The position numbers and the translations under genes are program-made. Under the pieces are notes generated by a model that saw only the letters and a program-made list of their open reading frames with translations, searched no databases and was not told where the DNA came from. 64,000 bases of DNA from Metabacillus litoralis (lineage in GTDB: Bacteria > Bacillota > Bacilli > Bacillales > Bacillaceae), in the NCBI RefSeq assembly GCF_007994985.1, contig NZ_VOQF01000006.1, positions 372,001 to 436,000 of the forward strand, written 5' to 3'. Shown here in pieces: positions 1 through 64,000 of this stretch. How positions within the stretch are numbered: the stretch's first letter is position 1; each line of letters begins with the position of its first letter.

Positions 1-112
1 CATCTGTTGGAGCAGGCAGTAAAGATACTGAAACATCAAGTACTGTTACAGCAACCTGCCAAACAGCTAGCAGAATTCCATAAAAAAGTATTCGTTTAAC
101 GACGGGTTGCAT
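1..112 (-). CDS. ABC transporter permease, N-terminal fragment (runs off window)
   Basis: Only the first 37 codons are visible. The ATG lies inside the last codons of the upstream ATPase gene (17-bp overlap), so translation is probably coupled. The translated start is a short basic segment followed by a hydrophobic stretch (ILLAVWQVAVTVL), as at the first membrane helix of SsuC/TauC/NrtB-type permeases. The partner ATPase is of the same transporter class. No substrate can be read from so short a piece. A sulfonate, nitrate or pyrimidine-precursor permease is equally possible. Confidence 0.7.
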   Translation of the reverse strand, partial: MQPVVKRILFYGILLAVWQVAVTVLDVSVSLLPAPTD

Positions 113-884
113 ACTGTTGCTCCTTTTCTATCACTTTATCAATCTCTGTTTTTAATAAAGCTTTAATTCTTTCTTCATAACCTAATAGTTCTTCACCAGC
201 TTTTTCACGCGGTCTTGGAAAATTCAATTCGATAATATCGACAATTCTTCCAGGCTGAGTTCCCATCACAACAATTCGATCAGATAACTTCAATGCTTCA
301 TGAATACTATGTGTAACAAACAAAATAGTTTTTTTCGTTTCTAAAAAAACATCCTCTAACACTTCATGTAATCTTGAACGTGTTTGTTCATCTAGAGCAC
401 CAAACGGTTCGTCCATTAATAACAAAGCAGGATCCATAGCAAGTGCTCTGGCAATGGATACACGCTGCTGCATTCCTCCTGATAATTCATGTGGAGAATG
501 CTTTGCATAAGGACTTAATTGCACAAGAGATAAATATTTACTCGCTCTTTCTTGTGCTTCTTTTTTTGAAAGCTCTTTGCGTAGTGGAAACATGACATTT
601 TCTTCAACAGTTAACCAAGGAAATAATGCTGCCTGTTGAAAAACCATTCCACGTTCTTTTCCAGGACCTTTTAGTGTTTTTCCTTGTAAAACAAGTTCTC
701 CTGATGTTTGTGGTGTTAAACCTGCAACAATGGAAAGTAATGTAGATTTTCCACAACCTGATGGTCCTAAGATCGATACAAACTCTCCTTCTTTTACCTG
801 CAAATCTATATTGGTCAAAACCGTTTCTTCTTTGTTATCACGGTTTTTAAATTGCTTGTTTACATTGTTAATAGATAAAAACAT
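96..884 (-). CDS. ABC transporter ATP-binding protein, nitrate/sulfonate/taurine class
   Basis: This is the ATPase of an import ABC transporter and acts on the cytoplasmic face of the membrane. In order, the protein shows Walker A (GPSGCGKST), the Q-loop region (MVFQQAALFPWL), the ABC signature (LSGGMQQR), Walker B (LLLMDEP) and the switch histidine (FVTHSIHEA). The GxVFQQaALFPWLTVxEN pattern is typical of the SsuB/TauB/NrtD branch. I chose the ATG at 884 because GGGTGAG precedes it at good spacing; an in-frame GTG at 893 is also possible. The permease gene overlaps its 3' end. No binding-protein gene and no TPP-type leader lie upstream, so the substrate stays open. Confidence 0.9.
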   Translation of the reverse strand: MFLSINNVNKQFKNRDNKEETVLTNIDLQVKEGEFVSILGPSGCGKSTLLSIVAGLTPQTSGELVLQGKTLKGPGKERGMVFQQAALFPWLTVEENVMFPLRKELSKKEAQERASKYLSLVQLSPYAKHSPHELSGGMQQRVSIARALAMDPALLLMDEPFGALDEQTRSRLHEVLEDVFLETKKTILFVTHSIHEALKLSDRIVVMGTQPGRIVDIIELNFPRPREKAGEELLGYEERIKALLKTEIDKVIEKEQQYATRR

Positions 885-1012
885 TGCTCTCACCCGCTTT
901 TGTATAATTCATATCTTTTTTATCGGATTAATAAGATTATTATATAAAGTATTAGAAAAAAGTCAATGGTTTTGTTTATTGTTCGAATATTCATTATGGG
1001 TTTTTTGTGATC

Positions 1013-1047
1013 ACAAAAACAACGCTCAGAGAAAAATCCTCTGAGCG
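1013..1047 (-). terminator. Intrinsic terminator after the small membrane-protein gene
   Basis: On the minus strand a 9-bp perfect stem (CGCTCAGAG paired with CTCTGAGCG) is followed by GTTTTTGTG. It lies about 55 bp after the stop codon of the gene at 1103-1378 and upstream of the ABC ATPase gene, so it separates the two transcription units. Confidence 0.75.
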
Positions 1048-1102
1048 TCTATAATAAGCAATTGATATATACTGCTTTTTTACCCTAGTTAAACTTCATT
1101 TA

Positions 1103-1378
1103 TTATTTTTCTTTTTCGTCATAATAATTTACTGAAAATGCTGCACCTTCTGAAACCATTTTATTATCTTCAATATCATGTGGATGAGGATGTCCTGCTT
1201 TTTCTATTACTTCTTTGTCTCTATCTCGGAACATATTTTGGATTTTGTTTCTTACTGCTTTCAATGTTTCTACTAGTTTATCTTTTCTGGATTGATCTTT
1301 AAGTACGTATGAAGTAACACCTATCGTTGATAAAGCAACTCCGGATGCAACCACTTTCTTTTTAGTATTTTGTTTCAT
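1103..1378 (-). CDS. Small membrane-anchored protein of unknown function
   Basis: I do not recognise a named family. The 91-residue product has a basic N-terminus (KQNTKKKV), one hydrophobic segment (about residues 8-26), and then a charged soluble tail containing HPHPHD and ending in acidic residues. The shape resembles YtxH-like one-helix proteins. I placed the start at the ATG preceded by GAGGAG; an in-frame upstream GTG (1396) has no better site. It is a single-gene unit followed by a strong terminator. The gene at 40400-40573 has a similar basic and hydrophobic N-terminal plan. Confidence 0.65.
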   Translation of the reverse strand: MKQNTKKKVVASGVALSTIGVTSYVLKDQSRKDKLVETLKAVRNKIQNMFRDRDKEVIEKAGHPHPHDIEDNKMVSEGAAFSVNYYDEKEK

Positions 1379-1396
1379 TTGTGATTCTCCTCTCAC

Positions 1397-1878
1397 TTTT
1401 TAATAGGTTTACTAGACTATTCCCTTTTTCTACTATATTAAAACGTTTAGAATTATGATAATGATTGTACTGTCTATAATAAAGATAGTTTCTGGTTTTT
1501 CATTTAGATTTAGTTAGTAACGAGTTCGTTTCATTTCGCTCCACTATGGGGGAATTAATTAGCATAACCTTTTAAAAAAAATTCAAAAGATGAAACAATA
1601 AACCAAGTTATGTTCATTAATTTTTAGGAAAAGGATATAAATTCAAAAAGTCATTTATAAAATAATTAATTCTAAATCTAATAAAATAGATTCAAGATGA
1701 ACTAAATGTGATTTACGAAAATAGCTAATTTCTTTTGCAATCAATACCATTTTTAAGCCATTTAATGAAATAACCGCGTATGGTTTTACTGTCAGTTGAT
1801 AATCGGATAAAATAGAAAGGGATTTCATTTTAGTTATGATATCCACTGCATTGGCGCTTACTTCTAAGGAGGTTTATC
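1397..1878. other. 482-bp intergenic region with a probable repeat relic
   Basis: This region lies between the divergent starts of the small membrane-protein gene and yjcH. Around 1520-1550 the words GTTCGTTTCATT and CGCTCCACT resemble the core of the 345-bp repeat found elsewhere in the window, so a decayed copy is possible. An open frame at 1655-1846 on the minus strand lacks a convincing ribosome-binding site and is not called. Confidence 0.4.
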
Positions 1879-2604
1879 ATGAGCAAACAAACAGGTATTG
1901 TAAAAGAGCATACTTTTTATTCGAATTCATTACAGGAAGAGTTAACATTGCTTGTTTATCTTCCAGAGAATTATTCTCCTCTATATAAATACAGTTTGCT
2001 TATCGCACAGGATGGGCAGGATTATTTTCGTCTTGGACGTGTTGGCAGGCAGGTTGAGGCATTAATGAAGAATGAAGAAATTGAAGATGTGATTGTCATT
2101 GGCATACCTTACAACGATGTAAACGATCGTCGTGACAAATACCATCCGAATGGTGCCAAGTTTTCCAAATACGTTAGATTTTTAGCACATGAACTTGTTC
2201 CTTATCTTGATAAAGAATTTCCTACATATCAAATCGGCTATGGTCGTGCTCTTATTGGTGATTCACTTGGAGCAACTGTTTCTCTTCTTACCGGTTTAGC
2301 GTATCCAAATACATTCGGAAAACTGATTTTACAATCTCCTTATGTAAATGAAGATGTTTTACAAGCTGTGAAAAACTTCTCATCAGCATCTCGACCGAGC
2401 ATTTATCATCAAATAGGTAAACAAGAAACAAATGTTAAAACAACTGATGGCGAAGTTTCAGATTTTATTTCACCAAATAGAACATTAAATGAAGTGCTTT
2501 CAACAAAGGGTTTTTCATATATTTATGAAGAATTTGATGGTGATCATACATGGAAATATTGGCAGCCTGCTCTAACTCCTATCTTAAAAGAAATGTTTGA
2601 ATAG
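1879..2604 (+). CDS. yjcH: YjcH-like alpha/beta-hydrolase (esterase)
   Basis: The 241-residue protein belongs to the esterase-D/enterochelin-esterase-like alpha/beta-hydrolases. The nucleophile elbow GDSLGA places the catalytic serine near residue 128, and the C-terminal GDHTWKYWQ supplies the likely catalytic histidine. It lacks a signal peptide, so it should be cytoplasmic. The start follows AAGGAGGTTTATC. The order yjcH-yjcG-yjcF matches B. subtilis, with all three on one strand. The hydrolase fold is clear; the substrate is unknown. Confidence 0.85.
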   Translation: MSKQTGIVKEHTFYSNSLQEELTLLVYLPENYSPLYKYSLLIAQDGQDYFRLGRVGRQVEALMKNEEIEDVIVIGIPYNDVNDRRDKYHPNGAKFSKYVRFLAHELVPYLDKEFPTYQIGYGRALIGDSLGATVSLLTGLAYPNTFGKLILQSPYVNEDVLQAVKNFSSASRPSIYHQIGKQETNVKTTDGEVSDFISPNRTLNEVLSTKGFSYIYEEFDGDHTWKYWQPALTPILKEMFE

Positions 2605-2703
2605 ACAATTTCCTAAAACTTTATTGATTAATCTGCTTTAAATATGTTTATTTTATAAAATTTGATATACTAACATTATATGAAATGTCTAGGAGGGAAT
2701 GGC

Positions 2704-3222
2704 ATGAAATACGGAATTGCCCTTTTTCCATCGAAGAAATTACAAGATTTAGTCAACTCTTATCGTAAAAGATATGATCCGCATTATGCATTAGTTTCAC
2801 CGCATGTTACATTAAAGTCAACTTTTGATGCAGAAGAAGGAGATCTAGAACAAATCACAAAAGAGCTCCGCCAAACAGCTAAAACATCACAACCATTACA
2901 TCTTGAAATTAAGAAAGTAAGCTCTTTTTCACCTGTTAATAATGTCATTTACTTAAAAGTTGAGCCTACAAATGAAATGCAAGAGCTACATGAACGCCTT
3001 CATACTGGTGCATTAAACAGTGAACCCGAATATGCGTTTGTCCCACATATTACAATAGGACAAAATCTATCAGATGATGAGCATTCTGACGTTCTTGGTA
3101 GTATTAAGATGCTAGATATTCATCATGAGGAAGTGATTGACCGCTTCCACCTTCTCTATCAACTAGATAACGGTTCTTGGACCGTTCATGAGACATTTTT
3201 ACTTGGAAAGGAAAGCGAATAA
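2704..3222 (+). CDS. yjcG: YjcG, 2H phosphoesterase (2'-5' RNA ligase-like)
   Basis: The 172-residue protein carries the two HxT/S-type motifs that define 2H phosphoesterases: PHVTL near residue 42 and PHITIG near residue 116. Enzymes of this superfamily act on cyclic phosphates or 2'-5' bonds; the natural substrate of YjcG is not known to me. I used the ATG at 2704, which follows AGGAGGGAATGGC, rather than an earlier in-frame ATG at 2680 that would place the ribosome-binding site inside the gene. The stop codon abuts the next start, which implies coupled translation with yjcF. Confidence 0.88.
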
Positions 3223-3648
3223 TTGGAAATAAAACAAGTTACAACAAACGAACAACTAGAAGATGCATACTTTGTAAGAAAAACAGTTTTTGTAGATGAA
3301 CAACAAGTTCCTCTAGAAGAAGAAATTGATCAACATGAGGATGAAGCAACACATGTTGTTTTATATGATGATAACCAACCTTCTGGAGCAGGACGCGTTA
3401 GAATTGTCGAAGGATACGGTAAAATTGAAAGAATTTGTGTGATGAAATCAGCACGTAAAAAAGGTGTTGGTAAAGTCATCGTCACTAAATTAGAAGAGCT
3501 TGCAACAAAGCAAGGTGTTAAAAAGCTTAAGTTAAATGCTCAAACACATGCTATCCCATTTTACAACAAATTGGGCTATGAAGTTGTTTCAGAAGAATTT
3601 ATGGATGCTGGCATCCCTCATGTTACGATGGTTAAACATTGTAATTAA
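3223..3648 (+). CDS. yjcF: YjcF, GNAT-family N-acetyltransferase
   Basis: A 141-residue GNAT-fold protein. The N-terminal half shows VRKTVFVDEQQVP, typical of the ElaA/YjcF subgroup. The acetyl-CoA-binding stretch is ERICVMKSARKKGVGK (R/Q-x-x-G-x-G/A type), and NAQTHAIPFYNKLGYE is the conserved C-terminal strand and helix. The likely start is a TTG immediately after the yjcG stop, preceded by AAAGGAAAG. It is the last gene of the yjcH-G-F group and is followed by a strong terminator. The acceptor substrate is unknown. Confidence 0.88.
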   Translation: MEIKQVTTNEQLEDAYFVRKTVFVDEQQVPLEEEIDQHEDEATHVVLYDDNQPSGAGRVRIVEGYGKIERICVMKSARKKGVGKVIVTKLEELATKQGVKKLKLNAQTHAIPFYNKLGYEVVSEEFMDAGIPHVTMVKHCN

Positions 3649-3650
3649 AC

Positions 3651-3681
3651 AAAAAAGCTAACATTGCGTTAGCTTTTTTTG
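3651..3681 (+). terminator. Intrinsic terminator after yjcF
   Basis: The stem AAAAGCTAAC / GTTAGCTTTT with loop ATTGC is followed by TTT, starting 3 bp after the yjcF stop. The A-rich 5' side would also let it work in the other direction. Confidence 0.85.
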
Positions 3682-3956
3682 TTGGCACTCTAAACTTTCG
3701 TTTTTGACTCATGCTATAGCCTCGCAACCCTGGAAAAAATAAATACTTACCACCAGCCCCTAGAGAACTGTGGTGTAACCTTTTACCCACACATCGCCAA
3801 AATGATTCTCAGTATACTTAACCAAATCTACAAAGTGTAAAAAATCTACATTGAGTTCCTTTTTGTTAATAAATCTAAACACACCTCAAAACACAGTATA
3901 AAAACTAGGTCATTGGAAAATCATAAATGCATGGTAAACAATACGGAGGGTTTTGG
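3682..3956. other. Intergenic region upstream of the first YetF-like gene
   Basis: No supported gene. The minus strand has a short open stretch with a peptide-like run (GGKYLFFPGLRGYSMSQKRK) but no start site, so it is only a possible relic. The promoter of the YetF-like gene should lie near the 3' end. Confidence 0.3.
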
Positions 3957-4634
3957 ATGGAATATGGTCAAATCACGCTCGAATTGATTATTGGCTTTTG
4001 TGGACTTTTTGTCATAACAAGAGTATTAGGAAAAACTCAAATCACTCAAATCACAACATTTGACTTTATTTCCGCTCTAGTACTCGGCGAACTTGTTGGA
4101 AATGCAATATTTGATGATGAAACGGGCATAGCTAAAATTATATATGCTATTATTATTTGGGGACTACTCATTTTCACATTAGAAATAATTACTCAGAAAT
4201 GGAGTAAAACAAGAGGCTTTTTAGAAGGAAAACCTACAATTGTGATTCAAAAGGGAAAAATACTAAGAGACAGTTTAAAAAAATGTAAATTGGATATAAA
4301 TCAACTCCAACATTTAATAAGATCAAAAAGTGTCTTCTCTATTAGAGAGCTTGAATATGCAGTTCTTGAAACAGATGGCACTGTTAGTGTATTAAAGAAA
4401 GCAAAATATGAAACACCTACAAAAGATGACCTTAACTTAAATTCAAAAGATGTAAATATCCCCATTACACTTATTACAGATGGAAAAGTTTTAAATAAAA
4501 ATCTAAAAGAAGCCGGTTTTGATTTTATTTGGTTAGAAAAACAATTGAAACAACATAAGATTAAAGATACAAAGGATGTATTCTATGCGGAATGGCTTGA
4601 GGGCGAAGGGTTATTTATTCAAACCTTTCAATGA
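3957..4634 (+). CDS. YetF-like membrane protein (DUF421)
   Basis: The 225-residue protein has about three N-terminal membrane helices within residues 1-75, including the family signature RVLGKTQITQITTFDFI. A C-terminal cytosolic DUF421 domain follows (LEGKPTIVIQKGKI, then AVLETDGTVSVL). YetF proteins occur in bacilli, several with sporulation-linked expression; the biochemical role is unknown. The ATG at 3957 follows GGAGGGTTTTGG; an upstream in-frame ATG at 3927 lacks a good site. A second, divergent YetF-like protein is encoded at 9303-10025. Confidence 0.85.
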   Translation: MEYGQITLELIIGFCGLFVITRVLGKTQITQITTFDFISALVLGELVGNAIFDDETGIAKIIYAIIIWGLLIFTLEIITQKWSKTRGFLEGKPTIVIQKGKILRDSLKKCKLDINQLQHLIRSKSVFSIRELEYAVLETDGTVSVLKKAKYETPTKDDLNLNSKDVNIPITLITDGKVLNKNLKEAGFDFIWLEKQLKQHKIKDTKDVFYAEWLEGEGLFIQTFQ

Positions 4635-4644
4635 GTAGCCAATA

Positions 4645-4669
4645 AGGAGGGTTTGAAACCCTCACCTTT
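4645..4669. terminator. Shared terminator between convergent YetF-like and hydrolase genes
   Basis: GAGGGTTT and AAACCCTC form a compact hairpin between the two convergent stop codons. The T-rich tail is better on the minus side toward 4640; on the plus side ACCTTTATTTTGAT follows. Confidence 0.55.
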
Positions 4670-5567
4670 ATTTTGATTTAATCCGCAATTTATTATCACT
4701 AAGAAATAATTCAATTTTCCCCTCTGCAACAAGGTATGTGGCATATGAAGTAATAGCTGTTCTAAATAACATCCACATTGAAATATTCTTCAATTCTACT
4801 GACCATTTTTCACATACTAAACTAACTAAGTTTTCATGTGAAATACCTTCTTCCTTTCTTTCATCAATCATGGATTGAATGGAGTCTAGGATTTCAAGAT
4901 GATATGTAATATTTGCTTCTACAGTTTCTTGAAATGACGTTTCATATTGACCATGTCCAGGTAATGCCCCAACACAATTCATCCTTTTAATAAGCTTCAA
5001 TGTCTTTAATGTAGACTTAGCATCAATAATAAATGGAATTTTATGTTTGTGAAGCTGTTCTTCACTAAAGTAAGCATCTGCTGCATATAAAACTTCATCT
5101 ATTATTAAACCAAATTGATTTATACTATGACCAGGTAAAGCAATGCATTTAATTTCTTTCTCACCAAACATAAGATATCCTTCTGCAACCTCTTCATCTA
5201 CATCAATTGGTTCTCCCTCTAAAAACTTATTTCTCATTTCTGGTAATGGCATGTTTCCTTGAAACAAATATAAAGGTTCCAATATTGGATTTCTTAGTAT
5301 TGCTGATTCGATGGCTGGTGCAAATGTGTATATATTCTCTGTTTTTTGTAAATAAGCTGCTCCACCGTAATGATCAGCATGAGCGTGTGTGATAAATAAA
5401 TGAGTAACTGGTAACTCATTCTCTTTCAATAGTTTTAGTACCTTTTTTATTGTTGCTTTATCAATTCCAGCATCTATTAATAGACCATTTTCTCCGCTTC
5501 TAACATAACCAATGTTTACAGCACCTTGAAAATAATAACAACAATCATTTATTGAGTTTAAGATCAT
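4668..5567 (-). CDS. Metallo-beta-lactamase-fold hydrolase
   Basis: The 299-residue protein has the metal-binding motif HAHADH (residues 61-66), with further ligand regions at LPGHS and LPGHGQY. The D in YAADAYF is the likely bridging aspartate. This architecture matches glyoxalase-II-like or lactonase-like MBL hydrolases. The C-terminal ~100 residues are helical and contain an ENLVSLVCEKWSVE segment, as in MBL proteins with a winged-helix-like tail. It has no signal peptide and is therefore cytoplasmic. I cannot assign the substrate. Confidence 0.85.
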   Translation of the reverse strand: MILNSINDCCYYFQGAVNIGYVRSGENGLLIDAGIDKATIKKVLKLLKENELPVTHLFITHAHADHYGGAAYLQKTENIYTFAPAIESAILRNPILEPLYLFQGNMPLPEMRNKFLEGEPIDVDEEVAEGYLMFGEKEIKCIALPGHSINQFGLIIDEVLYAADAYFSEEQLHKHKIPFIIDAKSTLKTLKLIKRMNCVGALPGHGQYETSFQETVEANITYHLEILDSIQSMIDERKEEGISHENLVSLVCEKWSVELKNISMWMLFRTAITSYATYLVAEGKIELFLSDNKLRIKSK

Positions 5568-5602
5568 TTTACACCCTCATTTAATAGGAAGATTTCTTTT
5601 CA

Positions 5603-5848
5603 TTATACGTATTCGTTAAAATGATTTCCTTTTCCTGTATAGGGTGCAATGTTTTGTGAGTATTTCATTTTCTCATGTAAAATTTCTTTAAAATTAGACT
5701 TACTTTCTCTTGTACGTTCTTCTTCATGATCTGTCGTTTTCTGTACAGCAGTTGTTGGTAATATATGAGAATAATGATTTTGTACAGAAACAGTTCGATT
5801 CACATATTGAGTATACGTATCATTCTGGATCGGTAAAATATAACCCAT
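5603..5848 (-). CDS. Conserved small protein beginning MGYILPI, function unknown
   Basis: The 81-residue protein begins MGYILPIQND, a start I associate with small uncharacterised Bacillus proteins. Later come a charged stretch (DHEEERTRESK) and a helix with FKEILHEKMKY. It has no membrane segment or signal peptide. The ATG at 5848 follows AGAGGTGA at ideal spacing; an in-frame GTG just upstream lies inside that ribosome-binding site and is rejected. It is divergent from the helicase yjcD. Confidence 0.6.
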   Translation of the reverse strand: MGYILPIQNDTYTQYVNRTVSVQNHYSHILPTTAVQKTTDHEEERTRESKSNFKEILHEKMKYSQNIAPYTGKGNHFNEYV

Positions 5849-6035
5849 AAAAATCACCTCTTATTTTTATATACCCCTTTTTTTGGAGAGATAACCATCA
5901 TAACTTTAGCTTTTCGATCACCATTGATTCTGTTAAGATAGAATTTGTCGCTTAATCAATGTGATAAGAATATCGTTGTACTTTCTTATCTATACATATA
6001 CGTTAGTTATTTCTATTTTATGGGAGGTGAAGCTT

Positions 6036-8312
6036 TTGAATTCTGCATTTTTTAATGGTCAAATTATTTCTTTGCTGCATTTACCTCGTGAAGATTATCA
6101 AAGAGTATATGAAGCAAGTTTAAAAGATGATATAGCATGTGCTGTATGCAAACACCCCATAAAAATGTATTTAGGGATCAACAAATCACCTCATTTCTAT
6201 CATTCTAATATGGAACTCAATAAAAAGTGTCAAGAACAACTAATTGAAACGCCTACTATTAAAGCTCAAGAAATGACTGAAACAGAAATCGGTAATGATT
6301 ACTACAATGAAAATGGCTTCCGAATTCCTAAATCAAGAAGCATTGGCACTGTTGAAAAGCCCAAGGAATCAAAGTGGCAAAAACCTATAACGATAAAAGG
6401 TCGAGCACCAGTTTCTTTAAAAATAAAAACACCATCACAGCTTCTTGGAATTCCACTTGATCACGAACAAAAGGAAGCTGTTACAACGATAGATGGACCT
6501 TTGCTCGTTTTAGCTGGAGCAGGTAGTGGGAAAACACGTGTACTTACAACTCGAGCATTATATATGATGCAGGAAAAAGAAATTGATCCTAAATCAATTA
6601 TGCTTGTTACTTTTACAGCTAAAGCTGCTCGAGAAATGAAGGATCGTTTAGCACAAAACAGTAAAAACTCGACTGTTGGACTCAATCAGTTAGTGATTGG
6701 TACTTTTCATAGTATTTTTTATAAAATGCTTATTCACCACAATAGTGAAAAATGGAATGGGAAAAATTTATTAAAATGGGACTGGCAAAAGGAAAACTAT
6801 TTAAAACAATCATGTCGAGAATTAAGCATTGATGAAAAAGATTTTCCTTTTGATCAAGCTATTCAACAAATAGGGTATTGGAAAAACACAATGAAAACCC
6901 CTGGTGAAATAAAGCCTGCTGATGATTGGGAAGAAACTGCTTTAACGTTGTTTAAGGAATATGAGGAGCAAAAGCGAAAACACAGGCAATTCGATTTTGA
7001 TGATATGCTTGTTCAATGCTATGAGATGTTAAAAGAAAATAGTACGTTATTAGAAGCATACCAAAAGAGATTTCACTATTTTTTAATTGATGAATTTCAA
7101 GATATTAATCCAGTACAATACAACTTAATGAAGCTTTTATCACGTCACACAAACAATCTTTGTGGAGTTGGAGATGATGATCAAACGATTTATAGCTTCA
7201 GAGGAAGTGAGCCCTCTTTTATTCTCAATTTCAAAGAAGAATTTCCTGATGCTAAAATTATCTCTCTTTCTTCTAACTACCGATCAGATCACCATATTGT
7301 GTCTACAGCTAATGAAGTGATCTCAAAAAACAAAAAAAGATTAAGTAAAAAAATGATTGCTCAGTATCAGTCAGAAACATCACCTATTTGTTTTTTTCCT
7401 TATGATGAAGAAGAGGAAGCAACTTTAATCATAAATGATATGAAAGAAAAAATTGAACTTGGTGCAAATCCTGATGAATTTGCTGTGCTTTATCGAACAC
7501 ATACAAGTGGACGAGCAGTTTTCGAGAGATTTGTTACATCAAGTCTCCCTTTTACAATAGAAAAAGGTCAGAACTCTTTTTATGAGCGCAAAATGGTTCG
7601 TGGTGTTCTTGCTTACTTACGCTTAAGCGTAAATCCAGATGATACGGATGCAATAACAGATTTTATTAGGGCTCTCTTTTTAAAGCAAAGCACGTTAAAT
7701 GATGTGAAAGCTTTATCGATATTACATGACTGCTCTCTTCTTGATGCTTTATTACATGTAAAGGGTATTCCAGCATTTCAAATATCAAAAATTAATAAAA
7801 TCATTCCTCGAATAAGCTCTTTAAAAACTGAAAAACCCGCTATTGCGTTAGGTATTATCGAAAAAGAGTTAGGATTTACCGATTATTTAAAGAAACAAGG
7901 TAATGAAGGAAACTCAATGGACAGGGGTTCAGATGATTTAAATGATTTAAAAGTTGTAGCTAAGAAGTTTCTTAATGTCGACGAATTCCTCCAACACACA
8001 AATCATATGATTTCAACTCAACATGCATTAAAGGGACATTCGCATGATACAGGAGTCCAATTGATGACAGTTCACCGAGCAAAGGGTCTTGAATACAAAT
8101 ATGTTTATATTATTGGGGCAGTTGATGGTTCACTTCCACATGACTTTTCATTAGAATCTGCAAGAAAAGGAAACTATGAATTTTTGGAAGAAGAAAGACG
8201 TTTACTTTATGTTGCCATGACAAGAGCAAAAGAACATTTATATATTTCTTGTCCTTCAAATAGACGAGGAAGAAAAGCAACAACTTCTCGTTTTCTAAGG
8301 CCATTACTTTAG
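6036..8312 (+). CDS. yjcD: YjcD, UvrD/PcrA-like superfamily 1 DNA helicase with CoiA-like N-terminal module
   Basis: The 758-residue protein carries the full SF1A motif series: Walker A GAGSGKT (about residue 160), motif Ia VTFTAKAAREM, motif II LIDEFQD (about 350), motif III GVGDDDQTIYSFRG, motif IV SSNYRSD, motif V TVHRAKGLE (about 677) and motif VI LLYVAMTRAKEHL. It should be an ATP-driven 3'-5' DNA translocase or helicase. Before the helicase core, about 110 extra residues contain CAVC, then G, HFYH and a later C, the same pattern as the N-terminus of CoiA in this window. The TTG at 6036 follows GGGAGGTGA and gives a length close to B. subtilis YjcD; a longer frame from 5961 has no such site. 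Confidence 0.9.
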   Translation: MNSAFFNGQIISLLHLPREDYQRVYEASLKDDIACAVCKHPIKMYLGINKSPHFYHSNMELNKKCQEQLIETPTIKAQEMTETEIGNDYYNENGFRIPKSRSIGTVEKPKESKWQKPITIKGRAPVSLKIKTPSQLLGIPLDHEQKEAVTTIDGPLLVLAGAGSGKTRVLTTRALYMMQEKEIDPKSIMLVTFTAKAAREMKDRLAQNSKNSTVGLNQLVIGTFHSIFYKMLIHHNSEKWNGKNLLKWDWQKENYLKQSCRELSIDEKDFPFDQAIQQIGYWKNTMKTPGEIKPADDWEETALTLFKEYEEQKRKHRQFDFDDMLVQCYEMLKENSTLLEAYQKRFHYFLIDEFQDINPVQYNLMKLLSRHTNNLCGVGDDDQTIYSFRGSEPSFILNFKEEFPDAKIISLSSNYRSDHHIVSTANEVISKNKKRLSKKMIAQYQSETSPICFFPYDEEEEATLIINDMKEKIELGANPDEFAVLYRTHTSGRAVFERFVTSSLPFTIEKGQNSFYERKMVRGVLAYLRLSVNPDDTDAITDFIRALFLKQSTLNDVKALSILHDCSLLDALLHVKGIPAFQISKINKIIPRISSLKTEKPAIALGIIEKELGFTDYLKKQGNEGNSMDRGSDDLNDLKVVAKKFLNVDEFLQHTNHMISTQHALKGHSHDTGVQLMTVHRAKGLEYKYVYIIGAVDGSLPHDFSLESARKGNYEFLEEERRLLYVAMTRAKEHLYISCPSNRRGRKATTSRFLRPLL

Positions 8313-8322
8313 ATCAATATCA

Positions 8323-8360
8323 AAATGGTGTTAACTCAACTGAGTCAACACCATTTTTTT
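8323..8360 (+). terminator. Intrinsic terminator after yjcD
   Basis: AATGGTGTTAACT and AGTCAACACCATT form an imperfect stem (one bulge), followed by seven T. It starts 10 bp after the yjcD stop. Confidence 0.85.
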
Positions 8361-8402
8361 GCTACTTTATAGATATGAAACTATGAAAATCAGTTTGATA
8401 TC

Positions 8403-8657
8403 TTATTTTTTATTCATCATTTTAGAAATTGTATTAAAATCAAGTTTTTCTTTACCATTTACAATTGAATTAACAATTTTGTCTTCCATTTCTTTTGAAA
8501 CTGGTTTGTTAGCAATTTGAGATACTCGCTGAATAACTCCACGTACTGTTTTTTCATCTTGAAAGTTTGCGCCTTGTAAAGAGTTAGCCAAAGATAAAAC
8601 ATCATTCATATTTACACCAGTTTTGCCTTCAAGATTTTTAAAGAATTTGCTATCCAT
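8403..8657 (-). CDS. spoVIF: SpoVIF, stage VI sporulation protein F
   Basis: The 84-residue product aligns by eye with SpoVIF (YjcC): FFKNLEGKTGVNMNDVLSLA, then NFQDEKTVRGVIQRVSQIA and a lysine-rich end. In B. subtilis SpoVIF is needed for late coat assembly and spore resistance and is linked to GerE-dependent coat gene expression. The ribosome-binding site AGGCGGG precedes the start. It lies next to other small sporulation genes and just before the coat cluster, which fits this role. Confidence 0.88.
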   Translation of the reverse strand: MDSKFFKNLEGKTGVNMNDVLSLANSLQGANFQDEKTVRGVIQRVSQIANKPVSKEMEDKIVNSIVNGKEKLDFNTISKMMNKK

Positions 8658-8784
8658 TTTCCCGCCTCCTTAATTCATGATATATACTATGAACTCCTAT
8701 AAAAAATGTGATTAAAATTTTCCTACTTAAAAAATACTTGTGTAAATCCTTTAACATGAACAACAGTATTTCTTTCAAATGTAT

Positions 8785-8828
8785 TAAAAAAAGCGGAAAT
8801 ACAGACAATTTATATCCGTATTTCCGCT
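8785..8828 (-). terminator. Intrinsic terminator after the YjcZ-type gene
   Basis: On the minus strand AGCGGAAATAC and GTATTTCCGCT form an 11-bp perfect stem, followed by seven T. It begins about 9 bp after the stop codon of the small gene at 8837-8956. Confidence 0.85.
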
Positions 8829-8836
8829 CTTTAAAA

Positions 8837-8956
8837 TTAGCTATAGAAAGAAGCACCAACGATGATTAAAAGGATGAACAATACAACGATTAATACGAAG
8901 GTATTACCATAATAACCGCCACCTGAGTATCCTCCTCCTGCGTAACCGTAACCCAT
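8837..8956 (-). CDS. YjcZ-family small sporulation protein
   Basis: This 39-residue gene starts with a Gly/Tyr-rich segment ([17 protein letters not shown]) followed by one hydrophobic helix ([18 protein letters not shown]). That pattern is characteristic of the YjcZ/sporulation small-protein family. AGGAGGTG precedes the ATG, and a perfect terminator follows directly. It probably sits in a spore membrane or coat layer. The order next to spoVIF agrees with a sporulation role. Confidence 0.85.
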
Positions 8957-9100
8957 GTTAAAACACCTCCTATGCTCTATCATCTCTACACATTATGATA
9001 AAAAAGGTATAATGGTTTGGACAGATTACCTAACAAATAAGGAAATAAACAACGAGCGGAAAATTTAATGCCTGTAACGGAAATTAACAATATTTTTTTC

Positions 9101-9310
9101 TTACTTATCTAGTTGATTTTTTATTAACCATTTCTCCATTTCACTTGCAGTAAATTCCATGTTCTTTTCAAAGGATTTCGCTGTTGAATCGATACTTTCC
9201 AGCTCAAAATCCTTAATCTTTAATTTTTGATCTTCATTTCCTTGTAATCTTTCATGCTGACGATAAATATTTTGGATCCACCCATTAAATAACAGCTCAA
9301 TTTTATCCAT
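9101..9310 (-). CDS. Small soluble protein coupled to YetF-like gene, unknown function
   Basis: The 69-residue charged protein has no membrane segment or recognised domain. It begins MDKIELLFNGWIQNIYRQ and is probably helical. Its start overlaps the end of the upstream YetF-like gene by 8 bp, and the site GAAGGAGAAGG lies inside that gene, so the two are almost certainly co-translated. Other YetF-type proteins often have small partner genes, so a shared function is a reasonable inference. Confidence 0.7.
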   Translation of the reverse strand: MDKIELLFNGWIQNIYRQHERLQGNEDQKLKIKDFELESIDSTAKSFEKNMEFTASEMEKWLIKNQLDK

Positions 9311-10025
9311 TTTCCTTCTCCTTCTTGTTCTTAATTTCTAAATGGTCATGATAAAAATCTAGAAATATTTCTCCAGAAGAATCAATTTGACCTAAAAACA
9401 CATCTTTCACATCTTTTTTTCTTGATTGCAGCTTTTCTCTTACCCACTCAAGACTATAGCCAGCCTCGTAAATTGTATTTTCTAGAAATGTCCCATCCGA
9501 AATAATTGTTATTGGTCTTTCATAATATTTAACTTTTTTATGAAGTATATCTTCCCATTTAACTTGTTGTTTCTCTTGTTTTAATAAAACACTTAATTCA
9601 CCATTCGTTTCTAATATAGCGAATTCTACATCTGAAACTTGAAATATATCTTTTTTTCGCAGTTGCTCTAGAAGTTCATCTGCACTATACTTTTCTTTTC
9701 TCATATTTCCTTCTAATATCTTTCCATCTTGAATAAAAGTTGTCGCTTTTCCTTCTACAATATCTCGGAAACCCTTACTTTTTAGTGAAAATATCGATAT
9801 AACGATTGGAACAAGAGACCATATTAAAATAGAAGAAATTCCATTTACCAAATTTAATTCAATATCCATCGAAAGTGTCCCTGCAATATCACCAACTGTT
9901 ATACCTGTAATATATTCAAAAAAAGATAACTTCGATAATTGCTTTTTTCCTAAAAGTTTTGTTATAAAAAATAACCCGAATATAATTGAGATTGATCTTA
10001 TAATAACTTCAATCCACTCTGGCAT
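9303..10025 (-). CDS. YetF-like membrane protein (DUF421), second copy
   Basis: The 240-residue protein has the DUF421 plan: about three N-terminal helices with TKLLGKKQLSKLSFFEYITG, then the C-terminal domain (VEGKATTFIQDGKI, AILETNGELSVLLKQ). It is clearly paralogous to the protein at 3957-4634 but far from identical. It ends in a very lysine/glutamate-rich tail (EIKNKKEKENG). AAGGAGAAGGATAC precedes the ATG. It forms a two-gene unit with the small gene at 9101-9310. Confidence 0.85.
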   Translation of the reverse strand: MPEWIEVIIRSISIIFGLFFITKLLGKKQLSKLSFFEYITGITVGDIAGTLSMDIELNLVNGISSILIWSLVPIVISIFSLKSKGFRDIVEGKATTFIQDGKILEGNMRKEKYSADELLEQLRKKDIFQVSDVEFAILETNGELSVLLKQEKQQVKWEDILHKKVKYYERPITIISDGTFLENTIYEAGYSLEWVREKLQSRKKDVKDVFLGQIDSSGEIFLDFYHDHLEIKNKKEKENG

Positions 10026-10177
10026 GTATCCTTCTCCTTATAAAACCATTTTAAATATTTTTTAGTATACACACTACTTGTAAAATTATGTTATTTAACC
10101 ATTTGGTACTTTCGCCTTTCCCTGTTAACTACCTCTTCCATATATTGTATTAATCGCATAAAAGGGAGGTTTATAAT

Positions 10178-11053
10178 ATGAACTATTTAAGATGGAATGA
10201 GCACCCGTATGCTGGTGAACGTCATCCACCCAAAAATGGAGAGGCTCCACATGCAGGCTCGTGGGTTCCATTTTTTCTAAAAAACAATGAAGATGGTACT
10301 TTCTCAGATCCAAATGGTCGTTTGATACGCTTGAACATAACTCATCCAGATAAAATCAATTGGGAAAAACAATTAGGAAGGGTTGAAGATGTTCTTGAAA
10401 ACATCACAAACGAGCAGATAGACATTGCTAAATATTACGGAACTGGAGTAGCAACCAAGCAATGGACACCAGTAATCGATCGACTCATCGATTCATATGG
10501 TGTGTCAGCACCTCATGCAGCTAGAATATTAGCTATTACAGAAGCAGCAATAAATGATGCTTTTATTGTTGCTTGGGAGCTAAAATATAAATGGCTTGTT
10601 GCAAGACCAAATCAATATAACCAAAATTTAGAACCAATTCTTTGTACACCACGCCATCCAACCTATCCTTCAGGTCATGCAACAATCGCTGGCTGTGCAG
10701 AGGAAGTCCTAAGTTACTTCTTCCCAGGAGCAAAAGGTAAAATTCATACAGTTGCAAAAACAAATGCCATATCAAGGTTGTATGGAGGCGTTCATTTTCC
10801 TGTTGATAATGATGAGGGGCTTAAACTTGGAAGACAGCTTGGACGTATCATAGCAAATCATGTTGGGAATCAAGTTGATAATCGTAACCTTTCAATTGAC
10901 CGTCATTATTCACGATCTAACCTAGTTGATATCAACCCACCTTCAGATTATCAGCAAGTTATTCCTTATGAATTTTCTGAAGAATGTCAATCATTAGTGA
11001 AAAATATGAATAGAACTAAGGAAATCCCTAGAAAACCAAAATTATATATATAG
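10178..11053 (+). CDS. PAP2 superfamily / vanadium-dependent haloperoxidase-like protein
   Basis: The 291-residue protein shows the three phosphate- or vanadate-binding motifs of the PAP2/haloperoxidase fold: KWLVARP (KX4RP form), YPSGHAT, and SRLYGGVHFPVD (SRX5HXXXD). It lacks obvious membrane helices and a signal peptide. This fits the soluble haloperoxidase-like branch rather than membrane lipid phosphatases. AAGGGAGGTTTATA precedes the ATG. The actual reaction (acid phosphatase or halide oxidation) cannot be decided from sequence. It sits between spoVIF and the coat cluster. Confidence 0.82.
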   Translation: MNYLRWNEHPYAGERHPPKNGEAPHAGSWVPFFLKNNEDGTFSDPNGRLIRLNITHPDKINWEKQLGRVEDVLENITNEQIDIAKYYGTGVATKQWTPVIDRLIDSYGVSAPHAARILAITEAAINDAFIVAWELKYKWLVARPNQYNQNLEPILCTPRHPTYPSGHATIAGCAEEVLSYFFPGAKGKIHTVAKTNAISRLYGGVHFPVDNDEGLKLGRQLGRIIANHVGNQVDNRNLSIDRHYSRSNLVDINPPSDYQQVIPYEFSEECQSLVKNMNRTKEIPRKPKLYI

Positions 11054-11067
11054 CTTGTTATAACACT

Positions 11068-11098
11068 AAAAGGACTGATCTGTTATGATCAGTCCTTT
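11068..11098 (+). terminator. Intrinsic terminator after the haloperoxidase-like gene (first of two near-identical copies)
   Basis: AAAGGACTGATC and GATCAGTCCTTT form a 12-bp perfect stem around TGTTAT. A nearly identical hairpin recurs at 11257-11287. Confidence 0.85.
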
Positions 11099-11223
11099 CA
11101 GACTGTTGACAAACGCTCGCTTTCTTCGTTACTCACCTTGCTGCGGTGCTCATTACCAAATCGGGTAACTCCGCTCCTCACAAGGCTTCGTGCCTTGAAA
11201 GTCAAGCGTTTTCAATCAGTCTG
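11099..11223. repeat. 125-bp inverted-repeat element between duplicated terminators
   Basis: The element begins CAGACTGTTGACAAACGCT and ends with the complement of CAGACTGATTGAAAACGCT, which gives 19-20-bp imperfect terminal inverted repeats. The interior has further short palindromes (CAAGGCTTCGTGCCTTG). It has no open frame. The flanking terminator hairpins are near-identical direct repeats, suggesting insertion with duplication or recombination at the hairpin. Confidence 0.7.
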
Positions 11224-11256
11224 AAGGGCTTGAAAATATACTTTGTCTACACACTG

Positions 11257-11287
11257 AAAGGACTGATCTGTTAAGATCAGTCCTTTT
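11257..11287 (+). terminator. Second copy of the terminator hairpin
   Basis: This is the same 12-bp stem as at 11068-11098, with one loop base changed (TGTTAA). The shared word CACT upstream shows the duplicated segment extends a few bases beyond the stem. Confidence 0.8.
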
Positions 11288-11330
11288 ATATACTCTTATC
11301 GTGCTAGAAGCTAAAATAGCATTTATGACA

Positions 11331-11456
11331 TTAAGAACGTTTCTTTTTTTTCCCGCAGCCACAGCCACTTTTTTTGACTTTTTTTGGTCTTGATACAGAA
11401 ACTGATTGGTTCGTGTCAGTCGTTTTAACGGAAGGATTCAAGCGAGCCTTATTCAT
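11331..11456 (-). CDS. Very small basic protein with a CGCGKKKKR tail
   Basis: A 41-residue frame encodes a polar, Ser/Thr/Lys-rich peptide ending in VKKSGCGCGKKKKRS. GGAAGGTGGG lies upstream of the ATG at slightly long spacing. Small Cys/Lys-tailed proteins are common among Bacillus coat-associated products, and this gene lies between spoVIF and the coat cluster, so a spore role is a reasonable inference. I recognise no named family. Confidence 0.55.
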   Translation of the reverse strand: MNKARLNPSVKTTDTNQSVSVSRPKKVKKSGCGCGKKKKRS

Positions 11457-11634
11457 CAAACATCCCACCTTCCTTTTCTTATATATTGATAATTCTTACC
11501 AAACTAAAGGACATTTCATTTAAGGTCGTCTGTAAAGTAGTCTTTAGATATTCTGGAAACTTAAGAGCATTGATAATTTCAGCTTCTATATCCCATTTTA
11601 TGTAGCAGGGATTAATTGTTTCTAAGGTAAAGGC

Positions 11635-11985
11635 CTAATCTATCAACTTTTTTGTTAATGATTCAATGACACCAGCAAATCCTGCTATAGCTAGAATCAT
11701 GATAAGAATCTCTGTACCCTGTGACCAAACCATCCATAATCCATATAAAAAAGCTGAACACCATACACCAGTACACCAGTAGCAGCTTAGTAGTTCACCA
11801 ATCCATGCTTTAAATCCTGTTCCTTTAATTTCTATATAAGTTTCAACCTCTCCTTCCTCATTCACTTCCTCAATTTCATCATGAAAAGGTTTACGTAAGA
11901 ACAAGGTTATCTGATCAAACACAATAAGCCGCGTTAAACGAAAAGCAGCAAACCCAAAAAGAATAAATTGAAATCCTGTAACCAT
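11635..11985 (-). CDS. yjcA: YjcA, DUF1360 sporulation membrane protein
   Basis: The 116-residue protein has an N-terminal helix (FILFGFAAFRLTRLIVFDQ), a charged middle, then GELLSCYWCTGVWCSAFLYGLW and a second hydrophobic segment. The LLxCxWCxGxW signature defines DUF1360. B. subtilis YjcA has the same length and the same position beside the coat genes. It is divergent from the first CotX/V-type gene. The biochemical role is unknown. Confidence 0.88.
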   Translation of the reverse strand: MVTGFQFILFGFAAFRLTRLIVFDQITLFLRKPFHDEIEEVNEEGEVETYIEIKGTGFKAWIGELLSCYWCTGVWCSAFLYGLWMVWSQGTEILIMILAIAGFAGVIESLTKKLID

Positions 11986-12280
11986 AACATCCCACCCTTC
12001 CTTTTAGGAACTCTATATACTTATGAAAAATGAAATCACTTAAGAATATAAGACTAGCTTCTTATTCAACTTTTAACTGTTCGTCCATCAGCATTTATCT
12101 AAAAAATGGGTGCAAAGCTGTATGTTTGACTCATACAAAAGCTAGGGAATCTGCATTAACTACAAGTAAAAGGTTAGCACAATCAAATCAACATTTTTTA
12201 TTACCTTTTCATGAGGGGAAGAAATGTATTGTGCTTGTGCTATCCTTTTTATCTCTAATCAATGAAAGGAGTGAATGTTC

Positions 12281-12694
12281 ATGACTACAAAAAGATGGTC
12301 AGCATTAGAAGATTGTAAGAAAGAGGAATCAACACAAGATGCTGTACAAATAAACGAAACCGTTCAAGCTTCAGAGGAGTATATATTCATTAAAGATTCT
12401 TGCAATATTGATGTCACTTCAACTGATACGCAAGTTGCTGTTTCATTGCAAGCAGCTGTTCAAGTTGCAATTGCTTTAGTTATTAACCTAACAATTGCCG
12501 ATAGTAATCGTGCTGAGCAAGTTACTCAACAGCTATTACAAAGTTCAGTTATTAAACAAGTAAATAAACAAAAACTTATTATCGAAAACTCTCGTGATGT
12601 TACGATCACAACAACAGATACTGATGTAGCAATTTCCTTACAAGTGTTAATTCAAATTTTATTAGCATTACTTGTTCAAATTGACATTCTTTAA
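12281..12694 (+). CDS. cotV: CotX/CotV-family spore coat protein (CotV position)
   Basis: The 137-residue protein carries two tandem CotX/V-type beta-hydrophobic modules. The first is DSCNIDVTSTDTQVAVSLQA followed by VQVAIALVINLTIADSN; the second is ENSRDVTITTTDTDVAISLQ. The core is nearly identical to that of the cotX gene at 13152-13643, more so than expected for B. subtilis CotV versus CotX, which suggests recent duplication or gene conversion. The ATG at 12281 is preceded by AAAGGAG; an ATG at 12275 sits too close to that site. It leads the unit cotV-W-X. Confidence 0.82.
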   Translation: MTTKRWSALEDCKKEESTQDAVQINETVQASEEYIFIKDSCNIDVTSTDTQVAVSLQAAVQVAIALVINLTIADSNRAEQVTQQLLQSSVIKQVNKQKLIIENSRDVTITTTDTDVAISLQVLIQILLALLVQIDIL

Positions 12695-12779
12695 ACAATA
12701 ACAAGCTTATTTGAATAAACTATTTATCGCACTAGAATGTTTTTGTTACTGGTTTAAATGAAATGTGAGGTGAAAAAAA

Positions 12780-13058
12780 ATGTCTAATGAAAAATTAAAT
12801 TTACAAGAAATCTCTTCTACAATGATGCAACTTTTCGTTCAAGATGTTTTTAACAAAAATAACATTACTGAAGAAAAGAAGAATAAATTATCTGACGACC
12901 AAAAAGCACAGCTACGAAAAGTAGTAGAAGATCTTCAAGCACAAGTTGATGAATTTGTTAAAGGATCTAAACAAAAGCAGGAAGAGCCTGTTGAAGAAGA
13001 TGCACCGAAAAATACAACATTACGTGACATGATTAAAAAGAAAAAAGAAGACAAATAA
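12780..13058 (+). CDS. cotW: CotW, spore coat protein
   Basis: The 92-residue highly charged protein reads FVQDVFNKNNITEEKKNKLSD in the middle and ends in an acidic then lysine-rich tail (RDMIKKKKEDK). It resembles B. subtilis CotW in length, composition and the VQxxFxKxxxTxxKxxKxSDxxK pattern. It lies between the two CotX/V-type genes, as in B. subtilis. It is an insoluble coat (crust) component by analogy. GTGAGGTGAAA precedes the start. Confidence 0.85.
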   Translation: MSNEKLNLQEISSTMMQLFVQDVFNKNNITEEKKNKLSDDQKAQLRKVVEDLQAQVDEFVKGSKQKQEEPVEEDAPKNTTLRDMIKKKKEDK

Positions 13059-13151
13059 ACCAAAAATGGTCAAAATCACCAAGATAGATGGCTTATACAA
13101 AAATAAATTTTGATCATTTAATAAAAGTAAACCGAAAGGAGGAATTAAACA

Positions 13152-13643
13152 ATGGAAGCAAGACCATATGAATGGGTAGCACTAGATCGTAACTCTTGTC
13201 ATCCGACTGATTGTTATTCTAAAGATGAGGTGGCTGCTGTTGGAAATAACATCAACTTCTTCAACGATGATGCAACAGTAAGTCAATCAGCAGACCAAAT
13301 TAATGAAACTGATCAAATCTCTTCTGAAACAATAATCGTTAGAGATTCTTGTGACATCAATGTTAACTCTACAGATACTCAAGTAGCTGTATCACTACAA
13401 GTAGCATTACAAGTAGCAATTGCATTAGTTATTAACTTAACAATCGCTGACAGCAACCGCGCTGAGCAAGTAACTCAACAATTATTGCAACAAACTGACA
13501 CAACACAATTAAACAGACAAAAATTAATCATCGAAAACTCTCGTGATGTAAATGTGACAACAACTGATACAGATGTTGCAATTTCTCTACAAGTTTTACT
13601 ACAAATCTTAATCGCATTAGTAGTAAACATCGATATCTTCTAA
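13152..13643 (+). CDS. cotX: CotX, spore crust protein
   Basis: The 163-residue protein begins MEARPYEWVALDRNSCHP, matching the MExRPYxWVALD start of B. subtilis CotX. A short acidic linker follows, then two tandem CotX modules (SCDINVNSTDTQVAVSLQV and SRDVNVTTTDTDVAISLQV). These modules mediate assembly of the crust in CotX/Y/Z systems. AAAGGAGGAATTAAAC precedes the ATG, and a strong terminator follows. Confidence 0.92.
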   Translation: MEARPYEWVALDRNSCHPTDCYSKDEVAAVGNNINFFNDDATVSQSADQINETDQISSETIIVRDSCDINVNSTDTQVAVSLQVALQVAIALVINLTIADSNRAEQVTQQLLQQTDTTQLNRQKLIIENSRDVNVTTTDTDVAISLQVLLQILIALVVNIDIF

Positions 13644-13653
13644 TTAACTTTAG

Positions 13654-13680
13654 AAGCAGGGTCCCCCCCTGCTTTTTTTT
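13654..13680 (+). terminator. Intrinsic terminator after cotX
   Basis: AAGCAGGG and CCCTGCTT pair around a short C-rich loop, followed by a run of T, 10 bp after the cotX stop. Confidence 0.85.
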
Positions 13681-13974
13681 GTTTTTTAGTTCACTCATAC
13701 TTTATTGTGCTATAAACAGAGTTTTAAACAGAAATGAATTATTCTATTATTTCCTAATTGTGCATTTCAGAACAGTGACCTCTAAAAAAGAGCCTACTTT
13801 TTCATAATAGATAGCAAATCCATCCCCTTATTCACTAGGAAAACCAGCGCTCACCTAATTTCTTCCCAACGATTCTATAAGAATCTAGACGATAACCCAC
13901 ACACACTAGTCATATTCCACATAGTCTGTTAAGGACTAAAGTCAAATATTTATTAATTAAGGAGATGGCTAATA
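13681..13974. promoter_or_regulatory. cotY upstream region
   Basis: No gene seen. CATATTCC and CACATAGTCTG words at about 13911-13926 are only loose matches to a sporulation -10 element. The leader ends with AAGGAGATGGC before cotY. Confidence 0.3.
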
Positions 13975-14451
13975 ATGGGTTGCAAAGATAGAAAAGACTT
14001 CGATAACAATTGTGTATGTGAAGCTGTAGAACAAATTTTAGCGGAACAAGAAGCGGTAGAAGATATCTCTTGTCCGACTAGCTGCTTCAGTAATTTATTG
14101 AATCCTGTAGCAGGTACAAAAGATACAATTCCATTTATCTTGTTTGACAAAAAAGGTGGATTATTCAAAGCATTCGGTAATGTTGGTGGATTCCTTGATG
14201 ATATGACTTGCTTCCAATCAATTTTCTTCCGTGTTGAAGCAATCAAAGATTGCTGTGCAACATTATCAATTCTACGTCCAGTAGACGTTGACGGAAACAC
14301 AGAAAGCGTATGTAGTCCTTGTGATGAAGGATTCTTCGGTCTTGAAAAAACTGACTTCTGTATTGAAGTAGATCTTGACTGCTTCTGTGCTATTCAATGT
14401 TTATCACCAGAGCTAGTTGATCGTATTGCTGACAAGAAACACTATCGTTAA
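13975..14451 (+). CDS. cotY: CotY, cysteine-rich spore crust protein
   Basis: The 158-residue Cys-rich protein has the CotY/CotZ signature blocks: [59 protein letters not shown] and a C-terminal [14 protein letters not shown]. CotY forms disulfide-linked crystalline arrays in the B. subtilis crust. The many cysteines here are consistent with that. AAGGAGATGGCTAATA precedes the ATG. It is separated from cotX and cotZ by terminators, so each is probably its own transcription unit in the mother cell. Confidence 0.92.
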
Positions 14452-14465
14452 TATAACAACAACTT

Positions 14466-14500
14466 AAGACTGCTGATTGAATTCAGCAGTCTTTTCTTTT
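14466..14500 (+). terminator. Intrinsic terminator after cotY
   Basis: AAGACTGCTGA and TCAGCAGTCTT form an 11-bp stem, followed by TTCTTTT. Confidence 0.85.
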
Positions 14501-14681
14501 AAGAAGGATAAAATCTATATTTTCCAAAAAGATACTTAAGAAAGATATCAGCCTACTACTATCTCTATACATCATATTATTGATTAGTATCACAATTCTT
14601 CTAAAATAGGCTACTACCTAGCACCATTTTAAAAGAAGTTTCTTATACTAATAGCAAGAACATTAGTAGGAGGGGAGAAAT

Positions 14682-15092
14682 ATGAAAAATAAAGACTTAA
14701 ATTGTGTATGTAGTGCGGTTGAAGATATTCTAGATCAACAAGAAGCGGTAAGTGAAAAATGTCCTACTAGCTGTTATAGTAATCTTCTTAATCCAGTGAA
14801 AACGTTAGGAGATACCATTCCGTTTATCTTGTTAAGTGACAAAGGAGATCCTTTTCATGCATTTGGAAATGTAGGCTCAAAGCAATGCTTTAAAACAAAT
14901 TTCTTTAGAGTTGAAAACATCCATGATTGTTGTGCAACATTACGCCTTTTACTGCCATTAGATTGTCACGGTCATCATGCAGAAAAAATTTGTGATGTAA
15001 AAGAATTAATAAAAACACAAAATTGTATTGAAGTTGATCTTACTTGCTTCTGTGCCATTCAATGCTTATCACCATTGTTATTAAGACAATAG
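14682..15092 (+). CDS. cotZ: CotZ, cysteine-rich spore crust protein
   Basis: The 136-residue paralogue of CotY has the same blocks ([73 protein letters not shown]) and is shorter in the middle. CotZ anchors the crust in B. subtilis. GGAGGGGAGAAAT precedes the ATG. A TATACTAATA word near 14645 might be part of a sigma-K-type -10 element, but this is weak evidence. CotY or CotZ assignment is by order and length. Confidence 0.88.
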
Positions 15093-15121
15093 GACACACT
15101 AAAATAAACATTCTGCTAGAT

Positions 15122-15156
15122 AAAAGTTAGGCACAGGAAATAGTGCCTAACTTTTT
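15122..15156 (+). terminator. Intrinsic terminator after cotZ
   Basis: AAAAGTTAGGCAC and GTGCCTAACTTTT form a 13-bp stem ending in T5. Confidence 0.88.
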
Positions 15157-15232
15157 AGTTATCGCTTTCGCATACTTTTGTCATTTAGTGGTAAATTCAA
15201 ATGGTAGCAATACAAAAAAACAATAAAACCCT

Positions 15233-15260
15233 AAAAAAAGAGTCTAGAAAAAAGACTCCT
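15233..15260 (-). terminator. Intrinsic terminator after cotO
   Basis: On the minus strand GGAGTC (loop TTTTTTCTA) GACTC is followed by seven T, just after the cotO stop. The stem is short but the U-tract is strong. Confidence 0.65.
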
Positions 15261-15261
15261 T

Positions 15262-15822
15262 TTAAAATCCTAATAAATTTATAGATTTAATGTTTTCAAA
15301 TGGTACATCAATTGGTTTAGCATGTGTTAACGACCTGATTGTAACAATACGATCTTCTTCTGTCATAATAACTCCACGGTAAGTATCTTCAGTTGTTTCG
15401 ATTTGACATAATGTTCTAGGCATATTTTTAGGAAGATTTTTAAAGAACTCAATCTTTTCGGCAATATTCATTTGAGTAATAGGTTTTCTTTGTTTACGAT
15501 ATTGTTTAACAGTTTGCTCCTGATCTTGCTCTTCTTCACCTTGTAAGCTATTGGTTTCTTTTAGTGGATTCACTTCAACATCTTTTTCTTCCTCCACTTG
15601 TGCCTCAATATTGAGTTTATTCACTTCTTCTACGGAAGGCTCTCTTTCTAATGTTTTAACCTGTGAATCACCTTCAACCTGGTTCGTGTCAACAACTGCT
15701 TTTGATTTTGTTTTCTTAACAACAAATGATTGCATATTCACATTGATATCTTGATTATCCGGCTGGACAATATACATTAGTGGCTTCATCTTATAATCTT
15801 TATTTTTCTGATTATTTCTCAT
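15262..15822 (-). CDS. cotO: CotO, spore coat morphogenetic protein
   Basis: The 186-residue protein begins with a basic stretch and MKPLMYIVQP, the conserved CotO start. A low-complexity acidic region (about residues 50-105) follows, then the conserved C-terminal domain from MNIAEKIEFFKNLPKNMPRTLC through a strand-rich end (TYRGVIMTEEDRIVTI). CotO (YjbX) directs outer coat assembly in B. subtilis, where it also adjoins cotZ convergently. It is somewhat shorter than the B. subtilis protein because of the variable middle. Confidence 0.88.
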   Translation of the reverse strand: MRNNQKNKDYKMKPLMYIVQPDNQDINVNMQSFVVKKTKSKAVVDTNQVEGDSQVKTLEREPSVEEVNKLNIEAQVEEEKDVEVNPLKETNSLQGEEEQDQEQTVKQYRKQRKPITQMNIAEKIEFFKNLPKNMPRTLCQIETTEDTYRGVIMTEEDRIVTIRSLTHAKPIDVPFENIKSINLLGF

Positions 15823-16099
15823 TTCACTACCTCCAATGATAAAGATGTTTGCACACAGTATGTTATGCAGTAAAACTGGGTAATGTGCCTATTTTTATAA
15901 GTTTCTTCTCTAGAATACTTGTACTACTTTGTAGTCTGATTTTATTCAACGAAATTTTCGGGAGTGGTTTACACACAACTTAATGGATAGTACAAAGCTA
16001 GTAGTAGAATAATAAAAATTAAAATTTTACAATTAATTTACGCTACCTTAATAATTAATTGTTATTGTCGAATTACGCAGATTATTTAAGGAGATATAT

Positions 16100-17044
16100 A
16101 TGAACAATGTTAGTAGTGAACATAACAATTTGGATGCTCAATTACAGAAAGAATTTTTGAGCATACTTCATAATAGACACCTTTCCATTTACTTTCAACC
16201 AATTGTTCATTTTCATAGCAAAAACGCAGTCTTCGGTTTTGAAGCTTTATCGAGAGGACCTGTTGACAGCTATTTTCATAGCCCCACTCGTTTGTTTCCA
16301 TTTGCAGAAAATGAAGGCTTATTATACTCTCTAGAAAAGCTTGCTAGAGAACGTACCTTTGAGGAAAGTAAAGGAATACTAGAAGATAAGAAATTATTTA
16401 TTAATCTAAACTCACAAGTTATTTACGATGATAAATTTAATCCTGGTCATACGATTTCTTTGTTAAAGCAATATGGACTAGATCCAAATAATGTAGTATT
16501 TGAAATTACAGAACGAAATGCAATAAGTGACTTCGCTGCTTTTCGCAATGTGTTGCACCACTACCGTGAACAAGGATTTCAAATTGCGGTTGATGATGCT
16601 GGTGCTGGCTACTCTTCATTACAATCAATATCAGAATTAATGCCAGATTACATTAAAGTTGATCGATCTCTTGTAAGTGGAATCGATAACAATCCAGTTA
16701 AAGCCAATATTTTAGAAGCATTTGTATCATTCGCCAAGAAAATGAATAGTAAAATTATTGCTGAAGGTATCGAAACAGAGTCTGAATTGAAAAAGGTCAT
16801 GGATTTAGGTATTGAATATGGACAAGGCTTTTTTATTGCCCGACCAAATAATCCTATTCCAACAATTAATGAAGTGGCAAAACAATGCATGAAATTAGTA
16901 AATTTAAAGCAAAGCCATAAATCAATTGTAGCTGATATTAATGATGAGATTATTATTACGCAAAATGGAATTGTCATTAGTCGCCAGCCTGCAAGCAAAT
17001 TTGTTAAGGTGAAGAAAAGTATCCTTTCATACACCAATATGTAA
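16100..17044 (+). CDS. EAL-domain cyclic-di-GMP phosphodiesterase
   Basis: The 314-residue protein has an EAL domain over about residues 25-265. The catalytic and metal-binding positions look intact: FEALSRG (EAL motif), NLN, FEITER, VDDAGAGYSS (DD of the DDFG motif), IKVDRSLV (catalytic lysine), AEGIET and YGQGFF. It should hydrolyse c-di-GMP to pGpG. There is no membrane segment, GGDEF or sensor domain; a tail of about 45 residues (VSRQPASKFVKVKK) follows. AAGGAGATATAT precedes the start. It sits between cotO and fabI and is not part of the usual gene order there. Confidence 0.9.
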   Translation: MNNVSSEHNNLDAQLQKEFLSILHNRHLSIYFQPIVHFHSKNAVFGFEALSRGPVDSYFHSPTRLFPFAENEGLLYSLEKLARERTFEESKGILEDKKLFINLNSQVIYDDKFNPGHTISLLKQYGLDPNNVVFEITERNAISDFAAFRNVLHHYREQGFQIAVDDAGAGYSSLQSISELMPDYIKVDRSLVSGIDNNPVKANILEAFVSFAKKMNSKIIAEGIETESELKKVMDLGIEYGQGFFIARPNNPIPTINEVAKQCMKLVNLKQSHKSIVADINDEIIITQNGIVISRQPASKFVKVKKSILSYTNM

Positions 17045-17094
17045 ACGAAGTTAATATATTGATGTATGAAAGGAACTTTGACAGCATATAAAAA

Positions 17095-17150
17095 GAGCGC
17101 TTATGTTCAAGTGACTTTTAAACCACATGAAAATAAGCGCTCGTTTATTT
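17095..17150. terminator. Bidirectional terminator between EAL gene and fabI
   Basis: GAGCGCTTAT and ATAAGCGCTC form a 10-bp stem with a longer, partly paired interior, located between convergent stops. CGTTTATTT follows on the plus side and CTTTTTATATG on the minus side. Confidence 0.7.
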
Positions 17151-17172
17151 AGAAAGTTTCAAATAAAAATCA

Positions 17173-17946
17173 TTATGCTAGAATATGATATCCTGAATCA
17201 ACGTGAAGGTTTTCACCCGTCATTCCTCTAGATAAATCACTGAATAGGAATAAAGCAGTATCTCCTACTTCTTCTGGTGTTGTTGTACGACGAAGTGGTG
17301 AGCGCTCTTCAATTTCTTTTAAAATTGAATTAAAATCACTAATACCCTTCGCTGAAAGTGTACGTATTGGACCAGCTGAAATAGAATTAACACGAATTCC
17401 ATCTTTTCCAAGGTCACTTGCCAAGTATCTTACACTTGCATCTAGTGAAGCTTTTGCAACACCCATAACATTGTAATTAGGTAATACACGCTCTCCACCA
17501 AGATATGTTAAAGTAACAATGCTTCCTCCCTCAGACATTAGAGATCTCGCTTCTTTAGCTACAGCTGTTAAAGAATATGAGCTAATATTATGCGCTAATA
17601 AAAAGCCATCACGTGTTGTGTTTAAATACTCTCCTTGAAGCTCTTCTTTATGAGCAAATGCGATACAATGAGCTATGCCATGTATAACACCTACTTCTTC
17701 TTTAATCTTAGTAAAACATGTTTTAACTTCCTCATCATTTGTTACATCACAAGGTAAAACAAGAGAATCATTTCGCTCTAGAGATTCTGCTAAATCACGA
17801 ACAGATTTTTCTAAGCGTTCTCCAGCATAAGTAAAGATTAACTTTGCTCCTGCATTATGTAAAGAACGTGCAATTCCCCATGCAATGCTACGTTTGTTTG
17901 CTACTCCCATGACCACTATATTACGTCCACTAAGTGATAAATTCAT
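17173..17946 (-). CDS. fabI: FabI, enoyl-[acyl-carrier-protein] reductase (NADH)
   Basis: The 257-residue short-chain dehydrogenase-type enzyme catalyses the last reductive step of fatty-acid elongation. It has the nucleotide-binding start GVANKRSIAWGIA, the catalytic YNVMGVAK (Tyr-x6-Lys arrangement of FabI), and a C-terminal GMTGENLHVDSGYHI. Length matches B. subtilis FabI. AGGAGGCTGTAT precedes the ATG. A FapR-type operator lies just upstream (17976-17995), so repression by FapR relieved by malonyl-CoA is likely. Confidence 0.95.
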   Translation of the reverse strand: MNLSLSGRNIVVMGVANKRSIAWGIARSLHNAGAKLIFTYAGERLEKSVRDLAESLERNDSLVLPCDVTNDEEVKTCFTKIKEEVGVIHGIAHCIAFAHKEELQGEYLNTTRDGFLLAHNISSYSLTAVAKEARSLMSEGGSIVTLTYLGGERVLPNYNVMGVAKASLDASVRYLASDLGKDGIRVNSISAGPIRTLSAKGISDFNSILKEIEERSPLRRTTTPEEVGDTALFLFSDLSRGMTGENLHVDSGYHILA

Positions 17947-17975
17947 ATACAGCCTCCTAAAATTAATACATGTTA

Positions 17976-17995
17976 TTAGTACCTGGTTATAATTA
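17976..17995. promoter_or_regulatory. Probable FapR operator upstream of fabI
   Basis: TTAGTACCTGGTTATAATTA lies 30 bp before the fabI start codon. It resembles the FapR operator core (TTAGTACC-N2-GT...TAAT) known from Bacillus lipid genes. It matches the site before fabHA in this window at 15 of 20 positions. Confidence 0.7.
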
Positions 17996-18074
17996 TATCA
18001 CTAAAAATCAAAAATCGCTATTTAGTTTATGGTACAGTTAATATTCCTTGTTTTCTGAGTTTATCTTTAATTTT

Positions 18075-18418
18075 GCTATTAGTCATTTGAAGAACAAAAA
18101 CATACTAAGACTAAAATCACTAAATTTTAAGAAAGTAATTAGTTCGTTCCATTGCGCTGCAGACACTTGCTTTCCGCGGGGAGGAAGCTGAGCCTCCTCG
18201 GCGCAAGCGCCTGTGGGGTCTCAGCATTTCCTCTGCACCCGCAGGAGTCAAGTGTCTTCCGCTCCATTACACTAGTTCTTATAAATAAGTATGCAAAATC
18301 AAAAAAACTATTAAAAACGGCAAATAAAAACCCGAACTATTAGGCGAATGTTTAATTAAATTATCACCTAATAATTCGAGTTTATCATTAGCTTAAATAC
18401 TAATGCCCCAACCTCTTT
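18075..18418 (-). repeat. 345-bp MITE-like element, copy C (minus orientation, degenerate distal end)
   Basis: Read on the minus strand this starts GAGGTTGGGGCATTAGTATTT, then a CGAATTATTAGGTGAT...CGCCTAATAGTTCGGG hairpin with T-run, then a GC-rich core between CTAGTGTAATGGAGCGGAAG and CGCAATGGAACGAACTA. Order and length match copies at 24078 and 41974; the distal inverted repeat is eroded. It lies between thiD and fabI. Short open frames inside it are not genes. Confidence 0.8.
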
Positions 18419-18547
18419 AAATTTATTTATACCGTAATTAAACCTTGCCACTGTATACATAGTTATTGATTCCTCTGCAAGGGTTTCACTTTCCTTCCAG
18501 TTTTTATGGAGGGGTAGCTTAATCATTCACCACCTATAGGGCGGAAT

Positions 18548-19351
18548 TTAGAAACGTGTCTTGTTAAAAGCCCAATGATTTGTTGGACCATGTCCACTAC
18601 CAAAGCCTAATTCCTCTTCAATTGCCGCCTGAATAAATGACTTTGCTGTAGTTACCGCTTCTGATACTGATCTACCTTTACTTATTTCAGCAGTGATCGC
18701 AGCAGCATAGGTACAGCCTGTGCCATGTGTATGTTTTGTCTCTTTTCTTGGTCCTGTAAACTCTTCAAAGTACTGTCCATCATAAAGTAAATCACTCACA
18801 GTATCTCCTAAGATATCGTGACCACCTTTAATGATGACATGTTGAGCACCTAGTTGATGCAGTTTTTTTGCAGCGGCTTTTTTGTGATCTAACGTTACAA
18901 TCTTCATACCAGTTAAAACCTCTGCTTCAGGTATATTTGGAGTAATAACCTTGGCTAATGGTAATAATGAAGTAATTAAAGCTTCCACTGCTTCCTCAAG
19001 TAACAGAGATTGACCACCTTTTGCAACCATTACGGGATCAACGATAAGGTTTTCCCAGTTATATTCTCTAACTTGCTCTGAAACTAACTGAATCATCTCT
19101 GCATTAAAAAGCATTCCTGTTTTGATTGCATGTGGATTTAAGTCTGTTGCGATTGATTGAATTTGGGTTTTTAAGGCTTCCACAGATAATGGATACACTC
19201 CTTGAACTCCAAGTGTATTTTGTGCTGTTACAGCAGTTATCGCTGTCATGCCAAATACACCAAGCTCCTGGAATGTTTTTAAGTCGGCTTGAATACCTGC
19301 TCCCCCACCTGAATCAGATCCTGCTATTGTTAATGCACGAGGCACAGTCAT
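18548..19351 (-). CDS. thiD: ThiD, hydroxymethylpyrimidine (phosphate) kinase
   Basis: The 267-residue ribokinase-fold enzyme phosphorylates HMP and HMP-P for thiamine synthesis. Motifs: AGSDSGGGAGIQADLKTF (N-terminal substrate loop), IKTGML, ITPNIPEAEVLTG, VIIKGGH and the anion-hole HGTGCTYAAA with catalytic cysteine. It closes the tenI-thiO-S-G-F-D unit, starting 17 bp after thiF. No obvious terminator follows; a repeat element copy comes next. Confidence 0.93.
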   Translation of the reverse strand: MTVPRALTIAGSDSGGGAGIQADLKTFQELGVFGMTAITAVTAQNTLGVQGVYPLSVEALKTQIQSIATDLNPHAIKTGMLFNAEMIQLVSEQVREYNWENLIVDPVMVAKGGQSLLLEEAVEALITSLLPLAKVITPNIPEAEVLTGMKIVTLDHKKAAAKKLHQLGAQHVIIKGGHDILGDTVSDLLYDGQYFEEFTGPRKETKHTHGTGCTYAAAITAEISKGRSVSEAVTTAKSFIQAAIEEELGFGSGHGPTNHWAFNKTRF

Positions 19352-19368
19352 CTATATTCCCTTCTTTC

Positions 19369-20385
19369 CTACCCTATATAGCGATGATATATTTTCTTTG
19401 CTTCCGCAATATCCTTTGTTCCATGAATTAATGCGCGACCATCCTTAAATAACACAATTCGATGCTCACCAAATGTAAACGACATTAAAAAAGGATTTTC
19501 TAAAAATGCGTCTGCTAGTGGCTTAACTCTTTCAGAAATTTTTTCAAAGGATATATTTTTGTTCTCACTTGGTCTAATTTGAACTGTATCTCTTCCACAT
19601 AATACAGCTGCTTTTGTGCCTTTTTCAGCTGTTAAATAAGGATAAACAGGATCAGTACCACAAGTTGGACAAGCATCATTTTTTAAACGTGTCATATTAA
19701 TTGAAGAATATTGATTTTTCCATAAATCAAATGAAACAAGCTTGCTTCTTCTATTTTCCTCATCACCTACAAGAAGCTTTAATACTTCTGTTGTTTGATG
19801 TGATGCAACCATACTTACGATTGGTGAAATAACTCCAACTGTATCACATGTCATTCCATCAAATGGAATATGCTTCAGTAAACAATGCAGGCATGGTGTT
19901 TCATTTGGAATCACAGTGAAAGAAAGACCGTAGCTACCAACACAGCCACCATATATCCAAGGAATTTTATTTTTTAACGAGATATCATTTATTAATAATC
20001 TTGTTTCAAAATTATCTGTTGCATCCACAATGACATCCACTTCTTTAACAAAATCTTCAATGTTTGTAGAAGTAACATCTTCAACATATGCCTGTACATC
20101 TACTTCTGAATTAATTTTTTGTAAATGTAGCTTAGCAGCAATCGCTTTTGGCATACGATTTTGCGCATCTTCTTCTATATATAGCTGTTGTCTTTGTAGG
20201 TTGCTCCACTCGACATAATCACGATCAACAAGAGTTAATTTACCTATACCTGCTCTTGCAATCATTTCGGCATTTGCAGTTCCTAATGCCCCAGCACCAA
20301 CAACTAATACATGTTTAGCTTTTATGTTATTTTGCCCATTTTCTCCAATCGGTGAAAAAAGCATTTGTCTTGAATAACGTTCCAT
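19369..20385 (-). CDS. thiF: ThiF, sulfur-carrier ThiS adenylyltransferase
   Basis: The 338-residue E1-like enzyme adenylates the ThiS C-terminus. It has ATP-binding VVGAGALGTANAEMIARAG, the LVDRDYVEWSNLQRQ region, and zinc-type pairs CLHC and CPTC. The C-terminal ~80 residues (PSENKNISFEKISERVKPL onward) form an extra domain seen in Bacillus ThiF/MoeB-like proteins. The ATG overlaps the thiG stop by one base (TAATG), so translation is coupled. Confidence 0.92.
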   Translation of the reverse strand: MERYSRQMLFSPIGENGQNNIKAKHVLVVGAGALGTANAEMIARAGIGKLTLVDRDYVEWSNLQRQQLYIEEDAQNRMPKAIAAKLHLQKINSEVDVQAYVEDVTSTNIEDFVKEVDVIVDATDNFETRLLINDISLKNKIPWIYGGCVGSYGLSFTVIPNETPCLHCLLKHIPFDGMTCDTVGVISPIVSMVASHQTTEVLKLLVGDEENRRSKLVSFDLWKNQYSSINMTRLKNDACPTCGTDPVYPYLTAEKGTKAAVLCGRDTVQIRPSENKNISFEKISERVKPLADAFLENPFLMSFTFGEHRIVLFKDGRALIHGTKDIAEAKKIYHRYIG

Positions 20386-21152
20386 TAAGTTGTAATCATT
20401 CCTTCTGTAGGACTGCTTGCAATTGCATAATCCTTTTTAGCTATTCTACCAGCTTCATAACCCATTCTTCCAGCTTCAATAGCTGTTTTCATCGCAATAG
20501 CCATTTTAACTGGATCGTTTGCTGCAGAAACAGCTGTATTTAATAAAACTCCATCAGCACCAAGCTCCATTGCAAGTGCGGCATCAGAAGGAGAGCCAAT
20601 TCCAGCATCGATTATAACTGGTACCTTTGATTGTTCAATAATAAATGATAAATTTAGCGGATTTAAAATGCCTTGCCCAGAACCAATTGGTGAAGCACCT
20701 GGCATAATCGCATGAACACCTAATTCTTCTAGTTTTCTAGCAAGCACTACATCATCAGACGTATACGGTAAAACGATAAAGCCTTCTGCTAATAACATTT
20801 CACTTGCTTTTAGTGTTTCAACTGGATCAGGTAATAATGAGCGATCACAGCCAATCACCTCTACCTTAATCATGTCACACAAACCAGATGCTTTTGCAAG
20901 CTTGGCAATTCTTACTGCTTCTTCAGCTGTTTTAGCACCAGCAGTATTTGGCAATAGGGTATATTTTGAAACATCTAATTGCTCTAAGAAATTCGGTTGT
21001 GATTCCTCAAAAATATTCATTCGTCTTACAGCAAATGTAAGAATTTCAGATTCCGATTTTGCAACAGCTTCCTTCTGAATTTCAAATGATGGATATTTTC
21101 CTGTACCTAATAGTAATCTTGATTGAAATGTTTTGTTTGCGATTTTTAACAT
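20385..21152 (-). CDS. thiG: ThiG, thiazole synthase
   Basis: The 255-residue TIM-barrel enzyme forms the thiazole phosphate from DXP, dehydroglycine and ThiS-thiocarboxylate. Motifs: [12 protein letters not shown] at the N-terminus, [36 protein letters not shown] (Schiff-base lysine) and [30 protein letters not shown]. It follows thiS by 3 bp. Confidence 0.95.
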
Positions 21153-21155
21153 GTT

Positions 21156-21356
21156 TCATCCTCCTCCTACAAAATGAACTAGCTCAATTTCATCACCATT
21201 TTTGATGGTTGTTTCTTTATATTGATCTTTTAAAATAATGTCTCGATTATGTTCAACAATAACAAGTCGATCTTCTAGCTTGTAATAAGCTAATAGCTGT
21301 TGAATTGTGTTTACATCGTTTAATTCTACTAATTCGCCATTTAATTTTATGCTCAT
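21156..21356 (-). CDS. thiS: ThiS, sulfur-carrier protein
   Basis: The 66-residue ubiquitin-fold protein ends in VHFVGGG; the terminal glycine is adenylated by ThiF and converted to thiocarboxylate. The three-glycine ending is as in B. subtilis ThiS. It lies 4 bp after thiO and 3 bp before thiG. Confidence 0.93.
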   Translation of the reverse strand: MSIKLNGELVELNDVNTIQQLLAYYKLEDRLVIVEHNRDIILKDQYKETTIKNGDEIELVHFVGGG

Positions 21357-21360
21357 GTTA

Positions 21361-22479
21361 TCACCTCGCTGCCTTTGCTAGATTACGTGTGATGGAAAAA
21401 GCTTTTACATAATCTTCATTTAGTTTTCTTTTTAGAATTAAATCTCTAACCATCGTCCCTGTTTTTGGTGCTAGTAAAATACCATTTCGATAATGCCCTG
21501 TTGCAAAATAAATATTTTCTCCATTTGGATGCTGACCAATATAAGGCTTACCATCATCTGTTTGTGGTCTTAGTCCTGCCCATGTTTCAAGTAGCTTTGC
21601 AGATTTAATAGCAGGCAAAATCGGAGTTATTTTTTCGATCAGCGTCTGAATACCTCCAACTGTTGGTGTTGTACTCCAATCATCTTCAACCATTGTGGCA
21701 CCAACCACTAATCGACCATCACCTTTAGGAACAATATAGCAATGATCATAAAAAATCGTTTTTTCCAGACTAATATTTTCGCTAGATACAGCAAGACATT
21801 CACCTTTAACGGGCTTTACTTTCATCTCTAAATCAAGCTGTTTAAAGAAATAATCACTCCATACACCATTTGCGATGACAATATGACTACAGCTATATTC
21901 GCTTTGATTAGTAAAGAGAATATACTCTTCTTCACCTAGTTTTTTAATAGAATGAACTGGAGAGTTTTCAACTATCACAGCTCCTAGCAAACTAGCAGAT
22001 TTTGAAAAAGCCGCACATACATGTTTTGGGGAAACGTGACCATCTTCTGGTATATAAAGTCCACCCACAATTTCTTTAGAAAGATTAGGCTCCATAGCTA
22101 ATACCTGCTGTTTTGAATGCCATTCTAGTGAATGGTGTTCTTTCATAGCTGTTTTCAATACATATGCTTCTTGTTCTGTAAAAGCTAATTTATACATCCC
22201 TTTATCAACATACTGAATATTAATTTGTGATAAGTTCGTAAGATCATGCCTTAAGGTTTTATATTGCTGCTGACTTTCTTTAGCAAATTGAAAGAAAGCA
22301 TCATTGTTTTCAAGCTCTGAACTTGCCCCTAACATCCCAGCCGCAGCACTTGTTGCACCTGCTCCAACTTTATTACCTTCTAATACAACAACTGAGATAT
22401 TTTCCTTAGCTAATTGATAAGCAATAGATTGACCTATTATTCCTCCACCAATAATCCCAACATCATATTTTGCTTTCAT
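21361..22479 (-). CDS. thiO: ThiO, glycine oxidase
   Basis: The 372-residue FAD-dependent oxidase converts glycine to the imine used by ThiG. It has the Rossmann FAD motif GIIGGGIIGQSIAYQLA at the N-terminus, AGAGATSAAAGMLG, and the C-terminal TWAGLRPQTDDGKPYIG and YFATGHYRNGILLAP typical of the DAO family. It follows tenI by 6 bp. Confidence 0.93.
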   Translation of the reverse strand: MKAKYDVGIIGGGIIGQSIAYQLAKENISVVVLEGNKVGAGATSAAAGMLGASSELENNDAFFQFAKESQQQYKTLRHDLTNLSQINIQYVDKGMYKLAFTEQEAYVLKTAMKEHHSLEWHSKQQVLAMEPNLSKEIVGGLYIPEDGHVSPKHVCAAFSKSASLLGAVIVENSPVHSIKKLGEEEYILFTNQSEYSCSHIVIANGVWSDYFFKQLDLEMKVKPVKGECLAVSSENISLEKTIFYDHCYIVPKGDGRLVVGATMVEDDWSTTPTVGGIQTLIEKITPILPAIKSAKLLETWAGLRPQTDDGKPYIGQHPNGENIYFATGHYRNGILLAPKTGTMVRDLILKRKLNEDYVKAFSITRNLAKAAR

Positions 22480-22485
22480 TACGAT

Positions 22486-23085
22486 TCACCCCTCTGCAAT
22501 AGATTTTCTTAATTCCTTTAGAGCGGTAATTGGGTCATCACTTTGCATAACGTAAGACATAACCGCAATCCCCTTTAGCTTTAAACCTTTAAGTTCACTT
22601 ATATTTGAAGGATCAATTCCTCCTATTGCAATAACAGGAATTTTAATTTTTTCAAGTATTTCACGTAATTGCTTTACTCCTCTTGGCGCAAGATTTTCTT
22701 TTGAATTTGTTTTAAAAATATGACCATATATCACATAATCAGCACCAGCTTTTTCACACATCAACGCTTCTTCTAAAGAATGAACAGAGCTACCTATTCT
22801 TAATGATGAATTGTATTTTTTTACTTTTTCTGTTGAAAAGCTATGACCAGGTAAATGAACATTTGGGATATGATTTAGTAAAGCAACGTCAAGACGATCA
22901 TTTATCACTAATTTCTCTTTTGGCACACCTTGTTCTATTAACTTAGTAACAATACTCATTAGCTCTGACGCTGTTTTGTTTCTTTCTCGAATATGAATAT
23001 AATCCACTTCTTTATGCATGAATAGAAGGCGGTTGGTTAATTCCACTGTGGATTGTTTACCATCTGTTATTACGTGTATCTCCAT
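22486..23085 (-). CDS. tenI: TenI, thiazole tautomerase
   Basis: The 199-residue ThiE-like TIM barrel is the first gene behind the TPP riboswitch. Position and sequence (HVITDGKQS, ELVNDRLD-like VINDRLDVAL, VHSLEEALMCEKAGADYVIYGHIFKT, VIAIGGIDPSNI) fit TenI, which aromatises the thiazole product. ThiE is the alternative, but the gene order fits TenI. I start at the ATG at 23085 after AGGTGAGC; an upstream in-frame GTG overlaps that site. tenA, which precedes tenI in B. subtilis, is absent here. Confidence 0.85.
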   Translation of the reverse strand: MEIHVITDGKQSTVELTNRLLFMHKEVDYIHIRERNKTASELMSIVTKLIEQGVPKEKLVINDRLDVALLNHIPNVHLPGHSFSTEKVKKYNSSLRIGSSVHSLEEALMCEKAGADYVIYGHIFKTNSKENLAPRGVKQLREILEKIKIPVIAIGGIDPSNISELKGLKLKGIAVMSYVMQSDDPITALKELRKSIAEG

Positions 23086-23122
23086 AATGCTCACCTATTT
23101 TTTATAAACTGTGAATAAATGC

Positions 23123-23154
23123 AAAAAACCACTTTCTTGGTAAGAAAGTGGTTA
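23123..23154 (-). terminator. Riboswitch-controlled terminator of the thi operon
   Basis: On the minus strand AACCACTTTCTT and AAGAAAGTGGTT form a 12-bp stem followed by T6. It lies between the TPP aptamer and tenI. Its 5' arm (CCACTTTC) can also pair with GAAGTGG at the 3' edge of the aptamer, which gives a plausible antiterminator. Confidence 0.88.
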
Positions 23155-23170
23155 CATACATAAGGAATAT

Positions 23171-23275
23171 GCCGTAATCCACTTCCCTACGCTGGTATAA
23201 TCCAGATCAGGTTATGAGGGTCTTAAAGAAACACTTTAATCTCAGCCCTTGAAAATTAGGGCACCCCTAGCGGTT
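23171..23275 (-). promoter_or_regulatory. TPP riboswitch (THI-box) controlling tenI-thiO-S-G-F-D
   Basis: The minus strand contains the conserved aptamer words CGCTAGGGGTGCCC, AGGGCTGAGA, ACCCTCATAACCTGATCTGG and ATACCAGCGTAGGGAAGTGG in order. These are the hallmark P2-P5 sequences of the TPP aptamer. Binding of thiamine pyrophosphate should favour the downstream terminator. Confidence 0.97.
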
Positions 23276-23605
23276 ATCTTTATAATATTTAATTCTATCA
23301 TACCAAATGATTTTTAACTTTCAAGGAAAAAACTCAAATCTATTAGAAATATTATGGTTCTAAATTAGGTAAGAGAAAACTTCTCTAGAATATCGCTCCG
23401 ATTGTAGAAGATCGTTTTAAGCATGTGCCCCTGTTTAAATCTATTGTATAGTATGTTAGTTCTGCGCATTGAACTTTTTTGTGTTATTCTTCTTGAACAT
23501 TAGCATTTGATTTGATAAGAAGTTCATGAAAACTTTTTTGCAACACAATTTTCTCAAAATTTTTTTGTTATACTAAAACTAATATAAGACATGGAGGTAT
23601 ATAAG

Positions 23606-23911
23606 ATGGTAAAAGGAAGAATAAGACATATGGCGGTTTTCACTTTAAAAAGTCAAAGAAATTCAGTTGATACCAAGAAATTTTTAGCAGACGGAGAAAA
23701 AATATTAAGCTCCATACCAATAGTAGAAAATTTCGAGGTGCTAAAACAAGTAAGTAAAAAATATGATTTTGATTTTGGTTTTTCAATGGAGTTTGAAAAT
23801 CAAGAAGCTTATGATACATATAATGCTCATCCTGATCATCAAGCATTTGTTGAGGAAAGATGGAAAAAAGAAGTTGAACGATTTCAAGAAATTGATTTTG
23901 AAATTTGCTAA
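23606..23911 (+). CDS. Dabb-type (stress-responsive alpha/beta-barrel) protein
   Basis: The 101-residue protein has the Dabb ferredoxin-like pattern: IRHMAVFTLK at the start, a central LSSIPIVENFEVLKQVS, DFGFSMEFENQEAYDTYNAHPDHQAFVEE and a final strand. Members are dimeric small proteins of mostly unknown activity, often linked to stress. GGAGGTATATAAG precedes the ATG at 23606. The gene is divergent from the thi operon and convergent with the antiporter gene. Confidence 0.85.
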   Translation: MVKGRIRHMAVFTLKSQRNSVDTKKFLADGEKILSSIPIVENFEVLKQVSKKYDFDFGFSMEFENQEAYDTYNAHPDHQAFVEERWKKEVERFQEIDFEIC

Positions 23912-24077
23912 GCCTATGAAAAATAGGTATTTTATATAGTCTCCTTAGGCTGAAAGAGAACAACTCTGATTTTAGTATATTGAAATTAGGAGCAATCTTT
24001 CACAAAACAACTTTATAATGAATTTCAGATAAATAACATTATTTCATTAATTAGCACCATAATCTGGCCTAATTGAA

Positions 24078-24423
24078 AAAAAGAGGCTGGGACATAAGTA
24101 TTTAAGTTAATGAAAAACCCGAATTGTTAGGTGATATATCATTCGCCTAATAGTTCGGGTTTTTATTTGCTGTCATCAATAGATTTTTTTGATTTTGCAT
24201 ACTAATTCTAAGAACTAGTGGAATGGAGCGGAAGACACTCGGGCACCTACGGGAATTGAGGAAAGGCTGAGACCCCGCAGGTATGCCGAGGAGGCTCAGC
24301 TTCCTCCCCGTGGAACGCGAGTGTCTGCAGCGCAATGGAACGAACTTGTTTCTTTCAGCTTAATGAATTTAGTTTTATTCGTCTTATTGTATGACTTCTT
24401 TACTTATGTCCTAGCCTCTTTTT
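24078..24423 (+). repeat. 345-bp MITE-like element, copy A (best preserved)
   Basis: The ends are inverted repeats: AAAAAGAGGCTGGGACATAAG on the left and the complement of AAAAAGAGGCTAGGACATAAG on the right (one mismatch in 21). Inside are a terminator-like hairpin (ACCCGAATTGTTAGG...CCTAATAGTTCGGGT plus T5) and a GC-rich structured core. It lies between the convergent Dabb and antiporter genes. It has no transposase. Confidence 0.85.
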
Positions 24424-24546
24424 ATTAAGTTCTACTTTAAACAATCTGATTATGGTCAAAATGACTTATTTTGTATAAGATTAGACTCAATATTACTTGT
24501 AGAGTTAAAAGCTTTAACAAATAATATTTTTATAACTACGCGAAAA

Positions 24547-26400
24547 TCAATAATTAAACTCAAGCTCCTGTCTTAACTCATTCACATATTCTCTTGAGCC
24601 AGTAACAATCAAACGATCTCCCAGCTTCAAGTCTGTGTCTCCATGTGGTACAAGTGAATCTTTCCCTCTAAAGATACGTACAAAGATAATATCTCCAGTA
24701 AACGGGAAATTACGTAATAGGATATTATCATATTTCGCATTGTTTAAATTAATTTGGTAAAGTGTTGTTTCTTGATTTGTTAAAATTCTCATAACACTTG
24801 GTGCTTCAATGAGTGCTCGTAGCATTGTTTTTGTTGAAAGCAGTGTGGAGAAAATATCGATACCTTTATCCTTAAGCTTTGCTCCCAAATCTGGAGAAGC
24901 TACACTTGCAATTACTCGTTCAACTTCCTGCTCTTTAGCAAACAATGCTATTTCTGCATTTCGTTCTTCATTTCCAGTTGCAACGACAATTAAATCTACA
25001 TCAAATGCATTTTGTTCTTTTAAAGTGTCTAAATTAAAGTCTATAACTTCTCGGATATCAAAAAGCGATTGTGATATTTGCTTATCTATTTTATCTTGAT
25101 GTACATGATAAACTGTTGTTTCATATAGCTCTGGATTTAATTCTCTTGTAACTGGTAATGACATTTGGTTTGCGCCAATAAAGGAAACCTTAATCTTCGT
25201 TTGCTCTGCTTCACTTTTTGGGAAAAGCTTTTTAAAGAAAATTGGCGTGACTATACTTGTAATAACAGCTACTAAAATGAGCGCTCCTGACATCTCTGAT
25301 GTAATAATCTCCATTCTTTCACCAATAGTCGCGGCAGCAATAACCAATGAAAGAGTCGAAGTTAAAAGGAAACCAGAAGCTAATGTTGTTTTTAAGTCAT
25401 ACCATCTTCTTAAATATAAGATTGGTACTATTTTAGATATTAATAACGCAATAAATAATAACGGAATTAACAAGAAGATATTTGGGTCTTTAAACAATGC
25501 CCAAATGTCTAGCTCTACCCCTACCATTACAAAGAATATTGGAATAAGAAAGCCATAACCGAAAGAATCAAGCTTCTGAACCATTTCTTTATTTGGTGAT
25601 AATAGCGAAACAAGTACACCTGCTAAGAATGCACCTAGAATATTCTCAGCTCCAATTGTTTCAGATATGGCTACTAAGAGAATGATTAATGTAAATACTG
25701 CTCTTGTACCGATTTGAATCGTTCCTTTAGACATCGTTTCAATAAAGGAGCGATTTTTAAAGGTTTTACCTAAGAAGTACAGTGCTACACCAGCTCCAAA
25801 GAGAATTAATAATAGCCATGTATTATTATCTCCCCCGCCATATATCGATGCAAAAACGGCTAAAAGAATCATTGTTACTAAATCAGCAACTACCGCGACG
25901 AGTAAAATAATTTGCCCAATATTAGATTTCATTATTTGGGCATCTTTTAAGGTTGGTACAACAACACCAAGTGAAATTGTGGAAATGATTAGTGTCATTA
26001 AAAAGGCATTATCCATTAAACCTATCCAAACAAATCCATATGAAAGTAATAATGATAATGCAAATATGCCACTAAATACTACGAGAGATACTACAAACGC
26101 ATTAGGGACATCTTTCCCTGAAGGCAGTTTTTCCTTCTTTTTACCTCCTGCAAATGCAGTAAAGTCAATTTCTAATCCACTTAAAAACATAAGAAAAATA
26201 AATCCTAGTAGTGAAAGTGTTTCAAGCCACATATCTTGATGAACAACATCGAAACCACTTTTACCAATTATAAGACCTACAATTATTTCAGCCACAACCA
26301 CCGGCATAAAATTCATTTTCAAGCGGTGTAGTAATATTGGTGTTAAAAATGCAGCTAAAATGACTATAACTAGTGAAGTAACGGATGCACCGTGCATCAT
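24547..26400 (-). CDS. yjbQ: YjbQ-like CPA2 cation/proton antiporter with TrkA-N domain
   Basis: The 617-residue membrane protein has an N-terminal transport domain of about 12 helices (residues ~1-390) with the CPA2 GxFLAGVLVS block (NILGAFLAGVLVS). A Rossmann RCK-N segment follows (VSFIGANQMSLPVTREL ... DVDLIVVATGNEERNAEIA), then an RCK-C-like end (DLKLGDRLIVTGSREYV). It should exchange K+ or Na+ for protons under nucleotide gating. B. subtilis YjbQ has the same length and neighbourhood. GGAGGGAT precedes two adjacent ATG codons. Confidence 0.9.
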   Translation of the reverse strand: MMHGASVTSLVIVILAAFLTPILLHRLKMNFMPVVVAEIIVGLIIGKSGFDVVHQDMWLETLSLLGFIFLMFLSGLEIDFTAFAGGKKKEKLPSGKDVPNAFVVSLVVFSGIFALSLLLSYGFVWIGLMDNAFLMTLIISTISLGVVVPTLKDAQIMKSNIGQIILLVAVVADLVTMILLAVFASIYGGGDNNTWLLLILFGAGVALYFLGKTFKNRSFIETMSKGTIQIGTRAVFTLIILLVAISETIGAENILGAFLAGVLVSLLSPNKEMVQKLDSFGYGFLIPIFFVMVGVELDIWALFKDPNIFLLIPLLFIALLISKIVPILYLRRWYDLKTTLASGFLLTSTLSLVIAAATIGERMEIITSEMSGALILVAVITSIVTPIFFKKLFPKSEAEQTKIKVSFIGANQMSLPVTRELNPELYETTVYHVHQDKIDKQISQSLFDIREVIDFNLDTLKEQNAFDVDLIVVATGNEERNAEIALFAKEQEVERVIASVASPDLGAKLKDKGIDIFSTLLSTKTMLRALIEAPSVMRILTNQETTLYQINLNNAKYDNILLRNFPFTGDIIFVRIFRGKDSLVPHGDTDLKLGDRLIVTGSREYVNELRQELEFNY

Positions 26401-26566
26401 ATCCCTCCTTTATATAAATAAGTATTGATTATATTCATTTGTTTATTGATTAGCCTTTAAGTATGCATAATCTATACAATAAGCATATATAAAATGCTGG
26501 GAATTTTGTATTTATATGCTTCAATATTGTCTATAATTTCTACATAAGTCAAATAAGATATATTGT

Positions 26567-27934
26567 TTAAATTAAATATTGCATAAATAAAGTTGCTAAA
26601 CCAAAATAAATTAAGATACTGAGAATATCATTAATTGTTGTGATAAAAGGTCCTGATGCAACAGCAGGGTCAACCTTTAAACGATGCATGATTAGTGGAA
26701 TGAAGGCACCAGCTATTGTTGCTACGATTAATGTAGCAAGAATCGATATCCCTACAAGAGTACCTAAGAAAATATCTCCTTGCCATATAAACACAACTAA
26801 GGTTACGACAATCCCACAAATAGTTCCAGTAATTACCCCTGTTCCAGCTTCTCGAATAATTAACTTCCCTAGAGTTTGATCTTGCGTATCACCAACAGAT
26901 ATTCTTCTAACTGCTACTGCTAAAGCCTGTGTACCTGTATTTCCGGCCATACCAGCTATTAATGGAATAAAAACAGCAAGCATTGCAACCTTGTCTAATG
27001 TCTCTTCAAATCTTCCAATTAAACTCGCAGTGAACATCCCTAAAAATAACAAAATGATTAACCAAGGTAATCTAGATTTTGCTGCAGAAAATGGTCCACG
27101 ATCCTGTGAATCTACATCTGAAACAGCCGCAAGTCTTGAGTAATCTTCACTTGCTTCTTCATCGATAACATCAACTATATCATCGACAGTAATAATTCCA
27201 AGTAAATGATCTCTAAAATCAACAACAGGAAGTGCTAAGAAATTATAGTCCTTCATCTTTCTAGCTACTTCTTCTTGATCAACAGCAACAGTAACCGAAT
27301 ATACACGCTCGTTCATTATTTCTGAAATCATTGTATCAGGTTCATTTATGATTAAATCTCTCAATGATATGACCCCAACAAGTTTTTTATCCTCATCTAT
27401 TACAAAAACATAATAAATGGTTTCTGCATTTGGAGCTTCATTCTTTAGGATTTGCATAGCAGAATGAACAGTTTGATTCGCATGTATTGCGATATACTCC
27501 GTTGTCATGATACTACCGGCAGTATATTCCTCATAATGAAGCAGCTCTCGAATTTCTTCAGCTGCACCATCTTCCATGATCGTTAAATAATTTGCAACTT
27601 GATCTTTATCTAGTTCATTTAAAACATCAACAGCATCATCGGCATACATCTGTGCCAGCATTTGTGCAGCAAAAGTGGGATCCATTTCAGATAAATATGT
27701 CTCATATTGATCATCTTCATCTTCAATATTCTCAAATACAGCAGCCATTTCTTCTGGAGATAAAAAATGATATACTATTAAGCGATCGTGACCTTCTAAT
27801 TTCACAAAGAACTTTGCTTGGTCATATGGATGCTGTTCTAAAAAGATTTCCCGAAATTGATCCATATTATTTTCTGAAATGGCGGTTAGTAATGTTCCTT
27901 CTTCAAGCTCAACTTTATCTCTCTCCTCGGACAT
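26567..27934 (-). CDS. mgtE: MgtE magnesium transporter
   Basis: The 455-residue protein has the MgtE order: an acidic N domain (residues ~1-130), two CBS domains (AGSIMTTEYIAIHANQTV and MNERVYSVTVAVDQEEVA), and a C-terminal channel of five helices with LAVFIPLIAGMAGNTGTQAL and the end FITTINDILSILIYFGLATLF. The N and CBS domains sense Mg2+ and gate the pore. GAGGAGGAGC precedes the ATG. I looked for an M-box in the upstream 260 bp and did not find one. Confidence 0.93.
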   Translation of the reverse strand: MSEERDKVELEEGTLLTAISENNMDQFREIFLEQHPYDQAKFFVKLEGHDRLIVYHFLSPEEMAAVFENIEDEDDQYETYLSEMDPTFAAQMLAQMYADDAVDVLNELDKDQVANYLTIMEDGAAEEIRELLHYEEYTAGSIMTTEYIAIHANQTVHSAMQILKNEAPNAETIYYVFVIDEDKKLVGVISLRDLIINEPDTMISEIMNERVYSVTVAVDQEEVARKMKDYNFLALPVVDFRDHLLGIITVDDIVDVIDEEASEDYSRLAAVSDVDSQDRGPFSAAKSRLPWLIILLFLGMFTASLIGRFEETLDKVAMLAVFIPLIAGMAGNTGTQALAVAVRRISVGDTQDQTLGKLIIREAGTGVITGTICGIVVTLVVFIWQGDIFLGTLVGISILATLIVATIAGAFIPLIMHRLKVDPAVASGPFITTINDILSILIYFGLATLFMQYLI

Positions 27935-28205
27935 GATAGCTCCTCCTCTCAGGTGCCATTTTAGTGAATAACCCAGACACTTCTATATATGTTTCGCCAG
28001 TTTTATCTATTATTCATCATATTGTGCTACTTATCACAAATACTATAATATTCTATTAGTTATGAATGAAGCAATAAAATCGAAAGTGTTCTTTAAGAAA
28101 ATTTCTTCTATATTCTTTGCAAATCGTTCACAATCAATTAAGATGGTTAATGATACAATGAGTTAGTACAAAATTTCAAGTTTCTAGATTAGAAAGGGAT
28201 CTCCA

Positions 28206-29381
28206 ATGACAAACGAAAAATCCCCTCAGCAGCAAATAGATTATACGTTAATATTCATCTTATTTTTATTGGCAATTGTTAGCACACTTGCTATAAATAG
28301 TGCAGAAACTACACTTCCTGAAGTGTTACAAGGTATTAATTTTTCGATGAAACAAATTCAATGGTATATCATCGGCTCAATGGCTGTTGTCGTAACAATG
28401 CTAATTGATTATGATCGCTTTAGACAATTATCATGGTACTTATATGGCTTCGGATTACTCTTATTATTAGGACTAGAAGTATTACCTGAAGGTATTGTTC
28501 AAACCATTAAAGGTGCAACAAGTTGGTATAGACTTGGACCGCTTGGTAACTTCCAACCTTCAGAGTTGATGAAGATTATTATGATCATTGTGTTAAGTAA
28601 AATTATTGCTGATCATCGTGAGAAGTATCCTAACAATACTGTTGGTGATGACTTTTTACTTATAGGTAAATTGGCTGCTACTGCTGCACCACCTGTACTA
28701 TTATTAGTGAGACAGCCAGATATGGGAATGACAATGGTAATATGTGCGATTATAGCCTCACTCATCTTAATATCAGGAATAAAATGGCGAATTATTTTAC
28801 CAGCCCTTTTTACTGTATTGTTTTCTGTTGGGGCCTTCTTGCTTATCTTTTTCAAATTTCCTGACTTTTTCCTTAAATATATTTTACGAGGTGAAGTTTA
28901 CCAGTTAAACAGATTTTACGGCTGGCTAAACCCCTATGAATATTCAGGAGAGCAAGGGTTTCAACTTGTAAAATCACTTATGGCAATTGGTTCAGGGCAG
29001 CTCGATGGTAAAGGGTATCAAAACCTTGAGGTATATTTACCAGAAGCACACACTGATTTTATCTTTGCTGTTATTTCAGAACAATTCGGTTTTATCGGTG
29101 GAAGTGTTGTAATCTCACTTTTCTTCTTATTAATATACAGAATGATTCATATCGCATTAGAAAGCAATGATCCATTTGGCAGCTACTTATGTACAGGTGT
29201 TATTGGAATGATCACGTTTCAGGTGTTTCAAAATGTTGGTATGACAATTGGACTCCTTCCTATCACTGGTTTACCTTTACCATTTGTTAGCTATGGCGGG
29301 AGTTCTTTAGCAACCTATATGGTTGCAATTGCGATTGTTCTTAATGTTCGATCACGAACACGAAAATATATGTTTGATTAA
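28206..29381 (+). CDS. RodA/FtsW/SpoVE-family SEDS protein
   Basis: The 391-residue protein has about ten membrane helices and the SEDS signatures: GATSWYRLGPLGNFQPSE near residue 105 and the C-terminal TGLPLPFVSYGGSS. Family members are peptidoglycan glycosyltransferases working with class B PBPs. RodA-like by the RLGPLGNFQPSEL and short loops, but a specific RodA, FtsW or SpoVE name is not certain without a tree. AGAAAGGGATCTCC precedes the ATG. Monocistronic, divergent from mgtE. Confidence 0.88.
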   Translation: MTNEKSPQQQIDYTLIFILFLLAIVSTLAINSAETTLPEVLQGINFSMKQIQWYIIGSMAVVVTMLIDYDRFRQLSWYLYGFGLLLLLGLEVLPEGIVQTIKGATSWYRLGPLGNFQPSELMKIIMIIVLSKIIADHREKYPNNTVGDDFLLIGKLAATAAPPVLLLVRQPDMGMTMVICAIIASLILISGIKWRIILPALFTVLFSVGAFLLIFFKFPDFFLKYILRGEVYQLNRFYGWLNPYEYSGEQGFQLVKSLMAIGSGQLDGKGYQNLEVYLPEAHTDFIFAVISEQFGFIGGSVVISLFFLLIYRMIHIALESNDPFGSYLCTGVIGMITFQVFQNVGMTIGLLPITGLPLPFVSYGGSSLATYMVAIAIVLNVRSRTRKYMFD

Positions 29382-29465
29382 AAATGGTAATGCTTAAGTC
29401 CATTGTTTTTTACCACCTTTAACACAGTCAGAAATTCACCAATATATACTTTGTCACCACACTGG

Positions 29466-29493
29466 GTACCTTATTTAAATAAGGTACTTTTTT
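29466..29493 (+). terminator. Intrinsic terminator after the RodA-like gene
   Basis: GTACCTTATTT and AAATAAGGTAC form a perfect stem followed by T6, about 85 bp after the stop. Confidence 0.8.
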
Positions 29494-29561
29494 GTGTTTA
29501 ATTTTATAATTAATATATATCGACAGGCTGCCTTCACAGTTGTTCTTGTAACGAACCATCA

Positions 29562-29632
29562 CAGTGGAATGTAGCGGAGGACACTTGACTCCTGTGGGTT
29601 CTGAGGAAAGCAAGTGTCTGGAGTGAAACGAT
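29562..29632 (+). repeat. Internally deleted relic of the 345-bp element core
   Basis: AGTGGAATGTAGCGGAGGACAC and TGAGGAAAGCAAGTGTCTGG match the left core and a right core word of the MITE-like copies, with the GC-rich middle missing. Two ends can still pair (GACACTTG with CAAGTGTC). Confidence 0.55.
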
Positions 29633-29700
29633 TTCGATACTTTGTACAAATTATTAAGGGCATAATTATTGCTAAGTGGCCTAAACAAGAGGTGAACAAT

Positions 29701-30432
29701 ATGAAAATTGATGTAATAGGAGATATTCATGGTTGTTATGATGAATTTGAAGAGTTAACACTGAAATTAGGATATGATTGGTCAACGGGGATCCCTTTGC
29801 ACCCTGATAGTCGTATGCTCTCTTTTGTCGGTGATTTAACAGATCGTGGACCTAATTCTATAAAAGTAATTGAAATAGTTTGTCGTCTTATTAAAGAAAA
29901 TAAAGCATTGTATTCTCCAGGAAACCATTGTAATAAGCTTTATCGTTACTTTCTAGGTAACAAGGTACAGATCACACACGGACTTGAAACAACTGTTGCC
30001 GAATTTGAACAGCTTCCTTCTGATAAGCAAAAAGAAATCAAATCTGGTTTTATAGCTCTTTATGAAAATTCTCCTTTGTATCAAGATCTAGATAATGGGA
30101 AGTTAATTGTTTCACATGCAGGGATTCGAGAGGATTATATCGGGAAAAACAGTAATTCTGTTAAAACATTTGTTCTTTATGGTGATATTACTGGCCAGAA
30201 AAATCCTGATGGTACTCCTGAAAGACGTGATTGGGCAAAGCATTATAAAGGAAAAGCAATGATTGTTTACGGTCACACACCAGTTAAAGATCCAAGACGA
30301 ACGAATAAGACAATTAATATTGATACAGGTGCTGTATTTGGAAACAATCTTACAGCCTATCGCTATCCTGAGGATGAAGTTATATCTGTTGAATCTACAT
30401 TACCTTATGTTGCTGAAAAGTTTAGAGAATGA
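29701..30432 (+). CDS. prpE: PrpE, bis(5'-nucleosyl)-tetraphosphatase / PPP-type phosphatase
   Basis: The 243-residue metallophosphatase carries the PPP motifs: [37 protein letters not shown] and VYGHTPV. B. subtilis PrpE (YjbP) hydrolyses symmetric dinucleoside tetraphosphates and has been linked to germination. Length matches. The ATG at 29701 follows AGAGGTGAACAAT; a longer frame from 29614 runs into the repeat relic and is rejected. Confidence 0.92.
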
Positions 30433-30451
30433 AAAGGTATAATTATTAGCT

Positions 30452-30497
30452 CTTAGCCTGCCTTTCAAGGTTTTTCACCTATGAAAGCCAGGCTACA
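30452..30497. terminator. Bidirectional terminator between prpE and yjbO
   Basis: TAGCCTG and CAGGCTA with an inner TTTCA/TGAAA pairing form a hairpin between convergent stops; ATTTATTTTTCTTT follows on the plus side. Confidence 0.6.
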
Positions 30498-30527
30498 TTT
30501 ATTTTTCTTTAGTAAGTGTATCGCAAA

Positions 30528-31418
30528 TTACTTTAAAAGCTGCTTCATATCATGAGGCAGTTCTGAATGAAAGGCTAAGCTTTTTTCTAAGATAGGATGC
30601 CAAAAAGTAAGCTGTGAGCTATGTAGTGCTTGTCTATTTATTTCTGTATCATTTCCCCCATATAGTGTATCTCCACATAAAGGATAACCAATAGATGAAA
30701 GGTGAACACGAATTTGATGGGTTCTTCCTGTATCAAGAATTAGTTGAATATGAGTTTTATCATTCATTGATTTTAGTATATGAAAATGTGTAATGGCTTC
30801 TTGACCTAATTCTGTAACTTCTCTTTCAATAATACTATCTTTTTTTCGACCAATACGGCTTGAAATTGTCCCTTGGCGCTCTGTCATAACACCTTCCACA
30901 ACAGCTTCATATGTACGGTGAATTTCCTTTTTCTTTTGCTGCTCTGAAAATAATGAATGAGCGTACCTATGCTTTGCAACAAGCATTAATCCTGAAGTGT
31001 CTTTATCTAATCGATTCACAATATGTATCGTTGATAATATCTCCCTTTTTTCGTAGTAAGAAATCAATCCATTTGCAAGTGTCCCTCTCTCAAGGTTTCT
31101 TGAAGGAATAGAGGGAACATGTGGGGGCTTGTTTATAACAAGACAATGTTCATCTTCATAAACAATTGTAAAAGCAACTTGATCATCAGGCTCTAAACCA
31201 TGACCTTTTATTTCCTCTGGAAAAATAACAGTCAGCTTGTCAAGTTCCTTTAATTTATATCTAACGGTAATGTGTTCAGAATTAACCAAAATATCACCAC
31301 CATTAAATTTAATATCTGTTAATGCCCTTTTAGAAATCTTCTTTTCTTTTAAAAAATCCGATACAGTTATTCCTTCAAACTGCTTACCTATTTTCCACTC
31401 AAGTTGAAATCGTGACAT
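30528..31418 (-). CDS. yjbO: YjbO, RluA/RluD-family pseudouridine synthase
   Basis: The 296-residue protein has an N-terminal S4-like segment (VSDFLKEKKISKRALTDIKFNGGDILVN) and the synthase core. The catalytic motif is VNRLDKDTSGLMLVAK (Asp in RLD), with LDTGRTHQIRVHLSSIGYPLCGD later. It modifies uridines in rRNA or tRNA; the exact target is not readable. It belongs to the yjbM-nadK-yjbO series but stands 320 bp after nadK. Confidence 0.92.
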   Translation of the reverse strand: MSRFQLEWKIGKQFEGITVSDFLKEKKISKRALTDIKFNGGDILVNSEHITVRYKLKELDKLTVIFPEEIKGHGLEPDDQVAFTIVYEDEHCLVINKPPHVPSIPSRNLERGTLANGLISYYEKREILSTIHIVNRLDKDTSGLMLVAKHRYAHSLFSEQQKKKEIHRTYEAVVEGVMTERQGTISSRIGRKKDSIIEREVTELGQEAITHFHILKSMNDKTHIQLILDTGRTHQIRVHLSSIGYPLCGDTLYGGNDTEINRQALHSSQLTFWHPILEKSLAFHSELPHDMKQLLK

Positions 31419-31738
31419 GTTCTTTACCTACCTGTTTTAGCTTTTGTTATTTATAGTGTTCTATAATTTTTAGGGGTTACTTTGAGTTATTAGCAGGATC
31501 TTAAACTCAAGTGGAAGCAGTGATGGATTCATTTCATCACTATGGTGTTTCTATGCACATAGGAGGATATCTTCATATGCACTGAGGAGACGACGATTTG
31601 TTTTACATTGAAAAAATGATCCTAGAGCGGTAATGAACCGCTCACAGCACCATTTATAAGATCCATAAGACCACCAGAAGATTAAACACTAATTTAAATT
31701 GCTTTTTCTCATTATTGTGTTAAATCACTCTATATCTT
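31419..31738. other. 320-bp gap between nadK and yjbO
   Basis: No gene seen. On the minus strand GAGCGG/CCGCTC (31624-31642) forms a hairpin followed about 10 nt later by T-rich sequence, a possible terminator for nadK. A second hairpin (AGTGATG/CATCACT) lies at about 31515-31540. Confidence 0.45.
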
Positions 31739-32536
31739 TTACATATCTCCAACAAAAGAATCACGTACTCTTTTCCAAAATGGAAAAGGCTTAAAGCGAG
31801 CAAAGCGAACATTTTCATTCGCGACACGACATTGAATGGATTTTACATCTTTATGCAAAAGAGTTAAATGGTCGATCGTTATTTGAAAATCCACATCATT
31901 CACTGGCTTCAGCATACATGTGTGATGCTCTGGCAAAATAAGTGGTGATCCTATTGTACGAAAAACTCGATTATTAATCGATGCCATTTCCGCCAGCTGA
32001 ACGGCACGTAAAGAAGGATGTAATATCGCTCCACCTAATGCTTTGTTATATGCAGTACTTCCAGATGGGGTTGAAATACATAAGCCATCTCCACGAAATG
32101 TTTCAAATGCCTGTCCTTTAATTTCAACATCCATCACAAGAGTACCTTCAATACTTTTTACCGTACATTCATTTAGTGCTAAATATCTTGCTTCTCTTCC
32201 GCCATCATTATGGCGAATAATCACTTCTAATATTGGGTATTCAACAACTTGATAAGGTGTTTTTGCAATGGCAATAACAAGCTTCTCAATTTCATCAGGA
32301 ACCCAATCCGCATAAAAACCCAGATGCCCAGTATGAACACCTATAAAAGCAGTTTTATCTAACCTGCTTCTATATCGATGAAAAGCATATAAAAGGGTAC
32401 CATCACCTCCAACAGAAATGACAATATCTGGACAATCCTCATCATAATCTAGTTGAAAATCCAACAAGTAGGTTTTCATTTTTTGCATTATAGAATTTGA
32501 AACTGGATCACCCTTTGATGAAATTGCGAATTTCAT
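31739..32536 (-). CDS. nadK: NadK, NAD kinase
   Basis: The 265-residue enzyme phosphorylates NAD to NADP. It has the ATP-binding [15 protein letters not shown], the NE-type [10 protein letters not shown] motif and [19 protein letters not shown]. Length equals B. subtilis NadF (YjbN). The gene lies downstream of yjbM (66-bp gap) as in B. subtilis. GGGGTAATATT precedes the ATG. Confidence 0.95.
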
Positions 32537-32602
32537 ACAATATTACCCCTTTATAAAAGATTTCGTTCTTGATTAATATGGATAATTACATTATATACGA
32601 AA

Positions 32603-33238
32603 TTAAGGACGATTTTTATCTGTTTTTCTTGAAAAAATCACATGTGCTTCTTGAATCTCACCACGAATTTGAGACATTTCCTCATCCAAAGAATATGCTG
32701 CCTCTGCTGCACGTTTCAAACGGACTTTAATATTATCTGGTATTTTTCCGCTATATTTGTAATTTAATGAATGTTCAATAGTTGCCCAGAAATTCATTGA
32801 TAATGTTCTAATTTGTATCTCCACTAAAAGCTTTTGTTCACCTTTAATTGTTTGAACAGGATATTTTACCACAAGATGATATGACCGATAGCCACTATCT
32901 TTTTTGCTTGTGATATAATCACGTTCTTCAATTATTTCTAAGTCATTTCTGCTTCTCAGCATGTCTACAACGACCTTTATATCATCAACAAATTGACACA
33001 TCATTCTAATTCCAGCAATATCCTGCATTTCTTCATCGATGGAATTCATGTTGATACTTTTTCTTTTAGCTTTATCTAAAATACTTGCTATGGGCTTAAC
33101 ACGACCTGTCACAAACTCAATTGGTGAGTGTGAGTGCTCTAATTCATACTGTGATCGTATTCCTCTTAATTTTACTTTTAATTCCTCTACAGCTTGATTA
33201 TATGGAGCTAAAAATGATTTCCATTGTTCGCTTTGCAT
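32603..33238 (-). CDS. yjbM: YjbM/SasB small alarmone synthetase ((p)ppGpp synthetase, RelQ-type)
   Basis: The 211-residue protein is a stand-alone RelA/SpoT synthetase domain. Motifs: VTGRVKPIASILDKAKRKS (ATP site), DIAGIRMMCQFVDDI, DYITSKKDSGYRSYHLVV, and EIQIRTLSMNFWATIEHSLNYKY. No HD hydrolase or TGS/ACT domain is present, as in RelQ. It makes ppGpp/pGpp on stress and shares a unit with NAD kinase. Confidence 0.94.
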   Translation of the reverse strand: MQSEQWKSFLAPYNQAVEELKVKLRGIRSQYELEHSHSPIEFVTGRVKPIASILDKAKRKSINMNSIDEEMQDIAGIRMMCQFVDDIKVVVDMLRSRNDLEIIEERDYITSKKDSGYRSYHLVVKYPVQTIKGEQKLLVEIQIRTLSMNFWATIEHSLNYKYSGKIPDNIKVRLKRAAEAAYSLDEEMSQIRGEIQEAHVIFSRKTDKNRP

Positions 33239-33486
33239 TTACATCCCCCTTAAAAACCGTTAAGTAGGTATATTGACCAAAAAATGGAGGCAGGTAAAAA
33301 CATTTCGAAAATCTCTTTTGGAAATAAAGGATATCTCTCTGTTTTCAGAAGGCTTGCTTTTATTATAGGTCCAGTTTGAACCATAATTAACTCGCTGCAT
33401 CCTAGTAAATTCACCTACGATTTACTTATGCTAGAAACTTTCTAAGATCCTCTTCCAGCGGTAAAAGAGTTATTTCCCCGAAAAAA

Positions 33487-33864
33487 TTATGTTAATAGAA
33501 ATGCCTCAACAACCTTATTTTCCATTTCTTCACCATAGTTTGCATTATCTTTTATATTGCCTAAAAGGTATGTTAACTCATCAGATAATTCAACTAGCTC
33601 TAATTCTTGATCACCAATTTTTGCTATAACAGGAAGGTTGTCTTCCTTAGCTGTTCTTAATTCTGACCATATCGAATGTGGTAAGCTTGCATAAACAAAT
33701 GCATCACTCGAGTCGAGTATATAAATGAATGCTAAATGATCAGAATCAACAAGCATTTGACCTTTAGCTTTTAATTCACCAAATTCACTATGAGTACTTT
33801 CAGGTTCTAATACTAATGTTTTGTTGTTAATGTTTGCTTTTGTAAGTTCAATTCTTTTATTCAT
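33487..33864 (-). CDS. yjbL: YjbL, UPF0738 family protein
   Basis: The 125-residue soluble protein matches the YjbL/UPF0738 pattern (LEPESTHSEFGELKAKGQML, FVYASLPHSIWSEL, ELVELSDELTYLLGNI). Function unknown. The site AAGGAGATTACT precedes the ATG. It stands alone, divergent from yjbK, as in B. subtilis. Confidence 0.85.
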   Translation of the reverse strand: MNKRIELTKANINNKTLVLEPESTHSEFGELKAKGQMLVDSDHLAFIYILDSSDAFVYASLPHSIWSELRTAKEDNLPVIAKIGDQELELVELSDELTYLLGNIKDNANYGEEMENKVVEAFLLT

Positions 33865-33993
33865 AGTAATCTCCTTCCATTACAGTCCATGATTATTTTA
33901 CCATATTAAAAAGTTACTTGATAACATTGCGAGATATTAAAATAAAAGAGATAATAGAAAGAACTATTATACTAACTATGTGAGGTCTTAGCT

Positions 33994-34578
33994 ATGTCAC
34001 AAGAAATTGAAATAGAGTTTAAAAATTTACTAACTCAAGAAGAATTTATAAAAATAAGAGACTTCTTTAATATAAAAGAACATGAGTTTTTCTTTCAAGA
34101 AAATCATTATTTTGATACACCACAATTTTCTTTAAAAGAATTGGGTGCTGCTCTCCGGATAAGAAAAAAGCAAGATAAGTATTGTTTAACATTGAAAGAG
34201 CCTGCTGAGATAGGCTTATTAGAAACACATCAATTCATTACAGAAGAAGTTGCTAATGAGATGATTCATTCAGGCCATATAATAGAAGGTCAAATTGCAG
34301 AACGATTAAACGGACATAACATTGATTATAAAACAATTACGTATTTCGGGACACTGTCTACTACAAGAGCTGAAAAAGAATATAAAAATGGCCTTATCGT
34401 ACTAGATCACAGTCAATATTTATCAGTTGAAGATTACGAACTAGAATATGAAGTCCCAGATGAAGACGAAGGAAAAGTATTTTTTACTGATTTATTAGAT
34501 GAACTGGATATACCCATTCGTCATACTAAAAATAAAATTCGTCGTTTTTATGAGCAAAAATATAAAGAGATGGGGTAA
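33994..34578 (+). CDS. yjbK: YjbK, CYTH-domain phosphatase-like protein
   Basis: The 194-residue protein begins with the CYTH signature EIEIEFKN (ExExK), followed by charged beta-barrel strands ([45 protein letters not shown]). CYTH proteins bind triphosphates such as thiamine triphosphate or inorganic tripolyphosphate. Substrate here is not known. It overlaps nothing but is closely followed by yjbJ (4-bp gap). Confidence 0.9.
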
Positions 34579-34582
34579 TACC

Positions 34583-35221
34583 TTGGATATAAAAATGAAA
34601 TACTATAAAACATTGATGGAACTCCAAGCATTACAGAATTTTAACAACACCTCGAACAGCATGACCAATCCTGAGTTTGACACAAACTTTCAGGAATTAC
34701 TAAAGTCATTCATTGGTCAATCTGGTGTTACATCTGTTCCTGAAAAAACGCCGGTTTCTTTAGCATCTTTACCAAGCATGATGCTAAAAACTTCGTCTCA
34801 ACTACCTATAAATATTAGTCATACATCACCAATTAGTTCAGGATCAGGTACAATCGATGATATCATTACGAAAGCATCAGCTAAATATGGAGTAGATGAA
34901 AAATTAATCCGAGCTGTTATCCAACAAGAATCAGGTTTCAAGACAAATGCAAAAAGCCACGCTGGTGCAATGGGCCTTATGCAATTAATGCCTGCTACAG
35001 CCCGTTCTCTTGGTGTAGATAACCCATTTGATGCATCTCAAAACGTAGAAGGCGGAACAAAATATTTAAAGCAAATGCTTTCTAAATACAATGGAGATGT
35101 ATCATTAGCTCTAGCTGCTTATAATGCAGGACCAGGAAACGTAGACAAATACGGTGGCATTCCCCCATTTAAAGAAACGCAAAACTATGTTCGCAAAATC
35201 ACGTCTACCTATCAAGTATAA
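34583..35221 (+). CDS. yjbJ: YjbJ/CwlQ-like lytic transglycosylase (SLT domain)
   Basis: The 212-residue protein has a variable N-terminal half and a C-terminal SLT domain. The domain shows [28 protein letters not shown] (catalytic Glu in QQES) and [15 protein letters not shown]. It cleaves peptidoglycan glycan strands; B. subtilis CwlQ also has muramidase activity. No clear signal peptide is seen, as in B. subtilis. A TTG at 34583 after GAGATGGGG is the likely start ([18 protein letters not shown]); an ATG 12 bp on is possible. Confidence 0.88.
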
Positions 35222-35234
35222 TATGTTTAGTCAC

Positions 35235-35266
35235 ACACCTACTATTTTAGTAGGTGTTCTATTTTT
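35235..35266 (+). terminator. Intrinsic terminator after yjbJ
   Basis: ACACCTACTA and TAGTAGGTGT form a 10-bp stem followed by TCTATTTTT, 13 bp after the stop. Confidence 0.85.
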
Positions 35267-35586
35267 ATCATTGATTTTAATTAAAAATGGCAACATGCTA
35301 GAAATAAAAAGACCTTTTACAATCATCTTCGAGCGATTTGTTTGAGATATATAAACTCACTTGATAAAATATAAATACGTCATAAAGACGTTGAATTATT
35401 TTATTAATAAAAAAACGTATTTTTTTAATATGTAAAAGCTTACTTTGTTAAAGCTCAAGTTGAGTTTTAACACATTGTTGATTAAATTTTCCCATAATAT
35501 CTGATCCTAAAAAATATGGAAATCGACAACCAAAATAGGCAGAGTCCAAAGTTAAATAAATAGCAAACGTTAAAGGAGCTATCAAC
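35267..35586. other. yjbI upstream region
   Basis: No gene seen. Hairpins GTTAAAGCTCAA/TTGAGTTTTAAC (about 35448-35473) and ACGTCATAAAGACGT (35380-35394) lie here, both of unknown role. AAAGGAGC precedes yjbI. Confidence 0.4.
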
Positions 35587-36018
35587 ATGACAGATCAACA
35601 ATTAACACCATATGAGGCGATTGGAGAGCAAACACTTTCGCAGCTTGTTGATTCCTTTTATGGAAATGTCCAAAATCACCCACTGCTAGCACCAATTTTC
35701 CCAGATGATTTAACTGAAACAGCTCGGAAACAAAAACAATTCCTTACACAATATTTAGGTGGTCCACAAATTTATACAGAAGAACATGGTCACCCTATGC
35801 TAAGAGCTAGACATCTTCCTTTTGAAATCACTCCATCTCGTGCAAATGCATGGATCTCATGTATGGAAAAGGCAATGAATGAGATTGAATTAGAAGAAAA
35901 TGTGAAGGAATTTTTATTGCATCGTCTCACCCTTACTGCACATCATATGGTAAATAGTGCAGATAATGAAGATGACAATGTTCAGAAAGAGGTTAATAAA
36001 AATGAAGGACAATCATGA
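35587..36018 (+). CDS. yjbI: YjbI, group II truncated haemoglobin
   Basis: The 143-residue protein shows the trHbO pattern: [53 protein letters not shown] (proximal His in RARH) and [12 protein letters not shown]. It binds haem and oxygen. The C-terminal ~12 residues ([14 protein letters not shown]) are an extension over B. subtilis YjbI and overlap the spxH start by 17 bp, so the two are coupled. The pairing yjbI-yjbH is conserved. Confidence 0.92.
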
Positions 36019-36886
36019 GAAAAAAGATGTCTCCCTCTTTTTCTCTCAGTGTAGTGGGCATCCTGATAAACCTTTAGAAATTTATATGTTTGTTGATCCT
36101 CTATGTCCAGAATGCTGGGCTCTAGAACCAATTATAAAAAAGCTACAGATTGAGTACGGACGTCTGTTCACTTTAAAATATATAATAAGTGGACGACTGG
36201 CTACTATGAATGTTTCAAAGAGAATGAGACCTGAAAAATTAGCTGAAGCATGGGAGAAAACTGCAAGTCGAACCGGTATGTCATGCGACGGAAATGTATG
36301 GCTTGATAACCCACTTTCAAGTCCGTATATTGCATCACTGGCAATTAAATCTGCCGAGCTTCAAGGGAAAAAAGCTGGACTTCGTTTTTTACGAAAGTTA
36401 CGAGAACAATTATTCATTCAAAGTAAAAATGTTTCTGATGAGAGCCTTTTAGTCGAAATTGCTGATTATGTTGGTTTAGATGTTGATGAATTTCAAAAAG
36501 ATTTACATTCTCAAAGCACCGCAAAAGCTTTACAATGTGATTTGAAAATCACATCAGAAATGGATGTCCAAGAAATACCTACACTTGCTTTTTTCAGTGA
36601 AGATGTTGATGAAGAAGGATTAAAAATAACAGGCATTTATTCATACGATATGTATGTGCAAGTTCTTAAAGAAATGATAGGTGATGTAATCAAACCTTCA
36701 CATACACCACCATTAGAAGTTTTTTTACAGTACTATCAATTTGTGGCATCAGCAGAAATTGCTACCGTATACGATATGACATTAGCAGAAGTAGAAAAGG
36801 AATTAAAAAAACTTGTACTTTCTCAAAAAGTTGAAAAAGTTCAAGCTAAATACGGAACATTTTGGAAATACAATGATATTAATTAA
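36002..36886 (+). CDS. spxH: SpxH (YjbH), ClpXP adaptor for Spx degradation
   Basis: The 294-residue protein has a DsbA/thioredoxin-like fold with [19 protein letters not shown] (CPEC pair) near residue 36, and a C-terminal helical region. B. subtilis SpxH delivers Spx to ClpXP and is controlled by aggregation and YirB. The target spxA is encoded 9 kb away. The ATG at 36002 follows AAAGAGGT inside yjbI; an upstream in-frame ATG at 35957 would make a long overlap and is rejected. A strong terminator follows. Confidence 0.92.
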
Positions 36887-36899
36887 AAATAATAATTGA

Positions 36900-36966
36900 G
36901 ATGACTCCAATAAATCAGCACTCTCTTCTTTCTAGCGAGATCTGATCCAATGGGGTCATTTTTTTA
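36900..36966 (+). terminator. Terminator after spxH
   Basis: ATGACTCC and GGGGTCAT with inner ATCAG/CTGAT pairing make a long hairpin ending in T7. It lies between convergent spxH and the Nudix gene. Confidence 0.8.
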
Positions 36967-36970
36967 TGCC

Positions 36971-37408
36971 TTATCTAATAAAAGCTTTTTGTTCTGAAGA
37001 CAGCGCATCCTCCAGCCACATTGGATGCATTGTTATAAGGCCTTTGGGTAATTTAGTAACTGGAAAGAATTCTACATCCAGTGATTCCACAGGATCTACA
37101 CTAAGATGACCACCAGTGATCTTAGCAAGAAAATAAGTTGTAATAAAATGAACAACTTTTCCATTTGGATAATGAAATATCTGTGAAGTAGGATCAGAAT
37201 AAACTCCAATTAATCTTTCAATGCTAATATCATAGCCTGTTTCTTCAAACACTTCTCGTTTGGCCGCCTGTTCAACTGTCTCCCCTGGCTCAACATGTCC
37301 TGAAGGAATTCCCCATAACCCAACATCAGTTCTTTTTTGCAATAAAACTCTTCCATGTTCATCAAATATAATAACAGCTACACCTGGGTGTATTATTTTA
37401 CATTCCAC
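36971..37408 (-). CDS. Nudix hydrolase
   Basis: The 145-residue protein contains a complete Nudix box (GHVEPGETVEQAAKREVFEETGYD; residues ~37-60), which binds metal and cleaves nucleoside-diphosphate-linked compounds. The start is a GTG after AGGTGGGGAAGTGCA. Substrate unknown. The gene sits beside the RoxS-like small RNA, at the place of yizD in B. subtilis. Confidence 0.88.
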   Translation of the reverse strand: MECKIIHPGVAVIIFDEHGRVLLQKRTDVGLWGIPSGHVEPGETVEQAAKREVFEETGYDISIERLIGVYSDPTSQIFHYPNGKVVHFITTYFLAKITGGHLSVDPVESLDVEFFPVTKLPKGLITMHPMWLEDALSSEQKAFIR

Positions 37409-37572
37409 TGCACTTCCCCACCTTTTTCTTGAACAAAATGACGTGAACTAGTGATCTATTATTTATAGCATAGCAAATAAGGGATAATATATGGGAGTTT
37501 TCATTCTCTGATTGAGGTTTTAGGATAATGAATGACTTTTCATTCTCTTATTCTAGGTAAAAAGAGGATAAA

Positions 37573-37690
37573 TAAAAAACCCTATACAAGTATAGGGTCT
37601 TTTTTTATGTCTTAACGACAACAAAGGGGATGGGAGAAATTTTCACGGTCAAACAAAGGGGTAAATGTTTGTTTGTGATTAATTTCACAT
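37573..37690 (-). ncRNA. roxS: RoxS/RsaE-family small regulatory RNA
   Basis: On the minus strand a promoter is followed by GTGAAATTAATCACAAAC, then CATTTACCCCTTTGTTTGA, CCGTGAAAATTTCTCCCATC, CCCTTTGTTGTCGTTAAGAC and a terminator (ACCCTATA/TATAGGGT, T6). These C-rich words in this order match what I recall of RsaE of Staphylococcus aureus and RoxS of B. subtilis, which bind ribosome-binding sites of central-metabolism mRNAs. The place near pepF and spxH is also conserved. No gene lies immediately upstream of the terminator, so an independent RNA is the best reading. Confidence 0.88.
37579..37606 (-). terminator. Intrinsic terminator of the RoxS-like RNA
   Basis: ACCCTATA and TATAGGGT pair around a 4-base loop; T6 on the minus side and T7 on the plus side make it usable both ways. 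Confidence 0.88.
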
Positions 37691-37694
37691 CTAT

Positions 37695-37756
37695 AATATA
37701 TCAAAAATTGTCGACAAATGACAAGTGTCGAGTTATCATTTCACAAAAATGTCACA
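37695..37756 (-). promoter_or_regulatory. RoxS promoter with TGTGA repeats upstream
   Basis: On the minus strand TTGTCA and TATATT are spaced 18 bp, a near-consensus sigma-A promoter that ends about 5 bp before the RNA start. Two direct TGTGA repeats (TGTGAC and TGTGAA, 11 bp apart, 37740-37756) lie upstream, resembling ResD or Rex half-sites. B. subtilis RoxS is reported to be ResD- and Rex-controlled. Confidence 0.6.
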
Positions 37757-37828
37757 TAACAGTAAAAAGTTGAAGTAATTGATTTACTTTAAAACGAGTT
37801 GTTGAAGGGATTTTCTTTTGATCACTTA

Positions 37829-38085
37829 GTCTTGTTTTCCCCTGGCTAGAGGGTCTTTATGACCTTTTGCTTCTGCTATTGAAGGACCTCATCCACCTTA
37901 TGACGACCTTTTGCTTCCTCTTTTTTCCTGCTAATGTCCGTCATCCACTCTATGACGACCTTTTGCTTCCTCTTTTTTCCTGATAATGTCTTTCATCCAC
38001 TCTAGACGACCTTTAGCTGTGTGTCTTTCCAAGGCTAGAGGAGATCTTATCCACTACATGAACAACCTTTAACTTTTTCTTTTCC
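37829..38085 (+). repeat. Tandem ~52-bp degenerate repeats, cluster 1
   Basis: Units begin GACCTTTTGCTTC at 37861, 37905 and 37957 and GACCTTTAGC at 38008; each ends with CATCCAC(T)CTATGAC or a variant. Units 2 and 3 are nearly identical. A partial unit (CTGGCTAGAGGG) precedes. No open frame runs through, and there are no constant-size spacers, so this is not a CRISPR array. Confidence 0.75.
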
Positions 38086-38197
38086 ACACTAAACACATAA
38101 AAGTCCTTGCTTGTCTAAAAAATTACCTCAAACAAGGATAATGATATCACTTGCTTCATATAAAATATAAATAAGCACTGTTATAAGGAGGACTATT

Positions 38198-38371
38198 ATG
38201 AAGGTGATCGGAATAATTTTAGGGGCAATTATATTTTTTGGATTGTTATTTTTAAACGTATTAGGTCTTATGAATCTTGTGCCTATGTATATTACGTCGC
38301 CTTTATTGTTTATTGCGATATTCATTATCCTTTATATAGTAAACCATCGAAAAACATTTAAAGGCTTTTAG
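38198..38371 (+). CDS. Small two-helix membrane protein, unknown function
   Basis: A 57-residue frame follows AAGGAGGACTATT, a near-perfect ribosome-binding site. It encodes two hydrophobic segments (VIGIILGAIIFFGLLFLNVL and SPLLFIAIFIILYIVNH) and a short basic tail (RKTFKGF). No family recognised. It shares the terminator at 38396-38432 with convergent pepF. Confidence 0.7.
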   Translation: MKVIGIILGAIIFFGLLFLNVLGLMNLVPMYITSPLLFIAIFIILYIVNHRKTFKGF

Positions 38372-38395
38372 CACACATCACATCTAGAAGATACA

Positions 38396-38432
38396 TAAAA
38401 GGGAATGCGATGGTAACTCCGCATTCCCTTTT
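38396..38432. terminator. Bidirectional terminator between the small membrane gene and pepF
   Basis: AAAAGGGAATGCG and CGCATTCCCTTTT form a 12-13-bp stem between convergent stop codons. Confidence 0.85.
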
Positions 38433-38435
38433 ACA

Positions 38436-40364
38436 TTATGCATTTATTTTAGATAGTAATTGTTCCATTTCATTTAACTTTTCTTCAAATACTTTACAAG
38501 CTTCTTCGATTGGTGTTGAAGATGTCATATCAACTCCAGCCTTTTTTAACACTTCAATTGGGTAGTCAGAGCTACCTGCTTTTAAGAATTCAAGATAACG
38601 ATCAACAGCCGGTTGACCTTCTTCTAATATCTGATTACTTAGTGCTGTTGCTGCACTATAGCCTGTTGCATATTGATATACATAATAGTTGTAATAGAAA
38701 TGAGGTATTCTTGCCCATTCTAGACCGATTTCTTCGTCTACAACAATATCTTCACCAAAATACTTCTTGTTTAAGTCATAATAAGTTTTCGTTAATAATT
38801 CAGGTGTCAGAGGTTCACCGTCTTGTGCTTTTTGATGAATAATGTGCTCAAATTCAGCAAACATTGTTTGACGGAAAACTGTTCCTCTGAAGCCTTCAAG
38901 GAAATGATTTAGAAGATATAAACGTTTTTTCTCATCTTCTATTGTGTTCAATAAATAATGGTTCAATAGAGCTTCATTACATGTTGAAGCTACTTCAGCC
39001 ACAAATATTGAATAATTGCCATAAGGATATGGTTGTTCTTTACGCGTATAGTAGCTATGAACGGAATGACCGAATTCATGTGCTAATGTAAATAAGTTAT
39101 TCACATTATCCTGCCAGTTCATAAGGATATATGGATTTGTACCATAAGTTCCTGATGAGTATGCTCCGCTTCTTTTTCCTTTATTCTCATGAACATCTAC
39201 CCAACGGTTTTCAAAGCCTTCTTTTAAAATAGAAATATAGTCATCACCTAAAGGTTCGAGACCTTTTAAGATATAGTCTTTAGCTTCATCATAAGATACT
39301 TCCATTTTCACATCTTTAATTAGTGGAGTGTACAGATCATACATATGAACGTCATCAAGCTTTAAAACTTCTTTACGCAGCTTTACATAACGTTGTAATA
39401 AATCAAGATTATCATGAACTGTGCTGATTAGATTATCATAAACAGCTTCAGGGATATTATCACTACTTAGTGCTGCCTGTCTTGCAGAGTCATAATTACG
39501 TACCTTTGCACTGAAATTGTCTTTTTTTACTGTTCCACTTAACGTGCTTGCAAATGTGTTTTTAAAGCTACCATATTTGTCGTATACAGCTTTAAATGCT
39601 TCTTCACGTACTCTGCGGTCTTCACTTTCTAAAAAGCGAACATAACGGCCATGTGTGATTTCTACTTCTTCCCCATTTTCGTCTTTTATCGTCGGGAATG
39701 TTAAGTCTGCATTATTTAACATACCAAATGTATTACTAGATGAACCTAGTACTTCTGAAGCTTCAGCTAAAAGCTCTTCTTTTTCAGCAGATAATACATG
39801 TGGTCTTTGACGGTTGATTTCATCAATTGCATGTTCATAGAGCTTTAATCCCTTGTTTTCTTCTACGAAATTTTTAATCTTTGTTTCATCAATCGCTAAG
39901 ATTTCTGGAACAATATATGAACTTAAGCTCGCAGCTTGTGTATATAAGTTTCTTGCACGATCATTTAATGCCTGATATGTAGAGTTTGTTGTGTCTTGAT
40001 CATATCTCATATGTGCGTAAGTATATAATTTGCCTAAACGCTCCATCACTTCATCCTGATAAGTAAGCGCGTCTAACAATGTGTTCGCACTTTCATCAAG
40101 CTTTCCTTTGTATTCAGCTAATTTAGGTAAAGAAGCTTTCACTTCTTCATATTCTTTCTCCCATGCTTCATCAGATGAAAAAATATCTTCTAATCTCCAA
40201 GTATCCTCGGTTTTAATTTCATTTCTAGAAGGTAATTTTTTCACAGCAGTTTGTTCTGACATTTCTCTTCCCCCTTTTGAAATATTTGCAAATGCGGAGC
40301 TCGAATTCATTGAATGAATAATGGTAAATACTGTGATGAGTAATAAAATTTTATTGTGCTTCAT
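38436..40364 (-). CDS. pepF: PepF, oligoendopeptidase F (M3B) with an upstream signal-peptide start
   Basis: The metallopeptidase core (TLAHEFGHSVHSYYT, HExxH, followed by AEVASTCNEALL) and the EIG..WARIPHFYYNYYVYQYATG block identify M3B oligoendopeptidase F. From ATG 40364 the product is 642 residues and starts with a basic and hydrophobic signal-like segment (KHNKILLLITVFTIIHSM) ending AFA. A second ATG at 40262, preceded by AAAGGGGGAAGAGAA, gives a 608-residue cytosolic form (MSEQTAVKKLPSRNEI) of usual PepF length. Both starts have good sites. It corresponds to B. subtilis YjbG. Confidence 0.92.
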   Translation of the reverse strand: MKHNKILLLITVFTIIHSMNSSSAFANISKGGREMSEQTAVKKLPSRNEIKTEDTWRLEDIFSSDEAWEKEYEEVKASLPKLAEYKGKLDESANTLLDALTYQDEVMERLGKLYTYAHMRYDQDTTNSTYQALNDRARNLYTQAASLSSYIVPEILAIDETKIKNFVEENKGLKLYEHAIDEINRQRPHVLSAEKEELLAEASEVLGSSSNTFGMLNNADLTFPTIKDENGEEVEITHGRYVRFLESEDRRVREEAFKAVYDKYGSFKNTFASTLSGTVKKDNFSAKVRNYDSARQAALSSDNIPEAVYDNLISTVHDNLDLLQRYVKLRKEVLKLDDVHMYDLYTPLIKDVKMEVSYDEAKDYILKGLEPLGDDYISILKEGFENRWVDVHENKGKRSGAYSSGTYGTNPYILMNWQDNVNNLFTLAHEFGHSVHSYYTRKEQPYPYGNYSIFVAEVASTCNEALLNHYLLNTIEDEKKRLYLLNHFLEGFRGTVFRQTMFAEFEHIIHQKAQDGEPLTPELLTKTYYDLNKKYFGEDIVVDEEIGLEWARIPHFYYNYYVYQYATGYSAATALSNQILEEGQPAVDRYLEFLKAGSSDYPIEVLKKAGVDMTSSTPIEEACKVFEEKLNEMEQLLSKINA

Positions 40365-40399
40365 ATCCTTCCTCCTTGATTTCTTTCTCCGCATGAATT

Positions 40400-40573
40400 T
40401 TAAAAATCTTGCTCGGTAAAATCAAATGGATTGATTGAAGGATATGAACTTTCATCACTACCTCTATCTTCACCCTGCACAGCTTCTTTTGTCAAATAGT
40501 AAGCCGTAGCACCTACTCCTAACATGGATGCAGTCAAAAGAAGAGTATTACGTTTACGTTTCTTATTAAACAT
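40400..40573 (-). CDS. Small one-helix protein between pepF and coiA, unknown function
   Basis: A 57-residue product has a basic start (FNKKRKRN), one hydrophobic segment (TLLLTASMLGVGATAYYLT) and an acidic tail ending PFDFTEQDF. AGAGGTGATCAT precedes the ATG at 40573; a longer frame from 40678 runs into the coiA end and lacks a site. The plan is like the protein at 1103-1378. No family known to me. Confidence 0.65.
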   Translation of the reverse strand: MFNKKRKRNTLLLTASMLGVGATAYYLTKEAVQGEDRGSDESSYPSINPFDFTEQDF

Positions 40574-40640
40574 ATGATCACCTCTTGTTGTTAATATCTC
40601 CCTATTAATTTGTTCAAAAAAATATTTGTTATTCATTTGT

Positions 40641-41837
40641 CTATAACAACTTGAATTTAGACAATAATTCCTGATCACTTTTTAAAAGATCTTCGGTTTT
40701 ACTTTTCCACACCATGTGTTTTTCCTTAATAAATGTATTTGTATCGCTTCTTTTGATGATAGACATTTGACATAGCTTCAGTAAATAGCTTTTGATCACA
40801 TAGGAGTAATGAAGATTTTTATGCAGCAAACGTCTAATCGTTATTAGCCCCGCTTGTATTTTAGTATCGATAAAAAAATACACATCACGAAAGCTAAAAT
40901 GAGCTCCTAACCTAAGTTGATCAATAAAAATCAATATCCAGCTCTGCCAGATAAAAACGGGTGACTCTATCAAGTAGTTTGTAGCTAGTGGAAGAAATGC
41001 CAGCGTTGGTAAAGAGGAAAGCGGCAGCTGCTTTGTTTTATACAAAAAGATATTTAATGCATGTGTTTGCTTTGTTTTAAGTTGTGAGGAGTGAAGACGG
41101 AAGCTCTTTATTTTATTAACCCATGCTTGGATAAGCTGTTCAGTAGGATACATGTCACGAAATAGCTGGGGTAAAGAAACTCTATGCAGTGGAGTGTGTG
41201 TTGCTTGTGCAATGATTGATCTTTGGGAGAAAGGCATAATATTATGTAGCATAATAAGCATTTTCTGTTCAGAACAATATGCAATAATAGTAGGCGGTTT
41301 GTTTTGCTTATGAATATGTACAAATAGCCATTGAAAGCCTGTTAATTGAAATGAGAGAGAGCCTGTTCTTTTAATAGAATTGGCTCCTAGTATCCATAAA
41401 TCATCAATCCCTGCTTTTTGAAATTCTCTTGATCTTTTCGTAATCAGCTGATGATCTATTTTGGCGCATTGAAATTCTATAGCTATTTGCTTTTGTTGAT
41501 GTATGATCAAAAGATCTGGTCTTTGTTTTATGCTCTCTAAAAAGTATTCAAGCTTAACTGAAGAAATAGAGTCTTGTTTATCTAACCAATGAAACAAATC
41601 ATACTTACCTTTACGGTGGTACTCACTTTCAGCACTACTTTCTAATAATGAACAACCAGTTAATTTCTTATGAGCAAAATGTGATGTGATCACCGTACCA
41701 ATTTTCAAATCTAATTCACTAGAACATACAGGGCAAATAAACCGAGATCTTCCCCTCAGTTGTTTTAATTTAGCGTGTGACCATTTTTTCTCAGCAAGAT
41801 TCACTTTGTTACCATCTTGATCGAGTGCAATAAACAC
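40641..41837 (-). CDS. coiA: CoiA, competence protein (nuclease-like)
   Basis: The 398-residue protein starts with a Cys/His module (FICPVC ... G ... HFAHKKLTGC), followed by the CoiA nuclease-like core: QRPDLLIIHQQKQIAIEFQCAKI (D...ExQ of a restriction-endonuclease-like fold). CoiA (YjbF) is needed for recombination of incoming single-stranded DNA in transformation. The start is a GTG after GGGAGGAGATTAA. Position between mecA and pepF is conserved, although cls and a repeat copy now intervene. Confidence 0.9.
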   Translation of the reverse strand: MFIALDQDGNKVNLAEKKWSHAKLKQLRGRSRFICPVCSSELDLKIGTVITSHFAHKKLTGCSLLESSAESEYHRKGKYDLFHWLDKQDSISSVKLEYFLESIKQRPDLLIIHQQKQIAIEFQCAKIDHQLITKRSREFQKAGIDDLWILGANSIKRTGSLSFQLTGFQWLFVHIHKQNKPPTIIAYCSEQKMLIMLHNIMPFSQRSIIAQATHTPLHRVSLPQLFRDMYPTEQLIQAWVNKIKSFRLHSSQLKTKQTHALNIFLYKTKQLPLSSLPTLAFLPLATNYLIESPVFIWQSWILIFIDQLRLGAHFSFRDVYFFIDTKIQAGLITIRRLLHKNLHYSYVIKSYLLKLCQMSIIKRSDTNTFIKEKHMVWKSKTEDLLKSDQELLSKFKLL

Positions 41838-41973
41838 TTAATCTCCTCCCTTCATTTCTTTTATTATCTTGATTTCTTTCAATTAATCAAAACATTAAAA
41901 ATGAAAGTTGAGGTGACTAAATTAAATTTTGGTAAAAAAAGCGTTTCCTTTTTGAAAATCAATAAAGGCAAAT

Positions 41974-42316
41974 GAGGCTGGGATATAAGTATTTAAGTTA
42001 ATGAAAAACATGAATTATTAGGTGATATATCAATTAATCATTCGCCTAATAGTCCGGGTTTTTATTTGCTGTCATCAATAGATTTTTTGTTTTTGCATAC
42101 TAATTCTAAGAACTAGTGGAATGGAGCGGAAGACACTCGGGCACCTACTTAGAATTGAGGAAAGGCTGAGACCCCGCAGGCATGCCGAGGAGGCTCAGCT
42201 TCCTCCCCGGCGAATGGAGTGTCTGCAGCGCAATGGAACGAACTTGTTTCTTTCAGCTTAATGAATTTAGATTTATTCGTCTTTCTGTATAAGTTCTTCA
42301 CTGATGTCCTAACCTC
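41974..42316 (+). repeat. 345-bp MITE-like element, copy B
   Basis: This closely matches copy A over its full length. The ends are GAGGCTGGGATATAAG and the complement of GAGGTTAGGACATCAG, more decayed than in copy A. It lies between the coiA start and the cls end and probably supplies the cls terminator through its CCTAATAGTCCGGGTTTTT hairpin only in the other direction. Confidence 0.82.
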
Positions 42317-42328
42317 TACCACTCTCTT

Positions 42329-43840
42329 CTAAAGCATTGGTGACATTAACCGGGCAGTTGATTCAAATAGCTTCTTCATGATTGACCTTTTGGAAAACTC
42401 ATCCATAATAATTTCCCTAGATTCATCAATGTCCTTTATATACTCATTAACCAATGTTTGTGTACTTCCTGTTCGATACAGAAAAGCATTCACCTCGAAA
42501 TTCAAATGAAAGCTTCTCATATCCATATTAGCGGTACCGATTGAAGCCAGCTCATAATCCACAATCACAATTTTACTATGCATAAATCCTTTTTCGTATT
42601 CATAAACCTTTGCACCAGCATCAAGGAGCTCTGGAAAATATGACCTTGAAGCATAGTATACAATCTTCTTATCAGGTCTTTTGGGCACCATTAATCGAAC
42701 ATCAATTCCACTAAGTGCCGCAACCTTTAGTGCACTTAAGATATCTTCATCAGGAACAAAATAGGGAGATGCAATCCAGACTGATTCTTTAGCGGAAACA
42801 ATCATTGAGAAGAATAAATTCTTAATCACATCCCACTTATTATCTGGACCTCCAGCTATTAGCTGAACACCTCCAGTTTCCTCTATTTCTGCAGCTGGTG
42901 AAGATAAATATGTATCAGATAAAAGCTTCTTATCTGTCATATAGTACCAATCTTGTAAAAAAATCATTTGAAGAGTTCTTACAGCCTCACCTTTAACTAG
43001 TAAGTGGGTATCACGCCAATAACCAAAATAACTGTCTTTACCAAGATACTCATCACCAACATTTAAGCCACCTACAAAACCAACTGACCCATCAATAACA
43101 ATGATCTTCCGATGATTACGAAAGTTAATTTTGTTATTTAAAAACGGAATTTTCACAGGTAAAAAAGATACTGTTTCAATTCCAGCCTTTTTCATATCTT
43201 TTATAAAATCTTTAGAAAGCTTCCAACATCCAACAGCATCATATAAAAATCTAACCTCAACACCAGCTTTTGCTTTTTCAATTAAAAGATTTTTCAGCTG
43301 TTGTCCAACTTCATCATTTCTAACAATATAATATTCAAGATGAATATGATGCTTCGCTCTCTTTAACTCCTGAAAAATATGTTCAAAAGTCTCATTTCCA
43401 TCAGTGAGTGCTTTTGTTTTTGTAGCAAATGATATTGGACTATGCCCTAACCGATGTGCTAGCTTAAATAATAATTGCTGGTGATTGCCCATATGATTTA
43501 TTTTATCTTGATATGAGCTTTGATTACCTTCAATTTCTAAAAAAGCCTTTTCATCCGTTAATGCTTTCTTTTCAAATAATCTTCTCTTCTTAATGTTTCT
43601 CCCAAAAAATAAATAAAAGAAAAAACCTACCAGTGGAAATCCACCAAGTACAACCAACCATGTGATTGTATGTGAGGGATGACGATTTTCAAGAAAGATA
43701 ACAATACAGATAAAGATAATAGACAGCGTAAAAAGTACACTGAATGTACCAACAATCCAATCTCCCCATAGGTTTTTTGTTATTAAAATAATGGAAGCAA
43801 TTACTGTAATAAATAATAGTAAACGGAATGTATACCTCAT
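42329..43840 (-). CDS. cls: Cardiolipin synthase
   Basis: The 503-residue phospholipase-D family enzyme joins two phosphatidylglycerol molecules. Two N-terminal helices (residues ~1-55) precede two catalytic HKD motifs: NHRKIIVIDGSVGFVGGLN (~residue 237) and MHSKIVIVDYELASIGTANMD (~418). The C-terminus (LFESTARLMSPML) is typical. Length is usual for ClsA. It stands alone between mecA and coiA, where B. subtilis has no cls. Confidence 0.94.
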   Translation of the reverse strand: MRYTFRLLLFITVIASIILITKNLWGDWIVGTFSVLFTLSIIFICIVIFLENRHPSHTITWLVVLGGFPLVGFFFYLFFGRNIKKRRLFEKKALTDEKAFLEIEGNQSSYQDKINHMGNHQQLLFKLAHRLGHSPISFATKTKALTDGNETFEHIFQELKRAKHHIHLEYYIVRNDEVGQQLKNLLIEKAKAGVEVRFLYDAVGCWKLSKDFIKDMKKAGIETVSFLPVKIPFLNNKINFRNHRKIIVIDGSVGFVGGLNVGDEYLGKDSYFGYWRDTHLLVKGEAVRTLQMIFLQDWYYMTDKKLLSDTYLSSPAAEIEETGGVQLIAGGPDNKWDVIKNLFFSMIVSAKESVWIASPYFVPDEDILSALKVAALSGIDVRLMVPKRPDKKIVYYASRSYFPELLDAGAKVYEYEKGFMHSKIVIVDYELASIGTANMDMRSFHLNFEVNAFLYRTGSTQTLVNEYIKDIDESREIIMDEFSKRSIMKKLFESTARLMSPML

Positions 43841-44185
43841 ACTTTTTCACCTTACTTTATTTTTAGTCTTACTTCCCTTTTTATCTCTTGCTTAAACTTT
43901 GCTGCATTTAACACATCAAAGTAGACAGCACAGTATAAAGCATGGTGATATTCTTTTTTCACATTCTAGAACCTCTTATCTAAAATTACTATTTCCATCA
44001 CATTAGGTTTATTAAATAGACCTTATTTATGGAATTTTGTCCTCGGATTGTAAATAACAATAATATTTCCCATGTTCAAAAAAAAATACCGATTCATTTA
44101 GAAATCGGCTATAGTATAAAGTATATTTATTTTATTGAAAACTTTTTTTCGTTTTTGATTACTCTGCAAAAGTCTCACAAATATA
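43841..44185. other. mecA to cls intergenic region
   Basis: Holds the mecA terminator at 44078-44108; otherwise AT-rich with no gene seen. The cls promoter should lie in the lower half on the minus strand. Confidence 0.5.
44078..44108 (-). terminator. Intrinsic terminator after mecA
   Basis: On the minus strand CCGATT (loop TCTAAATG) AATCGG is followed by TA and T9. Confidence 0.85.
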
Positions 44186-44857
44186 TTACGAAAAATGTTT
44201 CTTAATTATAGTTAGTGCATGGTCTTTTGCAATTAAATTACCATACTCCTCAAGACGATGAATCGTTACTCTTGATTCCTGTCCGTATTCAAGGATAATA
44301 CTTAATGTATTTTCAATTTCCTCATCACTAACTTCATCTTCAAACTCTACATAAACATAGTAGTTTTTATCTAGAGAATATAAATGATTCGTCATACCAC
44401 CTAACAACGAATATTTAGATAGAGAAATAACATTTTCAAAATCATTAAATTTAATAACAAATTGAAGCTGTTGCTCTAACTCTTCTATTTGTTCATCCTT
44501 CGAATCACTGGATTTATTAAAATGGTGATCTAACAAGGATTCAATATTTTCATCAACCGGAAGCTCTTTCAACTTTTCATCTGAAATTGGAAGCTCGAGC
44601 TTTTGGCCATCCTTTGAAACCTGTGCCTTTGTTACAATAACCTCAAGACCTTTATCTAGTGCTTGAACTTGAATCCAGAGTGGACCTTCAACCATGAACT
44701 CTTCCTCTTCATGTACTTCATCCATCATTTCCCAGAAAAGTTCTTCACTTCGATCTCGATTGTACCAAATTTCCTCACGATCAAATCCACGCTCTTCTAT
44801 ATCCATATACGAAATATAAAACTTTACAGTATTATCGTTAATACGTTCGATTTCCAT
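44186..44857 (-). CDS. mecA: MecA, ClpC adaptor and competence regulator
   Basis: The 223-residue protein has the MecA layout: an N-terminal domain starting MEIERINDNTVKFYISYMDIEERGFDREEIWYNR (substrate binding), a variable acidic linker (about 100-125), and a C-terminal ClpC-binding domain (LQFVIKFNDFENVISLSK ... YYVYVEFEDE). It brings ComK and other substrates to ClpCP in B. subtilis. Monocistronic with its own terminator. Confidence 0.95.
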   Translation of the reverse strand: MEIERINDNTVKFYISYMDIEERGFDREEIWYNRDRSEELFWEMMDEVHEEEEFMVEGPLWIQVQALDKGLEVIVTKAQVSKDGQKLELPISDEKLKELPVDENIESLLDHHFNKSSDSKDEQIEELEQQLQFVIKFNDFENVISLSKYSLLGGMTNHLYSLDKNYYVYVEFEDEVSDEEIENTLSIILEYGQESRVTIHRLEEYGNLIAKDHALTIIKKHFS

Positions 44858-45196
44858 TTCTCAACCTTCCCTTCTGTATAAGATGTTGAAGGGACAACCC
44901 CCTCTAAAAGGTAGTTGTACTTTACTACACTTTACCCAAACATGTAAAGATTTAATCAATGGTAAAGTGAGTTTCAGCATCCCTAAATAGTAGATCATCT
45001 GCTGAGCTATTAAAAAACCTTCAAGTATGAAGCAATCTTGTACTCCTATTTTATGATAAAAAGGTCGTAAATGAAATAAAAAAACTCTGAATTTATAAAA
45101 ACAGTTGTTTTACCTATATGAATTCTCCATCATAATTTATGATTACTCTCATATAATTGTACGAGCAGTGAAAAAGCTGAAAGAGGGTATAACTTT
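44858..45196. other. Divergent promoter region of mecA and the TerC-family gene
   Basis: No gene or recognised riboswitch. A TATAAT word at 45153-45158 could be the -10 of the TerC-family gene, without a good -35. I looked for a yybP-ykoY manganese motif and did not see one. Confidence 0.35.
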
Positions 45197-45871
45197 ATGG
45201 AACAAGATTTCTTACTATCACTATTAGTCATTATAGGAATTGATCTCGTGCTTGGCGCAGATAATGCAGTTGTAATCGCAATGGCATGTCGAAATTTACC
45301 TGTTATTCAGCGGAACAAAGCAATTATTTTTGGTACTGTACTCGCAATTATTATAAGAATCCTCATTACTTTAATTGCTGTGTATTTATTAAATGTCCCA
45401 TTTTTACAGCTAATCGGAGGGATTTTCCTTCTATATATTGCTTTCCATCTCATTGTAGGAAAAGACGATGATTCTAATAAAATAAAAAGTCACTCTTCTT
45501 TATGGAAAGCTGTACAAACCATTGTTGTAGCAGATTTATTAATGGGCTTTGATAACGTAGTTGCCGTAGCTGGAGCCGCACAGGGGCACATGTTACTTGT
45601 TGCTATAGGTTTATTCATCTCAATTCCAATTATTATTTGGGGAAGTAAATTGATCCTTGTATTATTAACAAAATATCCTATTCTGATATATGTTGGAGGA
45701 GGCTTATTATCATTTACTGCAGGGAAGATGATGGTAGGTGAGAATAAACTACAGTCATTATTTATGACACATCAATACTTAGCATATAGTTTACCATTTT
45801 TAACAACAGCATTTGTGCTTTTGGCAGGTATTCTATATCACCAACTAATAAATCTACAAACAAATAAATAA
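45197..45871 (+). CDS. yjbE: YjbE-like TerC-family membrane protein
   Basis: The 224-residue protein has about seven helices with the TerC signatures IDLVLGADNAVVIAMACRNLP and VADLLMGFDNVVAVAGAAQGH. Acidic residues in these motifs bind metal in the family; B. subtilis TerC proteins help metalate exported enzymes with Mn2+. AAAGAGGGTATAACTTT precedes the ATG. Position next to spxA and mecA matches yjbE. Confidence 0.88.
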   Translation: MEQDFLLSLLVIIGIDLVLGADNAVVIAMACRNLPVIQRNKAIIFGTVLAIIIRILITLIAVYLLNVPFLQLIGGIFLLYIAFHLIVGKDDDSNKIKSHSSLWKAVQTIVVADLLMGFDNVVAVAGAAQGHMLLVAIGLFISIPIIIWGSKLILVLLTKYPILIYVGGGLLSFTAGKMMVGENKLQSLFMTHQYLAYSLPFLTTAFVLLAGILYHQLINLQTNK

Positions 45872-45928
45872 ACACATAATACTTAATGACTTCAGCCCTT
45901 TTCCAAATAAGAAACTATATAAAATATG

Positions 45929-45966
45929 AAAAAGGCAGACTCTTTTATAAGAATTTGCCTTTTCTA
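45929..45966. terminator. Bidirectional terminator between yjbE and spxA
   Basis: AAAAGGCA and TGCCTTTT pair across a longer, partly paired loop between convergent stop codons. Confidence 0.65.
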
Positions 45967-45970
45967 CTAG

Positions 45971-46366
45971 TTAATTCACTAAACGTTGAGCTTCTCTTAA
46001 TTGATAAGTACGAACACGACGTGGTAGGAAACGACGAATCTCATCTTCATTATATCCTACTTGTAGTCTTTTCTCGTCGATAATAATAGGGCGACGAAGA
46101 AGACCAGGATTTTCTTGAATTAAGTTATATAAATCTTGTAAAGGTAATGTTTCTAAGTTTATATTTAACTTTTGGAAAATTTTTGAACGAGTCGAGATAA
46201 TTTCATCTGTTCCATCTTCAGTCATTCTCAAAATTTCTTTTATTTCTTGAATTGTTAAAGGTTCAGAGAAGATATTTCGCTCAATATATGGAATGTCGTG
46301 TTCTTCTAACCAAGCTTTAGCTTTTCTACATGAAGTACAACTTGGTGACGTATATAGTGTAACCAT
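45971..46366 (-). CDS. spxA: SpxA, thiol-stress transcriptional regulator
   Basis: The 131-residue ArsC-like protein has the redox switch CTSC at residues 10-13 and the [28 protein letters not shown] block of Spx. It binds the RNA polymerase alpha subunit under disulfide stress. The C-terminus (LREAQRLVN) serves as the ClpXP signal. It follows a yjbC-like gene by 280 bp and so probably also has its own promoter. Adaptor gene spxH lies in the same window. Confidence 0.97.
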
Positions 46367-46645
46367 TATCCTTCACTCCTCTAATTATAGAATGAGTTTT
46401 CATAAAGAAAAGTATATAAAATTGAAATTACTTTAAATAAGAAATCTCTAAATTGATTATACTATAAAAAAGTAAGTATGCATATAGATTTTATGTTAAA
46501 AGTATGACAAATCGATTACATTACTAATTCACTTAAGTAAATCACTATTTGACTATACAGTCATTTTTTTGTCTTTTTAGTCAAAATTAAGGAAAATAGA
46601 TCAAATTTTGTCTTATCATTGTCAATTACCATCTCATTTTCTCAA

Positions 46646-47230
46646 TTAACTTAAATCTTTAAATAGGTCATTATTATCATTCTTAGAGTCATTATTAATT
46701 GTTAATACATCATCAACTGGCTGATACGAATCACCGTAAAGCTCTTTATCCTTAAAGGTATGAATGAGTTTATATGTTTGTTTCATCGCATCATAAACCT
46801 GTTCTTCTGATTCATTATTTGGGGCCCAATAAAGAATCTCCATTTTATTTACTTCATTTGTTGCAAGAGATCGACGTTCATAGCCTATAGAAGTAGCATG
46901 CTTAAATCCTTCTCTTTGATAAAATTTCAATCGTTTTTCTGAGTCAGTATCTTCGTAATTAACTGGTTCTACTTCTAAAATGATTGGTTTCCTCTTTTTC
47001 TTGAGCTTCTCAATTAATTTGTTTCCTAGCCCTTCACCACGTGCGTCTTTTGAGACAAAAATATAATCAATAAACACAAAATCATCAAGTTCTACATACA
47101 TCATTACATGATGCTTACCTTCATCTTTATGATATATATCTCCTTTTTCCTTAAGTAAAATCTCTAAGTGTTCTTTAGATTTCATTTCTTCTATGGGAAA
47201 ATACTGATTGAGTTTTTCATACCAATTCAT
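46646..47230 (-). CDS. yjbC: YjbC-like GNAT acetyltransferase
   Basis: The 194-residue protein has a GNAT core: a YVELDDFVFIDYIFVSKDARGEGLGNKLIEKL stretch with the acetyl-CoA site (RGEGLGNK), then PIILEVEPVNYEDTDSEKRLKFYQREGF. The C-terminal ~60 residues are acidic. In B. subtilis yjbC is upstream of spxA and co-transcribed from a stress promoter; the same order is kept here. Substrate unknown. Confidence 0.9.
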   Translation of the reverse strand: MNWYEKLNQYFPIEEMKSKEHLEILLKEKGDIYHKDEGKHHVMMYVELDDFVFIDYIFVSKDARGEGLGNKLIEKLKKKRKPIILEVEPVNYEDTDSEKRLKFYQREGFKHATSIGYERRSLATNEVNKMEILYWAPNNESEEQVYDAMKQTYKLIHTFKDKELYGDSYQPVDDVLTINNDSKNDNNDLFKDLS

Positions 47231-47643
47231 TGATCTACTCCCTTGTTCGAATTTACACTACTAAGTTCTCCCACAATTATGTATACCCTGCTTTTTTTAG
47301 TATTAAACTTGGTAAATTTTTTATTTTGGCTTTGTTTTATTCTTTTGTTGATTTTCTTTACTGGTATTTGCATCCTAGGAATAAAATGAATCCCTATTTC
47401 CAAAACCAATTTCCCTAAGTACGAGCACCTGTAGGACCCTTTGACACGCTTCTCTAAACAGTTTCTCATGCCTTTATTACTAAAATAAACAAAGTGTTAA
47501 GAGCAAGCCAATATTAAGCTTTAACATCATTTAAATGGAGGTCGAACTACATATATGGTTCCCTTCATCATTGGTAAAATTATCTGTTGTTTTTTTAATG
47601 TAGATACTAAATGAACACCAAGAAATGAAGATAATAAAAAAAC
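47231..47643. other. Intergenic region between yjbC and the DUF4015 gene
   Basis: No supported gene. A minus-strand open frame at 47227-47469 lacks a ribosome-binding site and is very basic and AT-driven; it is not called. Confidence 0.4.
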
Positions 47644-47676
47644 GCTTGGGCTATGACTGACCCAAACGCTTCTATA
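47644..47676 (-). terminator. Intrinsic terminator after the DUF4015 gene
   Basis: On the minus strand AAGCGTTTGGG and CCCAAGCGTT form the stem and T7 follows. Confidence 0.85.
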
Positions 47677-47701
47677 CATATTCTTACTATTACTTTTATT
47701 T

Positions 47702-48919
47702 TTAATTAACGGGTGTGTAATCAACTCCAGTTGAATAGGTATTTCCTGCATTCCATAGTAAAAATTCTTTAATACCATGTTCATTCAAAGCCCTAATTTG
47801 ATCTTGTACCTCTTCCTTGCCATAAGATTGATAATTACCACTTCCTAAATATGATGCAGTAAAGTCTTGCAACCATGGTCTTGAGGTTGGTTTGTTTGTG
47901 AGTTCATTTAGCTTTTGAATTTCTAATTTTGCGTATTCGCTAACAAGTTTATATGGCTCTAGATCAGGTTTTGCAATACCAAAATATGAAGTCCAATGAC
48001 TTGGATAAATCATTGATGAAATAACATCAACATGCTCTGATATTTTTGAGAAATTTTGTCCAATGCCTGGTGCCTCCTTTAAAGTTGCTGTATATCCAAA
48101 TATATCTACAGAAACTTCTACTCCGTAAGGCTCTAATTTTTTCTTAGCATATGAAACAAAATCAGTCACAGCAGTTACACGTTTTTGTACATTATCTTGC
48201 TTATCATCACCATATTTCCCTTTACTATAAACTAGCTTATCATCACGTCGTTCAAATCCCTCTGGAAACCGTACATAATCAAATTGAATTTCTTCAAATC
48301 CAAGCTTGGCTGCCTCTATTGCCATATTGACGTTATACTCCCATACTTCCTCTACAAAAGGGTTAACGAACGATTCTCCCCTACCGTTTTTCCATACCTC
48401 TGTACCTTCCTTAAATGACCATTCTGGCTTTTGATTAGCTAATTCAGTATCTTTAAACACAACAATCCTAGCAATCGGATAGATTTGCTCTTTTTCCATT
48501 TCCTTTAATAGTTTTTTTGGATCTTTTATGTAGTTTTTTCCAATATTAAAATAAGGTGAAGCTTTATCAGGTATATAAGTAAGATGTCCATGATCATCTT
48601 TTACATCAATAACCATTGCATTAAGCTCTGTGCTTTTTATAAGATTTTTAAGTTTTTGAAATTTCTCTCCACCTGCAGAGTGCCCTGTAACATAAATCCC
48701 TCTAACAGCATCTGGATAAGTAAATGTATAACCGGAATCATACACAAATCTAGGCATTGACTCAGGAATGCTTTTTATTTGTAGTCCTACTTTATTTTCC
48801 ACATGATTTTTACTATTAATTTCTTCTTTCGTATTTGCTTCAACATCAGTAGAAATAAATAGTATAGTCGTTAGAAAAATAATGCATAAAACAAAATGTC
48901 GACTATGAAACCCCTGCAT
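47702..48919 (-). CDS. Secreted DUF4015 putative glycoside-hydrolase-like protein
   Basis: The 405-residue protein has an N-terminal signal peptide (basic HSRH, then FVLCIIFLTTILFIS, with cleavage near VEA). The remainder matches the DUF4015/putative glycosyl-hydrolase TIM-barrel pattern: RGIYVTGHSAGG, ELNAMVIDVKDDHGHLTY, YPIARIVVFKD, GFEEIQFDYVRFPEG and VDVISSMIYPSHW. Acidic residues in QFDYVRFPEG and DVKDD are candidate catalytic groups. It is probably exported and acts on a cell-surface polysaccharide; substrate unknown. No B. subtilis gene stands here. Confidence 0.85.
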   Translation of the reverse strand: MQGFHSRHFVLCIIFLTTILFISTDVEANTKEEINSKNHVENKVGLQIKSIPESMPRFVYDSGYTFTYPDAVRGIYVTGHSAGGEKFQKLKNLIKSTELNAMVIDVKDDHGHLTYIPDKASPYFNIGKNYIKDPKKLLKEMEKEQIYPIARIVVFKDTELANQKPEWSFKEGTEVWKNGRGESFVNPFVEEVWEYNVNMAIEAAKLGFEEIQFDYVRFPEGFERRDDKLVYSKGKYGDDKQDNVQKRVTAVTDFVSYAKKKLEPYGVEVSVDIFGYTATLKEAPGIGQNFSKISEHVDVISSMIYPSHWTSYFGIAKPDLEPYKLVSEYAKLEIQKLNELTNKPTSRPWLQDFTASYLGSGNYQSYGKEEVQDQIRALNEHGIKEFLLWNAGNTYSTGVDYTPVN

Positions 48920-49117
48920 CTAATCTCCCCCAGTTTAATATTGATATCTTAAGTATAAAGAAAGAACACGTGTTAAAACTACAAATTTCGAGGTTATCCC
49001 CTACAGCTAACTATTTTATATAGTATATGCAACATTCCCTTCGGAGATTAGGACAAAACATTATATATATTTGGTATATGGTATAATGCACGAAAAATTG
49101 TTAAATTTTAATGAGTT

Positions 49118-49161
49118 CATAAAAAAAAAATGACCAATTCAAAGTTGATTTGGTCATTTTA
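49118..49161 (-). terminator. Intrinsic terminator of the opp operon
   Basis: On the minus strand AAAATGACCAAATC and the complementary GAATTGGTCATTTT form an imperfect stem followed by T10, just after the oppF stop. Confidence 0.85.
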
Positions 49162-49166
49162 AGCAA

Positions 49167-50105
49167 TTAATTAGAGTATTGTTTTTTATATTGTTCAAAC
49201 TCAGATAATGAGCACATAACAAAATGCCCTGGTTTTACTTCTCTAAAGTCAACATCTTCATTTGGTTGGTAATTATGTTGACTAGGATCATATGTTTTTC
49301 TTACACGAGTACGTTCGTAATCAGGATCTGGAAGTGGAATTGCTGATAATAATGACTGAGTATAAGGGTGAATAGGGTTATTATACAGTTCATTAGCATC
49401 TGCTAACTCAACTAACCTTCCAAAATACATAACACCAATACGATCACTGATATATTTAACCATCGAAAGGTCATGGGCAATAAATAAATATGTTAACCCT
49501 TTTTCCTTTTGAAGTTTTTTCATTAAGTTTACAACTTGTGCTTGAATCGATACGTCAAGTGCTGAAATTGGTTCATCAGCAATGATGAATTCAGGTTCTA
49601 CCGCAAGTGCTCGTGCAATACCAATACGTTGACGCTGTCCACCACTAAATTCATGTGGATAACGGTTAGCATGCTCACGGTTAAGACCTACTGTTTCTAA
49701 TAATTCATATACTTTTTCTAAGCGCTCTTTTTTCGTTTTTGCCAATCCATGTATATCAATTCCTTCTGCTATAACATCAGAAATTTTCATACGAGGATTT
49801 AAAGAAGCATAAGGATCTTGGAAGATCATTTGCATTTTACGGTTAAATGCTTTTAAATCAGACTTGGATTTTTTTCCATGTACATTGACGCCATCATAAA
49901 TGACATCACCACCTGTAGCATCATATAACCTAATGATTGTACGTCCAGTTGTCGACTTCCCACAACCTGACTCACCTACAAGTCCAAGTGTTTCACCTTT
50001 ATAAATGTCAAATGAAATGTTGTCAACAGCCTTCACTTCATTAGGTTTTCCAATATTAAAATGCTGCTTTAAGTTCTTTATTTCTAGTAATTTCTCTTTT
50101 GCCAT
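49167..50105 (-). CDS. oppF: OppF, oligopeptide transporter ATPase
   Basis: The 312-residue ATPase has Walker A GESGCGKST, signature FSGGQRQR, Walker B FIIADEP and the C-terminal oligopeptide-ABC tail with a Cys (HFVMCSL). It pairs with OppD to power peptide uptake. It is the last gene of the unit and begins 2 bp after oppD. In bacilli Opp imports peptides that include Phr-type signals. Confidence 0.95.
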   Translation of the reverse strand: MAKEKLLEIKNLKQHFNIGKPNEVKAVDNISFDIYKGETLGLVGESGCGKSTTGRTIIRLYDATGGDVIYDGVNVHGKKSKSDLKAFNRKMQMIFQDPYASLNPRMKISDVIAEGIDIHGLAKTKKERLEKVYELLETVGLNREHANRYPHEFSGGQRQRIGIARALAVEPEFIIADEPISALDVSIQAQVVNLMKKLQKEKGLTYLFIAHDLSMVKYISDRIGVMYFGRLVELADANELYNNPIHPYTQSLLSAIPLPDPDYERTRVRKTYDPSQHNYQPNEDVDFREVKPGHFVMCSLSEFEQYKKQYSN

Positions 50106-50107
50106 AA

Positions 50108-51151
50108 TTATTTCCCCTCCTTATTTTCAGGGAATTTACGTCTACGACGCTTTACAGCTTCAGGTGGCTCTACCTTTGGCGCATCAGGGTGTAATAACCA
50201 AGTAGCAGCATAATGTGTATCAGAAACTTTATACATAGGCGGTTGCTTTTCATGATCTATTTTCATAGCAAATTCATTACGAGCAGCAAATGCATCACCA
50301 GCTGGTGGATTCAATAAATCTGGTGGTGTACCTGGTATTGCATATAACTCAATATCATCTGATTCTAAATTAGGCATCGAACTAATTAAACCCCATGTAT
50401 AAGGATGTTGCGGATTGTAGAATACTTCATCAACAGTTCCGATTTCAACAATTTTACCACCATACATAACCGCAACACGATCAGCTACGTTTGCCACAAC
50501 TCCAAGGTCATGAGTGATGAAAATAATTGATGTATCGATTTTCTTTTGTAAATCTTTCATTAATTCAAGAATTTGTGCTTGAATCGTAACATCTAATGCC
50601 GTTGTTGGTTCATCTGCAATTAAAACCTTTGGATTACATGCAAGTGCAATCGCAATAACAACCCTTTGTCTCATACCACCAGAAAACTGGTGAGGGTACT
50701 GATTGAAACGTGCTTCAGGTTGCGGTATACCAACTAAACGTAATAAATCAATAGCACGATCTTTTGCAGCTGATTTACTTAAGTTTTGATGTTTAACAAT
50801 TGGTTCCATAATTTGCTTACCAATTTTCATCGTTGGGTTTAAAGATGTCATTGGATCCTGAAAGATCATTGAAATATCTTTCCCGCGAATTTTCTGCATA
50901 GCCTTATTATTAAGCTGTGCAAGATTTTTATCATCAAATAAGATTTCTCCTGCCTTAATTTCTGAATTAGATTCAGGTAAAAGGCGCATAATTGATTTAG
51001 TTGTTACAGATTTACCAGATCCTGACTCACCAACAATAGCAAGTGTTTCTCCTTTGTATAAGTCAAAGTTTACGCCACGGATAGCCTGTACTTCTCCTCC
51101 AAAAGTATGAAACGAAATGTGTAAATCCTTCACCTCTAATATTTTTTCCAT
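50108..51151 (-). CDS. oppD: OppD, oligopeptide transporter ATPase
   Basis: The 347-residue ATPase has Walker A GESGSGKSV, signature FSGGMRQR, Walker B VLIADEP and an oligopeptide-type C-terminal region (AIPGTPPDLLNPPAGDAFAARNE) with an unusual basic end (VKRRRRKFPENKEGK). The conserved cysteine cluster normally seen after PPAGCxFxxRC is absent here: alanine and asparagine replace the cysteines (GDAFAARNE), suggesting no Fe-S cluster in this subunit. Confidence 0.94.
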   Translation of the reverse strand: MEKILEVKDLHISFHTFGGEVQAIRGVNFDLYKGETLAIVGESGSGKSVTTKSIMRLLPESNSEIKAGEILFDDKNLAQLNNKAMQKIRGKDISMIFQDPMTSLNPTMKIGKQIMEPIVKHQNLSKSAAKDRAIDLLRLVGIPQPEARFNQYPHQFSGGMRQRVVIAIALACNPKVLIADEPTTALDVTIQAQILELMKDLQKKIDTSIIFITHDLGVVANVADRVAVMYGGKIVEIGTVDEVFYNPQHPYTWGLISSMPNLESDDIELYAIPGTPPDLLNPPAGDAFAARNEFAMKIDHEKQPPMYKVSDTHYAATWLLHPDAPKVEPPEAVKRRRRKFPENKEGK

Positions 51152-51170
51152 GATCTATTCACCTACCTTT

Positions 51171-52202
51171 TTAGTCGCGCATTTTCGGATCTAGTGCATC
51201 ACGAAGTCCATCAGCTATCATATTAAAACAAATCATAATTGTACTGATTATAATTGCTGGGAAAATCATTTGATAAGGATATAATCTCAATGTTTTAAAA
51301 CCATCATCAATTAATGTACCTAAAGATGCTAATGGATCTTGTAGACCTAAACCAATAAAGCTTAAAAACGCTTCGAAGAAGATAGCACTAGGTATTGTAA
51401 ACATTGTATTGATTATGATTACACCTACTAAGTTAGGTAATAAATGTTTTATAATTATTTTTCGATCATTTGCACCAAGTGTTCTTGATGCTAATACGAA
51501 TTCTTGGTTTTTATATTTAAGAACCTGACCACGCACAACCCTTGCCATACCAACCCATCCGGTAATTGTTAAGGCTATCGTAATGGATATAATACCAGGC
51601 TTCAATATGATGATCATTAATATAACAACAACCAAGTTTGGTATACCAACTAATATCTCAATGATACGTTGCATGATTGTATCCACACGACCTCCGTAAT
51701 AACCGGAAATTGCACCATATGCTACACCGATAATCATATCAATAAAAGCTGCTAGTAGAGCAATATATAATGATACTTGTGTACCTTTCCAAACACGTGT
51801 AAAGATATCACGTCCTAAACTATCTGTTCCAAACCAATAGTAAGCATCAGATGCACCTTTTAGTTCATACGCATCATATACTTCTCCATTTTTCTTTGTT
51901 AAAGTTCCGTCAAATGGAAGCCATGAAATATTTTCTAGAGCTTCAACCCTTGGTGGAAGATTTGAATGCTTTGCATTTTGCTCTTTATAATCATAATCGT
52001 TTAGAAAAGGTCCAGCTATCGCAAGAATTGCTAAAAGAAATAAAACAACAATACTTACAATTGCCGCTTTGTTTTTCTTCACACGCAACCATGCATCTTG
52101 CCAGTAATTTAAGCTTGGCTTAGAAATTTTCTCACTTACTGATGAATCTAAATCAGCGGGTTGAAACAAGTCTTTTGAGATTTTCTCATCTTGCTTTGAC
52201 AT
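51171..52202 (-). CDS. oppC: OppC, oligopeptide transporter permease
   Basis: The 343-residue permease has an N-terminal cytosolic extension of about 45 residues, one helix (AAIVSIVVLFLLAILAI), an outer domain containing WFGTDSLGRDIFTRVWKG, and the five-helix core with the EAA loop (EFVLASRTLGANDRKIIIKHLLPN). It forms the membrane channel with OppB. Its ATG touches the oppB stop, giving coupled translation. Confidence 0.94.
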   Translation of the reverse strand: MSKQDEKISKDLFQPADLDSSVSEKISKPSLNYWQDAWLRVKKNKAAIVSIVVLFLLAILAIAGPFLNDYDYKEQNAKHSNLPPRVEALENISWLPFDGTLTKKNGEVYDAYELKGASDAYYWFGTDSLGRDIFTRVWKGTQVSLYIALLAAFIDMIIGVAYGAISGYYGGRVDTIMQRIIEILVGIPNLVVVILMIIILKPGIISITIALTITGWVGMARVVRGQVLKYKNQEFVLASRTLGANDRKIIIKHLLPNLVGVIIINTMFTIPSAIFFEAFLSFIGLGLQDPLASLGTLIDDGFKTLRLYPYQMIFPAIIISTIMICFNMIADGLRDALDPKMRD

Positions 52203-53131
52203 TATTTTTTACCTCCCGCTAAACGAATTCTTGGATCTATTATTCCATATAACAAGTCAACAACTAAAACAACAAAGATAAATAATGCTGCAAATAAAAT
52301 AGTTGTTCCCATAATTACTGGATAATCATTAACATTTATTGACTTTACGAACTGTTCACCAAGTCCAGGGATACCAAAGATTTTTTCAATAACTAGTGAA
52401 CCAGTCATTAAACTAACTGTTAGAGGTCCTAATACAGTGATAACTGGAATTAATGCATTACGTAGAGCATGTTTAAATGCAACTTCAAATGAGCTAGCAC
52501 CTTTTGCTCTTGCTAATGTAATGTAATCTGAGCCCAATACTTCAATCATTTCTGTTCTCATAAAACGAGCTGCAATAGAGATTGGGAACATCGCTAGTGC
52601 AATAGTAGGCAGGATTGTATACTCTGGTCCTCTCCAGAAGGCAACTGGTAACCAACCTAATTTTACTCCAACATAATATTGAAGAAGTCCAGCAAATACG
52701 AAAGAAGGAATTGATTTACCGATAACGGCTATAAAGGTTGTCGAATAATCTACCCATGTATTTTGCCTCAGTGCACCAATTACGCCTAGTATAATTCCAA
52801 GAATTGTTCCAAAGAACATTGCTTGGAAGCCAAGTACTGCCGAAGGACCGATACGATCCATAAGGATATCTGTTACACTTGCGTTATTAAACTGAAAGGA
52901 TACCCCTAAATCTCCTTTAGCTAGGTTAACCATATAAGTTAAATATTGAATCGGAACTGGCTCATCCAATCCATATTTGTCTTTCATAATGGTTACCTGT
53001 TCTGGTGACAGCTTACTTATGTTAGTGAAAGGAGTACCAGGGATTAATTTCATGAGGAAAAAAGTAAATGTGGCTATTAATATTAAGGTAAGTAGCATAT
53101 AAACGATACGTTGTGATATATACTTAACCAT
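52202..53131 (-). CDS. oppB: OppB, oligopeptide transporter permease
   Basis: The 309-residue permease has six helices and the EAA loop DYITLARAKGASSFEVAFKHALRNALIP. The N-terminal helix (RIVYMLLTLILIATFTFFL) is typical. AGGAGGTGCG precedes the ATG. It follows oppA after a 227-bp leader containing an attenuator-like hairpin. Confidence 0.95.
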   Translation of the reverse strand: MVKYISQRIVYMLLTLILIATFTFFLMKLIPGTPFTNISKLSPEQVTIMKDKYGLDEPVPIQYLTYMVNLAKGDLGVSFQFNNASVTDILMDRIGPSAVLGFQAMFFGTILGIILGVIGALRQNTWVDYSTTFIAVIGKSIPSFVFAGLLQYYVGVKLGWLPVAFWRGPEYTILPTIALAMFPISIAARFMRTEMIEVLGSDYITLARAKGASSFEVAFKHALRNALIPVITVLGPLTVSLMTGSLVIEKIFGIPGLGEQFVKSINVNDYPVIMGTTILFAALFIFVVLVVDLLYGIIDPRIRLAGGKK

Positions 53132-53191
53132 ATGAAACGCACCTCCTAAAAAACTAAATTTTCTCCATTGTTCGACAATTCTGTTACAAGG

Positions 53192-53220
53192 GAAAAAGAG
53201 AGTATATCTCCTATACTCTC
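53192..53220 (-). terminator. Attenuator hairpin between oppA and oppB
   Basis: On the minus strand GAGAGTATA (loop GGAGA) TATACTCTC is followed by T5. It could end a share of transcripts after oppA, giving more binding protein than transporter. A second hairpin (ATCTATCATC ... GATGATAGAT) lies just upstream at 53276-53311. Confidence 0.75.
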
Positions 53221-53358
53221 TTCAACCGGTTCAATTATACCGACTTTTGGTCAATCCGTAAACTATAAAGACAATCTATCATCATTGGTAAAAGAAACCA
53301 AGATGATAGATAATCTACATAACTAGACAATACAAATTGTCAGGTAATGATGGATTAA

Positions 53359-55041
53359 TTATTTAATTGTAACCCATTTATAGCTGTACTCAGGACCAAT
53401 GAAGTGATATGTGAATCCTTCTACTTTATCAGCAACCAATACGTTAGATGAACGTTGGTATACTGGTGCTAAAGCAGCATCTTCTTCAAGTAGAATTTTT
53501 TCTGCTTGTTGTAATGCTTCAAAACGCTTAGCATTATCATCAGCATAAGTGTACTGAGCATCTTCTAACAATTTGTCATATTGCTCGTTAGAATATGCCA
53601 TTTTGTTGTTTCCACCATCTGTGATCCAAAGATCAGAGAAAGAGATTGGATCTTGGTAATCAGGACCCCAACCAGCGAATTGTAAATCATAGTCCATTTT
53701 AACGTCACGATCTAAACGAACGCTGAATGGTACAGATTGTACATCAATCGTTAATCCTTCAAGATTTGTTTCTAATTGGTTTTTAATGTAAGAATCAGTT
53801 TTCTTAGAAGTTTCAGTGTCTCCACCAAGATATACTAATTTAACAGAATCTGTACCTAATTCTTTAAGTCCAGCTTCCCAGAACTTTTTAGCTTCTTCTA
53901 CGTTATACTCTAACATATCTCCGTTAGCTTCACGGAAATCTTTACCGCTTGGATCAGTTACGAAGTTTTTCGGTACTGAATAGTTAGCAGGAACAGATCC
54001 GTTATTTAAGATACTGTCTGTTAAATCTTGTTTATTAAATGCAGTTGCAAGTGCACGACGAATGTTTTCGTTAGCTAATGCTTCATTTTGTTGATTCATT
54101 TTAATCCAGAAAATTGTAGGCTCTAACCATTTAATTAAGTTAGGGTCACCTTCATATTGTGGAACGATATCAGATGCAAGTTTACCAGTGATATCAGCTT
54201 CACCAGTTTCATATGCATTTGCTGATGCTTGTGGATCTTTAAGTACGTTAAACTGGATGTTTTCTAAAGCTACAGCTTCAGCATCCCAATACTCAGTGTT
54301 TTTCTCCATAGTCCATTCAGTTGCAGTGTTGCCATCCCAAGCTGAAAGAACAAATGGTCCGTTAAATACTAAGTTTTCAGCAGATGATGCATATTGATCA
54401 CCTTTTTCCTCAACAAACTTTTTGTTTTGAGGGTAGAAAGTTCCAAATGCCATTAATGATTCAAAATATGGAATTGGTTTTTCTAATGTAATTTCTAAAG
54501 TCTTTTCATCTTTAGCAACAACGCCTAAAGTGTTAAGATCATATTCTTTCTTTTCTGAAGCTAATTTAGTGATTTCTTTTGCTCCTTTGATTTTACCTTC
54601 CATCATGTAAGGACCATAAGGAGAAGCAGTTGCTGGGTCAATCGCACGTTGCCATGCAAATACGAAGTCTTCTGCTGTTACAGTGTCTCCGTTAGACCAT
54701 TTAGCATCTTTCAATTTCACAGTATATACTAAACCATCTTCGCTCACTTCAGGTTCTCCATCAGCCATACCAGGAATTGCTTCTTGGTTTTGGTCTAAAC
54801 GGTATAAACCTTCCATTACGTTAGCTAATGCTGTAAAACTTGCTGAATCTTGCGCCATAACGCTATCCATAGATGGAATTTCAGATGTTTCTAATACTTT
54901 TAATTCTTGTGGTACTGATTCTGCAGCAGTATCGCCACCTTCATCAGTTTTAGATTCATCACCACCGCCATTACATGCTGCTAAGAACATGCTAAGCACT
55001 AATGATAAAGCTAAAAGAAGAAATAATTTCGACTTTTTCAC
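53359..55041 (-). CDS. oppA: OppA, oligopeptide-binding lipoprotein
   Basis: The 560-residue lipoprotein has a signal peptide with lipobox LAAC (Cys 23), then a Gly/Asp linker and the SBP family 5 domain (DAKWSNGDTVTAEDFVFAWQRAIDP at ~115; LQFAGWGPDYQDPISF in lobe II). It captures peptides outside the membrane. The start is a GTG after GGGAGGTCTACTT; a longer frame to 55116 crosses the ribosome-binding site and is rejected. First gene of oppA-B-C-D-F. Confidence 0.95.
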   Translation of the reverse strand: MKKSKLFLLLALSLVLSMFLAACNGGGDESKTDEGGDTAAESVPQELKVLETSEIPSMDSVMAQDSASFTALANVMEGLYRLDQNQEAIPGMADGEPEVSEDGLVYTVKLKDAKWSNGDTVTAEDFVFAWQRAIDPATASPYGPYMMEGKIKGAKEITKLASEKKEYDLNTLGVVAKDEKTLEITLEKPIPYFESLMAFGTFYPQNKKFVEEKGDQYASSAENLVFNGPFVLSAWDGNTATEWTMEKNTEYWDAEAVALENIQFNVLKDPQASANAYETGEADITGKLASDIVPQYEGDPNLIKWLEPTIFWIKMNQQNEALANENIRRALATAFNKQDLTDSILNNGSVPANYSVPKNFVTDPSGKDFREANGDMLEYNVEEAKKFWEAGLKELGTDSVKLVYLGGDTETSKKTDSYIKNQLETNLEGLTIDVQSVPFSVRLDRDVKMDYDLQFAGWGPDYQDPISFSDLWITDGGNNKMAYSNEQYDKLLEDAQYTYADDNAKRFEALQQAEKILLEEDAALAPVYQRSSNVLVADKVEGFTYHFIGPEYSYKWVTIK

Positions 55042-55204
55042 AAGTAGACCTCCCTTTTTTTTATATGCTGTTTTTCTTACAAGGATTATTATACAAGTAT
55101 TCAAACAATTGTGCATTTATTTTTTTAATAAAGTTTACACAAATGCAATAATATTAAAGAAATCCTCACAAAAAATAGTTCTAAAGACCCATATGTTTCG
55201 TTTG

Positions 55205-55219
55205 AATTTTCTTATAATT
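55205..55219. promoter_or_regulatory. Possible CodY box upstream of oppA
   Basis: AATTTTCTTATAATT matches 13 of 15 positions of the CodY motif AATTTTCWGAAAATT. It lies about 165 bp before the oppA start codon. CodY control of peptide transporters is common in Firmicutes. Confidence 0.4.
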
Positions 55220-55437
55220 TTTGCCATTTTTTTAGACATATGCTTTAACGCGTTGACTTGTAAAGGGTTACATAATCTAACAAACTTTTTTTCTCATTAA
55301 AGAAATTCCAACTATTTTTTTCAAAAAAAACAACCCATAATATTGTTAAAATAATATTTCCAGAATAACTTTATACCTATTTTTAGCTCCTCCTTTCTTC
55401 TGATATAATAAAGTTTATGAACTTTTAGAAAAGAGTG

Positions 55438-55806
55438 ATGAAACTTTTGCGTAATAAAAAGTCGTTTACGTTGTTTATTGTGTCTCTATTTGCTGTAATC
55501 TTACTCTCTTTTTTCATTTACCAAAAATTAACTTTGTTATCTTTTATTAATATTTCGTTTTACTTTGGAATCTCCTTATTATTTATTGCCGCTTTTACTA
55601 TGACGATAAAAGGTGGATTTTTTGACGGAATTACATACGGATTTAGAAGACTGTTTGAATCCAAAGGAAAAGAACTTTCAAAGAAAGAAGTAGATGAAAT
55701 GATACCTGTTTCAGAATTATTGGATTTCGATCATACTCCATTTTTACTTTCTGGTCTAATGGTGACAGGTGTCATGTTAATAGCACTTTTCATTTACTAC
55801 CTATAA
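55438..55806 (+). CDS. DUF3899-type small membrane protein
   Basis: The 122-residue protein has three hydrophobic segments (FTLFIVSLFAVILLSFFIY, INISFYFGISLLFIAAFTM, LLSGLMVTGVMLIALFIYYL) with a cytosolic charged loop (RRLFESKGKELSKKEVDEM). This fits the DUF3899 plan. Function unknown. The ribosome-binding site is weak (AAAAGAG). It lies in front of the trpS T-box and is separated from it by it. Confidence 0.7.
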   Translation: MKLLRNKKSFTLFIVSLFAVILLSFFIYQKLTLLSFINISFYFGISLLFIAAFTMTIKGGFFDGITYGFRRLFESKGKELSKKEVDEMIPVSELLDFDHTPFLLSGLMVTGVMLIALFIYYL

Positions 55807-55859
55807 ACAGTTTGCAAATCAACTCCATCTTTTCTATAATAAGAAAAAAATAGTCGGCT

Positions 55860-56085
55860 ATGAAAAAGAGTAGTACATGTTAGTAGCATTTAAAGAGAGC
55901 CTGTGTTTGCTGTGAACAGGTAATGTCTAATATGGAATGGACTTTTGAGCTTCTGTGCAGAAACTAGTATGTGCAGACGTGTTCTTGCGTTAAAGAATAA
56001 AGTTGATTTCTACTATTAGAAATAAGTAGGGTGGTACCGCGGTCCATCGTCCCTATATTTTGGGGCGAGTGGGCTATTTTTTATG
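55860..56085 (+). promoter_or_regulatory. T-box riboswitch (tryptophan) upstream of trpS
   Basis: AGGGTGGTACCGCGG at 56028-56042 is the canonical T-box sequence, and the upstream leader has the structured stem I (GAGAGCCTGTG, GAACAGG). TGG codons at 55933 and 55938 near the expected specifier loop agree with sensing uncharged tRNA-Trp. The antiterminator is followed by a terminator stem (GTCC.. / GGGC) and T6. Confidence 0.93.
56042..56084 (+). terminator. T-box terminator of trpS
   Basis: GTCCATCGTCCC pairs with GGGCGAGTGGGC through several G-U pairs and an internal loop, followed by TATTTTTT. It shares the T-box sequence with the antiterminator. Confidence 0.7.
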
Positions 56086-56103
56086 GATTTTTAGATGATA
56101 TGA

Positions 56104-57123
<1,020 letters not shown>

Positions 57124-57131
57124 TAAGTAAA

Positions 57132-57174
57132 AAAGTCAGACCCCTCTCAAAATTGAGTGGGGTCTGACCCTTTC
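57132..57174. terminator. Terminator between trpS and yjbA
   Basis: GTCAGACCCC and GGGGTCTGAC form a 10-bp stem between convergent genes, with CTTTCCTTT on the plus side. Confidence 0.7.
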
Positions 57175-57176
57175 CT

Positions 57177-57932
57177 TTAATTCACTTTTGATTCATGCTC
57201 CATATCCCATAGCTTTTCAAAAAAGGGTTGTCCCTTTATAAGTCGTTCACATAATTGAATATGCTTTGGAGACCATCCGTATAAGGTTTCTTCATATAAT
57301 TGATTCCAAACCTCGTTAAATTCTCTTTGCTGGATATCCTCATATTTCGTTGGATTCCACTCAGTGTACCAATATTTAACTTCGGCTGCATTTTTAGTAG
57401 CTTGTAATTGATCAAGAGCCATAAATAATAGCTGTTTTAATTGTCTTTCTTTTCTTGTTAAACCCCTCATATGCTCTGGGGACAAAGACAAGATATGATA
57501 TTCCTTTGCCGCTGATTCATCTTTCATGATTTCAGTAGAATATTCTTCAGCCTCAATATCCTTTACCATTTCGAACACTAATTGCTCTTGTCTGGGAATA
57601 ATTCTACTTTTACGTATTGGAATTGTATAGCCAATTGTATCTACGGCAATTATTCCAGTTCCATCAGTCACAACAAAACAATAGTCTAATTGAATTCTTT
57701 CATGGTTTTTTCTAATATAAGATTTTTGAAAAATATCCTTCATTAGACCAGGTGGTAACTCAGCTAAGTTATTTTCTATGTAGTCAAAAAGCAATGAATT
57801 AACCTTTAATAGTGGAACCTGATCAAGGAGCTCAACGCTGTCATCTTTTCTCCATTCATGGAAATGACATACATTGTACCCATTCTCTTCACCTTCAAAC
57901 CAATTTACCCAAACATCATGAAGAAATAACAT
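57177..57932 (-). CDS. yjbA: YjbA, UPF0736 family protein
   Basis: The 251-residue soluble protein begins [29 protein letters not shown], which matches B. subtilis YjbA closely. Function unknown. The ATG at 57932 follows GTGAGGG; an upstream frame adding [11 protein letters not shown] is not preceded by a site. In B. subtilis it also stands next to trpS. Confidence 0.9.
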
Positions 57933-58147
57933 TTTTTTATCCCTCACTTCAGTACCATTTGTCAAACAGTATAGGCAAAAAATAGAAAGTCTATTCGCTT
58001 AAAAATATATAATCTAGTATTTTTTTATCATTGAATACTTGTCCATATTTCATTTTATGTGGAATAAGAGAGAAATATTCAATGTATTAGTTGTACTCTG
58101 TTTAACATAATTGAATACCCCTGACTCTTTATTCCATAAAAAAGCTA

Positions 58148-58915
58148 TTACAAAAATTCATCAGCATCAATTGCTAGTAGCTGTTTAGTATTCTTGTTTG
58201 TATCATCCATGTATTTTTTCACTAAATAATAGCCCACAGAATAACCCAACATAGAAGGATAAAGTCCTGTACCAAACATTAGCTGCGAAAATTTTGGGTT
58301 ATCTCGAGTGATTTCTTTATTAGGTAGTATAATTCTATCTAAGAACCTTTCGCATTGTTGATCTGTGTATCGTTTTGTCCAAGACGCTAAAGCTTCCTCA
58401 TCACCAAGTTTCTCTCTTACAGCATTTTCTGCTAACCCCTCCATAATCATCGTATCAATTATTGTAAAGCTATTTTCCTTTTTCGAAACAGCTGCTAAAC
58501 GACTAACATGATGATACTCATGAATCAGAAGAGATTTTATATGAGTCTTTTTTACGCCCGTTGATAAAAACAGAAATAATTTATTATGAAATGCTAAACC
58601 GGTTCTACCATAATATTCGAATTCAATTTTACGATTAGTTTGCTCACAAGGAAAAATAAAAATAGGCACATCAGGCCCTCCCCATTCTTCTTTCAATGTT
58701 ACTTCCAACTGTTTAACATATCTTAAAATGTGATCCTTCTCAACTCGTTCAATCCATTTATCAATATTGGTGGAATGATTATACATACCGAAAGTTTGTA
58801 AGTATTTAGCGATTTCACCATCTGTCATGTTTGTGAAATATCGAGCTAATTTTTTATAAATATCTTGATGAGACGATGCTTTTTTCAACCACTCTACTGT
58901 ATCAACTACACTCAT
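58148..58915 (-). CDS. yjaZ: YjaZ-like DUF2268 zinc metalloprotease
   Basis: The 255-residue protein has a zincin motif, SLLIHEYHHVSRLA (HExxH) near residue 150, with a glutamate further on (MIMEGLAENAV) as a possible third ligand. This is the DUF2268 layout. It has no signal peptide. In B. subtilis yjaZ lies beside fabF, as here. GGAAGGGGCGC precedes the ATG at 58915. Substrate unknown. Confidence 0.85.
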   Translation of the reverse strand: MSVVDTVEWLKKASSHQDIYKKLARYFTNMTDGEIAKYLQTFGMYNHSTNIDKWIERVEKDHILRYVKQLEVTLKEEWGGPDVPIFIFPCEQTNRKIEFEYYGRTGLAFHNKLFLFLSTGVKKTHIKSLLIHEYHHVSRLAAVSKKENSFTIIDTMIMEGLAENAVREKLGDEEALASWTKRYTDQQCERFLDRIILPNKEITRDNPKFSQLMFGTGLYPSMLGYSVGYYLVKKYMDDTNKNTKQLLAIDADEFL

Positions 58916-59009
58916 TATCAGCGCCCCTTCCACAGATATTGTATGAACTGGTTAATGTAGTTGTGTGGCTTAATTTTTATTGTGGAATTGAGATGAGCTT
59001 TTTGATGAG

Positions 59010-59490
59010 TGTTGATTGTTTTCTTTAGCTCTTCATTCACTTGATGAGGGACTTTGGTGATCGAGTTTCGGCTACTAATGGGTTTCACTTGTGTAAATGG
59101 CAAGCTAACGATGTACAATTTTGATCGTTTATTAATGTACTAAAATTTATTAACATCTTCTTTTTCTAAGTGATCTGTAATTTTGAAAGAAGGCCCAACA
59201 ATATTCACGACTGTTGCGTTGTGTAGAACACAATCTAATATTGCATTTCCTAATTTAATTTCCAGGAACATCGTATCTCTTTACTTATGTCCTTCATTAG
59301 CTCTATGACGGGCTTCAGTGTTACAGGATCTCCTACTTATGGGCTTCACTACCACAATGACGTGCTTTACTGATCGAGTTTCCGCTGATTATGTGCTTCT
59401 TCACTCGCTCAATGACGTCCTTTTGTAATCAACTTACAGCTGCTAAAGGACGTAATTCCTTAAAGTACGTCCTTTAGCACCCACTTTTCA
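59010..59490 (+). repeat. Degenerate ~52-bp repeats, cluster 2, around an IstB relic
   Basis: A unit at about 59050-59098 (TGATCGAGTTTCGGCTACTAATG) recurs at about 59369-59400 (TGATCGAGTTTCCGCTGATTATG). Between 59286 and 59470 units end in CTATGAC, CAATGAC and CTCAATGAC followed by G(G/T)(G/C)CTT. The phrase CTCAATGACGTCCTTTTG mirrors CTATGACGACCTTTTG of cluster 1 at 37.9 kb. A hairpin of CTAAAGGACGTA/TACGTCCTTTAG ends it. Non-coding. Confidence 0.65.
59140..59271 (-). pseudogene. C-terminal relic of an IstB-like IS21 helper ATPase
   Basis: A 43-codon stretch encodes LGNAILDCVLHNATVVNIVG, then PSFKITDHLEKED. It resembles the C-terminal AILDRLLHHATVINIxGxSYRL block of IS21-family IstB proteins. 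No Walker A/B part, istA or IS ends are seen nearby. It lies within the cluster-2 repeats. I infer a decayed insertion sequence; the match is short. Confidence 0.6.
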
Positions 59491-59496
59491 TCGGAC

Positions 59497-59537
59497 AAAA
59501 AAAAGCATGAATTCACTAATTGAATTCACGCTTTTTT
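59497..59537 (-). terminator. Intrinsic terminator after fabF
   Basis: On the minus strand AAAAAGCGTGAATTCA and TGAATTCATGCTTTTT form a stem (one bulge), followed by more T. Confidence 0.88.
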
Positions 59538-59544
59538 GAAATCT

Positions 59545-60786
59545 TTAAGCTTTAAACTTTTTAAATATAATCGTAGCGTTATGTCCACCAAATCCTAATG
59601 AATTACTTAACGCAGATTTAATTTCCCTTTTCCTAGCTTCATTTGGTACATAATCTAAATCACAATCTGGATCAGGTGTTTCTAAATTAATAGTTGGTGG
59701 AATGATTCCTTCTTTTATAGCTAATATGCTTAGAATGGCCTCAACACCACCTGCTGCACCTAATAGATGACCAGTCATCGATTTTGTAGAACTGATCGCA
59801 AGGTTTTGTGCATGCTCGCCAAACACTTCTTTTATAGCAAGTGTTTCGAATTTATCATTATAAGGAGTACTTGTTCCATGAGCATTAATATAATCAATGT
59901 CAGCCACATTTAGTCCACTGCCATCAATTGCCTGTTTCATGGCTCTTGCTCCACCTTCACCGTTTGGTGCTGGTGCTGTAATGTGGTGGGCGTCACCTGT
60001 AGCTCCGTATCCAACAATTTCAGCATAAATTTTCGCACCACGAGCTAATGCATGTTCAAGCTCCTCTAAAACGATAATTCCCGCTCCTTCTCCCATAACA
60101 AATCCATCACGATTTTGATCAAATGGGCGGCTAGCTGTTTTCGGATCAGGATTTGTTGATAATGCTTTATTAGCTGAAAACCCAGCAAAAGACATTTCTG
60201 TTAAAGGTGCCTCTGCACCACCTGTTACCATCACATCTGCTTCACCGCGTTCAATAACTCGATATGCATCACCAATTGAATTTGTTCCTGTTGCACATGC
60301 TGTAACAGTACAAGAGTTAAACCCTTTTGCTCCTAAAGCAATTGATACTTGTCCTGTTGCCATGTCTGGAATTAGCATAGGAACAAAGAATGGACTAACA
60401 CGTCTTGGACCTTTTTCAAGTAATAATTTATATTGTTGTTCAAAGGTCTCCATTCCACCTATACCTGATCCAATCCATACTCCAACACGTGGAGCGTTTT
60501 CTTCTGTAATTTCTAAATTTGCGTCCTTTGCAGCCATTAAAGCAGCTACAACAGCATATTGTGTAAAGCGATCCATTTTTCTCGCATCTTTTTTATCCAT
60601 GTATTGCTCAATATTAAAATCTTTAAGCTCCGCTGCTACCTTTGCTGGATATTGCTCAGCATCAACTCTAGTTAATGGACCAACACCTGATATACCTTTT
60701 ATAGCATTTTCCCAAGTAGTTTGTACATCATTACCAATGGGAGTTAATGCACCTAATCCTGTAACGACAACTCGTTTTTTTTCCAT
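59545..60786 (-). CDS. fabF: FabF, beta-ketoacyl-ACP synthase II
   Basis: The 413-residue thiolase-fold enzyme elongates acyl-ACP. It has the catalytic Cys in [16 protein letters not shown] (~163), His in [11 protein letters not shown] (~302) and His in [10 protein letters not shown] (~339). The ATG at 60786 gives exactly the B. subtilis FabF length; an in-frame GTG just upstream is rejected. It follows fabHA by about 100 bp on the same strand. Confidence 0.96.
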
Positions 60787-60887
60787 GGATGACACCTCAC
60801 CTTAAAGTTAATTTCTCCTGCTTTTATAGCAACAGGGTTTCTACTCATTAGAATATACATGAAACAATTTTACAAAAACATTTTATA

Positions 60888-61820
60888 TCAGCGTCCCCAG
60901 CGTAACGCAATAGCTCCCCAAGTTAAGCCTCCACCAAAACCAACCATTACAATGAGGTCGTCATCTTTAATCTTTCCTGCCTCTACCTCTTCTACTAAAG
61001 AAATAGGTATAGATGCGGCAGATGTATTTCCATATTTATGAACTGTTTTAGACATTTTTTCTACCGGTAAATCCAACCGTTCTCTAGAAGCTTCCATAAT
61101 ACGAATATTTGCTTGATGAGGTATTAAAAAGTCAACATCCTCTTTACTTAAGCCCGCTTTTTCAAGAACATTAAGGCTCGATTCTCCCATTTGTCTTACC
61201 GCAAACTTAAACACTTCTCGACCATTCATGATAATGTACTCATCTTGATATAGATGTTTCCCACCTGTTCCATCAGCACCTAGCTCAAATGAAAGAATTC
61301 CTCTTCCCTCACTAACTGGTCCAATTACAGCTGCGCCAGCTCCATCACCAAATAATACAGCTGTATTACGATCATTCCAATCTGTGACTTTCGACAATTT
61401 CTCAACGCCAATAACTAACACATTTTTGTAGGCACCTGTTTCAATGAATTGTTTTGCTGTTACAACTCCATACATAAACCCTGCACACGCTGCACTGATA
61501 TCCATAGCTGCAGCCTTTGTAGCGCCTAATTTCTCCTGAAGCATACAAGCAATCGATGGAAACGGTTGATCAGGTGTAACAGTTGCAACTAAAATCATAT
61601 CTAATTCGTCAGCTGAAATCCCTGAATCGATAAGTGCTTTTTCTGCAGCAAAAAATGCCATATCTGAAGTATTGATTGATTCATCTGCAATTCGTCTTTC
61701 TTCAATACCTGTTCTTGTTCTAATCCATTCATCTGATGTGTCCATTACTTTTTCTAAATCTGCATTTGTTACAATTTTTTCAGGTGTGTATCGTCCAATA
61801 CCAATAAATCCCGCATTCAT
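60888..61820 (-). CDS. fabH: FabHA, beta-ketoacyl-ACP synthase III
   Basis: The 310-residue initiation enzyme condenses acyl-CoA with malonyl-ACP. Catalytic triad: Cys in [12 protein letters not shown] (~112), His in PHQANIRI (~237), Asn in YGNTSAAS (~267). In B. subtilis this paralogue (FabHA, YjaX) is also upstream of fabF. AAAGGGGTTGCACAT precedes the ATG. A FapR-type operator lies ~80 bp upstream. Confidence 0.96.
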
Positions 61821-61896
61821 ATGTGCAACCCCTTTATTTTAATTCTCTATTTTAAATAAAATATCTATAACTACATATAAGGCTATTTAATATCAA

Positions 61897-61916
61897 TTAT
61901 TATGACTTGGTACTAA
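61897..61916. promoter_or_regulatory. Probable FapR operator upstream of fabHA-fabF
   Basis: On the minus strand TTAGTACCAAGTCATAATAA lies ~80 bp before the fabHA start. It shares 15 of 20 positions with the fabI site at 17976-17995 and fits the FapR operator core. A looser TTAGTAC...GACTA word lies at 61955-61970. Confidence 0.65.
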
Positions 61917-62032
61917 TATTATCTTATTCAAATATATTTTTCAATATTAATGTTTTAGTACTATCGACTAGAACTAGTATTTATATAAAACATAAGCTAT
62001 ATCAAAAAGAACTTTAGTAAGGAGGAATTAAA

Positions 62033-62341
62033 ATGGAGCTAGATGAGTTAAATATTAGTTCTAATGAAGAAAATATAGCTGAGGAAGAAGTGGTTGTTGA
62101 AAAAGAAACAGATTCTTCGTCAAAGCCTGTTGACCGCTTTTCACAATTAATGTTCGGATCAAGAAGTGTTTCTCAAAATCCCGAGCAAGAGCAAATACAA
62201 CCTAAACCGAGTGAGAAACAACAAGAAATAAATTACTTTACTTTAATGGAGCAAATTGATGACATTATGTTATCAGTTGAAAACCTTAAACCTATGCTAA
62301 AACAATTCGCACCACTATTAGACTATATTAAAAAGAAATGA
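62033..62341 (+). CDS. Small acidic protein, unknown function
   Basis: The 102-residue protein has an acidic N-terminal third (SNEENIAEEEVVVEKETD), the motif KPVDRFSQLMFGSR, a Gln/Pro-rich linker and a helical C-terminus (YFTLMEQIDDIMLSVENLKP). AAGGAGGAATTAAA precedes the ATG. The (D)RFSQLMFG phrase occurs in other small Bacillus proteins as far as I recall; function unknown. Divergent from fabHA, convergent with comZ. Confidence 0.75.
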   Translation: MELDELNISSNEENIAEEEVVVEKETDSSSKPVDRFSQLMFGSRSVSQNPEQEQIQPKPSEKQQEINYFTLMEQIDDIMLSVENLKPMLKQFAPLLDYIKKK

Positions 62342-62366
62342 TTTCTCTAATTCCCTTCAAATGCAG

Positions 62367-62398
62367 CCGAAAAAAAAGCTGCCAATGGCAGCTTTTTG
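62367..62398. terminator. Bidirectional terminator between the small acidic gene and comZ
   Basis: AAAAAAAGCTGCC and GGCAGCTTTTT pair around AAT between convergent stops. Confidence 0.85.
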
Positions 62399-62403
62399 AA
62401 ACC

Positions 62404-62583
62404 TTATGCGTCTTTTTTACCTAACTCATATGCTTCACCCATTACCTTAGTGAATAGCTCCATCATAGGCTGTAGCGTTTCCATCGACAATTCAATTCCT
62501 GATCCTTCAAGTTTTTCTTTCGCCTCAGGTAAATACTTCATTGCAATTTGCATAAATTCCATTGTTTTTGGATGCTGTTCCAT
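62404..62583 (-). CDS. comZ: ComZ, late competence regulator
   Basis: The 59-residue protein matches ComZ: EFMQIAMKYLPEAKEKLEGSGIELSME and ELFTKVMGEAYELGKKDA. In B. subtilis ComZ negatively affects comG expression. The ATG at 62583 follows TGGAGTGA; an in-frame GTG there is inside the site. It follows med, as in B. subtilis. Confidence 0.92.
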   Translation of the reverse strand: MEQHPKTMEFMQIAMKYLPEAKEKLEGSGIELSMETLQPMMELFTKVMGEAYELGKKDA

Positions 62584-62760
62584 TACAATCACTCCATTTC
62601 ATAATATATATTGCTTAACTAGTTGATTAGTAAAACAAGCATTTAATTCATAGGATAAATGATGCTTTTGTTGCTTTAACCACCAACATCAAAGTGCTAT
62701 AAATCAATGTTAAGCATAGTAATAATTAACTATCTTCATCATAAATAATATTTTGTTTAT

Positions 62761-63714
62761 TTACAATTGATTAGGTAGTAAGCCGCTCTCGATATACTCT
62801 TCAATATCTTTTTCAATCTTTAGACGAAAATCATCTTCTACTAAAGGGCTAAATTTCCCTAATGAAATAACACCATCTTGAAAGTCATAATATAATTCGC
62901 CACTTTCTAGATTTCCTTCATCAAAAGATCTTGCGACAACCTCATATAGTGTATCTATATGCTGAACAGTACTAGTCAAAACAGTACCTTTACCTAAATC
63001 TAATTGATCTGATACGAAACCAATTGCATAAAGTCCTTCTTCTTTTAATTTCTCAATTACAGGGATATTATATCCATCACCGGCAACATATACGATATCA
63101 TTTTCATTATCAATGAGTATATCTAGAAGGGTTAATGCGGTATCGGTGTCATTCCAGTTTTGAACATATTGGATATCTACATGGACATTTTCATTTTGAA
63201 AATAAGCTCCTTCAAAAAAGCCATCAACTTCTGGTTGCCATTCAAAAGCAGCAAGAACAGCTACTTTATTTGTTTTAGTCATCTCTCCAGCAACCATCCC
63301 ACCAAAAAAGCCCATGGCATGTGCTTCAAAGTTTAAGCTAGTAACATTTTCTCCCACTGCTTTTCCATTAAATAAAACAAAGTGAATGTCAGGAAATTCC
63401 TTGCTGATATTATTGAAATAATTTGCATACTCACTACCATGTCCAAAAATGAGATTCACTTCATTTTCTTGAAACTCTTCTATTGCGGAACGGATTTTCT
63501 GCTCTTCATTCATTCCTTCTTTATAAAAAACATCAACCCCAAATTCTGATTGTATCTTCAACAGACCTTTGTAGCCTTTCGATCCCCATACCTTATCATC
63601 AATCGTTTCAGGTACAAGTAATCCCACCTTTTGAAGATTTCCCGATGCTGCAGGTTGTCCACAACCAAAAAGCGCCAAAAGAATTATGAGGACAACACCT
63701 AGCTTTATATTCAT
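62761..63714 (-). CDS. med: Med, BMP-family lipoprotein and positive competence regulator
   Basis: The 317-residue protein has a signal peptide with lipobox LFGC (Cys 18) and a PBP type 1 / BMP-type domain (VGLLVPETIDDKVWGSKGYKGL, LIFGHGSEYANYF, GFFGGMVAGEMTKTNKVAVLAAF, DIVYVAGDGYNIPVI). Med in B. subtilis stimulates comK expression. The gene order med-comZ-(...)-fabHA-fabF agrees. Confidence 0.9.
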   Translation of the reverse strand: MNIKLGVVLIILLALFGCGQPAASGNLQKVGLLVPETIDDKVWGSKGYKGLLKIQSEFGVDVFYKEGMNEEQKIRSAIEEFQENEVNLIFGHGSEYANYFNNISKEFPDIHFVLFNGKAVGENVTSLNFEAHAMGFFGGMVAGEMTKTNKVAVLAAFEWQPEVDGFFEGAYFQNENVHVDIQYVQNWNDTDTALTLLDILIDNENDIVYVAGDGYNIPVIEKLKEEGLYAIGFVSDQLDLGKGTVLTSTVQHIDTLYEVVARSFDEGNLESGELYYDFQDGVISLGKFSPLVEDDFRLKIEKDIEEYIESGLLPNQL

Positions 63715-63792
63715 GGGTAATCATTCCCTTGCGTTTTTATCAATATATCTATATTTTATCTCTACTGTATTTATTTGTACAAGTATTTCCTT

Positions 63793-64000
63793 CTAATCCT
63801 CATTCTTATTTTCCTTCTTTAAATCAGAAATTTGTTTCTGTAACCCTTCTTCTATTGAAATACTTGATTCCACTTCAATCGTACAAAGTCCTTTTATTTT
63901 CTTATTCAGATTTTGTTTATCTTCTACAAATCTTATTGGTAGGCTATTTTCAGGATTCAAATCCTTTTTCATGGAAAAAGTATAAAACTTACTTTCAACA
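63793..64000 (-). CDS. C-terminal fragment of an unrecognised protein (runs off window)
   Basis: The minus strand is open from the window edge to a TAG at 63793. It encodes 68 residues including ESKFYTFSMKKDLNPENSLP and a lysine/glutamate-rich, probably helical end (EEGLQKQISDLKKENKNED). The upstream part is outside the window, so no family can be given. It would be transcribed toward med. Confidence 0.6.
   Translation of the reverse strand, partial: VESKFYTFSMKKDLNPENSLPIRFVEDKQNLNKKIKGLCTIEVESSISIEEGLQKQISDLKKENKNED

Follow-up and report, generated by a model that had tools for sequence, protein, structure and literature searches.

The window analyzed here, a 64,000-nucleotide stretch of the Metabacillus litoralis genome (contig NZ_VOQF01000006.1, positions 372,001 to 436,000 of the forward strand), encodes two otherwise unrelated DNA enzymes, YjcD and CoiA. 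On the forward strand, yjcD (6036..8312; assigned from the open reading frame, the ribosome site and Pfam matches) encodes a PcrA-like SF1 helicase of 758 amino acids that starts with TTG at 6036, behind the ribosome site GGGAGGTG at 6022-6029; the program-listed open reading frame opens further upstream. The protein consists of an N-terminal zinc-ribbon-type module similar to the CoiA_N domain (residues 1-70, 6036..6245, delineated with profiles and AlphaFold), a variable linker of approximately 70 residues (6246..6455), in which an alignment of 41 sequences reveals a conserved patch, GFR-x-PK-x-R-x-I, at residues 94-103, and the SF1 helicase core (6456..8252), in which Pfam recognizes the UvrD-helicase (260.4 bits) and UvrD_C (160.6 bits) domains. 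On the reverse strand, coiA (40641..41837) encodes the CoiA_N module, the nuclease-like CoiA_nuc domain and CoiA_C (56.4, 170.8 and 66.5 bits, respectively, in Pfam), with the module, again delineated with profiles and AlphaFold, spanning residues 2-63 (41649..41834) and containing C35, C38, H53, H56 and C62. Thus, as stated in the initial annotation, the module of CoiA precedes a nuclease core; in YjcD it precedes a helicase, and Pfam matched neither CoiA_nuc nor CoiA_C in that protein.

YjcD shares the UvrD-helicase and UvrD_C motor with the SF1A helicases PcrA and UvrD but lacks the Tudor tail of PcrA. The similarity to the PcrA of the same genome (34.6% identity) is limited to residues 134-754 of YjcD, the score of YjcD falls far below the PcrA equivalog cut-off (452.3 vs 911.2 bits), and the Tudor model PF21196 matches only PcrA in the whole genome, so that PcrA carries a C-terminal Tudor domain whereas YjcD carries an N-terminal CoiA_N module and no Tudor. 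The similarity that PADLOC reports between YjcD and both GajB and RTasHel spans the common UvrD core (residues 138-755 among the matches listed) and was not taken as evidence of membership.

Eight helicase-only matches (query residues 135-755) were checked, and two of these proved to be PcrA; the other six, from six related genomes, are YjcD-like helicases that show 35-37% identity to the YjcD core and score higher to YjcD than to PcrA (355-382 vs 264-303 bits). None of the six aligns with the last 100 or so residues of PcrA, none contains a CoiA_N module detectable with either module profile, and a C-P-x-C tail is present in five. The module-bearing helicases comprised a single clade (support 0.996) in a tree of 27 sequences, and the module-less forms are the sister clade to it. 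The existence of this sister clade of six sequences, without the module and without Tudor, indicates that this type of motor does not need the module.

The N-terminal module and its putative metal ligands

The Cys/His motif at the N-terminus of YjcD lies where the initial annotation had placed it and has the form C-x2-C-x8-G-x5-HFYH-x8-C, compared with C-x2-C-x8-G-x5-HFAH-x5-C in CoiA. The six-residue spacing originally given for YjcD was a miscount; the C-x2-C-x8-G-x5-HF-x-H portion of the window YjcD is spaced exactly as in the N-terminal domain of CoiA (YjbF; Pfam PF25164), and C35, C38 and H56 have the same residue numbers in the two proteins when the start codon is residue 1. The distance between the His of F-x-H and the last Cys is more variable in YjcD (4-9 residues) than in CoiA (4-5 residues). 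The shared opening F..G..V/I.L is real in both window sequences, but its glycine is not conserved in YjcD, where the conserved elements are A4 and an I/V-x-L strand.

The three cysteines and two histidines perceived in the motif are likewise not equally conserved. Cys35 (6138..6140), Cys38 (6147..6149) and His56, the second His of HFYH (6201..6203), putative ligands 1 to 3, are present in 100/100 distinct YjcD modules, as the search pattern demanded. The putative fourth ligand, Cys65 (6228..6230), has a Cys counterpart no more than 14 residues after His56 in 89/100 modules; as read off the sequences of the 100 modules, all 11 that lack this Cys have a His seven residues past His56. By contrast, the first His of HFYH (His53), which is retained in 50/50 CoiA copies, is a His in only 38/100 YjcD modules, which makes C-C-H-C the probable set of ligands in this protein. 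In the predicted structure, the module is thus likely to hold its metal, presumably zinc, via C35, C38, H56 and C65.

A wrong start codon or a frame artefact as the source of the module was rejected because the module lies in frame behind the ribosome site and is present in nearly all yjcD loci. Specifically, among 80 loci selected by a stretch of the helicase core, the module HMM matches 79, the exception being a broken copy, and the strict pattern C-x2-C...F-x-H is found in 78. The CoiA_N-like domain is an old and conserved part of YjcD.

Relationship between the YjcD module and CoiA_N

Profile comparisons indicate that the module of approximately 65 residues with which YjcD opens is homologous to the CoiA_N domain of Pfam, which is also the first domain of CoiA. 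When the N-termini of 39 YjcD and 49 CoiA proteins were compared with hhalign, the score was 54.1 (97.3%, P 2.7e-11), compared with a maximum of 28.5 in 150 column shuffles with the Cys and His columns fixed and of 17.0 in 150 shuffles that included these columns; in these controls, columns with at least 30% gaps were left in place. When Cys and His were masked in both profiles, the score of 25.0 was still above that of every one of the 150 masked shuffles (at most 18.9); the similarity thus extends beyond the ligands. These results bear on the possibility of convergence, whereby two unrelated small zinc ribbons would resemble each other only through the C-x2-C signature and a subsequent His and Cys. 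Such a scenario could draw on the weakness of the similarity between the two window modules aligned singly (21 bits, 7/25 identical residues) and on the score of the window YjcD against CoiA_N (14.6 bits for the whole protein and 19.5 for the fragment), which is below the curated Pfam cut-off of 26.3 bits. However, 5 of 10 chosen YjcD orthologs exceed this cut-off (29.4-32.9 bits), and the CoiA_N model alone retrieves seven open reading frames of 770-819 amino acids above it among 250 genomes. Moreover, out of 24736 Pfam models, including all zinc families, CoiA_N is the one most often matched (35/40 YjcD modules with E <= 1, best 4.7e-8), and a profile constructed from YjcD alone finds CoiA as the best match in 17/17 whole genomes that lack a module-bearing YjcD. 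Taken with the shuffling and masking results, these searches led us to reject convergence, which we consider extremely improbable.

The predicted structures are in agreement with the profile comparisons. The AlphaFold models of the YjcD and CoiA modules (pLDDT 88.8 and 82.1, respectively) show the same predicted order of core elements, although the YjcD model has an extra terminal helix at residues 59-70. The best match in BFVD is a phage protein annotated as 'Competence protein' (E 8.2e-4, query TM 0.70, 1.8 A over 59 columns), which also runs against convergence. With Foldseek, neither module had a PDB match at E <= 0.001, and the metal site is therefore a predicted one. The comparison of the two N-termini that had been proposed as a check thus revealed similarity both between the profiles and between the predicted folds, in support of the original claim of a shared module, which is homologous and probably metal-binding. 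Of the two refuting conditions named initially, then, neither was borne out, given that orthologs retain the ligands other than the first His.

Two other Pfam families, DUF7830 and DUF7828, are matched by 30/40 and 24/40 YjcD modules, respectively, at E <= 1 and so appear to be kin of CoiA_N, which outscores them in every YjcD member among the matches listed. A search for further architectures with DUF7830 produced hits in 2/249 genomes, only in open reading frames of CoiA size and YjcD size, and a PHROGs scan with 40 modules yielded four nameless families, with one member each. A further similarity involves the first 55 or so positions of DruB, a protein of the anti-phage Druantia system (PADLOC PDLC00005) that was compared as a profile alone. 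The DruB1 profile is matched by 27/31 CoiA modules (best 4.2e-7) and by 5/40 YjcD-type modules (best 4.1e-4), and CoiA and a listed module member align to its positions 17-54; a search of 299 genomes, run without a positive control, found no DruB.

Phyletic distribution and genomic context

The initial annotation suggested that YjcD might act on the same substrate as CoiA during transformation. An explicit version of this idea holds that the two proteins act jointly on incoming transforming DNA, with the module binding the same competence-specific substrate or partner, and the shared module is compatible with it, as is the recruitment of CoiA, in competent B. subtilis cells, to the pole where DNA is taken up (PMC2727465, PMC3527212). 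However, YjcD and CoiA occur independently: CoiA is found without a module-bearing YjcD in 17/60 relatives, and YjcD without CoiA_nuc in 19/38 YjcD-bearing genomes. A role in transformation is, therefore, not supported. In addition, a FastTree analysis of 71 modules separated 31 CoiA from 40 YjcD-type copies with full support; with approximately 70 columns, this tree settles neither the root nor the direction, but the clean split implies that there was no recent exchange, and the analysis gave no sign that coiA and yjcD swapped modules recently. No perfect ComK half-box was detected in the 300 bases upstream of yjcD, a weak argument because the region upstream of coiA also gave none. On balance, joint action in transformation seems quite unlikely. 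At the phylum level, the YjcD profile matches 5/299 genomes, so the module is rare outside the class at the sensitivity of this profile; these matches include a protein of 551 amino acids in genome G602.

Upstream of yjcD, there is an extended -10-like element, TGTTAAGAT (5931..5939, forward strand), that is conserved in the upstream regions of relatives: TGnTA[AT][GAC]AT is present in 83/121 yjcD upstream regions, in two overlapping sets of loci, vs 3.8% of shuffled ones. This promoter-like element looks housekeeping. A LexA box was looked for in the 300 bases upstream of yjcD and rejected, as the best site there has four mismatches. A role in spore DNA repair, the other possibility raised initially, is weakly suggested by the presence of Spo0A in 38/38 genomes with YjcD and of a spoVIF-like gene located tail to tail with yjcD in 50/80 loci; YjcD would then be a repair helicase of spores or germination, and the module would recognize spore DNA damage. 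Yet Spo0A is found in 247/299 genomes overall, 209 of these 247 without YjcD at that search sensitivity, the YjcD-bearing genomes group into a small number of families, and the spoVIF-like neighbor is convergent with yjcD rather than part of an operon. Together with the housekeeping appearance of the upstream element and the entry for yjcD in a table of PMC1976550, which has it under vegetatively transcribed B. subtilis genes and outside the spore and germination classes, these observations make a spore-specific function very doubtful.

Proposed role of YjcD

We consider it likely that in YjcD, a PcrA/UvrD-like helicase without a Tudor domain, the N-terminal CoiA_N module targets the motor to DNA or to a partner. 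Under this model, the fold of the module would have the order strand-strand-helix-strand-strand and surround a single metal, for which C35, C38, H56 and C65 (His in one clade) would be the ligands; the module would hang on the linker, presumably flexible, ahead of the motor. The module could bind DNA, such as a single strand or a junction, or a common partner, and so bring the helicase motor there; the CoiA nuclease would presumably be placed by the same module. The 'DNA-handling' character originally ascribed to the module is an inference. The targeting role is proposed by analogy: CoiA_N in YjcD would stand in place of the C-terminal recruitment domain of PcrA, the Tudor, which binds RNA polymerase and is tethered by a long, apparently disordered linker (PMC8318588).

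Alternatively, the module may have an autoregulatory or structural role, folding back on the motor and controlling unwinding rather than serving as a targeting device. Motors of the UvrD family are controlled by accessory domains, and the conserved GFR-x-PK patch of the linker could dock on the core. However, the module is also present on the unrelated CoiA nuclease and, by profile match, on DruB, which is better compatible with a portable binding domain; we regard internal regulation as unlikely, and targeting as the most likely function of the module. Conceivably, targeting could be still more specific, such that CoiA_N is a portable reader of one DNA state (for example, an incoming or processed single strand, an end or a junction) attached to CoiA, YjcD and DruB, with YjcD sent there independently of competence. 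This is a tentative proposal with a modest chance of being correct; if it holds, YjcD would be the resident motor for DNA in that state, which might be foreign DNA or a product of damage.

In Bacillus relatives, YjcD is a second helicase of the PcrA type, conserved but hardly studied. Many of the papers that mention the name yjcD deal, judging by their titles, with nucleobase transporters or E. coli, and in the Bacillus literature consulted, yjcD appears as table entries. Neither sequence search nor Foldseek found a solved relative of the module, so a single structure would inform work on both CoiA and YjcD and, perhaps, on DruB. The presence in YjcD of a recognizable, mutable module in common with CoiA makes the function of this helicase experimentally approachable.

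The N-terminal module shared by YjcD and CoiA

In the window, yjcD (TTG start at 6036, plus strand, preceded by GGGAGGTG) encodes a 758-aa protein with the Pfam domains UvrD-helicase and UvrD_C, and coiA (40641-41837, minus strand) encodes one with CoiA_N, CoiA_nuc and CoiA_C (Pfam). The initial annotation had perceived a CoiA-like Cys/His module ahead of the YjcD helicase core. The motif is present, with C35, C38 and H56 numbered identically in the two proteins when the start codon is residue 1, although the six residues counted before HFYH in YjcD should be five. A whole-genome search with the CoiA_N model has CoiA as its top match (60.1 bits), followed by YjcD (19.1 bits, E 0.0054) and then by a third place at E 0.475; the YjcD copy of the window scores under the curated Pfam cut-off of 26.3 bits, which is exceeded by 5 of 10 hand-chosen YjcD modules (29.4-32.9).

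Of 60 related genomes, 43, among them that of the window, had a match covering the YjcD N-terminus, and, with two broken copies dropped and identical modules merged, 39 modules entered the hhalign comparison; CoiA was found in all 60 genomes, and 50 translated loci gave 49 distinct modules. The two sets aligned at 97.3% (P 2.7e-11, score 54.1, 51 columns). Scores peaked at 28.5 in 150 shuffles that spared the Cys/His columns and at 17.0 in 150 that moved these as well, gap-rich columns being kept in place in both controls. With the Cys/His columns masked in both families, the score was 25.0, against at most 18.9 among 150 masked shuffles. A reduced alignment pair (29 versus 31 sequences) gave 97.0% in hhalign, and a wider YjcD set (40) against 31 CoiA modules gave 97.7% (P 1.3e-12) over 62 columns, the last Cys included. 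When 40 YjcD modules were scanned one by one with 24736 Pfam models, CoiA_N was matched by 35 at E <= 1 (best 4.7e-8), DUF7830 by 30 and DUF7828 by 24, and any other family by at most six.

Seventeen of the 60 relatives possess CoiA and lack a module-bearing YjcD. In all 17, the genome-wide best match of a profile made from YjcD alone was the CoiA gene (E 3.2e-8 to 0.0027), at places that agree with a separate CoiA search of the related genomes, and no YjcD-size ORF was found with this profile up to E 1. Together with the profile comparison and the shuffles, this result puts the shared module on firmer ground than the initial annotation could have known. In a FastTree phylogeny of 71 modules, the CoiA and YjcD-type copies were split with a support of 1.0.

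The AlphaFold models computed with alignments (pLDDT 88.8 for the YjcD module and 82.1 for that of CoiA) both contain a pair of strands, a helix, a C-x2-C turn and a second pair of strands whose final member leads into F-x-H; the YjcD model differs in having an extra short strand (33-35) and a helix (59-70). Among predicted viral structures, the top Foldseek match of the YjcD model was a phage 'Competence protein' (E 8.2e-4, probability 1.00; query TM 0.70, 1.8 A over 59 columns, 24% identity), and Foldseek found no PDB match at E <= 0.001 for either module model.

Conservation of the putative metal site

To avoid selecting by the module itself, we chose loci by a helicase-core stretch (YjcD residues 220-312) searched in 84,980 genomes and kept the best 80 of 299. 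Among these 80, the YjcD-module HMM, some of whose sequences came from these species, matches 79 loci, and a CoiA-only HMM matches 74 (E <= 0.01 in the 80-sequence set); the sole locus without the module is L144, on a contig whose yjcD copy has internal stops. In-frame stops break yjcD in two related genomes (L020/L144 and L026), which means that some strains can do without the gene or that there are assembly errors at these places.

Among 100 distinct YjcD modules, all selected for containing C-x2-C and F/L-x-H, the Cys/His residues emphasized in the initial annotation are unequally conserved. The first His of HFYH (residue 53) is present in 38, compared with 50 of 50 CoiA copies. At the fourth position, 89 modules have a Cys separated from H56 by 4-9 residues, and all 11 others, from Sutcliffiella and its close kin (L148, L150-L152, L154, L157, L158, L160, L162, L163 and L178), have a His at +7 from H56. 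This apparent ligand-for-ligand swap is the best sequence evidence for a metal, and may reflect one or two events.

Phyletic distribution

Of 299 genomes from the class, 38 have a module-bearing ORF of at least 700 aa by the YjcD-module profile; 14 of these belong to the order and 24 to a different family of the class (f52, by inference Paenibacillaceae). All 11 such ORFs compared outside the window's family scored better against YjcD, module included, than against PcrA of the same genome. With Pfam CoiA_N alone, at least seven ORFs of 770-819 aa were above the cut-off in 250 genomes of the class, beside many CoiA-size ORFs. In several of these genomes, the matches listed also include ORFs of about 470-600 aa and of 150-220 aa, which may represent additional architectures.

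No CoiA_nuc was found at E <= 0.001 in 19 of the 38 YjcD genomes, all 19 belonging to f52 (19 of its 24). Among the matches listed, several f52 genomes have CoiA_N at E <= 0.001 in no ORF other than the long one. CoiA and YjcD thus occur separately, in both directions. Spo0A is present in all 38 YjcD genomes, but also in 247 of the 299 overall. The proposal of a common substrate for the two proteins, be it in transformation or in spores, is not supported.

Relationship to PcrA and a sister clade without the module

YjcD residues 134-754 align with PcrA of the same genome (34.6%); the last ~108 residues of PcrA have no counterpart in YjcD, nor do the first 133 of YjcD in PcrA. The one match to the Tudor family PF21196 at E <= 1 in the whole genome is PcrA. 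This helicase bears its Tudor domain on a long linker that appears to be disordered, and binds RNA polymerase through it; UvrB has been predicted to behave in the same way (PMC8318588). The YjcD linker, of ~70 residues, is variable in the alignment except for a conserved GFR-x-PK-x-R-x-I patch (window 6315-6344). Lacking a Tudor domain and carrying an N-terminal module on this linker, YjcD resembles a motor of the PcrA type whose address label is of another kind and sits at the opposite end. By this analogy, targeting would be the likeliest role of the module, with DNA or protein as the ligand.

At E <= 1e-100, seven of the 17 genomes and one YjcD genome yielded eight helicases whose matches start only at YjcD residue 135-140; the other ten had no match at that threshold. 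Two of the eight are PcrA (66-68% to PcrA of their own genome). The remaining six (L249-L254; genomes G038, G039, G044, G051, G055 and G056) are more similar to the YjcD core (35-37%, 355-382 bits) than to PcrA (264-303 bits), align with PcrA just to about residue 649 of 755, have no Tudor domain and lack the CoiA_N module by either module HMM. In five of the six, the C-terminus is a C-P-x-C tail that may be a further metal site. In a PcrA-rooted tree of 27 sequences, the module-bearing helicases, including those of f52, formed one clade (support 0.996), with the six as its sister (support 0.999). The module is thus characteristic of the YjcD clade; either a gain in this clade or a loss from its sister may explain the difference.

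Genomic context and a possible wider use of the module

About 100 bases upstream of the yjcD start in the window lies TGTTAAGAT, an element that resembles a housekeeping extended -10; a relaxed form occurs in 83 of 121 upstream regions from two overlapping locus sets, against 3.8% in shuffles. In the 300 bases upstream of yjcD, the best candidate LexA box has four mismatches and a perfect ComK half-box is absent, as it is upstream of coiA. The adjacent gene (8403-8657, minus strand), which we take to be spoVIF-like, is convergent with yjcD, tail to tail, and is kept in 50 of the best 80 of 299 loci.

A published list of DNA-repair genes with transcripts in vegetative B. subtilis includes yjcD and refers to work on UV-C-induced transcripts (PMC1976550); CoiA is reported to go to the uptake pole in competent cells of this species (PMC2727465, PMC3527212). 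For CoiA, a nuclease domain has been predicted from residues 56-209, to which the table of that source adds just an unknown C-terminal domain (PMC1189080). We found no mention of the YjcD module in the portions of the open-access literature available; the architecture of orthologs above the Pfam cut-off may already be listed in protein databases.

A possible third bearer is DruB, an anti-phage protein of the Druantia system: positions 17-54 of its PADLOC profile, DruB1, match CoiA residues 26-63. Of 31 CoiA modules, 27 matched DruB1 (best 4.2e-7), as did 5 of 40 YjcD-type modules (best 4.1e-4); DruB itself was not found in 299 genomes of the phylum, in a search run without a positive control. 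An E. coli defence protein has been reported to contain a CoiA domain (PMC9519451). Taken with the DruB match, this suggests, as a lead only, that CoiA_N is a portable module carried by enzymes that meet unusual DNA.
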